Assembly (NCBI RefSeq): GCF_005796105.1 | Contig: NZ_VAUO01000002.1 | Coordinates: forward strand, 62,001 to 126,000 | Length of the DNA stretch: 64,000 bases | Source: Pseudomonas mosselii | Lineage (GTDB): Bacteria > Pseudomonadota > Gammaproteobacteria > Pseudomonadales > Pseudomonadaceae | Direction: 5' to 3' | Shown: positions 1 to 64,000 of the stretch, one piece after another | Layout of the letters: each line of letters opens with the position of its first letter | Position numbering within the stretch: the stretch's first letter is position 1 | Program-made: the position numbers and the translations under genes | The notes under the pieces: generated by a model | Database searches by the model: none | What the model was told of the DNA's origin: nothing | Seen by the model: the letters and a program-made list of their open reading frames with translations, nothing else

Positions 1-52
1 GCACAGCTTTTGCCGTTTTACAGGCGTCCATCGACTCAGTCAGGAACAGACT

Positions 53-616
53 ATGAGCATCGCATTGAACGGGCTGGGGTGGCAGACCGCCCTCCAGCAG
101 CAGAACCGCGTCAGCGGCGAACTCGCGTTGAGCCAGTTCACGCCGGTGCAACCGGTAACGGCAACCGCCGATACCACAGCGCAGCGCAACAGCCAGGGCA
201 GCCTCTCGCAGCACAATACCGAAGACAATCAGAAAGAAGCCTTCGCCAAGCTGCTGGTGATGCTCCAGAACCCCGACAACGATGCGCGCCGGCAGGCCAG
301 CGTCGGTAAACAGGAGCAAAGCACGGCGGCACAGAACTTCCACGACTATATGGCCAAGTCGCCGGAGGAAAAAATCAAGGAGAAGATGCTTCAGGAGCTG
401 GGGCTGACCGAGGAGGACTACAACAACCTGCCGCCTGAAAAGAAAGCGCAGATCGACGATAAGATCGCACAACGGATCAAGGAAGACGTCGAAATCAAGA
501 CCCAAGCCAAACTGCAGCAGCAGGCAGAGAAGCAGGCGCAGCAGGTCGGTAGCGGCCTGGCAGTGGCGGCATCGGAGGCTGAACGTAGCGAGAAACAAAA
601 GACAGCCGAGCTTTGA
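53..616 (+). CDS. Conserved hypothetical protein, 187 aa
   Basis: I do not recognise a function. The ATG at 53 follows a plausible ribosome binding site (AGGAACA, about 42-48). The protein has no signal peptide or membrane segment. The first 80 residues are rich in Gln, Ser and Thr. The C-terminal half is charged and helical, with a segment KIKEKMLQELGLTEEDYNN (about residues 105-123) and a Gln/Lys/Ala-rich tail likely to form a coiled coil. I recall similar short proteins from other pseudomonads, where they are also unnamed. It is soluble and probably cytoplasmic, although an exported helical protein cannot be excluded. It stands alone, with a tRNA gene on the other strand downstream. Being a gene is fairly sure; the role is unknown. 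Confidence 0.8.
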   Translation: MSIALNGLGWQTALQQQNRVSGELALSQFTPVQPVTATADTTAQRNSQGSLSQHNTEDNQKEAFAKLLVMLQNPDNDARRQASVGKQEQSTAAQNFHDYMAKSPEEKIKEKMLQELGLTEEDYNNLPPEKKAQIDDKIAQRIKEDVEIKTQAKLQQQAEKQAQQVGSGLAVAASEAERSEKQKTAEL

Positions 617-658
617 ATGGCTGACCGGGACCGGGGCAAGCCCAGCGCATGAGGGGAA

Positions 659-735
659 TGGCGTCCCAGGCAGGATTTGAACCTGCAACCTTCCCCTTAG
701 GAGGGGGATGCTCTATCCAATTGAGCTACTGAGAC
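659..735 (-). tRNA. tRNA-Arg (anticodon CCT)
   Basis: A full cloverleaf folds on the minus strand. The acceptor arms are GTCTCAG and CTGGGAC, the anticodon loop is CTCCTAA on a stem of CCCC/GGGG type, and the T arm is GCAGG-TTCAAAT-CCTGC. Discriminator G is followed by an encoded CCA (659-661). Anticodon CCT reads AGG, a rare codon in pseudomonads, so a single copy is expected. Confidence 0.95.
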
Positions 736-744
736 CTGTCGAGC

Positions 745-774
745 GTTGTACGCTGAAGACGGCGTGCATGTTAA
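745..774 (-). promoter_or_regulatory. Candidate sigma-70 promoter of tRNA-Arg(CCT)
   Basis: Reading the minus strand, TTAACA (769-774) is followed after 18 nt by TACAAC (745-750), about 10 nt before the tRNA 5' end. The boxes are moderate matches to TTGACA/TATAAT, so this is a plausible but unproven promoter. Confidence 0.4.
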
Positions 775-799
775 CCAGCATGCAGCCGTTTGTCATGCC

Positions 800-1411
800 T
801 CAATCAGGCAGTTTGCCCGTCGGAGAATTCCCAAGCAGGCCCTGCTCGCGCAAAAGCCCGAGCAATGCCTGCACGACGCTGTCCAGCGGGCCCGAGTTAT
901 CCAGCACGTGAACGTCGCTGTCATAGGGCGCCAGGCTGGCGTTGCGCGCCAGGCGCTGCTCGATTTCAACGGGGCTCTCTCGCCCACGCGCCAGCAGCCG
1001 GGCACGTAGCACTTCGGGCGCGACGGTAAGGCCAACGGCCAGCAGATCCGGGTAGCGGCGACGCGCTTGCGGCAAATACCCACGTGAGCCATTGACCAGC
1101 ACCGAACGTCCCGCCGCCAGCCACTGCTCAATCTGAACCGGGATGCCATAGCTCAAGCCATTGGCGCGCCAGTCCAAGGCGAATGCGCCCTCTGCGCGCA
1201 TACCTTCGAAACGCTGCGGGTCGACGCCCTGAGCGGCTTCACCCTTAGCCTCGGCAGAGCGGGTGATGACCCTTCGGGCGATGTCTACCCCTGCGACTTG
1301 CAACGCCCCCCTGGCAGCGTCGATCAGGGAATCTTTTCCAGAACCGGACGGTCCGATCAGGAAGATCAGTCGCCCAGGCAGAGGCAATGTGCCGCTTGCG
1401 TCATGTTGCAT
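800..1411 (-). CDS. phnN: Ribose 1,5-bisphosphate phosphokinase PhnN
   Basis: This guanylate-kinase-like P-loop enzyme makes 5-phosphoribosyl 1-diphosphate from ribose 1,5-bisphosphate and ATP, the last step of the carbon-phosphorus lyase pathway. The Walker A motif GPSGSGKDSL lies near the N terminus, and the length (203 aa) fits the family. I start at the ATG at 1411 (MQHDASG), because the frame stays open further upstream without recognisable homology; an ATG five codons upstream is the alternative. No other phn genes are next to it, so here it stands apart from a C-P lyase operon and may serve as a PRPP bypass. It diverges from amrZ. Confidence 0.88.
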   Translation of the reverse strand: MQHDASGTLPLPGRLIFLIGPSGSGKDSLIDAARGALQVAGVDIARRVITRSAEAKGEAAQGVDPQRFEGMRAEGAFALDWRANGLSYGIPVQIEQWLAAGRSVLVNGSRGYLPQARRRYPDLLAVGLTVAPEVLRARLLARGRESPVEIEQRLARNASLAPYDSDVHVLDNSGPLDSVVQALLGLLREQGLLGNSPTGKLPD

Positions 1412-1758
1412 AGCCACTATGCTCATTATGAGGGTGAACGCGCGCATTCTAGGCTTTTTCCCTTGTCTTTGCCGCCTGTTACCAGATTTTGACGACAAAG
1501 GCCTGACACCGGTGGGAATGGATGAACGTTAAACTTTTCAAACCAGTGCTCATTTCTGATAATTGGTACTGGCAGAAAGCCTTTATCCAGATCACTATTT
1601 GTCACAGAATTGACGCCAAGGAAACGGCGACATTGAGGCAAGATGACTAACCAAAATCCAACGACGGTTGAACATTTTGTCGTCGCCGCGGTCGTACCAC
1701 CACCGTGCGGCCAATTTGAGAACCGCTTCCCCTGAACCAGAACAACCGGTCAATTTAT
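1412..1758. other. Intergenic region between phnN and amrZ
   Basis: These 347 bases hold no convincing ORF. They must carry the divergent promoters of phnN and amrZ. A weak AlgU-like element is listed separately. The amrZ start has no strong Shine-Dalgarno sequence in front of it. Confidence 0.6.
1531..1559 (+). promoter_or_regulatory. Weak AlgU/RpoE-like promoter candidate for amrZ
   Basis: AAACTT (1531-1536) and TCTGA (1555-1559) resemble the extracytoplasmic sigma factor AlgU consensus (GAACTT, 16-17 nt, TCTGA), but the spacer is 18 nt and the first base of the -35 box differs. amrZ is known to be AlgU-dependent with a long leader in P. aeruginosa, and that knowledge is the main reason for listing it. 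Confidence 0.25.
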
Positions 1759-2085
1759 ATGCGCCCAATGAAACAGGCTATCTATTCGAGCCGCACCGCT
1801 GACAAGTTCGTCGTCCGCCTGCCAGATGGGATGCGAGAGCGCATTGCCGAGGTAGCGCGCAACCATCACCGCAGCATGAACTCCGAGATCATCGCCCGCC
1901 TGGAACAGAGCCTTCTTCAGGAAGGTGCGCTGGGTGACGAGCTGAGCATGCGCCTGGACAGCCCAGAGCTCAGCCTGCACGAACGCGAGCTGTTGCAGCG
2001 TTTCCGTCAACTGTCACACCGACAGCAGAACGCACTGGTTGCCCTCATCGCCCACGATGTAGAGATGGCCGCCGACGCGTCCTGA
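1759..2085 (+). CDS. amrZ: Ribbon-helix-helix regulator AmrZ (AlgZ)
   Basis: An Arc/MetJ-type DNA-binding protein of 108 aa. The segment [20 protein letters not shown] (about residues 13-32) gives the beta strand and first helix of the ribbon-helix-helix fold, and [18 protein letters not shown] follows as the second helix. The C-terminal part ([20 protein letters not shown]) matches the tetramerisation region as I remember it from P. aeruginosa AmrZ. The family controls alginate or other exopolysaccharides, flagellar genes, c-di-GMP enzymes and iron genes. The gene is monocistronic and ends at a strong bidirectional terminator. Recognition is by near-identity to the remembered AmrZ sequence over the DNA-binding part. 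Confidence 0.93.
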
Positions 2086-2098
2086 TCGAGCAACTGAC

Positions 2099-2144
2099 GC
2101 CGCACACGAAAAAGCCAGCGAAAGCTGGCTTTTTCGTGTGCGGC
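2099..2144. terminator. Bidirectional intrinsic terminator between amrZ and mgtE
   Basis: A perfect inverted repeat has 21-nt arms (2099-2119 and 2124-2144) around a GAAA tetraloop. The stem core AGCCAGC/GCTGGCT is flanked by A and T tracts on both sides, so it can stop transcription of amrZ (plus) and mgtE (minus). Confidence 0.93.
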
Positions 2145-2180
2145 TCATGCGATGCCTACCGCGTGGGCACCCCTACTGCA

Positions 2181-3623
2181 TCAGAGCAGGAACAAGGTGG
2201 CCAGCCCAAGGAAGATGAAGAAGCCACCGCTGTCGGTGACGGCAGTGATCATCACACTCGACCCCATAGCCGGGTCGCGACCAAGGCGCGTCAGAGTCAT
2301 CGGAATCAACACCCCCATCAGCGCCGCAAGCAGCAAGTTCAAGGTCATGGCGGCGGTCATCACCAAGCCCAACGACCAGCTGCCATACAGCCAGAACGCC
2401 ACCGCCCCGATCACCCCACCCCAGATCAGACCATTGAGCAGTGATACCGCCAGCTCCTTGCGCATCAGGCGACTGGTGTTGCCCGGCGTCACCTGATCAA
2501 GCGCCATGGCACGCACGATCATGGTGATGGTCTGGTTGCCGGAGTTGCCACCGATACCGGCCACGATCGGCATCAATGCGGCCAACGCCACCAGTTTTTC
2601 GATGGAGCCTTCGAACAGGCCGATGACCCGCGAAGCGAGGAAGGCCGTGATCAGGTTGATGGCCAACCAGGCCCAACGGTTGCGCAGCGAGCGCCAGACC
2701 GACGCGAAGATGTCTTCCTCTTCACGCAAGCCGGCCATGTTGAGCACTTCGCTTTCGCTTTCCTCGCGGATCAGATCGACCATCTCATCGATGGTCAAAC
2801 GACCGATCAGGCGCTCGTTCTTGTCCACCACCGGGGCAGACACCAGATCGTAACGTTCGAAGGCCTGAGCCGCGTCATAGGCATCTTCCTCGGGGTGGAA
2901 TGCCACCGGGTCGTTGGCCATGACGTCGGCGACCTTCTTATCCGGGTCGTTCACCAGCAGACGCTTGATCGGTAACACGCCCTTGAGCTTGCCGTCGTAG
3001 TCGACGACAAACAGCTTGTCAGTGTGCCCAGGCAGCTCCTTGAGGCGACGCAGGTAACGCAGCACCACTTCGAGGCTGACGTCTTCGCGGATGGTCACCA
3101 TCTCGAAGTCCATCAGCGCACCGACCTGCTCCTCGTCGTAGCTCAAGGCCGAGCGCACGCGCTCGCGCTGCTGGGCATCGAGGCTTTCCATCAGCTCGTG
3201 GACAACATCGCGTGGCAGCTCAGGCGCGAGATCGGCGAGTTCGTCGGCGTCCATTTCCTTGGCGGCAGCCAAAAGCTCGTGATCGTCCATATCGGCGATC
3301 AGGGTCTGGCGTACAGCGTCGGAGACTTCGAGCAGGATATCGCCGTCGCGATCCGAACGTACCAACTGCCAGACCGTCAGACGGTCTTCCAGCGGCAAGG
3401 CTTCGAGGATATAGGCGATGTCGGCAGGGTGAAGGTCGTCAAGCTTGCGTTGCAGTTCGACGAGGTTCTGGCGATGGACGAGGTTTTCCACCAGGTCGTG
3501 GTGGTGGCCTTCCTGACGGTGCGTCAGGTCTTCGACCACCCGCTGGCGCTGCAGCAGCTCGATCACCTGAGCCAGGCGATCCTGCAGGCTCTCTTGGGCT
3601 TTCTTTACTTCGATTTCAGTCAT
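2181..3623 (-). CDS. mgtE: Magnesium transporter MgtE
   Basis: A 480-aa inner-membrane Mg2+ channel. The first 260 residues are the cytoplasmic sensor: a helical MgtE N domain (LDDLHPADIAYILEALP, about 62-78), then a pair of CBS domains (about 140-270) whose acidic residues bind Mg2+ and close the pore. The last 180 residues hold five hydrophobic segments, including the signature PIVAGIGGNSGNQT in the pore region. Length and domain order are those of the full family. It is a single gene converging on amrZ across a shared terminator. I saw no evident magnesium riboswitch in its leader. Confidence 0.95.
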   Translation of the reverse strand: MTEIEVKKAQESLQDRLAQVIELLQRQRVVEDLTHRQEGHHHDLVENLVHRQNLVELQRKLDDLHPADIAYILEALPLEDRLTVWQLVRSDRDGDILLEVSDAVRQTLIADMDDHELLAAAKEMDADELADLAPELPRDVVHELMESLDAQQRERVRSALSYDEEQVGALMDFEMVTIREDVSLEVVLRYLRRLKELPGHTDKLFVVDYDGKLKGVLPIKRLLVNDPDKKVADVMANDPVAFHPEEDAYDAAQAFERYDLVSAPVVDKNERLIGRLTIDEMVDLIREESESEVLNMAGLREEEDIFASVWRSLRNRWAWLAINLITAFLASRVIGLFEGSIEKLVALAALMPIVAGIGGNSGNQTITMIVRAMALDQVTPGNTSRLMRKELAVSLLNGLIWGGVIGAVAFWLYGSWSLGLVMTAAMTLNLLLAALMGVLIPMTLTRLGRDPAMGSSVMITAVTDSGGFFIFLGLATLFLL

Positions 3624-3975
3624 AGGCGAACTCCACTCCCAGCAGTGGGCACGCCGGGAGATTCAATCAGGCAGATCTGGCTGTATGAAACGGATTAACG
3701 AGTAACTACTGGGTAAGTCCATGGTGGGATTCCACAAGCCCCGGCGGGGCTGACGGGCGCAATCATACACTGTACAAGCTGTCGGATCGCTTAAATTTTT
3801 GGCCAGAACAATCGTTTGCGCGCTAAAGCTGTGACAACGCTCGAAGCCAACAGTGCGACGGCGCACAGACGGTAAAAAGCACATGAACGGGTAAAGGCAG
3901 GAAAACCCGGAGTGATTGGCATCTAGCCTCAGCCGGCCAATCGAGCGCTACCGCAGTGAATGCAGTAGATAAAGA
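3624..3975. other. Intergenic region upstream of mgtE
   Basis: About 350 bases between mgtE and the terminator of the tRNA array. I see no ORF or RNA gene that I can support. It should contain the mgtE promoter on the minus strand. No clear M-box-like structure was recognised by eye. Confidence 0.5.
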
Positions 3976-4003
3976 AAAAGCCCGCTTTGATAAGCGGGCT
4001 TTT
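3976..4003 (-). terminator. Terminator of the tRNA-Arg array
   Basis: Arms AAAAGCCCGCTT (3976-3987) and AAGCGGGCTTTT (3992-4003) enclose TGAT. On the minus strand the stem is followed by a T-rich run, and it lies 6 nt beyond the last tRNA-Arg. Confidence 0.92.
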
Positions 4004-4009
4004 CAGATA

Positions 4010-4086
4010 TGGCGGACTCAGCAGGATTCGAACCTGCGACCGCTCGGTTCGTAGCCGAGTACTCTATCCAGCTGAGCTATGAGTCC
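4010..4086 (-). tRNA. tRNA-Arg (ACG), array copy 1 (3'-most)
   Basis: Minus-strand cloverleaf with acceptor GGACTCA/TGAGTCC, anticodon loop CTACGAA on a CTCGG/CCGAG stem, T arm GCAGG/CCTGC, discriminator G and encoded CCA. Anticodon ACG is normally modified to ICG and reads CGU, CGC and CGA. Confidence 0.96.
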
Positions 4087-4158
4087 GTGGTTGGTAGTTT
4101 TAGACCAGATTACCACTGGCTTGTTGAAGCGTCTTCGTCAGCAAAGCCACTTCAAAAG

Positions 4159-4235
4159 TGGCGGACTCAGCAGGATTCGAACCTGCGACCGCTCGGTTCG
4201 TAGCCGAGTACTCTATCCAGCTGAGCTATGAGTCC
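4159..4235 (-). tRNA. tRNA-Arg (ACG), array copy 2
   Basis: Identical by eye to the copy at 4010, with encoded CCA. Confidence 0.96.
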
Positions 4236-4307
4236 GTGGTTGGTAGTTTTAGACCAGATTACCACTGGCTTGTTGAAGCGTCTTCGTCAGCAAAGCCACT
4301 TCAAAAG

Positions 4308-4384
4308 TGGCGGACTCAGCAGGATTCGAACCTGCGACCGCTCGGTTCGTAGCCGAGTACTCTATCCAGCTGAGCTATGAGTCC
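4308..4384 (-). tRNA. tRNA-Arg (ACG), array copy 3
   Basis: Identical by eye to the copy at 4010, with encoded CCA. Confidence 0.96.
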
Positions 4385-4456
4385 GTGGTTGGTAGTTTTA
4401 GACCAGATTACCACTGGCTTGTTGAAGCGTCTTCGTCAGCAAAGCCACTTCAAAAG

Positions 4457-4533
4457 TGGCGGACTCAGCAGGATTCGAACCTGCGACCGCTCGGTTCGTA
4501 GCCGAGTACTCTATCCAGCTGAGCTATGAGTCC
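4457..4533 (-). tRNA. tRNA-Arg (ACG), array copy 4
   Basis: Identical tRNA by eye. The spacer on its 5' side (plus-strand right) is the second spacer variant. Confidence 0.96.
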
Positions 4534-4605
4534 GTGGTTGGTAGTTTTAGGCCAGGTTACCACTGGCTTGTTGAGGCGTCTTTGCAAGCAAAGCCACTTC
4601 AAAAA

Positions 4606-4682
4606 TGGCGGACTCAGCAGGATTCGAACCTGCGACCGCTCGGTTCGTAGCCGAGTACTCTATCCAGCTGAGCTATGAGTCC
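4606..4682 (-). tRNA. tRNA-Arg (ACG), array copy 5
   Basis: Identical tRNA by eye, flanked on both sides by the second spacer variant. Confidence 0.96.
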
Positions 4683-4754
4683 GTGGTTGGTAGTTTTAGG
4701 CCAGGTTACCACTGGCTTGTTGAGGCGTCTTTGCAAGCAAAGCCACTTCAAAAA

Positions 4755-4831
4755 TGGCGGACTCAGCAGGATTCGAACCTGCGACCGCTCGGTTCGTAGC
4801 CGAGTACTCTATCCAGCTGAGCTATGAGTCC
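4755..4831 (-). tRNA. tRNA-Arg (ACG), array copy 6
   Basis: Identical tRNA by eye. The spacer towards copy 7 is 2 bp shorter than the others and more diverged. Confidence 0.96.
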
Positions 4832-4901
4832 GTGGGTTATTTTTAGACCAGGTTACCACTGGTTGATTGAAGCGACCTTGCAAACAAAGCCACTTCAAAA
4901 G

Positions 4902-4978
4902 TGGCGGACTCAGGAGGATTCGAACCTCCGACCGCTCGGTTCGTAGCCGAGTACTCTATCCAGCTGAGCTATGAGTCC
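4902..4978 (-). tRNA. tRNA-Arg (ACG), array copy 7 (promoter-proximal), T-stem variant
   Basis: Same anticodon and acceptor as the other copies, but the T stem is GGAGG/CCTCC instead of GCAGG/CCTGC. Both strands of the stem changed, so pairing is kept. It is probably the oldest unit of the array. Confidence 0.96.
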
Positions 4979-5026
4979 GTGGCTTACTGTGCCATTCAGA
5001 TCGCCAGAAGCGCTCTAGGCAAATAA

Positions 5027-5117
5027 TGGCGGTGAAGGGGGGATTCGAACCCCCGATACCCTTATGAGGTATACTCCCTTAGCAGGGGAGCGCCTTCGGC
5101 CACTCGGCCACCTCACC
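5027..5117 (-). tRNA. tRNA-Ser (GCT)
   Basis: A 91-nt class II tRNA with acceptor GGTGAGG/CTTCACC, anticodon loop CTGCTAA (GCT, reads AGC/AGU), a long variable arm (TATACC/GGTATC type) and encoded CCA. It lies 48 bp upstream of the tRNA-Arg array, so the eight tRNAs are probably co-transcribed. Confidence 0.96.
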
Positions 5118-5131
5118 GCAACACGGGGCGT

Positions 5132-5160
5132 ATATTAACCAGACCCCTCCCCGTTTGCAA
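5132..5160 (-). promoter_or_regulatory. Sigma-70 promoter of the tRNA-Ser/tRNA-Arg operon
   Basis: On the minus strand TTGCAA (5155-5160) and TAATAT (5132-5137) are separated by exactly 17 nt, and the -10 box lies 14 nt before the tRNA. The sequence after the -10 box (ACGCCCCG) is GC-rich, as in stringently controlled stable-RNA promoters. Confidence 0.82.
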
Positions 5161-5189
5161 ACCCTTTTTTGAAAAAAACTTCAAAAAAA

Positions 5190-5378
5190 TTAAAGGCTTG
5201 GTTCTTCGTCCTTCTCTTTCTTGATTCGCAGGTAGATTTCTTCGCGGTGAACGGCCACTTCCTTGGGCGCGCTCACGCCAATACGCACCTGGTTGCCCTT
5301 GACACCCAGGACCGTCACGGTGATCTCACCATCTCCAATGATCAGGCTCTCGGCGCACCGACGAGTCAGAATCAGCAT
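5190..5378 (-). CDS. csrA: Carbon storage regulator CsrA (RsmA)
   Basis: A 62-aa RNA-binding dimer that binds GGA motifs in leaders of mRNAs and controls translation of secondary metabolism, biofilm and motility genes. It is sequestered by RsmY/RsmZ-type small RNAs under GacA control. The N-terminal [19 protein letters not shown] and the RNA-contacting [14 protein letters not shown] are the family signatures. A strong Shine-Dalgarno sequence (AAGGAG) precedes the ATG at 5378. It lies between lysC and the tRNA-Ser gene, its usual pseudomonad position. Pseudomonas genomes often have a second paralogue elsewhere. Confidence 0.97.
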
Positions 5379-5509
5379 ACTTTTCTCCTTACAGGGATCT
5401 ACAGGAATAACAGTCTGTGAAAAACAGGCAGTGCCGGGGACGACGGCATTGCCCGGTTGGCGATTGAAGGCGCCTGGACAGAAGCCCCTCCAAAAGCCAG
5501 AAACGCGAA

Positions 5510-5529
5510 GGGCGCGGCAAGCCGCGCCC
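5510..5529 (-). terminator. GC-rich hairpin after lysC
   Basis: Arms GGGCGCGG (5510-5517) and CCGCGCCC (5522-5529) enclose CAAG, 14 bp beyond the lysC stop. No strong T run follows, so it may be a weak terminator or an mRNA-stabilising hairpin that leaves some read-through into csrA. Confidence 0.5.
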
Positions 5530-5543
5530 CTCTTGGCTGCGCG

Positions 5544-6779
5544 TCACTCGCCCTGTCGGGCAGGTGCATCGAGCTCGAACGCGGTGTGCAGCGCGCGAAC
5601 AGCCAGCTCCAGGTACTTCTCTTCGATCACGACCGAGACCTTGATCTCGGAGGTGGAGATCATCTGGATGTTGATGCTCTCCTTGGCCAGGGCTTCGAAC
5701 ATGCGGCTGGCGACACCGGCGTGAGAACGCATGCCAACACCGACGATGGACACCTTGGCGATCTTGGTGTCGCCGCTGACTTCACGTGCGCCGATTTCGC
5801 GAGCAGTGTTTTCCAGCACGCTCAACGCTTTCTCGTACTCGTTGCGGTGCACGGTGAAAGTGAAGTCGGTGGTGTTATCGTGCGAAACGTTCTGCACGAT
5901 CATGTCTACTTCGATGTTCGCGGCGCTGATCGGGCCGAGGATCTTGAAGGCGACGCCTGGAGTGTCCGGGACGCCACGAATGGTCAGCTTGGCCTCATCA
6001 CGGTTGAAGGCGATACCGGAAATGATCGGCTGTTCCATGGATTCCTCTTCATCAATGGTAATGAGGGTACCCGGACCCTCCTTGAAGCTGTGCAGCACGC
6101 GCAGCGGAACGTTGTACTTGCCGGCGAACTCCACCGAACGAATCTGCAACACCTTGGAGCCGAGGCTGGCCATTTCCAGCATCTCTTCGAAGGTGATCTT
6201 CTCCAGGCGCCGGGCCTGAGGCACGACGCGCGGGTCGGTGGTGTAGACGCCATCGACATCGGTGTAGATCTGGCACTCATCGGCTTTGAGCGCTGCCGCC
6301 AAGGCCACGCCAGTGGTATCCGAACCACCACGCCCGAGGGTGGTGATATTGCCGTGCTCGTCGACGCCCTGGAAACCGGCCACCACGACCACACGCCCGG
6401 CCTTGAGGTCGGCGCGAATCTTCTGGTCGTCGATCTGCAGGATGCGCGCCTTGTTGTGAGCGCTATCGGTAAGGATGCGCACCTGGTTGCCGGTATACGA
6501 GACCGCCGGTACGCCACGCTTCATCAAGGCCATGGCCAACAATGCGATGGTCACCTGCTCGCCAGTCGAGACGATGACGTCCAACTCGCGAGGCTCTGGT
6601 TTATCGCAGATCTGCTTGGCCAGGTCGATCAGGCGGTTGGTTTCACCGCTCATGGCCGACAGCACGACCACCAGGTCGTCGCCCGACTCACGGAATTTCT
6701 TGACCTTGTCGGCAACCTGCTCGATCCGCTCGATGGAACCGACAGAGGTACCGCCAAATTTCTGTACGATCAACGCCAT
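5544..6779 (-). CDS. lysC: Aspartate kinase LysC
   Basis: This 411-aa enzyme phosphorylates aspartate, the first step towards lysine, threonine, methionine and diaminopimelate. The kinase domain occupies residues 1 to about 250, with VQKFGGTSVGSIERI at the N terminus and the GRGGSDTTGVALAAAL loop. Two ACT domains (about 265-410) bind feedback effectors. The length is that of the alpha-type, lysine/threonine-sensitive enzymes. It is 80 bp downstream of alaS and probably shares its transcript in part. Confidence 0.96.
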   Translation of the reverse strand: MALIVQKFGGTSVGSIERIEQVADKVKKFRESGDDLVVVLSAMSGETNRLIDLAKQICDKPEPRELDVIVSTGEQVTIALLAMALMKRGVPAVSYTGNQVRILTDSAHNKARILQIDDQKIRADLKAGRVVVVAGFQGVDEHGNITTLGRGGSDTTGVALAAALKADECQIYTDVDGVYTTDPRVVPQARRLEKITFEEMLEMASLGSKVLQIRSVEFAGKYNVPLRVLHSFKEGPGTLITIDEEESMEQPIISGIAFNRDEAKLTIRGVPDTPGVAFKILGPISAANIEVDMIVQNVSHDNTTDFTFTVHRNEYEKALSVLENTAREIGAREVSGDTKIAKVSIVGVGMRSHAGVASRMFEALAKESINIQMISTSEIKVSVVIEEKYLELAVRALHTAFELDAPARQGE

Positions 6780-6859
6780 TTCAAAGGTGCCTCAGCCCAC
6801 AAGGGCCCCAAAAAACAATCCAACATGAGGGACGGCGACCAGGCCGCCGCCCCTGCATC

Positions 6860-9484
<2,625 letters not shown>

Positions 9485-9759
9485 AGGTTCTTCCACGGAA
9501 ACGGCGGCCACGTCGAAACGACGGCAAAGGGCCGCATTATATCGGTCCTGCAGTCTGGGTGCAGTGTGTTTATGCGATAGAAACCGTCGTTTGGACGGTT
9601 TTTAGCGGCTTGAAAACCAAAAAGACATGGCGCGATGCTAAATGCAGGCTTTCGTCACTGGCAAGCCGATTAGCAGCCAAGGGAGGGGAAAAGCGAATAG
9701 GTGCTGATGAAAGGGCATTCAACCCCGATCAGGATCCCACCTAAACGCGCGGGCGGCCG

Positions 9760-10767
9760 TCAGTCCAGGCGCTGCCCCGAATCCGGCACGATCAGAATGC
9801 CGGCGCGCAAGCCATTGCGTACCTTGGGGTTAGGGAAGATGATCCGCGCCCCCTCCTCCTCCACGATCCAGCGCGTCTCGGCGAGGTCCTCGGCCAGCAG
9901 GTAGCCCTTGCTCAGTTCGGAGAAGTTCTCGATGTCTGCGGGCAGGTGCAGGTGGAAATTGTCACTGTGCTTGATGATCTCACGGGCCACGCTGAACAGT
10001 TTCAGGCCCTCGAGGGACTGCTCGGTTTCAGGCTCGGTGTGCTCGATGATCTGAATCAGCCGCGCTTCGAGCCGATCAAGATTGACCTGCTCGTTCTGCC
10101 CGAACGGACGCGCCTTGCCCAGCTCCAGGGTAAAGGCCTCGGCGTCGAGCTGCTCGTAGGTGAAAGCGCTGAAGGTAATCGATGACTTGCTCTGCAATAG
10201 CACCGCTTCCATACCGGCCGCCGCCAGGCGGGCCAACTCGCGGCGCGAGTGCTTGCGCCCTTCCTTGTACGGATAAAGTGCGAACTGCTCGATTTTCGAG
10301 CCACGAATGGCCGTGTGCAGGTCGTAGTGCAGGCGGGTACGCTCAGGCTTGCTGAAGAACACCCGAGCGAACTGCTCGAGCTCTGCAGCACGCAACGCCT
10401 CGAACCCACTGGAAAGCTCATGCCGGCCATTGAACAGGCGATTGATATCCTGCTCGATGAAACGCTCGCCCTTGCGGATCGCCGCCGGATTGCCGAACAG
10501 GAACAATATCCTGGCCCGAGGCTTGATCTTGCCGTTGGCCACCCCATGCAGGAGCCGTTCAAGCAGCTCGATCGGCGCAGTCTCGTTGCCATGGATCCCG
10601 GCCGACAGCAACAGGTCGAGCTGGCAGTCCTCGGCTTCGGGCGGACGCACCTCCAGCGCGCCCTCCCCCAGCCAGCGCAAACGCACGCCCCTGGGAGTCA
10701 CTTGGGTCTTCTCGGCCGGTTCGTGATCGGTCAGGGTCAGCTCAAGCAATTTGCCAAGGGCGAGCAT
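9760..10767 (-). CDS. aruE: Succinylglutamate desuccinylase AruE (AstE)
   Basis: A zinc-dependent M14-type amidohydrolase that splits N-succinylglutamate into succinate and glutamate, the last step of the arginine succinyltransferase pathway. Visible zinc ligands are His and Glu in [11 protein letters not shown] and His in [10 protein letters not shown]. The start at ATG 10767 ([10 protein letters not shown]) gives 335 aa, a normal length. It is the last gene of the aru cluster, 10 bp after the small His-tailed gene. Confidence 0.94.
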
Positions 10768-10777
10768 AGGCGCTTCC

Positions 10778-11068
10778 TTAGTGGTGGTGGCCGCAGTCCG
10801 GGCCGTGGACGTGATCGTCGTCTTCACCGGCATCGGCCGGTTCCATCTCCAGTTGCAGGCTCACCAGGTTGGTGGCCATCGGGCGCAGCAGCAGGTTGGC
10901 GTACTCCGCATCGCCTTCCTCGACGTCGACACCGATCAGCAACTGGCCACGGCCGTCCTGCTGAATCCAGACCTCCTTGCCTTGCCAGACCACGGCAAAG
11001 CGGGTGCAGGAAGTTTCCAGCTGGGTGCCGTCTTCATCTTCCAGGATCAGGCGCAGGGCATCGGACAT
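10778..11068 (-). CDS. Small aru-cluster protein with His-rich metal-binding-like tail
   Basis: A 96-aa protein between aruB and aruE, in the same place as an uncharacterised gene of the P. aeruginosa cluster. The body (about residues 1-75) looks like a compact beta-rich domain without signal peptide or membrane segment. The C terminus is acidic and then histidine-rich ([14 protein letters not shown]), which could bind Zn2+ or Ni2+. Its next neighbour aruE encodes a zinc enzyme, so a metal-supply role is conceivable but only inferred. Spacing to both neighbours is 10-15 bp, so it is clearly part of the operon. Confidence 0.85.
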
Positions 11069-11083
11069 TGCAAATTCTCTCTA

Positions 11084-12433
11084 TCAAGGTTGGCGTTGGA
11101 ACGGATAGACCGAGCCCAGCTTGAGAATGCCGGTCAGTTCATCCAGTGCCGTGCGGCATTCGTCCAGCAACTGTGGGTCGGCCAGGTCCGCTTCACCGAG
11201 GCGATCGCGGTAGTGCTTGTCGACCCACTGCACCAGGGTGTCGTACAGCGGGGCGGTCATGATAACGCCTGGATTGACCGCCGCCAGTTCCGATTCTTTC
11301 AGCGCCACGCGCAAGCGCAGGCAAGCCGGGCCGCCGCCGTTCTGCATGCTCTGCTTGAGGTCGAATACCTTGACCTCCTTCACCGCACCGCCTTGGTGGG
11401 TGAGTTGCTGCAAGTAGTCCCATACGCGCTCGTTGTTGCGACACTCCTCCGGCACGACCAGCAGCATCGAGCCGTCGTCGCGGCTGAGCAACTGGCTGTT
11501 GAACAGGTAGGAGCGCACTGCGTCCTCTACCGTAACCGCCGAACGCGGCACGCAAATGCCCTGGAAATTACCGCCCTTGCTGGCCAGTTTAGCCTGCAGC
11601 TGGGCAAGCACCGCTTCGGTTTCAAGAAACGCGTCCTCGTGGTAGAACAGCACCTCACCGTTGCCCACCGCGATCACATCGTTGTGGAACACCCCCTGGT
11701 CGATCACCGCGGGATTTTGTTGAGCGTAGACCACCCCACCCTCGCTCAGCCCGTGCAGACGCGCCACTGCCTGCGAAGCCTCCAGGGTCTGGCGCGCCGG
11801 ATACTTCTGAGGCGCCGGGTAGCGGCTGTCGAAGGCGCTGCGGCCGTAGACGAAGAACTCGACGCCGGCCTCGCCGTAGCTGCGGCAGAAACGCGTGTGA
11901 TTGGCCGCCCCTTCGTCACCGAACTGCGCCACTGCCGGCAGCGCCTCGTGATGGGCAAAAACGCGCGCGTCGTGGAACATCGCCCCCAGCACGCGGCTGG
12001 TGGTCGGGTGCTCGATGCTGCGGTGGTACTTGCAATTGAGGTTGGCGGCAGTGAAGTGCACGCGACCATCGGCAGTATCGGCGCTCGGGCTGACGGTCGC
12101 GGCGTTGGCCACCCACATACTCGACGCCGAGCAACTGGCCACCAGCAAGGGCATGGCTTGCTTGGCGGCACCTTGAATCACCTCGGCGTCACTGCCCGAG
12201 AAGCCCAGGCGGCGCAGTGCTGCCACATCCGGGCGCTCTTGCGGAGCCAGCACGCCCTGCTTGAAGCCCATGTCCATCAACGCTTTCATCTTCGCCAGGC
12301 CCTGGCGCGCCGCTTCGCGCGGGTTGGAACCCTGCTGGCTGTTGCTCTGCGAGGCCACGTTGCCGTAGGACAAGCCGCCATAGTTGTGGGTCGGCCCCAC
12401 CAGGCCATCAAAATTCACTTCGTAGGATTTCAT
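11084..12433 (-). CDS. aruB: N-succinylarginine dihydrolase AruB (AstB)
   Basis: Hydrolyses N2-succinylarginine to succinylornithine, CO2 and two ammonia, the second step of the pathway. The 449-aa length equals the family. It starts with the typical [19 protein letters not shown] segment. A cysteine near the C terminus ([12 protein letters not shown]) lies where the amidinotransferase-fold nucleophile is expected. It is 23 bp downstream of aruD. Confidence 0.95.
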
Positions 12434-12456
12434 CGGCTAGGCTCCGAGACCGGTTG

Positions 12457-13920
<1,464 letters not shown>

Positions 13921-14949
13921 TTACTGGGCCTCCCGACTGGCTGTCAGCGGCACCGCGCGCACGTTGTCGCCGACCCCCATGCGTAGGCGCTTGGCGGTCA
14001 AGGGATCGACCACCAAGGTACCGGCTGCCAGGCGCGCGGGGGCGGCAGTGATACGACAGTCATCGCGCTTGCGGTTATGGATGATGTAAGGCGTCGCGTC
14101 ATCGCCCGGGGTACCGACGGCCAGCACCAGGGTCTGACTTTCGCGCACCGCGCGGATTTTGGCGGTCTCGCATTCGATGGCAGGGCCGGCGTCGAAGATG
14201 TCGACGAACCCCTGGTAGTTGAAGCCTTCACGCTTGAGCATCGCCAGCGCAGGCTCGGTGTCCGGGTGCACGCGACCAATCGCGCTGCGCGCAGCCTCCG
14301 ACAGGAAACAGGTGTACAACGGGAACTTGGGCATCAGCTCGGCGATGAACGACTTGTTGCCAACGCCGGTGAGGTAGTCGGCCTGGCTGAACTCCATCTT
14401 GAAGAAGTGTCGGCCCAGGCTTTCCCAGAAAGGCGAACGGCCGTGTTCATCAGACATGCCGCGCATTTCGGCGATGATTTTCTTACCGAACAAGTCGGGG
14501 AATTCGGCGATGAACAGCATCCGCGACTTGGACAGCAGGTGACCGTTACGCCCGCTGCGGTAATCGCTGCGCAGGAACAGCGAGCACAGTTCCGAGTTGC
14601 CGGTCAGGTCATTGGCCAGGAACAACGTGGGGATTTCACGGTAGATGTTCAGTTCCTGAGAGGCGCTGACAGTCAGGCCGACCCGGTAGTTGTACCAAGG
14701 CTCGCGTAAACCCACGGCACCCGCGATGGCGCTGATGCCCACCACCAGGCCCTCATCGTTCTCCAGCACGAACAGGTAGTCCGTGTCGCCGCGCTCGGCT
14801 TGGCCGCTGAAACTCTTCTCGGCCCAACCCACACGCCGGGCGAGTCGCTCTTCATTGGCCGGCAGTGTAGTCAGCCCGGTAGTTCCAGTGCTGCGGGCCA
14901 GGTCGATCAGCGCGGGTAAATCGCTGCTGCGTACGGGACGAACGATCAT
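13921..14949 (-). CDS. aruG: Arginine N-succinyltransferase subunit AruG
   Basis: One of two paralogous GNAT-fold subunits that transfer succinyl from succinyl-CoA to arginine (and ornithine), the first step of the pathway. The ATG at 14949 (MIVRPVRSSD) gives 342 aa; an in-frame ATG 12 codons upstream lacks family similarity. Segments such as LFLRSDYRSGRNGHLLSKSR and AEMRGMSDEHGRSPFWESLG recur in AruF, showing common descent of the two subunits. It lies between aruF and aruD. Confidence 0.94.
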   Translation of the reverse strand: MIVRPVRSSDLPALIDLARSTGTTGLTTLPANEERLARRVGWAEKSFSGQAERGDTDYLFVLENDEGLVVGISAIAGAVGLREPWYNYRVGLTVSASQELNIYREIPTLFLANDLTGNSELCSLFLRSDYRSGRNGHLLSKSRMLFIAEFPDLFGKKIIAEMRGMSDEHGRSPFWESLGRHFFKMEFSQADYLTGVGNKSFIAELMPKFPLYTCFLSEAARSAIGRVHPDTEPALAMLKREGFNYQGFVDIFDAGPAIECETAKIRAVRESQTLVLAVGTPGDDATPYIIHNRKRDDCRITAAPARLAAGTLVVDPLTAKRLRMGVGDNVRAVPLTASREAQ

Positions 14950-15004
14950 GCTTTCTCCTTGTGCAGCGGGCGTGGCCTGCCGCAAAACTCACTGTTCCGG
15001 CGTT

Positions 15005-16024
15005 TCAGACCGCGACCAGGCGCACACTGGCGCCCTCGCCGACACCCAGTGCATCCGCTGCCTGTGCATTCAAGATGACCGGTTTGCCCGGCACCCAATC
15101 CAGCTCCAGCAGTACGGCGCGGTAATCCTGCAACTGACCATTGCACACCAGGTACGGGCGCGTGCCCTTGACCGGGCTATCGTCGAGCTTGACCGGTACT
15201 ACACGGCTCTGGGCGATCGAGCGGATGCCCGAGGCGCGCGCATGCAGGGTCGGCCCGCCGTCGAAAATGTCGATGTAGTGTTCGGTCTCGAAGCCTTCGC
15301 GCATGAGAATGTCGAAGGTGATCTGCGCGCGCGGGTGCACCTGCCCCATGGCCTCCTGGGCCTGGTCAGGCAACAGCGGCACGTAGATCGGGTAATGCGG
15401 CATCAGCTCAGCCAGGAAGGTACGGCTCTTCAAGCCGCACAGACGCTCGGCATCGGCGTAGTTCAAGTCGAAGAAATTGCGTCCGATGGCATCCCAGAAC
15501 GGCGACTCACCCTGCTCGTCGCTGTAGCCGACGATTTCGGTGACCACTGCATCGGCGAAACGCTCAGGGTGCGAGGCCATGAACAGCAGGCGGCCGCGCG
15601 AATTCAGCTCGGCCCAGCCGCTGTCCACCAACTCGGGCAGCACATAGAAGCTGGTCAGCAGGCTGTTGCCGGTCAGGTCATGGCACAGCGACAGCACATG
15701 AATCTTGTTGTGGATTTTCAGCTCGCGCGAGGCATGCACGAAGGTTTCGTTGCGAAAGCTGTAGAACGGTTCGGAATAGCCGGCCGAGGCGACGATGGCC
15801 GAGCACCCGACGAGCCTGCCGGTGTCGCTGTCCTCGAGCACGAAGAAATAGCTCTCTTCACCGTTGAAGCTCACTTCGGCGGCGAAGGAGGTTTCCGAGG
15901 CGGCGATCTTGTCGCCCAGGCGGCCGGCATCGTCCGGTAGCGAGGTGACACCCACCGGACTGTCGGCAGCCATGCGCTGCACTTCGTTCAGATCCGCCAT
16001 TTGCGCGGGGCGCATCACCAGCAT
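15005..16024 (-). CDS. aruF: Arginine/ornithine succinyltransferase subunit AruF
   Basis: The partner subunit of AruG, 339 aa, with the same GNAT-like plan (MLVMRPAQMADLNEVQRMA at the start, SDEQGESPFWDAIGRNFFDL in the middle). In enterobacteria a single AstA subunit does this job; in pseudomonads the pair forms a heteromer, with AruF reported to act on ornithine as well. It is 55 bp upstream of aruG and 137 bp downstream of aruC. Confidence 0.94.
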   Translation of the reverse strand: MLVMRPAQMADLNEVQRMAADSPVGVTSLPDDAGRLGDKIAASETSFAAEVSFNGEESYFFVLEDSDTGRLVGCSAIVASAGYSEPFYSFRNETFVHASRELKIHNKIHVLSLCHDLTGNSLLTSFYVLPELVDSGWAELNSRGRLLFMASHPERFADAVVTEIVGYSDEQGESPFWDAIGRNFFDLNYADAERLCGLKSRTFLAELMPHYPIYVPLLPDQAQEAMGQVHPRAQITFDILMREGFETEHYIDIFDGGPTLHARASGIRSIAQSRVVPVKLDDSPVKGTRPYLVCNGQLQDYRAVLLELDWVPGKPVILNAQAADALGVGEGASVRLVAV

Positions 16025-16127
16025 GGTGTCACTCCTTTGGGGAAAGCGTGCCGCTCACATCGACACGGAAAAACAGCGGGCACACGCCACCACCTGCCAG
16101 CAGGTGCCCGCCTTGAATTCAGGTGCC

Positions 16128-16149
16128 GCCGGCCCTGCACAGGGCCGGC
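16128..16149 (-). other. Hairpin between aruC and aruF
   Basis: Perfect 9-bp arms GCCGGCCCT (16128-16136) and AGGGCCGGC (16141-16149) around GCAC, without a T run. It may stabilise the upstream mRNA or lower expression of the distal genes. A smaller hairpin (CACCTG/CAGGTG, about 16091-16106) lies beside it. Confidence 0.5.
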
Positions 16150-16161
16150 GAACAAGGCCGG

Positions 16162-17481
<1,320 letters not shown>

Positions 17482-17511
17482 TTACAGCGCCAAACCCTGT
17501 TTTAACAAGGC

Positions 17512-17527
17512 TTTCGGCAATGCGACA
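17512..17527 (-). promoter_or_regulatory. Second candidate ArgR half-site before aruC
   Basis: Minus strand TGTCGC (17522-17527), eight bases, AA (17512-17513). A weaker half-like TGTTAA follows 20 bp further on. TGCGACA (17521-17527) and TGTCGCA (17533-17539) also form an inverted repeat on the two strands. Confidence 0.55.
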
Positions 17528-17608
17528 AACAGTGTCGCAATCGCGCAGTGTAAAGGGAGACAGGGGCTGGGTGAACGGGTGTTCACATAAGAAAGGATGT
17601 TACCTGTC

Positions 17609-17705
17609 CCGGCCCTTTCGCGGGTAAGCCCGCTCCCACAGGGACCGCACAGGTTTCAAATGCTGTGCAGGTCCAGTGGGAGCGGGCTTGCCCGCGAAAA
17701 GGGCC
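17609..17705. repeat. Inverted pair of REP elements
   Basis: Two P. putida-type REP palindromes face each other (17609-17643 and 17676-17705; core GGGAGCGGGCTTGCCCGCGAA). They are separated by about 32 bp that can itself fold (GGACC...GGTCC). The pair lies between argR and aruC and may end or attenuate read-through from argR. Confidence 0.85.
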
Positions 17706-17724
17706 AGCACAAGCAATAAAGAAA

Positions 17725-18705
17725 TCAGCCCTTTTCGGCAGGCGCCGAACTCAGCTCGAACGGGCTGCTGCTGCGCCGCTGGTTGCGGTCTTCACGCGGG
17801 GTGGCGCCAAAGAAGTTGCGGTAGGCGCTGGAGAAATGCGGCCCGGACGAGAATCCGCACGACAAGCCGATCTGGATGATCGACTTGCTGGTCTGCATCA
17901 GCATCTGCCGCGCCTTGTTCAGGCGCAGCTCCAGGTAATACTGACTCGGCACGCGGCTCAGGTACTGCTTGAAGATGCGCTCCAGCTGACGCCGCGAGAC
18001 GCACACGTGCTGGGCGATTTCATCCGTGGTCAAAGGCTCTTCGATATTGGCCTCCATCAGCAGCACGGCCTGGGTGAGCTTGGGATGGCTAGAACCTAGA
18101 CGGTTTTGCAGCGGAATACGTTGCCGCTCGCCCCCTTCACGAATGCGCTCGACCACCAGCTCCTCGGACACCGCGCCCGCCAGCTCCGCACCATGGTCGC
18201 GGGCCAGCACCGCCAGCAGCAGGTCGGTCAGTGCCATGCCGCCGCAGGCCGTCAGGCGGTCACGATCCCAGTCGAACAGGTGACTGGTAGCGATCACTTT
18301 GGGGAAGCGCTCGGCGAAATCGTCCTGCCAGCGCCAATGAACTGCGGCCCGGTAGCCATCGAGCAAACCCAATGCAGCCAGTGGATACACGCCAGCCGAC
18401 AAGCCGCCGATCATGCAGCCACCCCGGGCCAGTTGCTTGAGCGCCGCAGACAACGCCGCACCTACCGCGGCAGGCGGCTCATCCGCCATCAGAAAGAGCT
18501 TATGGCAACCTTCCAGGCGCCCATTCCAGGCCTCGCCCGGCAAGCGCCAGGCGCCCTCCTGAGCCGCTTCGGCGTGCAGGAATACCTGCTCGTAGACCAC
18601 ATCCGGATGCACCCGCTGAGCCACCAGCAACACTTCTTCGGCCAACGCCAGGGTCAGCGGCCGCGTGCTGGGCCAGATGAGAAATCCGATTCGCTGGGTG
18701 GTCAT
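17725..18705 (-). CDS. argR: Arginine regulator ArgR (AraC/GlxA-type)
   Basis: A transcription factor that responds to arginine and activates the aru and aot operons in pseudomonads; unrelated to E. coli ArgR. Of 326 aa, the N-terminal 190 form a DJ-1/PfpI-like domain (MTTQRIGFLIWPSTRPLTLA at the start, GGLSAGVYPLAALGLL near 97). The C-terminal 100 hold the AraC double helix-turn-helix (TDEIAQHVCVSRRQLERIFK; SIIQIGLSCGFSSGPHFSSA). It is the distal gene of the aot cluster, 104 bp after aotP. Confidence 0.94.
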   Translation of the reverse strand: MTTQRIGFLIWPSTRPLTLALAEEVLLVAQRVHPDVVYEQVFLHAEAAQEGAWRLPGEAWNGRLEGCHKLFLMADEPPAAVGAALSAALKQLARGGCMIGGLSAGVYPLAALGLLDGYRAAVHWRWQDDFAERFPKVIATSHLFDWDRDRLTACGGMALTDLLLAVLARDHGAELAGAVSEELVVERIREGGERQRIPLQNRLGSSHPKLTQAVLLMEANIEEPLTTDEIAQHVCVSRRQLERIFKQYLSRVPSQYYLELRLNKARQMLMQTSKSIIQIGLSCGFSSGPHFSSAYRNFFGATPREDRNQRRSSSPFELSSAPAEKG

Positions 18706-18809
18706 AGGGCGTGGTCCGAAACCTGAAAGAAGGTGGTGCGCGCCTGTGGCGCAGGAAGCAGGCTACGTGCACCACGCAGCATGCCCCATTCTGGTGCAAA
18801 AGTGCAGCT

Positions 18810-19574
18810 TTACTTCAGGCTGCCCGAGAGGAACTGCTTGAGCCGCTCCGACTGCGGATTGACCAGCACTTCGCGCGGGCAGCCACGCTCCTCCACCAAC
18901 CCTTTGTGCAGGAACACCAGCTGGTTGGAAACCTCGCGGGCAAAGCCCATCTCATGGGTAACCACGACCATGGTGCGACCCTCCTGGGCCAGCGACTGCA
19001 TCACCTTGAGCACATCGCCTACCAGCTCCGGGTCGAGCGCCGAGGTGGGTTCATCGAACAGCATCACCTCAGGCTCCATGGCCAAGGCGCGGGCGATTGC
19101 CACGCGCTGCTGCTCGCCCCCCGACATATGCCCCGGGAAAGCGTCCTTGCGATGGGCCACACCCACCTTGGCCAGGTAGTGTTCAGCCTTTTCCAGGGCC
19201 TCTTTCTTGTTCACGCCCAGCACGTGAACCGGTGCCTCGATGATGTTCTCAAGGGCCGTCATGTGCGACCACAGGTTGAAGTGCTGGAACACCATCGACA
19301 GGCGCGAACGCATGCGCTGCAGCTGCTTCGGGTCGGCAGCCCTGAGCGCGCCATCCTTGCCAGCCACCAGTTTGAGTTCTTCGTTATTGAGCAGGATCTT
19401 GCCGCCGTGGGGCTGCTCGAGCAGGTTGATGCAGCGCAGGAAGGTGGACTTGCCCGAGCCGCTGGAGCCGATGATGCTGATCACATCGCCCGCCTTGGCC
19501 TCGAGGGAGACGCCCTTGAGGACCTCGTGGCTGCCGTAGCGCTTGTGCAGGTCCTGGATTTGAAGTTTGTACAT
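18810..19574 (-). CDS. aotP: Arginine/ornithine ABC importer ATP-binding subunit AotP
   Basis: The 254-aa ATPase that drives uptake of basic amino acids. Walker A is [10 protein letters not shown], the signature is [15 protein letters not shown] and Walker B is [12 protein letters not shown], in normal order and spacing. I start at ATG 19574 ([14 protein letters not shown]); an ATG five codons upstream is less likely. It follows aotM after 22 bp. The aotO gene found before aotP in P. aeruginosa is absent here. Confidence 0.94.
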
Positions 19575-19596
19575 GCTGTCGGTTCTCACAGAGCGG

Positions 19597-20295
19597 TCAG
19601 TGCTTGCGCGGCGCCAGGTAGCCGAGCCAGCGGCGTTCGGCCATCTTGAACAGGCGTACGAGGATGAAGGTCAGGCACAGGTAGAACACGCCTGCCGTGA
19701 TGTAGGCCTCGAAAGGCAGGTAGTACTGGGCATTGACCGTGCGTGCGGCACCGGTGATATCGATCAGGGTGACGATCGACGCCAGGCTGGTGGTCTGCAA
19801 CATCATGATCACCTCGTTGCTGTACTGCGGCAGCGCACGGCGCAGCGCCGAGGGCAGCAGGATGCGGCGGTACATCTTCATGCGCGACATGCCAATCGCC
19901 TTGGCCGCCTCGATCTCACCGTGCGGCGTGGCCTTGAGGCTGCCGGCGATGATCTCGGCGGTGTAGGCACTGGTATTGATGGCGAACGCAAGGCAAGCGC
20001 AGAAGGTCGCACTGGACAGCCACGGCCACAGGACGCTCTCGCGCACCGCCTCGAACTGAGCCAGGCCGTAGTAGATCAGGAACAATTGCACCAGCATCGG
20101 CGTGCCACGGATCACGTAGGTGTAGAGCCAGGCGCTCATATTCACCAGCGGCTGTTTCGACACTCGCATCAAGCCCAGCGGAATCGCCGCCAGCAGGCCA
20201 AAGAACAGCGACAGCGCCAGCAATTTGAGGGTGGTCAGCAGGCCGCCCACGTACAGCGGCATGGCCTCCCAGATCACGTTGTAGTCGAAAATCAT
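19597..20295 (-). CDS. aotM: Arginine/ornithine ABC importer permease AotM
   Basis: A 232-aa inner-membrane permease of the HisM type with five or so hydrophobic segments. The cytoplasmic EAA loop reads [20 protein letters not shown] (about 128-147). Its ATG overlaps the aotQ stop by 4 bp (ATGA), so translation of the two permeases is coupled. Confidence 0.94.
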
Positions 20296-20981
20296 AGCTC
20301 AGCCACCTTGACGCCAACCGAGTAGCGCTTCTCGAGGTACTTCAGCGCCAGCAGCGAGACACTGGTGAGCACCAGGTACAACGCAGCCACCGCCAGGAAG
20401 AAGGTGAAGGGTTCGCGGGTGGCGTCGGCAGCCTGCTTGGCCTTGAACATCATATCTTGCAGGCCCACCACCGAAATCAGAGCCGTGGCCTTGGTCAGTA
20501 CCAGCCAGTTGTTGGTGAAACCTGGAATCGCCAGACGGATCATCTGCGGCACCATGATTCGGAAGAACACCTGCACCCCGCTCATGCCATACGCCGCACC
20601 GGCCTCGGCCTGGCCCTTGGGAATCCCCAGGAAGGCGCCACGGAAGGTTTCCGAAAGATAGGCACCGAAAATGAAGCCCAACGTACCGATACCGGCCGCC
20701 ATCGGGTTCAGGTCGATGTAGTCGTCATAGCCAACCAGCGGCGCGACCCGGTTGATGATGTCCTGGCCACCGTAGAAGATCAGCAGGATCAGTACCAGGT
20801 CCGGGATGCCACGGATCACCGTGGAGTACAGATCCCCCAGCCAGGCCAGCCAACGCACCGGCGACAAACGCAGCGCCACGCCGATCAGGCCGAGGACGAT
20901 GGCCAGGGCCATCGACGACAGGGCGAGCTGCAGCGTCAGCCACGCCCCGTCGAGGATGACTGCCCCATAGCCTTTCAACAT
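20292..20981 (-). CDS. aotQ: Arginine/ornithine ABC importer permease AotQ
   Basis: The 229-aa partner permease of the HisQ type. It has several transmembrane helices and an EAA loop variant AEAGAAYGMSGVQVFFRIMV. It pairs with AotM and the ATPase AotP. It lies 92 bp downstream of aotJ. Confidence 0.94.
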   Translation of the reverse strand: MLKGYGAVILDGAWLTLQLALSSMALAIVLGLIGVALRLSPVRWLAWLGDLYSTVIRGIPDLVLILLIFYGGQDIINRVAPLVGYDDYIDLNPMAAGIGTLGFIFGAYLSETFRGAFLGIPKGQAEAGAAYGMSGVQVFFRIMVPQMIRLAIPGFTNNWLVLTKATALISVVGLQDMMFKAKQAADATREPFTFFLAVAALYLVLTSVSLLALKYLEKRYSVGVKVAEL

Positions 20982-21073
20982 GATTGGAATTCCTCAGGGC
21001 TTGGGAATGAAAAAATGGTGCAAACCTCAGCGATCCTGCTGTTTGCACCATTGCACAGGTGAGACTCGACGGC

Positions 21074-21859
21074 TTACTTGGATTCCGGACCGTAGATATC
21101 GAAGTTGAAGTACTTCTTCTCGATTGCCTGGTATTTGCCGTTAGCGCGGATGGCGTCGATCGCGGCGTTGATACGCTCGGCGTTAGCCTTGTCGCCCTTG
21201 CGCACAGCGATACCCACACCGTCGCCGAAGTATTTCACGTCGGTGAACGCCGGACCGACGAAGGCGAAGCCTTTGCCGGCATCGGTTTTCAGGAAACCGT
21301 CTTCGAGCAGGGTCGCATCAGCCACGGTGCCGTCCAGGCGACCGGCAGCGACATCCAGGTAGATTTCGTTCTGCGTGCCATACGGCACGACAGTAGCGCC
21401 TTTGGGGGCCAGCACTTCCTTGGCGAAGCGGTCATGGATCGAGCCGCGCTGTACGCCAATCTTCTTGCCCTTGAGCTCATCGAGGCTATCGCTGACCACA
21501 GCGCCTTCCTTCATGACCAGGCGCGCTGGGGTGAGGTAGTAGCGCTTGGTGAAATCGACGGATTTCTTGCGGTCTTCGGTGATCGACATCGACGACAGGA
21601 TCGCGTCGATCTTGCGCACTTTCAGCGCCGGGATCAGGCCGTCGAACTCCTGTTCGACCCAGGTGCACTTGGCTTTCATCTCTTCGCACAGGGCGTTGCC
21701 GATGTCGTAGTCGAACCCAGCAATACTGCCATCAGGCTGCTTGAAGGCGAAGGGTGGGTAAGCAGCCTCGATACCGATCTTCAACGGCTTTTCATCGGCC
21801 TGCGATACCAGGGAAAACATGGAAAGCGCCAGGGCGCCAAACAGTGCGAGCTTCTTCAT
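21074..21859 (-). CDS. aotJ: Arginine/ornithine-binding periplasmic protein AotJ
   Basis: The 261-aa solute-binding protein of the importer. From ATG 21859 the sequence [20 protein letters not shown] is a signal peptide cut after QADE-like residues. The mature protein opens with [20 protein letters not shown], the type 3 binding-protein signature of the lysine/arginine/ornithine family. The frame continues upstream without similarity, so I keep the signal-peptide start. It is the first gene of the aot operon. Confidence 0.95.
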
Positions 21860-22009
21860 CAGGTAACTCCATCGGTACGGGGCAATACGAGGCAGTTGTA
21901 ACGGCTGCCCGCTATGCGAATGGGTACAACGCGAGCCGCGCAGGTTTCGACCAAGGTCGCAGACCACGAGCGAGTGAGTGGCATTCTAACGACAGCCCTT
22001 TAGTCGATA

Positions 22010-22025
22010 TTTCTTCAAAGCGACA
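22010..22025 (-). promoter_or_regulatory. Candidate ArgR half-site before aotJ
   Basis: Minus strand TGTCGC (22020-22025), eight bases, AA (22010-22011): the same pattern as before aruC, about 150 bp upstream of aotJ. A related TGTCGT follows about 31 bp further on. Confidence 0.5.
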
Positions 22026-22314
22026 ACTAGTTATAGAAGCGCCTGAAACCGCGGCGGGCGATGTTGACAGCCCTTGCAAATTATGCAAGAGCAAAAGGAA
22101 AATAACCTTTATCCAAAGCAATAAGCGGGCCCATTATTCGCAAACCCTTGAATTCCGGCAAGTCCAGCGTGTCACCTCAGGTAAAAAGACGACGAAAACG
22201 CCCCGGTTTGGCGCATGAGTGTTTCCACAAGCCCCAGCATTGTGCGAAAGCTCCGACAACATCAGTTACCGATGAATGTCGGAGTAACAGTTCCCTCCTC
22301 CCTTGAGTAAAGCA

Positions 22315-22344
22315 AAAACCCCGCCGGTTGCCCGGCGGGGTTTT
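22315..22344 (-). terminator. Intrinsic terminator of acsA
   Basis: Arms AAAACCCCGCCGG (22315-22327) and CCGGCGGGGTTTT (22332-22344) around a 4-nt loop. It is flanked by A/T runs on both sides, 90 bp beyond the acsA stop. Confidence 0.92.
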
Positions 22345-22435
22345 CATTAGGCGGCTTCACATAGCCGGTGCGATGTCTGTCAGGGCAGATCTGGCCCTAA
22401 CGCCGCTCGCACGCCACCGACACGGCTTACCTCGA

Positions 22436-24397
22436 TCAAGCCGACGCCAGGCTCATGGCCTTGTGGGTGTCGATCAGGTGCTGCACCACACCCGGATCAG
22501 CCAACGTGGAGATATCACCCAGTGCGTCGTATTCGCCGGTGGCGATCTTGCGCAGGATACGTCGCATGATCTTGCCCGAACGCGTCTTCGGCAATCCCGG
22601 GGCCCACTGGATCACGTCCGGCGAGGCAATCGGGCCGATTTCCTTGCGCACCCAGTTCTTCAGTTCCAGGCGCAGCTGCTCACTCGGCTCTTCGCCTGCA
22701 TTGAGGGTGACGTACACATAGATACCCTGCCCCTTGATGTCGTGCGGCACGCCCACCACCGCCGCCTCGGCGACTTTCGAGTGGGCGACCATGGCGCTTT
22801 CGATCTCGGCGGTCCCCATACGGTGGCCCGAGACGTTGAGCACATCGTCCACCCGGCCTGTGATCCAGTAGTAGCCGTCTTCGTCGCGACGCGCACCGTC
22901 ACCGGTGAAGTACATGCCGCGGAAGGTCTTGAAGTAGGTATCGACGAAGCGGTCGTGGTCGCCGTACAGCGAACGCGACTGGCCCGGCCAGGAGTCGAGG
23001 ATCACCAAGTTGCCTTCCGCGGCGCCATCGATCAGGTTACCCAGGTTGTCCACCAGTGCCGGCACCACGCCGAAGAACGGACGCGTGGCTGAGCCAGGCT
23101 TGAGCGCCGTGGCACCCGGCAGCGGGCTGATCAGGATGCCGCCGGTTTCAGTCTGCCACCAGGTATCGACGATCGGGCAACGCTCCTTGCCCACGGCCTT
23201 GTTGTACCAGTTCCAGGCTTCCGGGTTGATCGGCTCACCTACCGAACCCAGCAGACGCAGGCTGGAACCGTCGGCACCGGCCACCGCAGCCTGGCCTTCA
23301 GCCATCATGGCGCGAATGGCGGTGGGGGCGGTGTAGAGGATGTTGACCTTGTGTTTGTCGATGATCTTCGACACACGAGTGATGTCCGGGTAGTTAGGCA
23401 CGCCTTCGAACAGCAAGGTGGTCGCACCATTGGCCAGCGGGCCATACACGATATAGCTGTGGCCGGTGACCCAACCCACATCCGCGGTGCACCAGTACAC
23501 CTCGCCCGGGCGATAGTCGAAGACCCGCTCATGGGTCAGTGCGGCATACACCAGATAACCGCCAGTGGTGTGCAACACCCCCTTGGGCTTGCCGGTGGAA
23601 CCGGAAGTGTAAAGGATAAACAGCGCTTCTTCGGCCCCCATTTCCTTCGGCGCGCAGTGGCTGGAGGCGACCTTCATCAGGTCTTCGTACCAGATGTCGC
23701 GATGCTGGTGCCAGGCGATGTCGCCACCGGTGCGCTTGCACACGATGATCTTCTGCACGCTATTGGTTTCAGGGTTGGTCAGGGCCAGGTCGACATTGGC
23801 CTTGAGCGGCGTGCGGCGACCACCGCGCACCCCTTCGTCGGCGGTGATCACCACCTTGGATTTGCAGTCGATGATGCGCCCAGCCAGGGCCTCGGGAGAA
23901 AAACCACCGAACACGACCGAGTGGATCGCGCCAATACGGGCGCACGCCAGCATGGCGACGACGGCCTCAGGGATCATTGGCATGTAGATGGTCACCACAT
24001 CGCCACGGTGCACGTCCTGGCCACGCAAGGCGTTGGCGAACTTGCAGACCTGCTCGTGAAGTTCGCGGTAGGTGATGTTGCGGTGCTCGGAAGGGTCATC
24101 GCCTTCCCAGATGATCGCCAACTGGTCGCCGCGCGTTTCGAGGTGACGATCCAGGCAGTTTGAGGAAACGTTCAGAGTGCCATCGGCGAACCACTTGATA
24201 TCGACATGATGGTCGTCGAACGAGGTCTGCTTGACCTTGGTGAAAGGCTTGATCCAGTCCAGACGCTGGGCTTGCTCGCGCCAGAATCCGTCCGGGTTGA
24301 TCACCGATTGCTGGTACATGGCCTTGTAGGTGGCCTCGTCGGTCAGGGTACTGGCCGCAACCTCGGGACGAACGGGATACAGTGGAGCCGCACTCAT
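22436..24397 (-). CDS. acsA: Acetyl-CoA synthetase AcsA
   Basis: Makes acetyl-CoA from acetate, ATP and CoA through acetyl-AMP, allowing growth on acetate, ethanol and products of amino acid catabolism. From ATG 24397 ([13 protein letters not shown]) the protein is 653 aa. The AMP-forming signature is [12 protein letters not shown]. The catalytic and acetylatable lysine lies in [15 protein letters not shown] near the C terminus. It sits directly beside aotJ, as in P. aeruginosa. Confidence 0.96.
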
Positions 24398-24803
24398 CTG
24401 TGTTACCTCGGTGTAATAGTTGTTTTTGTATGGGACCGTTTGTAACTGTACCAGAGCGTCATAGGCCATTCGACGTTGGTAGTAACACGACCGACTGCAC
24501 CCCCAGGAAAATGGAACGACCGCTCTAGGTCATGGCATACAGCCACTTCCACAAAGACCGCTTTACTGTCGAGCGGTGATTGTTACAGATTCCGCCAACA
24601 GTCTTTATCAAAACCCGCTCTGTTTCAGGCGCGCCAGCGCCCCTAAAATTCATCTCGCCAGCAACGGCAATGCGATTAACTTCCGCTAACACCCCCACGC
24701 AGGCAAGTTAATCGGCAGTTCATTCAGAACATTGAAACTCGTTGTACTCGCGGCGCCACAAGCGCCGCGTGCCCCCTTACGACCTTAGACAGGTAAATTG
24801 AAA
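24398..24803. other. Divergent intergenic region acsA / DUF2790 gene
   Basis: About 400 bases with no supported gene. It should hold the acsA promoter on the minus strand and that of the small secreted protein on the plus strand. The only strong structure I see is the hairpin at 24749-24769. Confidence 0.5.
24749..24769 (+). other. Perfect GC hairpin in the leader of the DUF2790 gene
   Basis: Arms CGCGGCGC (24749-24756) and GCGCCGCG (24762-24769) around CACAA, 34 bp before the ATG and without a T run. It may be an mRNA-stabilising element or an operator. Confidence 0.5.
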
Positions 24804-25058
24804 ATGAAAGCTTTACTGGTATTGGTACTTGGCAGTCTTTGCGGCGCGGCAATGGCCGGCGAGGCAAAAGATGCCGAGCAGATTCCGGTCGAACAGTACA
24901 GTTACGCGCAGCACTTGGATATCGCCCGCGTCATTTCCATGAGCGAAGTTCCGAATGTCTGCGAAGTGGTGCCCGCGCGCATGACCTACGAGGACTCCAA
25001 GGGCCAGAAGCACATTCTCGAATACCGCGTCATGGGTAACGGTTGCTCCAACGGTTGA
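24804..25058 (+). CDS. Small exported DUF2790-family protein
   Basis: An 84-aa protein from ATG 24804 (a TTG two codons upstream is also open). The first 19 residues (MKALLVLVLGSLCGAAMAG) are a signal peptide. The mature part keeps the family pattern SYAQHLDIARVISM, VCEVVPARMTYEDSKG and a final YRVMGNGCSN, with two cysteines that could form a disulfide in the periplasm. The family is common in Pseudomonas, often in several copies and often metal-responsive; its function is unknown. Confidence 0.85.
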   Translation: MKALLVLVLGSLCGAAMAGEAKDAEQIPVEQYSYAQHLDIARVISMSEVPNVCEVVPARMTYEDSKGQKHILEYRVMGNGCSNG

Positions 25059-25153
25059 TTCGCCCAACCCCATCGCCAGACCGGCCTGCACCACGACAAT
25101 CATGTGGCCGCAGGCCGGCCCTTGAGATCCGCTCGACACGTGAACTTTCTATT

Positions 25154-26713
25154 TCACTGCGCCGACTTGCCCACGGCATAATCACGTAACTTATTGGCAA
25201 TCGTCGTGTGTGAAACACCTAATCTTTTGCCCAGCGCCCGACTACTTGGAAAGTCATTCAGCAAACGTTCCAACACCGCTTTTTCAAAGCGCCCGACAAT
25301 CTGCGCAAGATCGCCCTCCAGGGAAAATTCACCCAACGGCTGACGTGCACCATAATCTGGCAGACGAATATGCTCCGCCTTCACCACGCCGCCTTCGCAT
25401 AATGAAACGGCCTGGAATAATACATTTTCCAATTGCCGTACATTGCCTGGCCAATGATAGTGCGCCAACTTGTCCATCGCCGTGGGTAACAAGCGCGGCA
25501 TTGCACAACCGATCTGCCGACTGGCTTGGTCGAGGAAGTGCTGTACCAGCCCATCCAGCCCATCCATGCACTCACGCAACGGCGGAATGTGCAACGACAG
25601 CACGTTTAAACGGTGATACAGGTCCTGGCGGAACTCGCCGCGCGCGCACAATTCGGACAGGTCGACCTGGGTCGCGCAAATCACCCGCACATCCAGGTAC
25701 ACCTCCTCGTCGCTGCCGACCCGCCTGAAGCATCCATCCTGGAGAAAACGCAGCAATTTCACCTGCAAGCGAGGGCTCATCTCGCCAACCCCATCGAGGA
25801 ACAAGGTGCCCCCGGCAGTCAGCTCCAGCAACCCGAGCTTGCCCTCGGCCCGTGCCCCCTCGAAGGCACCTGGGCCGTAGCCGAACAGCTCGGTTTCGGC
25901 CATCGACTCGGGCAAGCCCGCGCAATTGAGGGCCATCAACGGCGCCTGGCCACGCGGGCTGGCCAGGTGACAGGCACGCGCCAGCAGTTCCTTGCCAGTA
26001 CCCGTTTCGCCCTCGATCAACAGCGGCGCGTCCAGCGGCGCCATGCGCCGCGCCTCGCGCACCACCGCGGCCATGACCCGCGAGCTTTGAAAGATACTGT
26101 CAAAGCCCCGCAGTTCCTGCTTGCGTACGTTATAGATGCGCTCGCCAATACGGTCGGCGCGGTGCAGGGTCAGTACCGCGCCTGCCAATGCCTCGCTGTC
26201 ATCGTGCTCCGATTGCAGCGGAGCAATGTCGGCCAGGAACACATCGCCCTTGACCTTGATGCGCAGCCCATTGATGCGCGACTGGTTAGCCCGCACCAAC
26301 TCTGGCAGGTCAAAATCCTCGACATAGCGTGACAGCGGCAACCCCGGCACCTCATCCACGCGCACCCCGAGCAACTGCGCAGCCGTCCGGTTGGCGGCGA
26401 CGATACTGCCCCCCATATCGACCGACAGCACCGGGAAATCCAGCGCCCCCAACAACGCGTTGAGCTCCATGTGCCGCCGCTCACTGGGCATCAGCCCGAC
26501 CCGCTTGACCCCGAACACCCCGGCGATGGACTCGAACTTCGGCCGCAGCGCCTGGAACTGCAAGTTGATCAAGTTCGGGCAATGCAGGTAGATGGCATTG
26601 CCATGGTCGCCGCCGACTTCGCCACGCAGCACGTTGATACCGTACTCGACCAACAGGTTGAGGATGTCGCGCAGAATGCCGATGCGGTTCTGGCAATGCA
26701 CTTTGATACGCAT
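25154..26713 (-). CDS. phhR: TyrR-type regulator PhhR
   Basis: A 519-aa enhancer-binding-type activator of phenylalanine and tyrosine catabolism. An ACT domain starts the protein (MRIKVHCQNRIGILRDILNL), a PAS domain follows (about 80-190), then an AAA+ domain with Walker A GETGTGKELLARA. The usual GAFTGA loop that contacts sigma-54 is altered (here GPGAFEGARAEG), in line with TyrR-like proteins working with sigma-70. A Fis-type HTH ends the protein (SRALGKRLGVSHTTIANKL). It diverges from phhA over a TGTAAA-type box. Confidence 0.95.
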   Translation of the reverse strand: MRIKVHCQNRIGILRDILNLLVEYGINVLRGEVGGDHGNAIYLHCPNLINLQFQALRPKFESIAGVFGVKRVGLMPSERRHMELNALLGALDFPVLSVDMGGSIVAANRTAAQLLGVRVDEVPGLPLSRYVEDFDLPELVRANQSRINGLRIKVKGDVFLADIAPLQSEHDDSEALAGAVLTLHRADRIGERIYNVRKQELRGFDSIFQSSRVMAAVVREARRMAPLDAPLLIEGETGTGKELLARACHLASPRGQAPLMALNCAGLPESMAETELFGYGPGAFEGARAEGKLGLLELTAGGTLFLDGVGEMSPRLQVKLLRFLQDGCFRRVGSDEEVYLDVRVICATQVDLSELCARGEFRQDLYHRLNVLSLHIPPLRECMDGLDGLVQHFLDQASRQIGCAMPRLLPTAMDKLAHYHWPGNVRQLENVLFQAVSLCEGGVVKAEHIRLPDYGARQPLGEFSLEGDLAQIVGRFEKAVLERLLNDFPSSRALGKRLGVSHTTIANKLRDYAVGKSAQ

Positions 26714-26761
26714 GGAAAACCCCAGGAGCGCGGGAAGTTTCGCTTCGTCACGCAGAAAAGT

Positions 26762-26779
26762 CGTAAAGATAAGCTGACA
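26762..26779. promoter_or_regulatory. Weak PhhR box, phhR-proximal
   Basis: CGTAAA, six bases, CTGACA: a degenerate match to TGTAAA-N6-TTTACA (8 of 12), centred 73 bp (about seven helical turns) from the strong box. It lies close to the phhR start, where it could serve autoregulation. Confidence 0.35.
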
Positions 26780-26834
26780 AAAACCCCACGACAGCCAGCC
26801 TCAGGCACCCGATTTTCCGCGACATCGCGATTTT

Positions 26835-26852
26835 TGTAAAATAAACGTTACA
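26835..26852. promoter_or_regulatory. PhhR box before phhA
   Basis: TGTAAA (26835-26840), six bases, GTTACA (26847-26852): 11 of 12 positions of the known PhhR/TyrR box TGTAAA-N6-TTTACA. It is 118 bp upstream of phhA and 122 bp from phhR, so it suits control in both directions. Confidence 0.8.
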
Positions 26853-26969
26853 AAAACAGCGATCGCGCCGCCGTTTACCTCAGCCTCTCCCCCCTGCAAA
26901 GCTGCTCTGGCCGGGATATTTCTAGGGCATGTTCCACTCATAACAAGAAGCCCTCACCTGGAGAGCCAC

Positions 26970-27758
26970 ATGAAACAGACGCACTACGTGGCACGCGAGC
27001 CCGATGCGCACGGCTTTATCGACTACCCCGAGCAAGAGCATAGGGTATGGAACACCCTGATCACCCGTCAGATGAAGGTCATCGAAGGCCGGGCGTGCCA
27101 GGAATATCTCGACGGCATCGAGCAGCTCAAGCTGCCACATGAGCGCATCCCGCAGTTGGGCGAGATCAACAAAGTGCTGGGCGCCACGACCGGGTGGCAG
27201 GTCGCCCGGGTGCCGGCGCTGATCCCGTTCCAGACGTTCTTCGAGCTGCTGGCCAGCAAGCGCTTCCCGGTGGCCACCTTCATCCGCACACCGCAGGAGC
27301 TGGACTACCTGCAAGAGCCCGACATCTTCCACGAGATCTTCGGCCACTGCCCGCTGCTGACCAACCCATTCTTCGCCGAATTCACCCACACCTACGGCAA
27401 GCTTGGCCTGGCCGCGAGCAAGGAACAGCGCGTGTTCCTGGCACGCTTGTACTGGATGACCATCGAATTTGGCCTGATGGACACCGCCCAGGGCCGCAAG
27501 ATCTATGGCGGCGGCATCCTTTCCTCGCCCAAGGAGACGGTCTACAGCCTGTCCGGCGAGCCTGAGTACCAGGCCTTCGACCCCATCGAGGCCATGCGCA
27601 CGCCATACCGTATCGATATCCTGCAGCCTGTGTACTTCGTGCTACCCAACCTCAAGCGCCTGTTCGACCTGGCTCACGAGGACATCGCAGGCATGGTCCA
27701 ACAGGCCATGCAGTTGGGGCTACACGCCCCGAAGTTTCCCCCGAAGGCGGCGGCGTGA
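26970..27758 (+). CDS. phhA: Phenylalanine 4-monooxygenase PhhA
   Basis: Converts phenylalanine to tyrosine using tetrahydropterin, O2 and non-haem iron. The 262-aa chain is the bacterial single-domain form without the N-terminal regulatory domain of animals. The iron ligands are the two histidines of PDIFHEIFGHCPLL (about 113-126) and a glutamate some 40 residues further on (RLYWMTIEFGLM). A Shine-Dalgarno sequence (CTGGAGAG) precedes the ATG. It forms an operon with phhB. Confidence 0.96.
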   Translation: MKQTHYVAREPDAHGFIDYPEQEHRVWNTLITRQMKVIEGRACQEYLDGIEQLKLPHERIPQLGEINKVLGATTGWQVARVPALIPFQTFFELLASKRFPVATFIRTPQELDYLQEPDIFHEIFGHCPLLTNPFFAEFTHTYGKLGLAASKEQRVFLARLYWMTIEFGLMDTAQGRKIYGGGILSSPKETVYSLSGEPEYQAFDPIEAMRTPYRIDILQPVYFVLPNLKRLFDLAHEDIAGMVQQAMQLGLHAPKFPPKAAA

Positions 27759-27797
27759 GCCGCCCTTGTCGATAACAATTCAAACCGGAAAATCACC

Positions 27798-28154
27798 ATG
27801 AATGCCTTGAACCAAGCCCACTGCGAAGCCTGCCGCGCCGACGCGCCGAAGGTTACCGATGAAGAGCTGGCGGAGCTGATCCGCGAGATCCCGGACTGGA
27901 GCATCGAAGTACGCGACGGCCACATGGAGCTTGAGCGTGTGTTCCTGTTCAAGAACTTCAAGCACGCCCTGGCCTTCACCAACGCCGTCGGCGACATCGC
28001 CGAGGCCGAAGGCCATCATCCAGGCTTGCTGACCGAATGGGGCAAGGTCACCGTTACCTGGTGGAGCCACTCGATCAAGGGCCTGCACCGCAACGACTTC
28101 ATCATGTGCGCACGCACCGATGAGGTGGCGAAAGGCGCAGAAGGCCGCAAATAG
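27798..28154 (+). CDS. phhB: Pterin-4a-carbinolamine dehydratase PhhB
   Basis: Regenerates the pterin cofactor by dehydrating the 4a-carbinolamine released by PhhA. At 118 aa it is full length. The active-site pattern [20 protein letters not shown] carries the paired histidines, and a further His lies in [12 protein letters not shown]. It is 39 bp downstream of phhA. Confidence 0.96.
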
Positions 28155-28396
28155 GTCCGTACCACGTGGATGGCACCGGCTTCGCCGGTGCTCGCGGTAC
28201 CCGCAAGTGCCTTGCTTGCGCCCAGACTATCAATACACTCACGACCTCCTCCCCGTCCGATATCCGCACGCAAAACCGACAGACGTGCCGGAAAATTTTC
28301 AAACTGTCATCCGCACTGCGGTATCCTGCCCCAGCTTTTCGAAGCCCTCACGCGCCAAGCGCAGCCTTCTCACTCACACTTGCGAGGAACGACGAG

Positions 28397-28525
28397 ATGC
28401 ATGAAATCCCGAATCTTCCCTTCCCAAGCCTGAACCCCGAAGAGCAATCCGTTGCTGCCCACGCCGAACCGACGCCTGCCGTCGAACCTGGCAGCGACGA
28501 TCAATCCAGCGCCGACCAGGACTAA
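28397..28525 (+). CDS. Acidic 42-residue protein
   Basis: A short ORF beginning [17 protein letters not shown] and ending in an acidic, Ser/Asp-rich tail ([12 protein letters not shown]). A good ribosome binding site (GAGGAAC, about 28384-28390) precedes its ATG. It stands 97 bp before the MFS gene and may be its leader or a free small protein. There is no signal peptide. No function can be given. Confidence 0.55.
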
Positions 28526-28622
28526 CCGCGCCCATCGACAGTGTGAAAACGGCTGGCTTGTGGGAACCTCCCCGTCATCGCGTTTTCACACCGTCCAGAC
28601 CCTCTGCCCACCGAAGGCCCCC

Positions 28623-29813
28623 ATGCCCGATTCACCGCGCCCCCTTGCGGTCACCCTGCAAGTCGTCTCCATCGTTCTGTTCACCTTCATCGGCTACCTG
28701 AACATCGGCATTCCCCTCGCCGTCCTGCCAGGCTATGTACACAACCAACTGGGCTTCAGCGCCGTAATCGCGGGCCTGGTGATCAGTGTGCAGTACCTCG
28801 CCACCCTGCTCAGCCGCCCGACCGCCAGCCGCATCATCGACAACCTCGGCAGCAAAAAGGCGGTCATGTGGGGTTTGGCCGGCTGCGGCCTGAGCGGCGT
28901 ATTCATGCTGGCCTGCAACTTCCTCACGGCCTGGCCTTGGCTGAGCCTTGCGTGCCTGCTGATCGGTCGCCTGGTGCTAGGCAGCGCTGAAAGCTTGGTG
29001 GGCTCGGGCTCGATCGGCTGGGGCATTGGCCGGGTTGGCGCGAACAATACCGCCAAGGTCATCTCTTGGAACGGCATTGCCAGCTACGGCGCACTGGCCA
29101 TCGGCGCGCCGCTGGGCGTACTGATGGTCAAGAACCTCGGGATGTGGAGCATGGGCGTGAGCATCATCCTGCTCGGCGTGCTGGGGGTGTTGCTGGCCTG
29201 GCCCAAGCGCGCCGCCCCGGTGGTGGCTGGCGTGCGTCTGCCGTTCCTGCGGGTATTGGGCAAAGTCTTCCCACATGGGTCGGGGCTGGCCCTGGGCTCG
29301 ATCGGCTTCGGTACAATCGCCACATTCATCACCCTGTACTACACCAGTCGCAACTGGCCGAACGCAGCTCTGACCCTGAGCCTGTTCGGCGCTAGCTTCA
29401 TTTGCGCGCGGCTGATGTTCGGCAACCTGATCAACCGTATTGGCGGCTTTCGCGTGGCCATCGCCTGCCTGTCGGTGGAGACGCTGGGGCTGCTGATGCT
29501 GTGGTTGGCGCCCAACCCGCACCTGGCCTTGGCCGGTGCGGCATTGAGCGGGTTCGGCTTCTCGCTGGTGTTCCCCGCACTGGGGGTCGAGGCGGTAAAT
29601 CAAGTGTCGGCGGCCAACCGGGGCGCGGCGGTGGGCGCGTACTCGCTGTTCATCGACCTGTCGTTGGGGATCACCGGCCCACTGGTGGGCGCGGTGGCAG
29701 CGGGGTTCGGGTTCGCTTCGATGTTTTTGTTTGCAGCAGCGGCGGCGGCGTGTGGATTGGTGTTGAGTTTGTATCTGTACCGGCAGGCACGGCGACTGCG
29801 CCAGAACAGCTGA
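28623..29813 (+). CDS. MFS transporter of the YhhS/UPF0226 type
   Basis: A 396-aa inner-membrane protein with about 12 hydrophobic segments. It matches the remembered E. coli YhhS pattern: [19 protein letters not shown] near the N terminus, [19 protein letters not shown] as the loop 2-3 motif, and [17 protein letters not shown] late in the chain. The start is ATG 28623 ([10 protein letters not shown]), although the frame opens earlier. The substrate is unknown; sugar or drug export has been proposed for relatives. Confidence 0.85.
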
Positions 29814-29830
29814 TCTGCTCGAATCTGCGC

Positions 29831-30162
29831 CAGCCTCTTCGCGGGTAAACCGGGGCGCCGAACCGCCGCTCTCACAGGTACAGCGCAAGCTTGAGACCCT
29901 GCGCAATCCTGTGGGAGCGGGCTTGCCCGCGAACACCGGCAAAGCCGGTGCCATACACCGAGTCGCCTGCTTCGCGGTGGTCCGGCACTCCGGCAAGCCC
30001 GCTCCCACAGGGTACGCGGAGCGCTTGCGAAATCAGTTCTCTGCGCGACAGCGCAGCCCAAAGGGCTGGGTGATCTCCTACAGGTACAGCGCTGGATTCA
30101 GGTTTCGCGCAATCCTGTGGGAGCGGTGGTTCGGCGCCCCGGTTTACCCGCGAAGAGGCCGG
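29831..30162. repeat. Cluster of REP-like palindromes
   Basis: At least four REP-type elements in alternating orientation lie between the MFS gene and the YdiJ-type gene (about 29831-29876, 29910-29933, 29971-30012, 30116-30162). Two carry a GGCGCCGAACC insertion in the core. A 119-bp module inside (29999-30117) recurs at 50318-50436. Confidence 0.85.
29999..30117. repeat. Dispersed 119-bp repeat, copy 1
   Basis: Runs from CCGCTCCCACAGGGTACGCG to CGCAATCCTG and matches 50318-50436 in the same orientation and at equal length, with about 8 differences by eye. It starts inside a REP core, so it travels with REP sequence. Confidence 0.85.
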
Positions 30163-30179
30163 TGCAGGCTTGAGACCAC

Positions 30180-33100
30180 TCAGCGCTGCGCGTACTGCAG
30201 CACCACCTCCAGCGGATGGCGCAACTGTTTCTCGGTCATGCGCTTGACCTGGCTGCGGCACGAATAGCCGGTCGCCAACGCCTCACCGTCCTTGTCCAGC
30301 TTGGTCGCCCAGGACTGCTCGAAAATGGTCTTCGAGGTCTGCTGGTTACGCGCCTCGTGCCCATAGGTGCCGGACATGCCGCAGCAACCAGTGGCCTCGG
30401 TGACCAGCTTGAGCCCTATGCGCGCGAACACCTGCTCCCACTGCTTGGTGCTGGCCGGCACGTTGGTTTTCTCGGTGCAGTGGGCCATCAGACGGAAGCT
30501 GCCCGCGCCAGGCGCAGCCTGCTCAGGCAGCACATTCATCAGCCACTCCTGAGGCAGCAGCACGGGCGGGCAGTCCACGCCATCGACCTTCTGGTACTCC
30601 TGGCGATACACCAGGGTCATGGCCGGGTCCAAGCCCACCAGAGGCACACCACAGTCCGCCAACGCCTTGAGCTGGGTGGCATTGCGGATCGCCGCCTTGG
30701 CGAACGCGCCAAGGAAGCCCTGCACATGCAGCGGCTTGCCGTTGGCGCTGTAGGGCGCCAGGAATACCTTGTGGCCTAGGCGATGGGCCAGCTCAATGAA
30801 CGCCGCCAGCAACGGCGTCTCGAAGTAGCGGGTGAAAGCGTCCTGCACCAGCACGATACTGCGCTCGCGCTGGGCAGGCGTCAGTTCGCGCAGGGCCGGC
30901 ACGCTGGCCACCTGGACCCGGCAGCGGGTCAGGGTGGACTGGAAGTTGAAGCGGCTGATCAGCGGGCTGTCGAGCATGCCGATCTTGTCCGCCAGCAAGC
31001 GACTGACCCACTTCGACCCCATCACCGCGTTGTACAGCCCAGGCGCGTGGGCCAGGTACGGAATGGTGAATTCCAGCGAGCCGATCAGGTAGTCACGCAG
31101 CGGGCGCTGGTAGCGGCCGTGGTACAACTCGAGGAAGCGCGAGCGGAAGTCCGGCACATTGACCTTGATCGGGCATTGCCCCGCGCACGACTTGCACGCC
31201 AGGCAGCCCGCCATGGCGTCGTACACCTCATGGGAGAAATCGGCCTGGCCCTGATGTTTGGCCCGGCTGTTGCGCAGCCGCGCTGGCAGGCCCTTGAACC
31301 ACGATGCCTTGCGCTGGGCGGCGGCCAACACATCGATATTGGCCTCGCCCTGCAAGCGCAGCCATTCGCGAATCAGCGAGGCGCGCCCTTTGGGCGAGTG
31401 CTGACGCTCACGGGTGGCCTTCCACGACGGGCACATAGCGTCGTTGGGGTCGTAGTTGTAGCAGGCGCCGTTGCCGTTGCAGTGCACGGCGCTGCCGAAG
31501 TCCTGCCAGACACGCTCGTCGATAGTCCGATCGAGGTCGCCACGCAGGGTCACGCCATCGACCGGGGTCAAGCCTTCAGCGCTGTCCGGCGGAGTGCAGA
31601 TTTTGCCAGGGTTGAGCTGGTTGTGCGGGTCGAACGCACCCTTCAGACGCTGCAAGGCCGGGTACAGTTCGCCGAAGTACTCCGGCACGTATTCCGAGCG
31701 CAGGCCCTTGCCGTGCTCGCCCCACAGCAGGCCGCCATAACGTTTGGTCAGTGCCGCCACCGCATCGGAGATTGGCTTGACCAGCGCGGCCTGGGCCGGA
31801 TCCTTCATGTCCAGCGCGGGACGTACGTGCAACACCCCGGCATCGACATGGCCGAACATGCCATAGGCCAGCCCATAGCCATCGAGCAACGCGCGGAAGT
31901 CAGCGATGTAGTCAGCCAACTGTTCCGGCGGCACGGCAGTGTCTTCGACGAACGGCTGCGGGCGTACTTCGCCCTCGACGTTACCCAGCAGCCCCACCGA
32001 ACGCTTGCGCATCACGTACACCCGGGTCACGGCCTCGGCCCCCTCGGCCAGGGTATGACCCAGGCGCTCGACGCTGGTATCGGCCTGCAAGTGTTCGACG
32101 AAGGCCTGCACCCGGGCGTTGACCTCGGCCGGCTCATCGCCGCAGAACTCCACCAGATTGATGCCCAAGGTCGGCCGCTCGGAGTCGGCCGGGAAGTACT
32201 CGGCGACGCTGTGCCAAACGATGTCTTTCATCGCCAGCATCAGCACCTTGGAATCGACGGTCTCGATCGACAGCGGCTTGTGCGCCATGAGCGCATTGGC
32301 ATCGCGCAGGGCGTCCATGAAGCTGGTGTAGCGCACGTTGACCAGCACTGCGTATTTTGGGATCGGCAGCACATTGAGCTTGGCTTCGACCACGTAGCCC
32401 AGCGAGCCCTCGGCGCCGCACAGCACGCTATTGAGGTTGAACCGGCCCTGCTCATCGCGCAGGTGCGCCAGGTCGTAACCGGTCAGGCAGCGGTTGAGCT
32501 TGGGAAAGGTGCTTTCGATCAGCTCGGCCTGGGTTTGCTGGATCTCGCGGGCCATGCGGTACACTTCGCCGACCCGACCAGGGGCGGCACAGGCCTGCTC
32601 CAGCGTGGCGTCGTCGATCGGCAGGCTGTGCAGGCGCTCGCCCCCCAGCAGGACGCTGTTCAGCTCAAGGACATGGTCGCGGGTCTTGCCGTAGGTGCAG
32701 CTGCCCTGGCCGCTGGCGTCGGTGTTGATCATGCCGCCGACGGTGGCGCGGTTGGAGGTGGACAGTTCAGGCGCGAAAAACAGGCCATGCGGCTTGAGCG
32801 CGGCGTTGAGCTGATCCTTGACCACACCAGCCTGCACCCGGACCCAGCGCTCCTCGACGTTGATCTCGAGGATGCGATTCATGTGCCGCGACAGGTCGAC
32901 GACGATGCCATCAGTCAGCGACTGGCCATTGGTGCCAGTGCCGCCACCGCGCGGGGTCAGCTTGATGTCGCGAAAACGCGGGTCGGCCATCAGCGTGGCG
33001 ACCCGCGCCACGTCGTCGGCGTCCAGCGGGAACACCGCAGCCTGGGGCAGGCGCTGGTAGATCGAGTTGTCGGTGGCCAGTACCGTGCGGGTGCCGTAGT

Positions 33101-33197
33101 CGGCGCTGATCTGGCCGCGGAAGCCGCTGTTCTTAAGCGCTTCGAGGAATTCAGGATAGTTGGCGGCAGGCGCACGGGTCGGCAACTGGGCGATCAT
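30180..33197 (-). CDS. ydiJ: YdiJ-type FAD-linked dehydrogenase with Fe-S and CCG domains
   Basis: A 1005-aa oxidoreductase. The N-terminal half is an FAD-binding type 4 domain (LTPRGGGTGTNGQSLTDG, about 82-99) and a lactate/2-hydroxyglutarate dehydrogenase-type cap. Cysteines in AVHCNGNGACYNYDPNDAMC and in CLACKSCAGQCPIKVNVP fit two Fe-S clusters. A cysteine-rich CCG domain ends the protein (EATGCCGMSGTYGHEA). E. coli YdiJ, of similar size, oxidises D-2-hydroxyglutarate, so a D-2-hydroxyacid is the likely substrate. I start at ATG 33197 (MIAQLPTRAP). A LysR regulator diverges from it. Confidence 0.88.
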   Translation of the reverse strand: MIAQLPTRAPAANYPEFLEALKNSGFRGQISADYGTRTVLATDNSIYQRLPQAAVFPLDADDVARVATLMADPRFRDIKLTPRGGGTGTNGQSLTDGIVVDLSRHMNRILEINVEERWVRVQAGVVKDQLNAALKPHGLFFAPELSTSNRATVGGMINTDASGQGSCTYGKTRDHVLELNSVLLGGERLHSLPIDDATLEQACAAPGRVGEVYRMAREIQQTQAELIESTFPKLNRCLTGYDLAHLRDEQGRFNLNSVLCGAEGSLGYVVEAKLNVLPIPKYAVLVNVRYTSFMDALRDANALMAHKPLSIETVDSKVLMLAMKDIVWHSVAEYFPADSERPTLGINLVEFCGDEPAEVNARVQAFVEHLQADTSVERLGHTLAEGAEAVTRVYVMRKRSVGLLGNVEGEVRPQPFVEDTAVPPEQLADYIADFRALLDGYGLAYGMFGHVDAGVLHVRPALDMKDPAQAALVKPISDAVAALTKRYGGLLWGEHGKGLRSEYVPEYFGELYPALQRLKGAFDPHNQLNPGKICTPPDSAEGLTPVDGVTLRGDLDRTIDERVWQDFGSAVHCNGNGACYNYDPNDAMCPSWKATRERQHSPKGRASLIREWLRLQGEANIDVLAAAQRKASWFKGLPARLRNSRAKHQGQADFSHEVYDAMAGCLACKSCAGQCPIKVNVPDFRSRFLELYHGRYQRPLRDYLIGSLEFTIPYLAHAPGLYNAVMGSKWVSRLLADKIGMLDSPLISRFNFQSTLTRCRVQVASVPALRELTPAQRERSIVLVQDAFTRYFETPLLAAFIELAHRLGHKVFLAPYSANGKPLHVQGFLGAFAKAAIRNATQLKALADCGVPLVGLDPAMTLVYRQEYQKVDGVDCPPVLLPQEWLMNVLPEQAAPGAGSFRLMAHCTEKTNVPASTKQWEQVFARIGLKLVTEATGCCGMSGTYGHEARNQQTSKTIFEQSWATKLDKDGEALATGYSCRSQVKRMTEKQLRHPLEVVLQYAQR

Positions 33198-33403
33198 CAG
33201 GGGATGGCCTCTTGGTATGGGCTGGTTCACGGTTTCAGGCGTCAGGCCTGGGCTGTGAAAGCGGGCTCGCTCGCTTGCACAGATGCGTTTAGTTGTCATT
33301 CGCGCATGAATGGATTCGCAGCGGATGACGTATGCACCAATGTTCCTGTAGTTTCGCGCCAGGGGCAAACGGATATTCCTGCCGCTATCGATGAGCTTTA
33401 TGA

Positions 33404-34285
33404 ATGAATTACCGCCACCTGACCCCATCGATGTCGCTGCTGCTGGCCTTCGAAGCGGCCGCCCGGCATGAAAGCTACACCCGCGCCGCCGCAGAGCTTT
33501 CGCTGACCCAGAGCGCGGTGAGCCGCCAGGTACAGGCACTGGAGCAGCAACTGGGGCTGACCCTGTTCCGCCGCGAAGGCCGCCAGGTGCAACTGACCGA
33601 CGTCGGCCGCCTGTACCAACGCGAACTCAGCGAGGCCCTGGGGCGTATCCGCAGCGCCACGTTGCAGGCACTGGCCTACCAGTCCGGGGTCGGCACCCTG
33701 CGCCTGGCCACCCTGCCGACCTTCGGCTCCAAGTGGCTGCTGCCGCGCCTGCACGCGTTCTACGGCGCACACCCAGGCATGCTCGTACATATTCATTCAC
33801 GTATCGAAGCGATCAATTTTGATACCAGCGAGATCGACGCCGCCATCGGCGTGGCCAGCCACGACCTGCCCGGACTCATTTGTCACCGCCTGCACGCCGA
33901 GGAACTGGTAGTGATCCTGCCGCCACAGGGTGCTGCCGACGGCCAATGGGACCCGACGCGGATCAGCGGCCAGGTGTTGCTGAACGTGGCCAACAACCCG
34001 CACGCCTGGGGAGAATGGTTCTCCCACCACGCCCTGCCGCACCGCGCTATGCGCCTGGGGCCTAGCTTCGAGCTGACCTCGCACCTGATCCAGGCAGTTC
34101 GCGCCGGAATTGGCATCGGCCTTGTGCCGCGCATCCTGGTGGAGGAAGAGCTGGCCAGTGGCGAGCTGGTCAGCGCTGGCGCACCGATCGCCAGCCAGCG
34201 CAGCTATTACCTAATCTACCCACCCCGCAACGAGGCGCTGCCATCGTTGCGAGCGTTTCGTGGGTGGTTGCTGGAGCAAATTTGA
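33404..34285 (+). CDS. LysR-family regulator, GcvA-like
   Basis: A 293-aa regulator with an N-terminal winged HTH (AAELSLTQSAVSRQVQALEQ, about 27-46) and a periplasmic-binding-type effector domain. The helix LLLAFEAAARHESYTRAA is of the GcvA subgroup. It diverges from the YdiJ-type dehydrogenase over 206 bp, so control of that gene is the simplest guess. Confidence 0.9.
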   Translation: MNYRHLTPSMSLLLAFEAAARHESYTRAAAELSLTQSAVSRQVQALEQQLGLTLFRREGRQVQLTDVGRLYQRELSEALGRIRSATLQALAYQSGVGTLRLATLPTFGSKWLLPRLHAFYGAHPGMLVHIHSRIEAINFDTSEIDAAIGVASHDLPGLICHRLHAEELVVILPPQGAADGQWDPTRISGQVLLNVANNPHAWGEWFSHHALPHRAMRLGPSFELTSHLIQAVRAGIGIGLVPRILVEEELASGELVSAGAPIASQRSYYLIYPPRNEALPSLRAFRGWLLEQI

Positions 34286-34369
34286 TCCTTGCATGCTTTG
34301 CGCTGCCGCCCCACAGGATGTGCGCCAAACCCGCTCCCAAAGGTCCCTGCTCAATCAACAAGTTATGCG

Positions 34370-34407
34370 TCGTTCTGTGGGAACGGGTTTACCCGCGAAA
34401 AGGCCAG
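34370..34407. repeat. REP element
   Basis: A single P. putida-type REP palindrome (GGGAACGGGTTTACCCGCGAA core) between the LysR gene and the terminator of the permease. Confidence 0.75.
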
Positions 34408-34418
34408 CACAGGCAACA

Positions 34419-34454
34419 AAAAGCCCGATGCCAGTTACCTGACATCGGGCTTTT
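34419..34454. terminator. Intrinsic terminator between LysR gene and permease
   Basis: Arms AAAAGCCCGATG (34419-34430) and CATCGGGCTTTT (34443-34454) around a 12-nt loop. A/T runs on both sides allow it to serve both converging genes. Confidence 0.9.
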
Positions 34455-34469
34455 GCGAAGCCGCGTCGC

Positions 34470-35882
34470 TTACCTGGCCACACTACCTTCGCGTGTCTGC
34501 GCCCCACGCTTGCCCTTGAGCAAGTGAGCCACGTACATCACCACCAGCCACACCGGAATCGCATAGACCGAAATCTGGATCCCTGGAATCAGCAGCATGA
34601 TACCCAGGATCAGCACCACGAACGCCAGCACCAGGTAGTTGCCGTAGGGGTACAGCAGCGCCTTGAACAGCGGCTTCTGGCCGGTACGGTCGAGGTGCTG
34701 ACGGAATTTTAGGTGCGAGTAGCTGATCATCGCCCAGTTGATCACCAAGGTCGCGACCACCAGCGACATCAATAGCTCCAGGGCGTTCTGCGGCATCCAG
34801 TAGTTGAGCAGCACAGCGATCAGGGTCACCGCCGCCGACACCAGGATCGCGCGTACGGGTACGCCACGCTTGTCGACCTTGGCCAGGGCCGCGGGAGCGT
34901 CACCCTGCTCGGCCATGCCCAGCAGCATGCGCGCGTTGCAATAGGTGCCGCTGTTGTACACCGACAATGCGGCGGTCAGGACCACGAAATTGAGCAAGTT
35001 GGCGGCAACGTCGCTACCGAGCAACGAGAACACCTGGACGAACGGGCTGGAACCGTAGCTGCCACCAGAGGCATCGATGCTCGCCACCAGGTTGTCCCAC
35101 GGGGTCAGCGACAGCAGCACCACCAGGGCACCTACGTAGAAGATCAGGATGCGGTAGATGACCTGGTTGATCGCCTTCGGGATCACAGTCTTCGGCTTGT
35201 CGGCCTCGGCGGCGGTGAAACCGAGCATTTCGAGGCCACCGAAGGAGAACATGATGAACGCCAGGGCCATCACCAACCCACTGACCCCGTGCGGGAAGAA
35301 GCCGCCGTGGGACCACAGGTTGCTCAGCGAAGCGTCAGGGCCGCCATTGCCGCTAGTCAGCAGCCAAGCGCCCAGGCCGATCATGGCCACGATCGCCACG
35401 ACCTTGATGATGGCGAACCAGAACTCGGCTTCACCGAAGATCTTCACGTTCATCAGGTTGATGGCATTGATCAGCAGGAAGAAGCCCGCAGCAGTGACCC
35501 AGGTCGGGATCTCCGGCCACCAGTAATGCACGTACTTGCCTACTGCCGACAGCTCCGACATACCAACCAGGATGTACAGCACCCAGCAGTTCCAGCCCGA
35601 CAGGAAGCCTGCGAAACCGCCCCAGTACTTGTGCGCGAAGTGGCTGAAGGAACCGGCCACAGGCTCCTCTACGATCATCTCGCCCAGCTGGCGCATGATC
35701 ATGAAGGCAATGAAACCACAGATGGCATAGCCGAGGATCATCGATGGGCCAGCGGATTTCATCACCCCGGCCGAGCCGAGGAACAATCCGGTACCGATGG
35801 CGCCACCAAGGGCGATCAGTTGGATATGGCGGTTCTTCAAGCCACGCTTGAGCTCGCCGGTCTGAGGGTTGTGTCCACTCAT
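34470..35882 (-). CDS. Aromatic amino acid permease (AroP/PheP-like)
   Basis: A 470-aa inner-membrane amino acid-H+ symporter of the APC family with 12 predicted helices. The N-terminal block GLKNRHIQLIALGGAIGTGL and the FLGSAGVMKSAGPS stretch are the family signature. The sequence resembles AroP and PheP most, which import phenylalanine, tyrosine and tryptophan. I use ATG 35882 (MSGHNPQTGELKRGL); the upstream extension is not conserved. Two PhhR-like boxes far upstream fit a role in phenylalanine uptake. Proline- or GABA-type relatives remain possible. Confidence 0.87.
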   Translation of the reverse strand: MSGHNPQTGELKRGLKNRHIQLIALGGAIGTGLFLGSAGVMKSAGPSMILGYAICGFIAFMIMRQLGEMIVEEPVAGSFSHFAHKYWGGFAGFLSGWNCWVLYILVGMSELSAVGKYVHYWWPEIPTWVTAAGFFLLINAINLMNVKIFGEAEFWFAIIKVVAIVAMIGLGAWLLTSGNGGPDASLSNLWSHGGFFPHGVSGLVMALAFIMFSFGGLEMLGFTAAEADKPKTVIPKAINQVIYRILIFYVGALVVLLSLTPWDNLVASIDASGGSYGSSPFVQVFSLLGSDVAANLLNFVVLTAALSVYNSGTYCNARMLLGMAEQGDAPAALAKVDKRGVPVRAILVSAAVTLIAVLLNYWMPQNALELLMSLVVATLVINWAMISYSHLKFRQHLDRTGQKPLFKALLYPYGNYLVLAFVVLILGIMLLIPGIQISVYAIPVWLVVMYVAHLLKGKRGAQTREGSVAR

Positions 35883-36078
35883 GAACGAAGTCACCTGCTT
35901 GTTTTTATCTGTGACGGAATCGGACCCACCGCGCTCGTGGCGCAGCGGAATGGGCAAGGTGGTTACCTTGATTTCTTGGACGGGCAATCGACGCAAGGGC
36001 AAGGAGCCCAGTCCGATCAGCCGGGTGTCAGCAAGAGTGCGCGGTACGCAAAGGGGTCACAGGTAAAACGCGGCGCAC

Positions 36079-36108
36079 TGTATACCCCTGCAAACGCGCA
36101 GGCGTCAA
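36079..36108 (-). promoter_or_regulatory. Sigma-70 promoter candidate of the permease gene
   Basis: On the minus strand TTGACG (36103-36108) and TATACA (36079-36084) are 18 nt apart, both close to consensus. Transcription from here would give a leader of about 190 nt before the ATG at 35882. Confidence 0.55.
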
Positions 36109-36323
36109 CGCGTTGCACCGTTTCCTTGAGAAAAAGCGCAGCGTTCCTGGGGTGAAGGCCCGAAAAGGCGAGGTGATCGGCGTACATAGCGCCTCCATTT
36201 GTTGTTCTGTTCGCCCGGCTCTGCGGCCCGGCTGTGCACGTGGCAATGGCGCTATCTCAGCGGTTGGGCGGGGATTTGGGAAGGGGCCTGGACCAGGGGC
36301 GAGCGCCTAGGGCAGCCGACGAT

Positions 36324-36341
36324 TGGAAAGTTTCTTTTACA
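36324..36341. promoter_or_regulatory. Candidate PhhR box upstream of the permease
   Basis: Minus strand TGTAAA, six bases, TTTCCA: 11 of 12 matches to TGTAAA-N6-TTTACA, the same quality as the phhA box. Confidence 0.5.
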
Positions 36342-36384
36342 GGTGCCGGAAAAATCGGATTTTGAAGCGAATCCTGGCAACCAG

Positions 36385-36402
36385 CGTACAAATTTCTTTA
36401 CA
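36385..36402. promoter_or_regulatory. Second candidate PhhR box upstream of the permease
   Basis: Minus strand TGTAAA, six bases, TGTACG: one perfect half and one half with 4 of 6 matches. It is centred 61 bp (about six turns) from the first box. Confidence 0.35.
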
Positions 36403-36474
36403 AGATGGTCTGAAAACTTTCCAGCTGCGCAAAATCTGTTTTCTATTCAGTGGCTTGGGCATTTGCAGCACCCA

Positions 36475-36500
36475 CAAAAAAGCCAGCCCGAAGGCTGGCT
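36475..36500 (-). terminator. Intrinsic terminator of rluB
   Basis: Stem AGCCAGCC/GGCTGGCT (36481-36488, 36493-36500) around CGAA. On the minus strand a run of six T follows. It lies 20 bp beyond the rluB stop. Confidence 0.93.
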
Positions 36501-36519
36501 GTTTCGCTACCGGGCTGAA

Positions 36520-37584
36520 TCAGCCGCGCGGCTTGCCGCGACCACGGCCAGTCGGCTTGTCGCCCTCCGCACGCGCTGGACGCTTGCGCATCTCGCTCGG
36601 ACGCTCAGCCACCGTACTGCCACGGCTACCTTTGCGTGGTGCGGCCTCTTCGCGTGGTGCGCGGGCCGGACGTTCGGCGCCGCCCTCCTGGGCCGGACGC
36701 AGGGTACGCACGCGCTCGCCACGGCCCAATGGACGGGTCGATTTGCGCTGCATGCGCTCCAGACGGTCCTTGGCCTTGAGGTTCATCTCTGGCAGCGCTA
36801 CCGGCTGCAAACCGACCTCGGCGGAGAGGATGTCGATTTCGTTCTGGCTCATTTCGCGCCAGCGCCCCATGGGCAGGTCGGAATTGAGGAACACCGGACC
36901 AAAACGCACACGCTTCAGACGGCTCACCACCACGCCCTGGGATTCCCAGAGGCGACGAACTTCGCGGTTGCGACCTTCCATAACCACACAATGGAACCAG
37001 TGGTTGAAGCCTTCGCCGCCCGGCGCTTTCTGGATATCGGTGAACTTGGCAGGACCATCTTCGAGCATCACACCAGCCTTGAGGCGCTCAAGCATATCGT
37101 CGTCGACCTCACCCCGCACACGCACCGCGTACTCGCGGTCCATCTCGTAGGACGGGTGCATCAGGCGGTTGGCCAACTCGCCGTCGGTGGTGAACAGCAG
37201 CAGGCCGGTGGTGTTGATGTCGAGGCGGCCGATGTTGATCCAGCGCCCCTCTTTCGGGCGCGGCAGGCGATCGAACACGGTCGGACGGCCTTCAGGGTCG
37301 TCACGGGTGCAGATTTCGCCGTCGGGCTTGTTGTACATGATCACCCGGCGGGTCGCCTCAGCGGCCTCGACGCGCTTGATCAGCTTGCCGTCGACGGTAA
37401 TGGCGTCGTGCAGGTCGACGCGCAGGCCCAAGGTCGCCTCGACGCCGTTGACCTTGATACGGCCCTGGCTGATCCAGGCCTCGACGTCACGACGCGAACC
37501 GACGCCGATGCGCGCCAGTACCTTTTGCAGTTTTTCGCCGGACGGAGGGGTGGGTTGTTGGTCTTGCAGGTCTTTGTCACTCAT
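36520..37584 (-). CDS. rluB: 23S rRNA pseudouridine synthase RluB
   Basis: Modifies U2605 (E. coli numbering) of 23S rRNA. The 354-aa chain has an S4 RNA-binding domain (EKLQKVLARIGVGSRRDVEA, about 18-37) and an RsuA-type catalytic domain with the active aspartate in GRLDINTTGLLLFT. About 70 C-terminal residues are basic and low in complexity (Arg, Gly, Pro, Ala), probably a disordered RNA-binding tail. It lies downstream of scpB, as in many gamma-proteobacteria. Confidence 0.93.
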   Translation of the reverse strand: MSDKDLQDQQPTPPSGEKLQKVLARIGVGSRRDVEAWISQGRIKVNGVEATLGLRVDLHDAITVDGKLIKRVEAAEATRRVIMYNKPDGEICTRDDPEGRPTVFDRLPRPKEGRWINIGRLDINTTGLLLFTTDGELANRLMHPSYEMDREYAVRVRGEVDDDMLERLKAGVMLEDGPAKFTDIQKAPGGEGFNHWFHCVVMEGRNREVRRLWESQGVVVSRLKRVRFGPVFLNSDLPMGRWREMSQNEIDILSAEVGLQPVALPEMNLKAKDRLERMQRKSTRPLGRGERVRTLRPAQEGGAERPARAPREEAAPRKGSRGSTVAERPSEMRKRPARAEGDKPTGRGRGKPRG

Positions 37585-37716
37585 CTGGGCACCTCCCGGT
37601 GTAGTAGTGAAAGCGGGCGCGCACTATACGCGGTTTGAGCAATTAACGCATCTGGAGGGTAGAGGGTTTTATGCACCCCAAGAGGATTTTCTGCCTGACG
37701 GTTATCCGTTGCCGGT

Positions 37717-37766
37717 GCCGGCCCTTTCGCGGTGGTCCGGCACTCCGGTAAACCCGCTCCCACAGG
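37717..37766. repeat. REP element between scpB and rluB
   Basis: A REP palindrome of the variant with a central GGTGGTCCGGCACTCCGG insert. It lies between scpB and rluB and may separate their transcripts. Confidence 0.75.
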
Positions 37767-37817
37767 TGAGGCGCTCACCTCACTAGCGGTGCAGGCGGCA
37801 TTAAAAGGCAATCAGGA

Positions 37818-38588
37818 TTACAGCTTGCCGTCTTCTTGCGCCGAATCCTCATGCGCTTCATCGCGCAAATCATCGAAATCGATCTTCAATCCCTCTTCCA
37901 TGGCATCGAGTTCCACCAGCAGCGAGCGGAAGCTGGTTTGTGCCTTCGCCTCGTCTGGCGCCTCTTCCTCCGCCAGACTGGCATCGGCCAGGGCCTGCAG
38001 GTACGCCGGGACGGGCGCATCGTCCGGGTCGAACGCAGGTTCCGGCTCAGGCTCCAGTTCGCGCAATTCGGCCAGCGCTGGCAACGCGTCGAGACTTTTG
38101 AGATTGAAATGGTCGAGAAACGCCCGGGTGGTGGCGAACATCGCCGGGCGGCCGGGCACCTCACGGTAGCCGACGATACGGATCCACTCGCGCTCGATCA
38201 GCGTCTTGATGATATTGCTGTTGACAGCCACACCGCGCACATCCTCGATTTCGCCACGCGTGATCGGCTGACGGTAGGCAATCAGCGCCAGGGTTTCGAG
38301 CAGTGCACGCGAGTAGCGCTGCGGGCGCTCCTCCCACAACCGGCCCACCCAGGGGGCATAGCTTTCGCGGATCTGCAGGCGATAGCCGCTGGCGACCTCC
38401 TTGAGCTCGAAGGCCCGACCATTGCACGACTTGGCAAGCACCTCGAGGGCTTTCTTGAAGATCGCAGGTGCCGGGCGCTCAGCCTCTTCGAACAACTCAT
38501 ACAGGCGTTCAAGCGATTGCGGCTTGCCCGAGGCAAGCAGAAAGGCCTCGATCAATGAGGCAAGTTCGCGAGGTTCATTCAGGTTCAT
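37818..38588 (-). CDS. scpB: Segregation and condensation protein ScpB
   Basis: The 256-aa subunit of the SMC-ScpAB condensin that compacts and separates chromosomes. It has two winged-helix domains (SLIEAFLLASGKPQSLERLY near the start; ITRGEIEDVRGVAVNSNIIK about 110-129). The acidic C-terminal tail (from about 185) is longer than in the shortest family members. It follows scpA after 11 bp. Confidence 0.95.
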   Translation of the reverse strand: MNLNEPRELASLIEAFLLASGKPQSLERLYELFEEAERPAPAIFKKALEVLAKSCNGRAFELKEVASGYRLQIRESYAPWVGRLWEERPQRYSRALLETLALIAYRQPITRGEIEDVRGVAVNSNIIKTLIEREWIRIVGYREVPGRPAMFATTRAFLDHFNLKSLDALPALAELRELEPEPEPAFDPDDAPVPAYLQALADASLAEEEAPDEAKAQTSFRSLLVELDAMEEGLKIDFDDLRDEAHEDSAQEDGKL

Positions 38589-38599
38589 CGGTCGTCAGG

Positions 38600-39427
38600 T
38601 CACTCTGTCCGGGCGCGGACGTGGATCGGGGCGAAGGGCTCATTCTGCACCAGTTCGATCAGCGATTCCTTCACCAACTCCAGAATCGCCATGAAGGTGA
38701 CCACCACACCAAGCTTGCCTTCCTCGGCGCTGAACAGCTCAACGAACGGCACGAAGCCGCCGCCCTTGAGGCGCTCGAGCACGTCGCTCATGCGTTCGCG
38801 GGTCGACAACACTTCGCGGGTAACCTGGTGACTCTCGAACAGATCGTTGCGCCGCATGACTTCGGCCATGGACAGCAGGATTTCTTCCAGGGCCACCTCG
38901 GGCAGCAGCTTGCGGGCCTTGGCCTGAGGCGCATCCAGGCGTGGCACAAGGACATCGCGCCCCACTCGCGGCAACCCGTCAATACCTTCGGCGGCGGCCT
39001 TGAAGCGTTCGTACTCCTGCAGGCGACGGATCAGCTCGGCGCGCGGGTCGCCCTCCTCTTCCTCGACATCGGCCGAGCGCGGCAGCAGCATGCGCGACTT
39101 GATCTCAGCCAGCATCGCGGCCATGACCAGATACTCGGCGGCCAGCTCCAGACGCACGCTTTTCATCAACTCGACGTAGCTCATGTACTGGCGCGTGATC
39201 TCGGCCACCGGAATGTCGAGGATATCGACGTTCTGCTTGCGGATCAGGTACAGCAGCAGGTCCAAAGGCCCTTCGAAGGCTTCGAGAAAGACCTCCAGGG
39301 CATCTGGCGGAATGTACAGGTCCACCGGCATTTCGGTGAGCGCCTCGCCATACACCAGCGCCAGTTGCATCTGGAACGGCGTCTGGGCCTCGGGGACCTG
39401 CGCCTGGGGCGCGTTTTCCAAGCTCAC
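38600..39427 (-). CDS. scpA: Segregation and condensation protein ScpA
   Basis: The kleisin subunit (275 aa) that bridges SMC heads and binds ScpB. The N-terminal kleisin motif is FEGPLDLLLYLIRKQNVDIL and the C-terminal winged helix lies near VVTFMAILELVKESLIEL. The start is GTG at 39427, which overlaps the stop codon of the YciO-type gene (GTGA), so the two are translationally coupled. Confidence 0.94.
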   Translation of the reverse strand: MSLENAPQAQVPEAQTPFQMQLALVYGEALTEMPVDLYIPPDALEVFLEAFEGPLDLLLYLIRKQNVDILDIPVAEITRQYMSYVELMKSVRLELAAEYLVMAAMLAEIKSRMLLPRSADVEEEEGDPRAELIRRLQEYERFKAAAEGIDGLPRVGRDVLVPRLDAPQAKARKLLPEVALEEILLSMAEVMRRNDLFESHQVTREVLSTRERMSDVLERLKGGGFVPFVELFSAEEGKLGVVVTFMAILELVKESLIELVQNEPFAPIHVRARTE

Positions 39428-40053
39428 ACGTTGGCCATGAATGGGCTCGGGTCTCCGCAGCCCTCGCGGATCAGTTCGGGCTCATCGCCCGACAGGTCGA
39501 TGATGGTGGAAGCCTTCAGGTCGCCGAAACCGCCGTCGATCACCAGGTCGACGTGGTGCTCCAGGCGCTCGCGGATCTCGTAGGGGTCGACCATTGGCTC
39601 ATGGTCGCCGGGCAGGATCAGGCTCACGCTCATCAGCGGCTCACCCAGCTCGGCCAGCAACGCCAGGGTAATGGCGTGATCCGGCACACGCAGGCCGATG
39701 GTGCGGCGCTTCTCATGCAGCAACAAACGCGGCACCTCGCGGGTGCCATTGAGAATGAACGTGTAGGGGCCGGGTACGTGGGCCTTGAGCAGACGGAACG
39801 TGCCGGTGTCGACCTTGGCGTACAGCCCCAGCTGTGACATGTCGCAACACATCAGGGTGAAATTGTGGGTCTTGTCCAGGCCACGCAAGCGCCTGACACG
39901 TTCGATGGCAGCCTTGTTGCCGATCTGGCAACCCAAGGCATAGGCCGAATCGGTCGGATACACCACCACCCCGCCCTTGCGGATGATCTCTACGGCCTGA
40001 CGAATCAGGCGCGGCTGCGGGTTTTCCGGGTGGATCTGGAAAAATTGGCTCAC
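39424..40053 (-). CDS. yciO: YciO-type member of the YrdC/Sua5 family
   Basis: A 209-aa protein with the YrdC fold. It starts SQFFQIHPENPQPRLIRQAV from a GTG at 40053, matching E. coli YciO residue for residue over much of that stretch, and keeps GGVVVYPTDSAYALGCQIG. YrdC/Sua5 proteins make threonylcarbamoyl-AMP for tRNA t6A. YciO itself is a close paralogue with poorly settled function, so I do not equate the two. It lies 13 bp after the PHP gene and overlaps scpA. Confidence 0.9.
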   Translation of the reverse strand: MSQFFQIHPENPQPRLIRQAVEIIRKGGVVVYPTDSAYALGCQIGNKAAIERVRRLRGLDKTHNFTLMCCDMSQLGLYAKVDTGTFRLLKAHVPGPYTFILNGTREVPRLLLHEKRRTIGLRVPDHAITLALLAELGEPLMSVSLILPGDHEPMVDPYEIRERLEHHVDLVIDGGFGDLKASTIIDLSGDEPELIREGCGDPSPFMANV

Positions 40054-40066
40054 GGAGTCTTCCTGT

Positions 40067-40927
40067 TCATACCGCCATAGGCTGTTCATGTCGGAATCGG
40101 TGCCACAGGGGTGGCAGGTCCTCGGGCAATGGCCGATAGGCACCGATCTCGCCCCAGGTGCCGGGGCCGTGGAAATCGCTGCCAGCACTTGCCAGCAGGC
40201 CGAACTCACGGGTGAGGATCGACATCGTCCCCACTTGCTCGGGCGGCATCATCCCGTTGACCACTTCCAGTGCCTGCCCACCTGCCTGAATATAGTCGGC
40301 AATCAGCCGTCTGCGCTTGCTGCGGGTTAGCTCGTAGTGCATCGGATGCGCAAGACTCACCCATGCGTTGGACTCGCGCAGCGTCCCGACAGTTTCTTCG
40401 AGCGTCGGCCAATGCAGCTTGACGTCTCCCAGCTTGCCAGCGCCCAGCCATTTGCGAAACGCCTCGCCACGGTCCTTGACGAAACCTGCACGCACCAGGA
40501 ACTCGGCAAAATGCGGGCGGGCCGGGGCGTTGCCGCTGTCGCCCAGTTCCTGCTGCACTGCACGTGCGCCCTCCAGCGCGCCCGGCATGCCCTTTGCCGC
40601 GAGCTTGCGGTCGATTTCCTCGGCGCGCAGCCAGCGGCCACGATGCAGGCTCTCGATGGCCTCGAGCAACGGCGCTGCATCGAGGGCAAAATCGTAACCC
40701 AGCACGTGGATGGTGGCGCCCCCCCAGGTGCACGACAGCTCCACCCCGCTGACCCAACGCATGCCAAGCTCGGTGCAGGCCTGGCGCGCTTCAGGCAGGC
40801 CTTCGAGGGTGTCGTGATCGGTGAGCGAGAGCGTTTGCACCCCATGCTCATGGGCCCGGGCGACCAGTGCCGTGGGCGACAGGGCGCCATCGGAGGCCGT
40901 GCTGTGACAGTGCAGATCAACATTCAT
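40067..40927 (-). CDS. rnm: PHP-domain phosphoesterase, RNase AM (YciV/Rnm)-like
   Basis: A 286-aa metal-dependent phosphoesterase. From ATG 40927 it begins [18 protein letters not shown], the first PHP motif (HxH), followed by LTDHDTLEG and AGSDFHGPG, which carry further metal ligands. E. coli YciV (RNase AM) trims 5' ends of rRNAs and can degrade short oligonucleotides, and it is also linked to yciO. It diverges from yciB and starts the yciV-yciO-scpA-scpB unit. Confidence 0.9.
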
Positions 40928-40994
40928 GGTGAAGCGCTTTCGCAAGAATCGATGTTTGTTATTATGCCGTCACATCCCGCTTCTGGCTGCCATT

Positions 40995-41591
40995 GTGAAA
41001 CAATTCATCGATTTCATCCCGCTGCTGCTGTTCTTCATCGTCTACAAACTGGACCCACGCACGGTCGAATTGGCTGGCCACACGTTCGAGTTCGGCGGCA
41101 TCTACAGCGCCACGGCAATGCTGATCGCCAGTTCGGTAGTGGTCTACGGCGCGCTGTTCCTGCGTCATGGCAAGCTGGAAAAAGGTCAATTGCTCACCCT
41201 GGTGGCATGCCTGGTGTTCGGTGGCCTGACCCTGGCGTTCCACAGCGAAACCTTCCTCAAGTGGAAAGCACCGGTGGTCAATTGGCTGTTCGCCCTGGCC
41301 TTCGCCGGCAGTCACTTCATCGGCGACCGGGTGCTGATCAAGCGCATCATGGGCCACGCGCTGACCCTGCCCGATGCCATCTGGAACCGCCTGAACGTCG
41401 CGTGGATCGCGTTCTTCCTGGTCTGCGGCGCCGCAAACCTGTTCGTCGCGTTCACCTTCCAGGACTTCTGGGTCGACTTCAAGGTGTTCGGCAGCCTGGG
41501 CATGACCGTGCTCTTCCTGGTGGCCCAAGGCTTGTATCTTTCGCGTCACCTGCACGACACCGACCCGTCCACTTCCAAACCCAAGGACTGA
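40995..41591 (+). CDS. yciB: Inner-membrane spanning protein YciB (intracellular septation protein A)
   Basis: A 198-aa membrane protein with five or six helices. I start at GTG 40995, since [20 protein letters not shown] is the family N terminus; the frame opens 23 codons earlier. It resembles E. coli YciB, which is linked to envelope integrity and cell elongation. It is followed after 1 bp by yciI. Confidence 0.92.
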
Positions 41592-41592
41592 C

Positions 41593-41892
41593 ATGCTCTA
41601 CGCTATCATCGCCAGCGACGTCGCCAATTCCCTGGAAAAACGCCTGGCCGCGCGCCCTGCGCACATCGAGCGCCTGCAGCAGCTCAAGGCAGAAGGCCGC
41701 GTGGTCCTGGCCGGCCCGCATCCAGCCATCGACAGCAACGACCCAGGCGAGGCCGGTTTCAGCGGCAGCCTGATCGTCGCCGAATTCGACTCGCTAACCG
41801 CAGCGCAAGCCTGGGCCGATGCCGACCCTTACATCGCAGCGGGCGTGTACGACAAGGTGGTGGTCAAGCCTTTCAAGCAAGTGCTGCCGTAA
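41593..41892 (+). CDS. yciI: YciI-like protein
   Basis: A 99-aa dimeric alpha+beta barrel protein. It carries the family's conserved histidine and aspartate ([28 protein letters not shown]). The family includes dehydrochlorinases, but most members, like E. coli YciI, have no known reaction. It is translated together with yciB. Confidence 0.92.
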
Positions 41893-41901
41893 ACCGCTAG
41901 A

Positions 41902-41985
41902 CCGAGTTGCCCCGCTCGCGGGGAAAGCCGCTCCCACAGGTTCATCGATGCCACTGGAAGCCGGTTTACCCGCGAACGGGACGAC
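41902..41985. repeat. Two REP-like elements
   Basis: Two diverged REP palindromes lie tail to tail between yciI and the next gene (CGCTCGCGGGGAAAGCCGCTC near 41910; CCGGTTTACCCGCGAACGGG near 41960). Confidence 0.65.
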
Positions 41986-42059
41986 TCTGTGTCAGGACCA
42001 TTCAGATAATCGGCGTAACGGCCGACAACCTCCTGAACCGATTCCAATCAGGAGTTCCA

Positions 42060-42446
42060 ATGCGCCAAGGTCCAATCCTGCTTTGCCTGTTGCTGCTCTC
42101 CCCCCTGGCCAAGGCCGAACAGCCGCTGTCGCTGGAAGCCGGGGCACGGATCACCGAATTGCAGCAACGCCTGGAAGACAGCGAGAAACAACGCGACCTG
42201 CTCGCACAGCAGTTGCAAAGCCAGGTCAGCGAACGCGAGAGCGCCCAACTCGCCCGCCTGCGCCAGGACAATCAACGCCTCAAGCTGTCCATAAAGGAGC
42301 TGCAAGCCAGCGCCACCCCCTCGCAACGCCTACTGACCGATCAGCAACAATGGTTCCTGATTGGCTCGGGCGTTGCACTGTTATCGGTCGTCTGCGGTAT
42401 CTTAGCCAGCGGCGGACACAGAAGACGCCGTCAATGGTTGAATTGA
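42060..42446 (+). CDS. Exported coiled-coil protein with C-terminal membrane anchor
   Basis: A 128-aa protein. A signal peptide (MRQGPILLCLLLLSPLAKAE) is followed by a long charged coiled coil (about 25-90, rich in Leu, Gln and Glu), one transmembrane helix (WFLIGSGVALLSVVCGILA, about 101-119) and a basic end (HRRRRQWLN). This is the plan of the C-terminal half of YgiM-like SH3/anchor proteins, without the SH3 domain. It is 7 bp upstream of the Cpx-type response regulator and probably co-transcribed. Its place suggests a periplasmic role in the same stress system, which is inference. Confidence 0.85.
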   Translation: MRQGPILLCLLLLSPLAKAEQPLSLEAGARITELQQRLEDSEKQRDLLAQQLQSQVSERESAQLARLRQDNQRLKLSIKELQASATPSQRLLTDQQQWFLIGSGVALLSVVCGILASGGHRRRRQWLN

Positions 42447-42453
42447 GTGAGAC

Positions 42454-43131
42454 ATGAGCGAGCTGTTACTGATTGACGATGACCAGGAACTCTGCGAGCT
42501 GCTCGGCAGCTGGCTGACCCAGGAAGGGTTTGCCGTTCGCGCCTGCCACGATGGCCAGAGCGCGCGCCAGGCCTTGGCCGCCCAGGCTCCGGCGGCAGTG
42601 GTACTGGACGTGATGCTGCCCGACGGCAGTGGCCTGGAACTGCTCAAGCAATTGCGCAGCGAGCACGCCGAGCTGCCGGTGCTGATGCTGTCGGCCCGTG
42701 GCGAGCCGCTGGACCGCATCCTGGGTCTGGAACTGGGCGCAGACGATTACCTGGCCAAGCCGTGCGACCCGCGCGAGCTGACCGCCCGCCTGCGCGCGGT
42801 GCTACGCCGCAGCCACCCCACTGCACCAGCCACGCAGGTCGAGATAGGCGACCTGGCCTTCAGCCCGGTGCGCGGGGTGGTGAGCATCGACGAGCGCGAA
42901 ATGACTCTCACGCTCTCCGAAAGCCGCATCCTCGAAGCGCTGCTGCGCCAGCCTGGCGAGCCGCTGGACAAGCAGGAGCTGGCGCAGATTGGCCTGGGCC
43001 GAAAACTCACGCTGTACGATCGCAGCCTGGACATGCACGTAAGCAACCTGCGCAAGAAGATCGGCCCGCACCCTGACGGGCGCCCACGCATCGTCGCCCT
43101 GCGCAGCCGCGGCTACTACTACAGCCTCTGA
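42454..43131 (+). CDS. cpxR: Response regulator, CpxR-like
   Basis: A 225-aa OmpR/PhoB-type regulator. The receiver domain has the acidic pocket LLIDDDQELC and the phosphoacceptor Asp52 in VVLDVMLPDGSG; Lys is in DDYLAKPCDPREL. The C-terminal winged helix ends with HVSNLRKKIGPHPDGRPRI. With the downstream CpxP-like and CpxA-like genes it forms the arrangement known from P. aeruginosa as the Cpx envelope-stress system. Confidence 0.9.
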   Translation: MSELLLIDDDQELCELLGSWLTQEGFAVRACHDGQSARQALAAQAPAAVVLDVMLPDGSGLELLKQLRSEHAELPVLMLSARGEPLDRILGLELGADDYLAKPCDPRELTARLRAVLRRSHPTAPATQVEIGDLAFSPVRGVVSIDEREMTLTLSESRILEALLRQPGEPLDKQELAQIGLGRKLTLYDRSLDMHVSNLRKKIGPHPDGRPRIVALRSRGYYYSL

Positions 43132-43142
43132 AGGCAGCCACA

Positions 43143-43219
43143 AGCTTTAAGCTGCAAGCGACAAGAAAGAGCAGATCGCATGCTGGCCCACCCTTTCTTG
43201 CAGCTTGCAGCTTGAAGCT
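43143..43219. repeat. Long imperfect hairpin repeat (AGCTTGCAGCTTG type), copy 1
   Basis: Two 27-nt arms (43143-43169 and 43193-43219), complementary except for about three positions, flank a 23-nt loop. The arm motif CTTGCAGCTTGCAGCTTGAAG is a second palindrome family of pseudomonads, unrelated to the GGGAGCGGGC REP. It lies between cpxR and cpxP. Confidence 0.8.
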
Positions 43220-43227
43220 AGCTCCTC

Positions 43228-43243
43228 TTTACCCAGCCTTTAC
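43228..43243 (-). promoter_or_regulatory. Candidate CpxR box before cpxP
   Basis: On the minus strand GTAAA, six bases, GTAAA (two perfect halves). The known CpxR box is a direct repeat of GTAAA with a 4-8 nt spacer. It is about 80 bp upstream of the cpxP start. Confidence 0.6.
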
Positions 43244-43323
43244 CCTCACCTGACCGCCCTTGACCTTGATCTCCCTAGACTGGGCTCATCCGGTAAACAC
43301 CGGCCCATGACAGGAGAGACACC

Positions 43324-43740
43324 ATGCGCAAGACCCTTATCGCCCTGATGTTCGCCGCCGCCCTGCCAACCGTGGCCATGGCCATGCCTGAAGGCGGCCC
43401 ACGTCACGAAGGCCCGCATCACCGGGGTGACGCGCCGTTCGCCCAGTTGGACCTGAGCCGCGAGCAACGCCAGCAGATCGGCAAGCTGATGGGCGAGCAA
43501 ATGAAGCAACGCCGCGACATCACCGAACGCTACCTGGACAAGCTCCCAGCCGCTGAGCAGAAAGCCATGCAGGCTGAGCTCAAGGCCAGCCACGACAAGA
43601 CCGACAGCCAAGTGCGCGCACTGCTCAAGCCCGATCAGCAGAAGCAGTTCGACGAGCTGCAAAAGGAACGCGCCGCACGCAAGGCCGAGTGGCAAGAGTT
43701 CCAGGCCTGGAAAGCTGAAAAAGCCAGCAAGGCCCAGTAA
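43324..43740 (+). CDS. cpxP: CpxP/Spy-like periplasmic protein
   Basis: A 138-aa exported protein. MRKTLIALMFAAALPTVAMA is the signal peptide. The mature part is almost all helix and highly charged. It keeps the Spy/CpxP repeat-like pattern LDLSREQRQQIGKLMGEQMK and, later, LLKPDQQKQFDEL. Such proteins act as periplasmic chaperones and, for CpxP, damp the sensor kinase. It lies between cpxR and cpxA, behind its own candidate CpxR box, and ends at a strong terminator. Confidence 0.9.
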   Translation: MRKTLIALMFAAALPTVAMAMPEGGPRHEGPHHRGDAPFAQLDLSREQRQQIGKLMGEQMKQRRDITERYLDKLPAAEQKAMQAELKASHDKTDSQVRALLKPDQQKQFDELQKERAARKAEWQEFQAWKAEKASKAQ

Positions 43741-43754
43741 GCTGTGAGCCCCAC

Positions 43755-43786
43755 GCCCGGCCCGCTTGTTCGCGGGCCGGGCTTTT
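43755..43786 (+). terminator. Intrinsic terminator between cpxP and cpxA
   Basis: Perfect 11-bp arms GCCCGGCCCGC (43755-43765) and GCGGGCCGGGC (43772-43782), then TTTTGTC. It lies 14 bp after the cpxP stop and 24 bp before the cpxA start. It should let only part of the transcripts reach cpxA. Confidence 0.88.
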
Positions 43787-43809
43787 GTCATTCCACGGAG
43801 GTGCTCGTC

Positions 43810-45144
43810 TTGCGTTCACTGTTCTGGCGCATCCTGGCCAGCTTCTGGTTGGCTATCGCCCTGGTCGCCGGCTTGTCGATCCTGCTTGGCCACATGCTCA
43901 ACCAGGACACTTGGATTCTCAGTCGTCATCCGGGGCTGAACACCTTGGCCAGCCGCTGGGCGCAGCATTACGAGCAAGAGGGCCTGGATGCCTCGCAACG
44001 CTTTCTGGAGCGACGTAAAGAGCGCTACAAGATCGACGTGCAGGTGCTAGACGACAGCGGTGATGCGGTTGTGCCGGGTACTTTCCCGCGCCGCGCCGCC
44101 GCCTTCGAGGCGCGCCAGAACAATGACGAGCGCCGCCTGCCCTGGCGCCGGCTGACCGAGGAGTACACCAGCCCCACCACCGGCCAGACTTACCTACTGA
44201 TCTACCGCATCCCGCATCCAGCGCTGGAGGAATGGCACCGGGATAGCCTGATCTGGCCGATCAGCGCCCTGGGCATCGCCCTGGTGGTACTGACCTTGTT
44301 CAGCTTGCTGGTGACGCTGTCGATCACCCGCCCCCTTAGCCGCCTGCGTAGCGCAGTACACGACCTGGGACAGACCAGCTACCAGCAGAACAGCCTCGCA
44401 AGACTGGCGGTACGCCGTGACGAGTTCGGCGTGCTGGCCAATGACTTCAACAAGATGGGCGCCCGCCTGCAAAGCCTGATCGGCAGCCAACGCCAGCTAC
44501 TGCGCGACGTATCGCATGAGCTGCGCTCGCCACTGGCACGCCTGCGCATCGCCCTGGCCCTGGCCGAACGGGCGGAGCCCGAACAACGCCAGGTGCTGTG
44601 GCCACGCCTGACCCGCGAGTGCGATCGCCTGGAGGCGCTGATCAGTGAAATCCTCGAACTGGCGCGGGTCGATGCCGAACAGGCCCACGCCGAGCCGGTG
44701 GACCTCAACGCACTGCTGGGCAGCGTCCGTAAGGATGCGCAACTCAGCGCGCCAGAGCAGGAGCTACGCCTGGAGGCACAACCAGGCCTGACACTGCTGG
44801 GCTGGCCAACGCTGATCGAACGGGCGGTGGACAACCTGGTGCGCAACGCGCTGCGCTTCAACCCGGTCGGACAACCCATCGAGATCTGTGCCAAAAACGA
44901 GCAAACACGCATCGTGCTGAGCGTACGCGACCATGGCCCAGGCGCCCCAGCAGAGCACCTGGCACAGCTGGGTGAGCCGTTCTATCGTGCACCCGGACAG
45001 CAAGCACCGGGGCATGGGCTGGGGCTGGCGATCGCACGCAAGGCAGTCGAACGCCATGGCGGTAGTCTGAGCCTGGCGAATCACCCGCAGGGTGGATTCG
45101 TGGCAACGCTGGAATTGCCCCAGCCCGTCAGCGCCCGGGGATAA
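43810..45144 (+). CDS. cpxA: Sensor histidine kinase, CpxA-like
   Basis: A 444-aa inner-membrane kinase with two transmembrane helices (about 8-28 and 150-172), a periplasmic sensor of about 120 residues, a HAMP linker, the H-box LRDVSHELRSPLARLRIAL, an N-box (AVDNLVRNALRFNPVG) and a G-box (GHGLGLAIARKAVERH). The start is best placed at TTG 43810, since GGAG at 43797-43800 leaves 9 nt to it; the GTG at 43801 would abut the ribosome binding site. It is the partner of the CpxR-like regulator. Confidence 0.88.
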   Translation: MRSLFWRILASFWLAIALVAGLSILLGHMLNQDTWILSRHPGLNTLASRWAQHYEQEGLDASQRFLERRKERYKIDVQVLDDSGDAVVPGTFPRRAAAFEARQNNDERRLPWRRLTEEYTSPTTGQTYLLIYRIPHPALEEWHRDSLIWPISALGIALVVLTLFSLLVTLSITRPLSRLRSAVHDLGQTSYQQNSLARLAVRRDEFGVLANDFNKMGARLQSLIGSQRQLLRDVSHELRSPLARLRIALALAERAEPEQRQVLWPRLTRECDRLEALISEILELARVDAEQAHAEPVDLNALLGSVRKDAQLSAPEQELRLEAQPGLTLLGWPTLIERAVDNLVRNALRFNPVGQPIEICAKNEQTRIVLSVRDHGPGAPAEHLAQLGEPFYRAPGQQAPGHGLGLAIARKAVERHGGSLSLANHPQGGFVATLELPQPVSARG

Positions 45145-45167
45145 ACGCCCCCAGGCGCAGGAGCGGT

Positions 45168-45725
45168 TTACTCACCCCAGGCGCTGACGTAATCCTCGGT
45201 TGCCAGCACTGGCGCCGTGCGCGGCTCGGCGGCCGGTGTGCCGACGTACAGGTAGCCGATCAACTCTTCATTGGCGTCAAGCCCCAAGCCCTGGTGCACA
45301 TGCGCATCGAACGCCATGTCGCCGGTGCGCCACACCGCACCGATGCCCTGGGCATGGGCGGCGATCAGGATGCCATGGGCGGCGCAACCGGCGGCCAGGC
45401 GCTGCTCGGACTTAGGCACCTTGAAGTGTTCCTGCAAACGCGCCACCACCACGATCAACAAGGGCGCCCGCAGCGGCATGGCGCGAGCCTTGTCCAGCGC
45501 GGCCTGGCTGGCATCGCCCTTGGCCTGCAAGGCACTGGCGAACAGCTCACCGAGCTTGTCGCGGCCTTGGCCTTCGATGGTAATGAAACGCCACGGGCGC
45601 AGCTGACCGTGATCCGGCGCACGCAGCGCAGCCTGGAACAACGCCTCGCGCTGGGCGGCGTTGGGCGCAGGTTCGGTCAGGCGTGGCACGGAAACACGGT
45701 TGAGCAATGCGTCGAGAGCCTCCAT
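45168..45725 (-). CDS. Nitroreductase-family flavoprotein (YdjA-like)
   Basis: A 185-aa FMN-dependent oxidoreductase of the minimal nitroreductase type. ALFQAALRAPDHGQLRPWRF near the N terminus holds the FMN-contacting residues, and GIGAVWRTGDMAF is the second conserved block. E. coli YdjA is the closest named relative I can think of. The physiological substrate is unknown. It converges on cpxA. Confidence 0.87.
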   Translation of the reverse strand: MEALDALLNRVSVPRLTEPAPNAAQREALFQAALRAPDHGQLRPWRFITIEGQGRDKLGELFASALQAKGDASQAALDKARAMPLRAPLLIVVVARLQEHFKVPKSEQRLAAGCAAHGILIAAHAQGIGAVWRTGDMAFDAHVHQGLGLDANEELIGYLYVGTPAAEPRTAPVLATEDYVSAWGE

Positions 45726-45763
45726 CGGCTACCCTCCTGGCAGATTGAAAGTGCCGCCATTCT

Positions 45764-45858
45764 CAAGCTGCAAGCTTCAAGCTGCAAGCCGCAAGAAAAA
45801 GCAGCCGTGATACCGCCTTGTTCGTACTTGAAGCTTGCAGCTTGCAACTTGCGGCTTA
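45764..45858. repeat. Long imperfect hairpin repeat (AGCTTGCAGCTTG type), copy 2
   Basis: Iterated CAAGCTGCAAGCTTCAAGC on one side and CTTGAAGCTTGCAGCTTGCA on the other flank a 30-nt loop. It is the same family as the element at 43143, placed between the divergent nitroreductase and trkH genes. It comes within 40 bp of the trkH start, so it lies in the promoter or leader. Confidence 0.8.
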
Positions 45859-45896
45859 AAATGGCGCCCCTTTCATAGCCAGTCAGAGCAGATCAC

Positions 45897-47351
45897 ATGG
45901 CGTTGCCGACCTTAAGGATCATTGGTTTCATCATCGGCATCTTCCTGATCACCCTGGCGGTGAGCATGGTGGTGCCCATGGCGACCCTGGTGGTCTTCGA
46001 ACGCACCGGCGACATGCCGTCGTTCCTCTGGTCGAGCATGATCACCTTCGTCGCAGGCCTAGGCCTGGTGGTCCAGGGACGCCCCGAACACGTGCACCTG
46101 CGCCCACGCGACATGTACCTGCTGACTGTCAGCAGTTGGGTGGTGGTCTGCGTCTTCGCCGCCTTGCCGTTCCTGCTGACCCAACACATCAGCTACACCG
46201 ACGCGTTCTTCGAGAGCATGTCCGGCATCACCGCAACCGGCTCGACCGTGCTCAGCGGACTGGACAGCATGTCGCCGGGTATCCTGATGTGGCGCTCGAT
46301 GCTGCACTGGCTGGGCGGCATCGGCTTCATCGGTATGGCGGTGGCGATCCTGCCGCTGCTGCGCATCGGTGGGATGCGGCTGTTCCAGACCGAGTCGTCC
46401 GACCGCTCAGAGAAAGTCATGCCGCGCTCGCACATGGTCGCCAAGTACATCGTCGCGGTATACGTCGGCATCACCGTGCTGGGCAGCCTGGCGTTCTGGT
46501 GGGCCGGGATGAGCCCGTTCGCTGCGATAAACCATGCCATGTCGGCGATCTCCACTGGGGGTTTCTCCACCTCCGACCTGTCGCTGGCCAAATGGGACAT
46601 CCCCGCCGTGCACTGGGTCGCGGTCGTGGTGATGATCATGGGCAGTGTGCCGTTCACACTGTACGTGGCGACCCTGCGCGGCAACCGCAAGGCCATGCTT
46701 CGCGACCAGCAGGTGCAGGGCTTTCTCGGGCTGCTGGTGGCCACCTGGATCGTACTCGGCACTTGGTACTGGGCAACCACCAACCTGCACTGGCTCGACG
46801 CCCTACGTCACGTCGCGTTGAACGTCACCTCGGTCGTGACCACCACCGGCTTCGCCCTGGGCGACTACAGCCTGTGGGGCAACTTCTCGCTGATGCTGTT
46901 CTTCTACCTGGGGTTCATTGGCGGGTGCTCGGGGTCCACCGCCGGCGGTATCAAGATCTTCCGCTTCCAGGTGGCCTACATCCTGCTCAAGGCGAGCCTT
47001 AACCAACTGATCCACCCACGCGCGGTGATCAAGCAGAAGTACAACGGTCACCGCCTCGACGAAGAGATCGTACGTTCGATCCTGACCTTCTCGTTCTTCT
47101 TCGCCATTACCATCTGCATCATCGCCCTGTTGCTGTCGCTGCTCGGCCTAGACTGGATGACGGCGCTGACCGGCGCGGCCAGCACCGTCTCCGGCGTGGG
47201 CCCTGGGCTGGGCGAGGTGATCGGCCCGGCCGGCAACTTCGCTTCGCTACCGGATGCGGCCAAGTGGATTCTGGCTGGCGGCATGCTGCTGGGCCGCCTG
47301 GAGATCATCACGGTGCTGGTATTGTGCATGCCGGCGTTTTGGCGTCACTGA
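45897..47351 (+). CDS. trkH: Potassium uptake protein TrkH
   Basis: The 484-aa translocating subunit of the Trk K+ system, which works with the NAD-binding regulator TrkA encoded elsewhere. It has about ten transmembrane helices and four pore loops with filter-like sequences (SMSGITATGSTVLSGL, SAISTGGFSTSD, VTSVVTTTGFALGD, STVSGVGPGLGEV). The length fits the family. Its last 44 bp overlap the 3' end of a convergent AraC-type gene. Confidence 0.95.
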   Translation: MALPTLRIIGFIIGIFLITLAVSMVVPMATLVVFERTGDMPSFLWSSMITFVAGLGLVVQGRPEHVHLRPRDMYLLTVSSWVVVCVFAALPFLLTQHISYTDAFFESMSGITATGSTVLSGLDSMSPGILMWRSMLHWLGGIGFIGMAVAILPLLRIGGMRLFQTESSDRSEKVMPRSHMVAKYIVAVYVGITVLGSLAFWWAGMSPFAAINHAMSAISTGGFSTSDLSLAKWDIPAVHWVAVVVMIMGSVPFTLYVATLRGNRKAMLRDQQVQGFLGLLVATWIVLGTWYWATTNLHWLDALRHVALNVTSVVTTTGFALGDYSLWGNFSLMLFFYLGFIGGCSGSTAGGIKIFRFQVAYILLKASLNQLIHPRAVIKQKYNGHRLDEEIVRSILTFSFFFAITICIIALLLSLLGLDWMTALTGAASTVSGVGPGLGEVIGPAGNFASLPDAAKWILAGGMLLGRLEIITVLVLCMPAFWRH

Positions 47352-48354
47352 CTGCCAGGCGCGCACGGTACTCGCTGGGGGTGACATCGAACCAGCGACG
47401 GAACGCCCGGTAGAAGTTGCTCGGGTCAGCGAAGCCCAGCAGGTAAGCGGTTTCCAGCAAGGTGGTCGAAGGCTGGGCGAGATACTGCTCAGCCAGTTCC
47501 CGACGGGTGTCGTCGAGCAGGGTCTGGAAGCTGGTGCCCTCGTCTTGCAGGCGCCGCTGCAAGGTACGCTGGGACAGATGCAGGGCTTGGGCCACGCTTT
47601 CGCGCTTGGGCTCGCCCTGAGGCAGGATACGGCAAAGCACCTGGCGCACACGATGAGTCACGCGACTCTCGGAAAACCGCGCCAGGTACTCGCCGGCAAA
47701 ACGGTCGTGCAGCACAGCCATGGCTTCATTGGCGGTAGGTAGCGGCGCTTCCATGTCTGCACGCTCGAACACCAGCGCATCATGCGGTGCATCGAACACC
47801 AGCGGTGAGTGGAACGCCACTTTGTAGGGTTCGACATTCTTCGGCTGAGGCCCTTGAATCAGCACGCGCCGAGGCTGTATTGGTCGACCACTGAGCCAGG
47901 TACACAGCGACAGTGCGCAGGCCAGCGACGCTTCAGCACTGTGACGGGTGGGCGGCAGGTGGTCGCCGTGCACGGTCAACACCAGCGAATAACCTTCCGG
48001 GCCCAAGCGAAAACTCAGGTCGGAGCTTTCGGCGATGATGCGCTGGTAGCGCACCAGGCGTTCGAAACCTTCGGCGAGGGTGCGACTGGACATCAGCGCG
48101 TAGCCGACGACGTGGAAAGAGGCCGGACGCACCACCCGAGCCATGTTCAGGCCGATGGCCTCGTTACCGGACAACTCCACCGCCAGTTGCCACAGACGGG
48201 TCATGGCGTCCTGCGGAAAGCGTGCGTCGGGGTCGTCGAGGGCGGCGAAATCGAGCCCCAATTGCCTGAACATACCTTGGCAATCGAGCCCCTCCAGCTC
48301 TAGCGCCTTCACGATCCCTGATGCCCAGCTGGCTGACGTGGTTCTTTCACTCAT
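47308..48354 (-). CDS. AraC-family regulator with arabinose-binding-like domain
   Basis: A 348-aa regulator. The N-terminal 200 residues resemble the domain of OruR/ArgR-type AraC proteins (LWQLAVELSGNEAIGLNMAR about 50-69). The C-terminal HTH pair shows SVAQALHLSQRTLQRRLQDE and ETAYLLGFADPSNFYRAFRR. The effector is unknown, and no obvious target sits beside it. Its coding end runs 44 bp into trkH. Confidence 0.9.
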   Translation of the reverse strand: MSERTTSASWASGIVKALELEGLDCQGMFRQLGLDFAALDDPDARFPQDAMTRLWQLAVELSGNEAIGLNMARVVRPASFHVVGYALMSSRTLAEGFERLVRYQRIIAESSDLSFRLGPEGYSLVLTVHGDHLPPTRHSAEASLACALSLCTWLSGRPIQPRRVLIQGPQPKNVEPYKVAFHSPLVFDAPHDALVFERADMEAPLPTANEAMAVLHDRFAGEYLARFSESRVTHRVRQVLCRILPQGEPKRESVAQALHLSQRTLQRRLQDEGTSFQTLLDDTRRELAEQYLAQPSTTLLETAYLLGFADPSNFYRAFRRWFDVTPSEYRARLAVSDAKTPACTIPAP

Positions 48355-48510
48355 GACAGGCTTCTTGTGCTAACCGCTCCAACGATGAATCCAAAGGATA
48401 CTCAATTGGCGCTTATTGTCACTGGTCGGCGTTTTCAGTCACTCTAGACTCGATTCAGGCTCCATGCCGTGTATCTTGCCTCCAGACACGCAGACCCGGA
48501 AAGCACCGCC

Positions 48511-48822
48511 ATGACCCGCACAGCGCAGTTCCGCAGTTTTGCCGAGTTCTACCCGTACTATTTGGGCGAGCACAATAATCCCACCTGCAGACGCCTGCAT
48601 TTTGTCGGGACCAGCCTGGCAATTGCCCTGCTCGCCTACACCCTTGGCAGTGGCAATTGGTTGCTGCTGCTGGTCGTACCGTTGGCAGGCTACGGCTTTG
48701 CCTGGGTCGGACATTTCTTTTTCGAGAAGAATCGCCCGGCCACCTTCAGCCACCCGTGGTACAGCCTGATCGGCGATTTCGCCATGTTCCGCGACATCTT
48801 GCTGGGGCGTATCGCCCTCTGA
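48511..48822 (+). CDS. DUF962 / Mpo1-like membrane protein
   Basis: A 103-aa protein with two hydrophobic helical segments (about 32-65). It keeps histidine motifs of the family (GEHNNPTCRRLHFVGT, WVGHFFFEKNRPATFSHPWY). The yeast relative Mpo1 is an iron-dependent dioxygenase acting on 2-hydroxy fatty acids; the bacterial members are little studied. I start at ATG 48511 (MTRTAQFRSF). Confidence 0.85.
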   Translation: MTRTAQFRSFAEFYPYYLGEHNNPTCRRLHFVGTSLAIALLAYTLGSGNWLLLLVVPLAGYGFAWVGHFFFEKNRPATFSHPWYSLIGDFAMFRDILLGRIAL

Positions 48823-48888
48823 AAATGCCGGCAGGGCAGGCGCTGCGCCGTAGATGCGAGCGTGCCCTGCGATCAGATCATTACCGCT

Positions 48889-49704
48889 TCAGGCCGGTTC
48901 GCCAAGCTCTGCAAGACGCTGCGCGGCCTCCCGTGCCTGGGCATCAGCGAAGCGGTACAGCTCGATTTGCCCGTCCCAATGCTCGATCAACGCTGTACAC
49001 GACTCGACCCAATCGCCGCAATTGAGGTACTCGACCTCGCCCACCTGGCGGATCTCGGCGTGATGGATATGCCCGCACACCACGCCATGGAAACCACGCT
49101 TGGTGCATTCGTGGGCGATGGCATCTTCGAAGTCGCTGATGAAGTTCACCGCACCTTTGACCTTGTGCTTGAGGTACGCCGAGAGCGACCAGTAGCCGTA
49201 GCCATAGCGGGCGCGCCAATGGTTGAGCCAGCGGTTGAGCACCAGGGTGAATTCGTAGGCGCGATCGCCCAGAAACGCCAGCCAGCGGTGGTAGCGGGTG
49301 ATCACGTCGAACTGATCCCCGTGGATCACCAGCAGGCGCCGGCCATCGGCGGTGAGGTGCTCGGCCTCGTCGACCAGCTGGATATTGCCCAGGATGAGCT
49401 TGGAATAGCGGCGCAGGAACTCGTCGTGGTTGCCGGTGACGTAGATCACCTCAGTGCCGCGCTTGCTTAGGGTCAGCAGGCGGCGGATGACGTTGGTGTG
49501 GGCCTGTGGCCAGTAGATGCCGCTGCGTAGCTTCCAACCGTCGATGATGTCGCCGACGAGGTAGATACGGTCGGCCTGGTAGCCCTTGAGGAAGTGCGAG
49601 AGGTGTTCGGCCTGGCAGTCCCGGGTCCCGAGGTGCACGTCGGAGATCCACAGGGTTCGGACACGCTGCTTGCGTGAGGGGCGGGGGAGTTCGGCTTGGG
49701 TCAT
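48889..49704 (-). CDS. Calcineurin-like phosphoesterase (LpxH-related, COG2908 type)
   Basis: A 271-aa metallophosphoesterase with the full motif set: WISDVHLGTRDC, YLVGDIIDGWKL, YVTGNHDEFLRR, VIHGDQFDV and VCGHIHHAEIR. LpxH enzymes remove UMP from UDP-2,3-diacylglucosamine in lipid A synthesis. This protein is longer than LpxH and belongs to the related group found beside it in many genomes, so the substrate is open. Confidence 0.87.
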   Translation of the reverse strand: MTQAELPRPSRKQRVRTLWISDVHLGTRDCQAEHLSHFLKGYQADRIYLVGDIIDGWKLRSGIYWPQAHTNVIRRLLTLSKRGTEVIYVTGNHDEFLRRYSKLILGNIQLVDEAEHLTADGRRLLVIHGDQFDVITRYHRWLAFLGDRAYEFTLVLNRWLNHWRARYGYGYWSLSAYLKHKVKGAVNFISDFEDAIAHECTKRGFHGVVCGHIHHAEIRQVGEVEYLNCGDWVESCTALIEHWDGQIELYRFADAQAREAAQRLAELGEPA

Positions 49705-49810
49705 GGGGGGGCTCCGGCGCTGTTTGCTGGAGACTGGCAGGGGTTGATGACAGATTCGTGGCGGGGTTGTGACTATCTGAGCTGAGGGGGTTCGGGTTCC
49801 GGGATCAGGA

Positions 49811-50122
49811 GGTTTGTTTTTGGAGATGTATGCACATTCATTTTGGATGTCGACTTTTAGTCACCTTTTCGCCCTTACGGCGACCTACTTTTGCTCTTGG
49901 GCAAAAGTAGGCAAAAACCGCTCGCTCCATCATCCGGCCCCTGCGCTGCGCGCAGGGGTTCCCTCGCTCCGGCGCCTTTCGGGCCCGCGCGGCCTACGAC
50001 TTGCTACGCAAGTCTACATCTCGCGCCTTCGGCTACGCCGAAGGGTGCTGCGCACCTGGCCCTACAGACGCCTACACTCGGCCTCCTGAAGTCGCAATTG
50101 GCGGCGCCTGGGCTATTGCGCG
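49811..50122. repeat. Left arm of a long diverged inverted repeat
   Basis: The arm runs from GGTTTGTTTTTGGAGATG to the region of GGCTATTGCGC and is inverted at 50475-50791. Best-kept blocks are the 33-bp run around ACTTGCTACGCAAGTCTACA (about 50001-50020) and CGGCCCCTGCGC. Overall similarity by eye is roughly three quarters. Confidence 0.8.
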
Positions 50123-50317
50123 CTTAGAAGCAAGAGCACCGAGCAAGAGCAAGAGCAAGAGCAGCAGAATTATTTGTTTGAAGTGATGAATGTATTTCGC
50201 AGTGGATGGCACCGGCTACGCCGGTGTTCGCGGGGCGAGCCCGCCCTCATAGAACTACACATAACTTGTTGATTTAGAAGGAATCTGTGGGAGCGGGCAA
50301 GTCGGGGCGCCGAACCG

Positions 50318-50436
50318 CCGCTCCCACAGGGTACGCGGCGCGCTTGCGAAATCAGTTCTCTGCGCGACAGCGCAGCCCAAAGGGCTGGGTAATCTCCTAC
50401 AGGTACAGAGCTGGGTTCAGGCTGGGCGCAGTCCTG
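50318..50436. repeat. Dispersed 119-bp repeat, copy 2
   Basis: Same length and orientation as 29999-30117, with about 93% identity counted by eye. It lies in the loop of the long inverted repeat. Confidence 0.85.
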
Positions 50437-50474
50437 TAATCCCGAGGCCCCACAACTGCAACTAGCGGTTAGCT

Positions 50475-50791
50475 GCGCAAGTACAGGCGCCACCCGTAAC
50501 TTCGCGACTTCAGTAGGCCGAGCGGAGGTGGCTGGAGGGCCCAAGGTGCGCAGCACCCTTCGGCGCAGCCGAAGGCGCGAGATGTAGACTTGCGTAGCAA
50601 GTCGGAGGCCGCGCGGGCCCGCAAGTCACCGCAGCGAGGGAACCCCGGAGCGAAGCGCAGGGGCCGAATGAATGGAGCGAGCATTTTTTGGTTCCTTTTT
50701 GATGCTTCAAAAAGGGACCCGCCGTAAAGGCGGAAAGTTGACTCAAAGTCGACATCACTAATGAATGCGCATAAATCTATAAAAACAAACC
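50475..50791. repeat. Right arm of the long diverged inverted repeat
   Basis: Reverse complement of 49811-50122 with substitutions and small indels. It keeps TGTAGACTTGCGTAGCAAGT (about 50584-50603) and ends with AAAAACAAACC. Confidence 0.8.
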
Positions 50792-50873
50792 AGTAACCAA
50801 GCAAACCAACACGAAACCCGCGCCAAATCCAGACCAGGGCGTACACTTGCTCCCTGCGAAGAAGGATCCCCCG

Positions 50874-51641
50874 ATGACCACCGGCCCCCTCCTCACCTTA
50901 CGCCACTACCACAACGACCTGATCGCCCACAGCCACGACCACCCACAACTGGTGTTCGGCCTCCACGGCCGCCTGGACTTCGAGGTACAAGGCCAAGGCG
51001 CCCGAATAGACCGCCAAAGCCTGATCGTAGTCCCCGCCGGAGCCCACCACACCTGCGCCAGCGCCACCGGCAGCCACTGCCTCGTCCTGGACATCCCAAG
51101 CGACCATTGGCTCAGCGACCAACTAGGCGCCCACGCCGACGCCAGCCGCCGCCTGCTCGACCACCCCGCCGCCCTCGGCCTGGACAACCGCCAGCAGCAA
51201 TTGGTGGACTGGCTCGCCGCAAGCCCGGTGGACGACCCACTGATCGCCCGCCAAGGCGCGGCACTGCTGCTGGCCAGCCTCAACCCGCAGGCCACCGCCC
51301 AGATCAAACCCAGCACTCGCCTGCCCTACACCGCCTTCGACGCGCATATCGAGCAGCACGCCGCCCACCCGTTGCAGGTAGCCGACCTGGCCCGCCTGGC
51401 CGGCCTGTCCAGCGCGCGCCTGCATGCACGCTTCATCCAGGAATGTGCGATGACGCCAATGGACTACATCCGTCAACGCCGCCTGTCGAAGGCCCGGCGC
51501 TTGCTGCACGAAACCCGTTTGCCGGTGGGCGAGATCGCAGCACAGGTGGGTTACGCGTCGCAGAGCGCGTTCTCGGCGGCAGTCTTGCGGGCGTTCGGTT
51601 GCTCACCACTGAGACTGCGGCGCGAGTCTGGCGACAACTGA
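50874..51641 (+). CDS. AraC-family regulator with cupin sensor domain
   Basis: A 255-aa regulator. The N-terminal 120 residues form a cupin (HYHNDLIAHSHDHPQLVFGL, VVPAGAHHTCAS), and the C-terminal 100 the HTH pair (VADLARLAGLSSARLHARF, VGEIAAQVGYASQSAFSAAV). I use ATG 50874, preceded by AAGGATC. The EamA exporter gene follows after 81 bp in the same direction and is the likely target. Confidence 0.9.
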   Translation: MTTGPLLTLRHYHNDLIAHSHDHPQLVFGLHGRLDFEVQGQGARIDRQSLIVVPAGAHHTCASATGSHCLVLDIPSDHWLSDQLGAHADASRRLLDHPAALGLDNRQQQLVDWLAASPVDDPLIARQGAALLLASLNPQATAQIKPSTRLPYTAFDAHIEQHAAHPLQVADLARLAGLSSARLHARFIQECAMTPMDYIRQRRLSKARRLLHETRLPVGEIAAQVGYASQSAFSAAVLRAFGCSPLRLRRESGDN

Positions 51642-51722
51642 CGCAAGGCTGGCGACAGCAGGCGTTTGCCCTGAGCGTTAGACTTGGCCAGTTGCATCAA
51701 CATCGCCTGCAAAAGGACTCCC

Positions 51723-52613
51723 ATGAACCACCGCACCGCCCTCGGCGCCCTGCACATCGGCGCGCTGTTCTTCGGCCTAACCGGCGTCTTCGGCAAACTG
51801 GCCAACAGCGCCAGCCCCTCGATCATCGTCTTTGGCCGCGCCGTCTTCGCCGTGCTCGCCCTGGGCCTGTTCGCAGGCTTCACGCGCCAGGCCTGGCAGA
51901 CATTGAGCAGGCCCGACCTGCACCGCCTGTTGCTGGGCGGGGTGTTGCTGGCTGGACACTGGGTAAGTTTCTTCATCGCCGTAAAGGTAGGTGGTGTAGC
52001 CATCGCCACGCTGGGCTTCGCCAGCTTCCCGGCATTCACGGTGATCCTCGAAGGGCTGCTGTTCCGCGAACGCATCCGCCGTAACGAGGCCCTGTTGGTA
52101 GTGTTGGTGAGTATCGGCCTGGTACTGGTGACGCCTGAGTTCGACCTTGCCAGCAAAGCCACTGGCGGGCTGCTCTGGGCGTTGCTCTCAGGTTTGCTGT
52201 TCTCGTTGCTGTCGCTGACCAACCGTGCCGGTTCTGGGCGCCTGCCGGCCGCCCAGGCGGCGCTCTGCCAAAACTTCGTGGTCGGCCTGTGCCTGTTGCC
52301 GTTCGCAGCCCCCGGTCTGGGTGCGGTAGCACCGCTGGACTGGCTGTGGATCGCGCTGCTGGGCATCTTCTGCACCGGCATTGCGCACAGCCTGTTCGTC
52401 GCCGCGCTGGCCGTGATCAAGGCACGCACCGCCGCCGTGGTGTTCGGCATGGAGCCGGTCTACGGCATCGCCGTGGCGTGGGCAATATTCGCCGAAACCC
52501 CGACCTTGCGCATGCTCGCAGGCGGAGCGCTGATCATCTTCGCCATCGTGCTGTCCAGTCGCCTGGCGGCCGAGCAGCCGCCACGCCAGAGTACGCTCAC
52601 CGAGGACACTTAA
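51723..52613 (+). CDS. EamA/DMT-family transporter
   Basis: A 296-aa inner-membrane protein with ten hydrophobic helices from two EamA repeats (LHIGALFFGLTGVFGKLANS at the start; GLLWALLSGLLFSLLSLTNR at about 150). Relatives export amino acids or metabolites. The ATG at 51723 is preceded by AAAAGGA. It converges on the SelW-like gene with no base between the stop codons. Confidence 0.9.
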   Translation: MNHRTALGALHIGALFFGLTGVFGKLANSASPSIIVFGRAVFAVLALGLFAGFTRQAWQTLSRPDLHRLLLGGVLLAGHWVSFFIAVKVGGVAIATLGFASFPAFTVILEGLLFRERIRRNEALLVVLVSIGLVLVTPEFDLASKATGGLLWALLSGLLFSLLSLTNRAGSGRLPAAQAALCQNFVVGLCLLPFAAPGLGAVAPLDWLWIALLGIFCTGIAHSLFVAALAVIKARTAAVVFGMEPVYGIAVAWAIFAETPTLRMLAGGALIIFAIVLSSRLAAEQPPRQSTLTEDT

Positions 52614-52895
52614 TCAGCGGTCGTTGTGGCCAAGGTCGCGCTGCGGATCGATCTGGTCGCGCACCCGTTGCTTGAGCACCTTGGCTTCGGGAAAACCACC
52701 ATCGGCCTTGCGCTCCCACAACTGCACGCCGTCACAAGTGATCCGAAACACCCCGCCAGTGCCAGGCTCCAGGGCCACTTGGCCAAGATCGTCAGCGAAG
52801 GTGCTGAGCAGTTCCTGGGCTAGCCAGGCGGCGCGCAGCAGCCATTGGCATTGGGTGCAATAAGTAATGACGATGTATGGCTTTCTGTCGGACAT
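52614..52895 (-). CDS. SelT/SelW/SelH-family thioredoxin-like protein
   Basis: A 93-aa protein with the family redox motif CTQC (residues 11-14 in VITYCTQCQWLLRAAW), a cysteine form of the CxxU found in selenoproteins, and the later GVFRITCDGVQLWERKADGG. It is probably a cytoplasmic thiol-redox protein of unknown partner. Its ATG follows the MarR gene's stop by one base (TGACATG), so the two are translated together. Confidence 0.9.
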   Translation of the reverse strand: MSDRKPYIVITYCTQCQWLLRAAWLAQELLSTFADDLGQVALEPGTGGVFRITCDGVQLWERKADGGFPEAKVLKQRVRDQIDPQRDLGHNDR

Positions 52896-52896
52896 G

Positions 52897-53334
52897 TCAG
52901 GATTTTTCGAGATTGCCGAGGATCTTCGCATGCACGCGCATACACGTCTCAAGGTCAGCCTCGTCGACGCCGGTGAACAGCTCAAGCCGCAGGGCATTGG
53001 CAATCGTCTCGATCTGCTCGATCAACGGTGTGGCCGGCGGGCACAGCAGGATCTTCTTGGCCCGACGATCCTCCATCACCGCCTGGCGACGGACCAGGCC
53101 CTGGCTTTCCAGGCTGTCGAGCAAACGGGCCAGCGTTGGGCCCTCGACACCGACGCTCTGGGCCAATTCGCGCTGCGTGGGCGCCTCGTCGAAGCGCGCC
53201 AGGTGCAACAGCACCAGCCAGCGGGCCTGGGACAGGTTGAGCCCGGCCAGGCGGCGGTCCAATTCGGCTCGCCAACCCCGGGACATCTGGGCCAGCTGCA
53301 TGCCAAAGCGGTGTTGGTTGTCGGTCAGGGGCAT
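52897..53334 (-). CDS. MarR-family regulator (SlyA-like)
   Basis: A 145-aa winged-helix dimer. TQRELAQSVGVEGPTLARLL (about 53-72) is the recognition helix region and VMEDRRAKKILLCPPA the wing. Two cysteines lie in the C-terminal part (LLCPP, LETCMR). Members respond to phenolic compounds or to oxidants. It is coupled to the SelW-like gene. Confidence 0.9.
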   Translation of the reverse strand: MPLTDNQHRFGMQLAQMSRGWRAELDRRLAGLNLSQARWLVLLHLARFDEAPTQRELAQSVGVEGPTLARLLDSLESQGLVRRQAVMEDRRAKKILLCPPATPLIEQIETIANALRLELFTGVDEADLETCMRVHAKILGNLEKS

Positions 53335-53453
53335 AAGTAACTCGATGAATAAAACTAATTGTTAGTCAGCTAATCATGCTCGCCCCGATCAGGCAAGACC
53401 GTTAGCCGTCAACGGATATGACCAAGGTCAGTCAATAGCGCAAATGCCCTCGA

Positions 53454-55601
<2,148 letters not shown>

Positions 55602-55844
55602 TTGCCACTCCAAAATCGCCGCACCAACCTGCACACAGGCTGGACGATAAACCCGCCGCACGCGCACCGAATGCGTAAGCGGTTTTTGCCAAGTGGGCGA
55701 AAACGCCCCCGGCATGAAAAGCCGCGCAGTATACCCGAGTGCTCCACGCCCCGGCATGCCCCGGTGACAGACGTTCCCTTTACCCTGCCAGCGCCGCAAG
55801 GTGCTAGAATTCACTATCGTTTATTCCCCCAAGGTAGCCCTGTA

Positions 55845-56432
55845 ATGTCCTTCGCCGAGCAACTGACCCGCCTGCAAGCCTTCCTCGACGCCGACGAACT
55901 GCACGAAGAAGCACTGGACTATGTCGCCGCGCACGGCTACCTGACCGCGCTGTCGATCTGCTCGGAGGAAGTGCCAGAGCGTGAGTGGATCGATGCGCTG
56001 TTCGCCGAGGAACCGCACTACGCCAGCGACGCCCAGCGCACCGAGATCGAAGCCACTCTGATCGCGCTCAAGGGCCACATCGCCCGCCAACTGGCCAGCG
56101 ACGAAGAATTCGACCTGCCTTGCGAGCTGGACCTGACCGACGAGCCGGACGACTCCGACCTGCGCGGCTGGTGCATCGGCTTCATGGAAGGCGTGTTCCT
56201 GCGTGAAGAGGCCTGGTTCGAGAACGCCGAAGAAGAAGTCAGCGAAATGCTGCTGCCGATCATGGTCGGCTCGGGCCTGTTCGACGAACAACCAGAGTTC
56301 GCCGATATCGCCAGCAATGCCAACCTGCAGGACGACATGATCGTGCAAATCCCCGAGGCACTCAGCGCACTGTTCCTGCTGCTGCACGCTCCAGAAGAGA
56401 AACCGGCTCTGCTCAAGCCTCGCCACCACTGA
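55845..56432 (+). CDS. YecA/YgfB (UPF0149)-family protein
   Basis: A 195-aa acidic, helical protein (MSFAEQLTRLQAFLDADELH at the start; GWCIGFMEGVFLREEAWFEN about 106-125). The family includes YgfB, which affects antibiotic resistance genes in P. aeruginosa, and YecA with a zinc tail that is absent here. Function unknown. It diverges from recQ and is followed after 5 bp by the YbaN-like gene. Confidence 0.87.
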   Translation: MSFAEQLTRLQAFLDADELHEEALDYVAAHGYLTALSICSEEVPEREWIDALFAEEPHYASDAQRTEIEATLIALKGHIARQLASDEEFDLPCELDLTDEPDDSDLRGWCIGFMEGVFLREEAWFENAEEEVSEMLLPIMVGSGLFDEQPEFADIASNANLQDDMIVQIPEALSALFLLLHAPEEKPALLKPRHH

Positions 56433-56437
56433 TCGAG

Positions 56438-56806
56438 GTGGTGCGCTACCTGCTGCTGGCCGTCGGCTGGCTCAGCGTCGCGCTGGGGGTGGCGGGGATA
56501 TTCCTGCCGGTACTGCCCACCACGCCCTTTTTGCTGCTGGCAGCGGCCTGCTTTGGCCGCAGCTCGCCGCGCTTTCATGCCTGGCTGGTCCACCACCCGA
56601 AGCTCGGGCCTTGGATCCGCGACTACCTCAGCGGTGAAGGCATTCCGCTCAAGGGTAAGGTGTACGCGATTGGCCTGATGTGGGCGAGCATCAGCCTGTC
56701 TTGCTACTTGGTGCCGCTGTTCTGGGCACGCGTGTTCATGCTGACCAGCGCGGTACTGGTCAGCCTGTACATCCTGCGGCAGAAAACCCTGCGCCGACCG
56801 CACTGA
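56438..56806 (+). CDS. YbaN/DUF454-family inner-membrane protein
   Basis: A 122-aa membrane protein with three helices and the family segment GIFLPVLPTTPFLLLAAACF (about 20-39). Two GTG codons in tandem (56438 and 56441) can start it; relatives begin at the second (VRYLLLAVGW). The function is not known. It is coupled to the YecA-type gene. Confidence 0.87.
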   Translation: MVRYLLLAVGWLSVALGVAGIFLPVLPTTPFLLLAAACFGRSSPRFHAWLVHHPKLGPWIRDYLSGEGIPLKGKVYAIGLMWASISLSCYLVPLFWARVFMLTSAVLVSLYILRQKTLRRPH

Positions 56807-56895
56807 ACGCATCACAGCCTGCTCTGCGCTGAGCTGCCGGGCACTGCTGATCTGCCCCCAGCGCCCTCACCTGCAAACGCCGCCGGCAACGGCAG

Positions 56896-59800
56896 CTACA
56901 CCGTATCCACCTTCAACGAATGATCATTGAGCATGCCGTTGATGATGGTCGCGGTGTCATGCCCTGCGGCGATCAACCCGCCCGCCCCGGCCGAGACGCC
57001 ATAGTGCTGGGCAAGGTCTACTCCGGCCAGTTCGATGCTCTGGCTGTGCGCACCACCGCCAACATGGCTGACCTCGATGGTCGACACCACATTGGCCCCA
57101 GTACCACTGACCTTGAAGCTCAGCAACTCGTCCAACGAGGTTGCACCGCCCTGTTCAGCCTGCAAGAGCTGCGACAGGTCCAGATGATCGCTGCCCGGGG
57201 TGAAGTCGATGACCGTGTCATGACCACTGTCGCCCTTATGCCAAACGAACGTATCGCTACCCTCGCTGCCTTTGAACGTCTGTTCAGTGGCCTGACCATA
57301 CAGCTCGTCGTGGTCAGGGCCTAGCAGATTTTCCATGCCCGCCCCGGTCTTGGCGCTTCCAGCGTTGTCTGCTGAGTGAACGGGGTGCTCGCTTGCCGAC
57401 GGATGCGGCTGACTGCCGCCATGCCTCACCGCGTCATCGGCCAGGCGCTGCCCCCCGTACCCGGCCTGGGCATCGTCACGATGCTCGTCATGTCCTGTGT
57501 CTTCAGGCCCCTTGCCAGCCTGGCTGTAATCCACCGCCAGGTTCAGTTTGTAGTTTTCCGCAGCCTTGCTGCCGCCCACGCTGTCGGCCATGTTGGTCAC
57601 GCGGATGCTGTACTGCCCGTCATGGCTTGCCGTGAAGCTGCCGCCATCGGCCAAGGTCTGGTAGCTGCCGCCAGCATCCTTCCAGGCCAGCACCAGGTTA
57701 CCGGCAGGGCGATCGTGGTCGAGGGTCAGCGTCTCGCCCTTGTGCAGGTTGACAGTGAAGCGGTCCTCGGCATTGGCGCCGCCCACTGCGCCCAGGTAAC
57801 CCGCCACCACCAGCGCGGCGGTCATGCTGCCCGCAAGGCCGGTGAATTCGCTGCGCGCCAAGTCGCGGTACTGGTTCGCCGCCTTGTTTTCCGGGGCATC
57901 GAAACGAATCACCTGGGCTTGACTGGCTGCGCCGGCGTCGTGATGACTTTGCGCTTGCTGGCCAGGTCCACGCCCCTGATCGTCGCAGTCTGCCGGTTTG
58001 CCGTCCTTGACGTTGAGGGTGATGGTCGTGGTGCTTTCGTCACCGTCGGCATCGCGGATGGTGTAGACAAAGGTGTCGCTGGCCCACGCTGGCAAGTGGT
58101 GATTCGAATAGGCGTGGTAGGTGCCCATGCCTTGGGCGTCGAGGACGAGATAACCGTACTGCCCGGTGATCTGCTCACCCACATGGCCGATGGCCGAGGT
58201 GGAGGTGTCGCCACCCGCGCGTACACCGACCACGTACTGGCCGTCGGCGCGCACGTCGGCGCCAATCACATCGTTGGCCAGCACATTACCGCTGACGCTG
58301 CCGCCTTGGCTGACATCAGCGTAATCGCAATGTGCCTGGGGCACGTCGTCGACGATGTTGATGACGATGGTGCTGGTGGTGGTATTGCCCAGCGAATCCT
58401 TCACTTGGTAGGTGAAACTTTCGCTGACCACGTTCGCACCGTCGTTGGCGTGGGTTGGCGAATTGGGCGCAGAGGTCAGGGTATAGGTGTAGCTACCATC
58501 GGCGTTGAGCAGTATCTGCCCGTACTGCCCCATGGCATTGCCCACCAAGCTGAAGGTCAGCGCACCGACCCCGCCACTCACGGCATCGGCCACCGAACCG
58601 CTGGCGGTCTCGGCACTGGAATGCGGATCGCTGCCCACCACCGTGCCCGGCGCCAGGTCGTTGCCGGTCTTGCACAGGTCCAGGGCTTTCTCATACACCG
58701 TCACGTCACTGTCGACGCCAGCCACCAACTTGCAGTCCTGCACATTGATCTGGACGACCGTGGTGCTTTCATCGCCATCGGCGTCGCGGATGGTGTAGAC
58801 GAAGCTGTCGTAGGCCCACGGCGGCAACACGCTGTTGGCGTTGGCATGGTAAGTGGCGTTGCCTTGGGCATCGAGGGTCAGGTAACCGTACAAGCCAGTG
58901 ATCTGCTCACCCACGTGGCCGATGGCCGAGGTGGAGGTATCGTGACCTGCGCGTACACCGACCACGTACTGGCCATCTGCGCGCACATCGGCGCCAATCA
59001 CATCGTTGGCCAGCACATTACCGCTGACACTGCCGCCTTGGCTGACATCGGCGTAATCGCAATGTGCCTGGGGCACGTCGTCGACAATGTTGATGACGAT
59101 GGTGCTGGTGGTGGTATTGCCCAGCGAATCCTTCACTTGGTAGGTGAAGCTTTCGCTGACCACGTTCGCGCCGTCGTTAGCGTGGGTTGGCGAATTGGGC
59201 GCGGAGGTCAGGGTATAGGTGTAGCTACCATCAGCGTTGAGCAGGATCTGCCCGTACTGCCCCATGGCATTGCCCACCAAGCTGAAGGTCAGCGCACCGA
59301 CCCCGCCGCTCACGGCATCGGCCACCGAACCGCTAGCGGTCTCGGCACTGGAATGCGGATCGCTGCCCACCACCGTGCCCGGCGCCAGGTCGTTGCCGGT
59401 CTTGCACAGGTCCAGGGCTTTCTCATACACCGTCACGTCACTGTCGACGCCAGCCACCAACTTGCAGTCCTGCACATTGATCTGGACGACCGTGGTGCTT
59501 TCATCGCCATCGGCGTCGCGGATGGTGTAGACGAAGCTGTCGTAGGCCCACGGCGGCAACACGCTGTTGGCGTTGGCATGGTAAGTGGCGTTGCCCTGGG
59601 CATCGAGGGTCAGGTAACCGTACAAGCCAGTGATCTGCTCACCCACGTGGCCGATGGCCGAGGTGGAGGTATCGTGGCCTGCGCGTACACCGACCACGTA
59701 CTGGCCATCTGCGAGCACATCGGCGCCAATCACATCGTTGGCCAGCACATTACCGCTGACAGTGCCGCCTTGGCTGACATCGGCGTAATCGCAATGTGCC

Positions 59801-62800
59801 TGGGGCACGTCGTCGACAATGTTGATGACGATGGTGCTGGTGGTGGTATTGCCCAGCGAATCCTTCACTTGGTAGGTGAAGCTTTCGCTGACCACGTTCG
59901 CGCCGTCGTTAGCGTGGGTTGGCGAATTGGGCGCGGAGGTCAGGGTATAGGTGTAGCTACCATCAGCGTTGAGCAGGATCTGCCCGTACTGCCCCATGGC
60001 ATTGCCCACCAAGCTGAAGGTCAGCGCACCGACCCCGCCGCTCACGGCATCGGCCACCGAACCGCTAGCGGTCTCGGCACTGGAATGCGGATCGCTGCCC
60101 ACCACCGTGCCCGGCGCCAGGTCGTTGCCGGTCTTGCACAGGTCCAGGGCTTTCTCATACACCGTCACGTCATCCTCACCGGCCACCAGCTTGCAGTCCT
60201 GCACATTGATGGTGATGGTTGCGGTGCTCTCGTCGCCATCGGCATCGCGGATGGTGTAGACGAAGGTGTCGCTGGCCCACTGTGGCAGGGGCTGGTTGGC
60301 GTTGGCGTGATAAGTGCCATTACCGTCAGCGTCCAGGATCAGGTAGCCGTACACACCATTGATCTGCTCGCCCACATGGCCGATGGCCGAGGTGGAGGTG
60401 TCGCCACCCGCGCGTACACCGACCACGTAGTGGCTATCTGCGCGCACGTCGGCGCCAATCACATCGTTGGCCAGCACGTTGCCGCTGACGCTGCCGCCCT
60501 CGGTGACGTCGGCGAAATCACAATGCGCCTTGGGTACATCATCGACAATGCTGACATCCAACGAGCCACTGGCGGCGCTGCCGTCGAGGTCGGTCGCGGT
60601 GACGGTGAAGTGTTCCACCAAGCTGTTGGTGCCGTCGCCATTGGCGTGGGTTTCGTTGTCCAGCAGTTGATAGGTGTAGCTGACCACCCCGGTGTCCGGG
60701 TTGTAGCCGGTGATGGTCAAAGTGTTGCCCAAAGGCGTGGTGACCGACTGCGGGAAGCCTGCTGCCACGCCGTCATTGACCAGAATGATGCCCCCTACGG
60801 CCAGGGTTTTCAGGCCGTCCGGCGCGTTGACGATGAAGGTGCCGCCTTGAGTCAGGTCGGCAGGGTTGGGCGCACTGCCGTCGCAGAGGTTCTTCTCGTA
60901 GACCTTGATCTCCCCGCCTTCGACATCTAGCCCACAGAGCTTGACCGGATCATCGAGGTTCTTGATATCCAAGGTAAGCGTGGCCGTACTGGTATCGCCG
61001 TCGGCGTCCTTGATCGTGTAGGTGAAGTGTTCCACGCCCGCACCGCCGCCGAGCAACTGCTTGAAGTCCGGGTCGCTGGTGTCGAGGGTGTAGGTGTAGG
61101 AGCCGTCGGCGTTCAGCAGCAGGGTGCCGTAGGTGCCGGTGAAGCTGCCGCCCTGGACCATGCCGCCCGGCACGCGGTCGGCGCCCTGGGTGTCGTTGTC
61201 CAGCACATTGCCGGTCAGCTCGGTGTGCAGTTCAGTGGCAGGCGTGGCGTTTTGGTCATCCACCGCTTTGGGCACGTCGTCGATGATGTTCACGTCCAGC
61301 GAGCCGCTGGCGATGCTGCCGTCCCCATCGGTCGCGGTGACGGTGAAGTGTTCTGAAAGGCTGTTGGTGCCGTCGCCGTTGGCGTGGGTTTCGTTGTCGA
61401 GCAGTTGATAGGTGTAGCTGACCACCCCGGTGTCCGCGTTGTAGCGGGTGATGGTCAAAGTGTTGCCCAAAGGCGTGGTGACCGACTGCGGGAAGCCCGC
61501 CGCTACCCCACCGCTGACTACCGCAATGCCGCCCACGGTCAGGGTCTGCAAGCCATCCGGGGCACTGACGGTGAAGGTGCCGCCTTGGGTCAGCGCGCCG
61601 GTGTTCGGTGCACTGCCGTCGCCCAGGTGTTTTTCGTACACCGTCACTTCACCGCCCTCGACATCCAGGCCACAGAGCTTGACCGGGTCGTCGAGGTTCT
61701 TGATGTCGAGCGTCAAGGTGGCCGTGCTGGTATCGCCGTCGGCGTCCTTGATCGTGTAGGTGAAGTGTTCCACGCCCGTACCGCCGCCGAGCAACTGCTT
61801 GAAGTCCGGGTCGCTGGTGTCGAGGGTGTAGGTGTAGGAGCCGTCGGCGTTCAACAGCAAGGTGCCGTAGGTGCCGGTGAAGGCGCCGCCCTGGACCATG
61901 CCGCCCGGCACGCGGTCGGCGCCCTGGGTGTCGTTGTCCAGCACATTGCCGGTCAGCTCGGTGTGCAGTTCAGTGGCAGGCGTGGCGTTTTGGTCATCCA
62001 CCGCTTTGGGCACGTCGTCGATGATGTTCACATCCAGCGAGCCGCTGGCCACATCGCCGTCAGTGTCGCTGACCAGCACCGGGAAATGCTCGGACAGCAC
62101 GTTGTTGCCCGCCCCATCGGCATGCTGATCGGCACCGGTCAGCGTGTAACTGTAGCTCACCACGCCCGTGCCAGGGTTGTAGCCGGTGATCGTCAATGTG
62201 TTACCCAGCGCGGTCGTGATCGACTGACCAACCCCGGTGACCACGCCTGCGGTGACCACATTGATGCCGCCGACACTGAGGTTGAACACACCGTCCGGCG
62301 CCACCACGGTGAAGCTTCCGTGTTGGGTCAACTGGCTCGGATCGTTCACCGACCCTTGCGGCAAGTTGGCTTCGTCGAGGGTCAGCTCACCCGGCTCGAC
62401 ATCCAGTCCCACCAGCGTAACCGGATGATCCGGCGGCGTTGGGGTAAACGTGCCCGGGTTGCTGTCGTTGCTGCGCTCGCCCAGGTAGTCACGGGCCAGT
62501 TCCGGCACATTGTTGAAGCCCGCCGTAGGAAAACCAATGCTAGGGTCGACACGCCCGGCCACCTCGGTCAGCAGCACAAAGCTGTGTCCGCCGCCCAGCG
62601 CACCATTGCCACCAGGATTGGGGCCGGCGGCGGTGGCCTCGGCATCCTGGGTCGGGTCACTGCCGGCTGCAATGGCGCGTTGCAGTTGCTCCACATCGCT
62701 GAGCTGCGCTTCGCTGGGGACGGCATCAGGCGCATGCAGGTGGGGCGCGCGATTGGCAAGCAGCTCGGGCGTCATCTCAAGGCTGCTGTCACGCCCCAGC

Positions 62801-62973
62801 GTGAGTTCGGCGCCGTTGTGCAGGCGCACCGCTACCGCGCCAGTGCTGCCGGTTTCCAGTTGTTCGCCCGCGTACAGCCGGTCGCCCTCCACCAGTACGC
62901 GTCGATGACCGTCGTCATCCACCGCGAATACCTGCCCGATCACCTTGCTGACCACGCCGACTAATCTGGCCAT
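56896..62973 (-). CDS. Giant type I secreted adhesin with LapA-like retention module
   Basis: A 2025-aa surface protein without a classical signal peptide. Residues 1-155 match the LapA/LapF retention module (MARLVGVVSKVIGQVFAVDD). TAAG at 114-117 is the site type cleaved by the periplasmic protease LapG, so release should depend on LapD and c-di-GMP. Residues 184-926 hold T1SS-143-like repeats of 246 aa, and 927-1657 three 243/244-aa repeats with VTVYEKALDLCKTGND and DVPQAHCDYADV. Then come a PPC-like beta domain (about 1680-1800) and a C-terminal VCA0849-type secretion target (FKGSEGSDTFVWHKGDSGHD). Fourteen cysteines are unusual for this class. The start ATG 62973 has a GGGGAGG site 9 nt upstream. 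A TolC-like gene diverges from it. Confidence 0.93.
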   Translation of the reverse strand: MARLVGVVSKVIGQVFAVDDDGHRRVLVEGDRLYAGEQLETGSTGAVAVRLHNGAELTLGRDSSLEMTPELLANRAPHLHAPDAVPSEAQLSDVEQLQRAIAAGSDPTQDAEATAAGPNPGGNGALGGGHSFVLLTEVAGRVDPSIGFPTAGFNNVPELARDYLGERSNDSNPGTFTPTPPDHPVTLVGLDVEPGELTLDEANLPQGSVNDPSQLTQHGSFTVVAPDGVFNLSVGGINVVTAGVVTGVGQSITTALGNTLTITGYNPGTGVVSYSYTLTGADQHADGAGNNVLSEHFPVLVSDTDGDVASGSLDVNIIDDVPKAVDDQNATPATELHTELTGNVLDNDTQGADRVPGGMVQGGAFTGTYGTLLLNADGSYTYTLDTSDPDFKQLLGGGTGVEHFTYTIKDADGDTSTATLTLDIKNLDDPVKLCGLDVEGGEVTVYEKHLGDGSAPNTGALTQGGTFTVSAPDGLQTLTVGGIAVVSGGVAAGFPQSVTTPLGNTLTITRYNADTGVVSYTYQLLDNETHANGDGTNSLSEHFTVTATDGDGSIASGSLDVNIIDDVPKAVDDQNATPATELHTELTGNVLDNDTQGADRVPGGMVQGGSFTGTYGTLLLNADGSYTYTLDTSDPDFKQLLGGGAGVEHFTYTIKDADGDTSTATLTLDIKNLDDPVKLCGLDVEGGEIKVYEKNLCDGSAPNPADLTQGGTFIVNAPDGLKTLAVGGIILVNDGVAAGFPQSVTTPLGNTLTITGYNPDTGVVSYTYQLLDNETHANGDGTNSLVEHFTVTATDLDGSAASGSLDVSIVDDVPKAHCDFADVTEGGSVSGNVLANDVIGADVRADSHYVVGVRAGGDTSTSAIGHVGEQINGVYGYLILDADGNGTYHANANQPLPQWASDTFVYTIRDADGDESTATITINVQDCKLVAGEDDVTVYEKALDLCKTGNDLAPGTVVGSDPHSSAETASGSVADAVSGGVGALTFSLVGNAMGQYGQILLNADGSYTYTLTSAPNSPTHANDGANVVSESFTYQVKDSLGNTTTSTIVINIVDDVPQAHCDYADVSQGGTVSGNVLANDVIGADVLADGQYVVGVRAGHDTSTSAIGHVGEQITGLYGYLTLDAQGNATYHANANSVLPPWAYDSFVYTIRDADGDESTTVVQINVQDCKLVAGVDSDVTVYEKALDLCKTGNDLAPGTVVGSDPHSSAETASGSVADAVSGGVGALTFSLVGNAMGQYGQILLNADGSYTYTLTSAPNSPTHANDGANVVSESFTYQVKDSLGNTTTSTIVINIVDDVPQAHCDYADVSQGGSVSGNVLANDVIGADVRADGQYVVGVRAGHDTSTSAIGHVGEQITGLYGYLTLDAQGNATYHANANSVLPPWAYDSFVYTIRDADGDESTTVVQINVQDCKLVAGVDSDVTVYEKALDLCKTGNDLAPGTVVGSDPHSSAETASGSVADAVSGGVGALTFSLVGNAMGQYGQILLNADGSYTYTLTSAPNSPTHANDGANVVSESFTYQVKDSLGNTTTSTIVINIVDDVPQAHCDYADVSQGGSVSGNVLANDVIGADVRADGQYVVGVRAGGDTSTSAIGHVGEQITGQYGYLVLDAQGMGTYHAYSNHHLPAWASDTFVYTIRDADGDESTTTITLNVKDGKPADCDDQGRGPGQQAQSHHDAGAASQAQVIRFDAPENKAANQYRDLARSEFTGLAGSMTAALVVAGYLGAVGGANAEDRFTVNLHKGETLTLDHDRPAGNLVLAWKDAGGSYQTLADGGSFTASHDGQYSIRVTNMADSVGGSKAAENYKLNLAVDYSQAGKGPEDTGHDEHRDDAQAGYGGQRLADDAVRHGGSQPHPSASEHPVHSADNAGSAKTGAGMENLLGPDHDELYGQATEQTFKGSEGSDTFVWHKGDSGHDTVIDFTPGSDHLDLSQLLQAEQGGATSLDELLSFKVSGTGANVVSTIEVSHVGGGAHSQSIELAGVDLAQHYGVSAGAGGLIAAGHDTATIINGMLNDHSLKVDTV
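58003..58734 (-). repeat. Adhesin type B repeat 3 (C-terminal copy)
   Basis: A 732-bp, 244-codon unit from CKLVAGVDSD to the NVKDG boundary. Its first half is almost identical to the other B units; its last third has diverged (GQYGYLVLDAQGMGTYHAYS). Confidence 0.92.
58735..59466 (-). repeat. Adhesin type B repeat 2
   Basis: A 732-bp unit in register with its neighbours and nearly identical in DNA to B1; only a few base differences are seen by eye. Confidence 0.92.
59467..60195 (-). repeat. Adhesin type B repeat 1
   Basis: A 729-bp unit, one codon shorter at its start (GEDD instead of GVDSD). A degenerate half unit (60196 to about 60530) precedes it. Confidence 0.92.
60530..60948 (-). repeat. 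Adhesin type A repeat 3 (half unit)
   Basis: The first about 140 codons of a type A unit (VKLCGLDVEGGEIKVYEKNL onward), ending at SIVDDVPKAH, where it is joined to a type B half. It marks the switch between repeat families. Confidence 0.85.
60949..61686 (-). repeat. Adhesin type A repeat 2
   Basis: A 738-bp, 246-codon unit from PVKLCGLDVEGGEVTVYEKH to LDIKNLDD. It shares a long, almost identical second half with A1. Confidence 0.9.
61687..62424 (-). repeat. Adhesin type A repeat 1
   Basis: A 738-bp unit beginning PVTLVGLDVEPGELTLDEAN. Its first half is more diverged than in A2 and A3; its second half is nearly the same as in A2. Confidence 0.9.
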
Positions 62974-63457
62974 GTGCGCACGCCTCCCCTGCCGATGGGC
63001 TTTTCGCAGATCAAGACATGTCGGGTATAACGTGCGCCGCTCCGGTGTTTAACGGTTGTTGGAGCGCCGTCCTCACGTCGAAAATCACATTCCTTGTGAC
63101 ACTGTCGCGATAGCGGTTACGGGTAGTGGCCACTCTTAAATGCCAATTTATTGTCGCCAAATACCGCTTTCGCCTTCCTCCCCGGTCTGCTTCGCTGCAA
63201 AAAAACTGGAACTTCCGCCGAAGCCCGAAAAACCGCGTATTCCAGACGATTCATCGAGCCACCTGTTTGCAACAATGTCGTGGATTCCTTAGACCTCATA
63301 AGTTTTTTTTCGCATATACCTTATGAAAAATTCTTCTTAGCTTGCCCCACAAATGTTCTTAGCTCTGTTGTTACAAACCTGAAACGGTTTGACTCTTATT
63401 TTTCGCCATTTTTTTGGCGATTGCAGGAACATTTTTGAGACCAGGGAGAAGTACCCC
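62974..63457. other. Divergent promoter region adhesin / TolC-like gene
   Basis: About 480 bases with no supported gene. The half next to the adhesin is GC-rich; the half next to the TolC-like gene (about 63280-63440) is clearly AT-rich, with a small hairpin TCGCC/GGCGA (about 63402-63421) in front of the start. I found no convincing -35/-10 pair on either strand. Confidence 0.5.
63085..63099. promoter_or_regulatory. Perfect palindrome TCACA-N5-TGTGA
   Basis: A 15-bp site with 5-bp perfect arms, 112 bp upstream of the adhesin start. The half-site order is the reverse of a Crp/Vfr site, so the binding protein, if any, is unknown. Confidence 0.35.
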
Positions 63458-64000
63458 ATGCGCGCTTTAACGCCCATCACCGGTGCAATTCTGTTGGCCA
63501 TGGCGTGTGCCGACAGTCAGGCGATGTCGATCACCGAGGCCGTCCAGAACGCTGTGGACCACCATCCAGAGATCAGTGCCAGCCGCAACAACAGGCTGTC
63601 GGCTGACGAGGATGTGAAATTCGCCCGCGGGGGGTACTACCCGACCGTCGACCTGGTCGCCGGCTACGGCCGTCAGCGCTCGGACAATACCAATACCCGT
63701 GGCTTCAACGCCGACGGCACGCGCAATCACAATAAAGAAACCCTCAACTACACCCAGTCCGAACTGCGCCTGCGCCAGATGCTGTTCGACGGTTTCAACA
63801 CCGCCAACGAAGTCGGTCGCACCGAGGCGGTCGCGGCCTCACGGGCCTACTACACCCAGGCCACCGCTGAAACGGTGGCCCTGCGCGCGGTCGAGGTGTA
63901 TCTCGAAGTGCTCAAACGCCGTGAGTTGGTTACCTTGGCACGTAATAACCTGCAAGCCCACTTGCGGGTCAACGACCAGATCGGCTTGCGCAGCGAGCGC
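63458..64000 (+). CDS. TolC/AggA-like outer membrane export protein (partial, 3' end beyond window)
   Basis: The first 181 codons of an open frame from ATG 63458, preceded by AGGGAGAAG. MRALTPITGAILLAMACADS is part of a signal peptide ending near SQA. The mature start MSITEAVQNAVDHHPEISAS, the GGYYPTVDLVAGYG segment and LRLRQMLFDGFNTANEVGRT are typical of type I secretion outer membrane channels of the AggA/LapE kind. It diverges from the giant adhesin and is its probable export pore. The inner-membrane ATPase and adaptor may follow beyond the window. Confidence 0.9.
   Translation, partial: MRALTPITGAILLAMACADSQAMSITEAVQNAVDHHPEISASRNNRLSADEDVKFARGGYYPTVDLVAGYGRQRSDNTNTRGFNADGTRNHNKETLNYTQSELRLRQMLFDGFNTANEVGRTEAVAASRAYYTQATAETVALRAVEVYLEVLKRRELVTLARNNLQAHLRVNDQIGLRSER

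Follow-up and report, generated by a model that had tools for sequence, protein, structure and literature searches.

The window analysed here, a 64,000-nucleotide stretch of a Pseudomonas mosselii contig, holds close to its end an adhesin gene whose frame runs uninterrupted through 2025 codons (Table 1). The N-terminus of the encoded protein matches the NCBIfam retention_LapA model (E 2.4e-42, cut-off 50 bits). The solved chain 5ix9 (“Antifreeze protein”), which we take to be the retention domain of an RTX adhesin, has this module in common with residues 3-118 (E 4.8e-13) and differs in the rest of its protein. Within the module, the predicted cleavage motif TAAG is preceded by DP (AIAAGSDPTQDAEATAAG), and LapG sites are described as [T/A/P]AAG following DP (PMC13090378). 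The body of the protein contains nine Big_9 Ig-like stretches and a Cadherin_4 match (Pfam), and also matches the T1SS-143, VCBS and tandem-95 repeat models of NCBIfam. The T1SS_VCA0849 target domain at the C-terminus passes its cut-off of 17.6 bits, and the protein ends in ...SLKVDTV, as its orthologues do. AlphaFold2 models of residues 1-170 and 1655-2025 were too poor for use, with mean pLDDT values of 49.1 and 42.9, respectively.

Back to back with the adhesin gene lies a gene for a TolC-type pore, likely starting at the ATG at 63458 and cut by the end of the window. The part within the window scores 114.6 bits against the type I TolC model, below its cut-off of 225.15, while the product of the whole gene passes at 309.1 bits. 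Past the window end follow an ABC transporter gene, whose product passes the LssB-type permease/ATPase model (908.3 bits, cut-off 693.1), and a gene for an HlyD adaptor (430.1 bits, cut-off 208.65), so that a complete TolC-ABC-HlyD exporter operon adjoins the adhesin. On the other side lie a DUF454 gene, presumably the one named ybaN, and a recQ-type helicase gene. The initial annotation had read the retention module, TAAG motif, repeats, type I C-terminal signal and divergent TolC-like gene from the sequence, and all are confirmed; the dedicated export genes that it proposed, with the ABC and adaptor genes to be sought beyond position 64000, were likewise found.

Table 1. Features of the adhesin locus. 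Positions are those of the window; window-equivalent positions extend this numbering past its end (position n of the fetched locus, L003, is window n+54999).
Feature	Position	Strand	Evidence or remarks
Flanking recQ-type helicase gene	53454..55814	-	RQC, HRDC, RecQ_Zn_bind; conserved place
Flanking DUF454 gene, called ybaN	56438..56806	+	PF04304; conserved place
mapA-type adhesin gene, 2025 aa	56896..62973	-	ORF, families, orthologous locus
C-terminal type I secretion target domain, residues 1919-2021	56911..57219	-	TIGR03661, 48.6 bits
Low-complexity linker, residues ~1820-1904, in place of the RTX array of orthologues	57262..57516	-	Alignment, 5 orthologues
Junction, residues ~1655-1690; place of vWA and linker in most MapA-locus proteins	57904..58011	-	Pfam, alignment
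Region of Ig/cadherin-like repeats; copies spaced by ~732 bp (four) and ~738 bp (three)	57998..62301	-	Pfam, alignment
N-terminal retention module, residues 5-153	62515..62961	-	NF033682, 144.6 bits; 5ix9 relative
LapG-type cleavage motif TAAG, residues 114-117; DP at 106-107	62623..62634	-	Predicted, sequence pattern
Candidate FleQ-type site TGGCGACAATAAATTGGCATTT	63138..63159	-	-320 to -299 from mapE; -186 to -165 from mapA
mapE (TolC-type pore), 5' part	63458..64000; gene ends at window-equivalent 64831	+	Families, ORF
mapB (ABC)	window-equivalent 64975-67119		After mapE
mapC (HlyD adaptor)	window-equivalent 67165-68520		After mapB

Both searches of the genome returned two retention-module genes, the window adhesin and a LapA-type start on contig C22 that lies beside lapE-, lapB- and lapC-like genes. 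This second gene (L005) is cut by the end of the 6.8-kb contig. The E, B and C proteins of the two loci are 50, 57 and 60% identical, and the Map and Lap systems of P. ogarae F113 are reported to be 45.8-61% identical (PMC7716237). Among 398 surveyed Pseudomonas genomes, at least 330 have a retention-module match. From the best-scoring matches listed, 80 stretches, mostly away from contig ends, were chosen by hand and joined with the window and eight earlier loci; the resulting 89 loci are thus biased to the Map type. The genes for E, B and C run divergently from the adhesin in 87 of them, the exceptions being L120 and L121, whose stretches showed no C, or neither B nor C. The cleavage pattern, DP plus [TPAS]AAG, occurs in 88 of the 89, with GP replacing DP in L119. 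Downstream, ybaN or recQ is present in 55/89 loci and in 27/34 of the putida type, some stretches ending before these genes. Where found in the other 88 loci, the E, B and C proteins are 71-94, 79-93 and 80-95% identical to those of the window. The same Pseudomonas map locus and neighbours, with exporter proteins 89-95% identical, also appear in a record titled “Pantoea sp. Ap-967” (L008), which is probably mislabelled.

In a tree of MapB, the window protein falls within a four-row Map-site set (support 100/95) that represents three genomes, two rows being the same gene, and its nearest relative is that of genome G188, at 93% identity. A single group unites the 11 LapB-site rows (97/95). Support is low (61/61) for the Map rows as one side of a branch, and the program warns that the long Lap and outgroup branches meet. 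In F113, mapA is PSF113_1511 and its exporter genes are PSF113_1508-1510 (PMC9279365). Judged by locus and exporter, the window system is an orthologue of a known one in an unusual, reduced architecture, and the adhesin is very probably MapA, the known second Lap-type biofilm adhesin of Pseudomonas, the named MapA proteins being compared by description only. With MapA-MapBCE of P. fluorescens Pf0-1 and F113 it has in common an adjacent exporter, the same range of identity to the Lap exporter and, by description, a retention module, a LapG-type site and Ig/cadherin-like repeats; unlike them, it has no vWA domain, no RTX array and cysteine-rich repeats. The LapA-LapEBC system with LapD/LapG resembles it in retention module, LapG motif, exporter type and c-di-GMP logic, but the Lap locus is separate in this genome and its exporter proteins are 50-60% identical to those of the window.

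The reduction concerns the C-terminal half. The described domains of F113 MapA are Ig, cadherin-like, vWA and RTX (PMC7716237). Ig and cadherin-like domains are present in the window adhesin as Big_9 and Cadherin_4, whereas Pfam finds neither a VWA domain nor a HemolysinCabind match. The sequence contains no GGxGxD motif and hence no GGxGxDxxx nonapeptide repeats, which places it outside the RTX adhesins in the narrow sense. Both Pfam domains are carried, for example, by the map-locus protein of P. reidholzensis (L011). The last ~120 residues, to the final ...KVDTV, are kept in the window adhesin and the five aligned orthologues. Among 81 full-length map-locus adhesins (L012, L014, L015, L049, L052, L060, L061 and L088 being excluded), the vWA domain is present in 74 and absent from seven. 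Pfam confirms the absence in the window (L003), L046, L054 and L083; that in L082, L084 and L116 is a tblastn result. The window adhesin is the only one of the 81 with no GGxGxD motif; L046, from G188, has one. In L052, L061 and L088 the adhesin frame stops early (1411, 1552 and 1231 aa), with the vWA segment encoded downstream, and L061 holds undetermined bases. In a quick tree built from the exporters (79 rows, L120 and L121 being further excluded with B and/or C not found), the vWA label needs five changes, at least four of them forced by well-supported branches; the domain has therefore probably been lost several times. The window, L046 and the vWA-bearing L045 share one unresolved fork of this tree, so the window and L046 may have lost the domain either together or separately. 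Deletion of the vWA domain from P. putida LapA gave less biofilm in several peptide-containing media, an effect reported for some but not all of the media and strains examined (PMC9180339); its loss here may accordingly matter for binding.

Four copies of the adhesin repeat are spaced at 732, 732 and 729 bp and are 81-85% identical to the reference copy; three further copies at 738-bp spacing show 84 and 66% identity. Tandem Repeats Finder, limited to periods of up to 500, lists no array in the window. As the genome is a draft of 64 contigs, there may be more repeats than counted here. Cysteine makes up 6.9 per 1000 residues of the window adhesin and 6.2 of the L046 protein, compared with a mean of 0.94 and a maximum of 2.9 in the vWA-bearing map-locus proteins and 2.1-3.5 in the five others that lack vWA; the window adhesin thus has about seven times the usual level. 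Three cysteine places recur in each 244-aa (~732-bp) repeat unit, and across 57998-60490 this content of three per unit lies far above that of other map-locus proteins. In L060 and L082, lineage-specific cysteines occur at other places. No pairing rule emerged from 662 aligned repeat pieces: six of them contain all three cysteines, while 66 (34 C-o-o, 27 o-C-o, 4 C-o-gap and 1 C-gap-o) contain the first or second but no cysteine in third position. It is conceivable, though we consider it unlikely, that MapA has become calcium-independent in this lineage, with the repeat cysteines stiffening or cross-linking the fibre in place of the vWA domain and RTX array. If so, a Lap-type adhesin would not depend on a C-terminal RTX roll whose folding is driven by calcium.

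The candidate FleQ-type site between the two divergent genes owes its support to its resemblance to a published footprint at the same distance. FleQ protects -319 to -295 of PP_4519, the gene called lapE in P. putida KT2440 (PMC8125075), and the other strand of this footprint reads TTGGCGACAAAATATTGTCACTTTG, the reverse-strand counterpart of the window site. One half of the candidate site, TGGCGACA, is found in 33 of 34 putida-type loci, and the second half is more variable. The motif alone is not significant, with two matches in the window at up to two mismatches, 0.50 expected, and as many in 8 of 100 shuffles. Much of the intergenic sequence is conserved, and the site consequently ranks 96 of 466 14-mers in the 34-locus alignment. 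The FleQ consensus itself is reported to be unreliable in F113 (PMC6120874), and FleQ footprints to fail to match it (PMC8125075). Transcription of F113 mapA responds to c-di-GMP in a FleQ-dependent manner (PMC9279365).

The genes lapG (C18:13998-14336) and lapD (C18:13388-13756) lie side by side on another contig of the genome. In type I secretion, the C-terminus of the substrate is exported first. By analogy with work on its relatives, the window adhesin would be exported through MapB, the ABC component, MapC, the adaptor, and the TolC pore MapE, until its retention module, remaining in the periplasm, plugs the pore and holds the chain on the surface of the cell. While c-di-GMP is high, LapD would hold the protease LapG; as c-di-GMP falls, freed LapG would cut at the TAAG motif and release the adhesin. 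FleQ and c-di-GMP may tune transcription through the site between mapA and mapE. This follows the Lap scheme of export, retention and LapG cleavage as described, and in P. fluorescens MapA is reported to be controlled by c-di-GMP, LapD and LapG (PMC13090378). With genes for both LapG and LapD in the genome, release of the window adhesin under c-di-GMP control is very likely. Lacking a vWA domain and an RTX array, the adhesin would rely chiefly on its Ig/cadherin-like repeats.

Several other readings of the locus were weighed. The initial annotation could not place the protein as LapA, LapF or MapA and proposed a further LapG-controlled adhesin distinct from all three, for which the unusual C-terminal half speaks: it is unlike reported MapA in having no vWA domain, no RTX motif and cysteine-rich repeats. 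The repeats looked unlike MapA because this copy is without the vWA and RTX domains of the F113 protein. Against it stand the divergent exporter (87/89), the LapG pattern (88/89) and the vWA domain in 74/81 proteins of these loci; the nearest kin, G188, has a similar reduced form in the same place, and a genome with only two retention modules has yielded no second map locus. Such a protein is therefore very improbable: the locus is of the mapA type with a Map-type exporter, and MapA orthology with the same neighbours, which had been named beforehand as the outcome against it, is what locus and exporter indicate. The parts for the proposed c-di-GMP control are there, with lapG and lapD encoded elsewhere in the genome; the status of a further adhesin is not supported. 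That the gene is the organism's own LapA, shortened and moved, could be argued from the LapA-type retention module and LapG motif, but it has next to no likelihood given that C22 carries another LapA-type start beside exporter genes of its own and that the C22 LapB groups with LapB-site proteins.

An assignment to the LapF/BapA type would draw on NF045619 (BapA/Bap/LapF), which the adhesin passes at 389.1 bits against a cut-off of 180. This model matches the repeats and does not discriminate, as 4/4 other map-locus proteins scanned pass it too; LapF is not known to have a LapG site, and we regard the assignment as extremely improbable. A decaying or misassembled mapA, whose vWA and RTX segments were lost by recent deletion or assembly fault to leave a non-working protein, gains some credit from the missing modules and from a draft assembly with repeated units. 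It is nonetheless improbable, in view of the frame open across 2025 codons, the C-terminal signal intact to its last residue, the separately assembled G188 protein with likewise no vWA and a single RTX motif, and missing segments that appear to lie outside the repeated units. We thus hold with high confidence that the locus is mapA-mapEBC, encoding an adhesin with predicted type I export, LapD/LapG release and FleQ control, in a copy without vWA and RTX.

The locus also bears on the pore that serves LapA in KT2440. MapE was searched for (E <= 1e-60) in 20 genomes that had a single, weaker retention-module match among the matches listed, and each yielded exactly one, of the Lap type in 11 (50-54% identity) and of the Map type in nine (72-85%). 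In seven of these nine, a LapB 85-94% identical to that of the window genome and a LapA-type start 78-85% identical lie 848-992 bp apart, too short a distance for a TolC gene between them. The mapE genes of these seven (L175-L181) have no mapA, mapB or mapC in the 14-18 kb stretch fetched, and the genomes no second pore at E <= 1e-60. Each orphan mapE, left alone where the map locus has been erased, lies beside ybaN and recQ (7/7); the opposite flank holds DTW and chemoreceptor genes in 6/7, and a FleQ-type site is present in 6/7. In genome G080 (L177), the single MapE-type gene has ybaN-recQ on one side and DTW-chemoreceptor genes on the other, as at the window locus, and carries the 25-base PP_4519 footprint exactly as published (PMC8125075). 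In the remaining two of the nine (G049, G114), E-B-C are accompanied by a divergent adhesin gene; these loci (L182, L183) are of the Map type in their exporter, and their retention modules are 46-47% identical to that of the window.

The LapE of KT2440 is needed for LapA display and biofilm formation (PMC8125075, PMC9180339), and TolC PSF113_1510 of the F113 map locus has been paired with PP_4519 (PMC6120874). PP_4519 has a FleQ site that matches the one before the window mapE and is equally distant, and it is very probably the orthologue of that gene, although it serves LapA, whereas the window gene heads a complete map operon. These sequence comparisons make it very probable that the “LapE” of KT2440 is an orphan MapE which LapA recruited when lapE was lost. 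Published labels conflict, since Pfl01_1462, 73.3% identical to PP_4519, is named LapE and not MapE (PMC8125075). A literature search found neither the word MapE nor, in titles and abstract openings, a statement of an orphan MapE; the original MapA paper lay outside this search. If KT2440 LapE is an orphan MapE, the two pores would be exchangeable between adhesins. Map-locus adhesins without vWA, on several branches, and here also without RTX, are in turn natural tests of module roles, addressing which modules bind, which only aid secretion, and whether calcium is needed.
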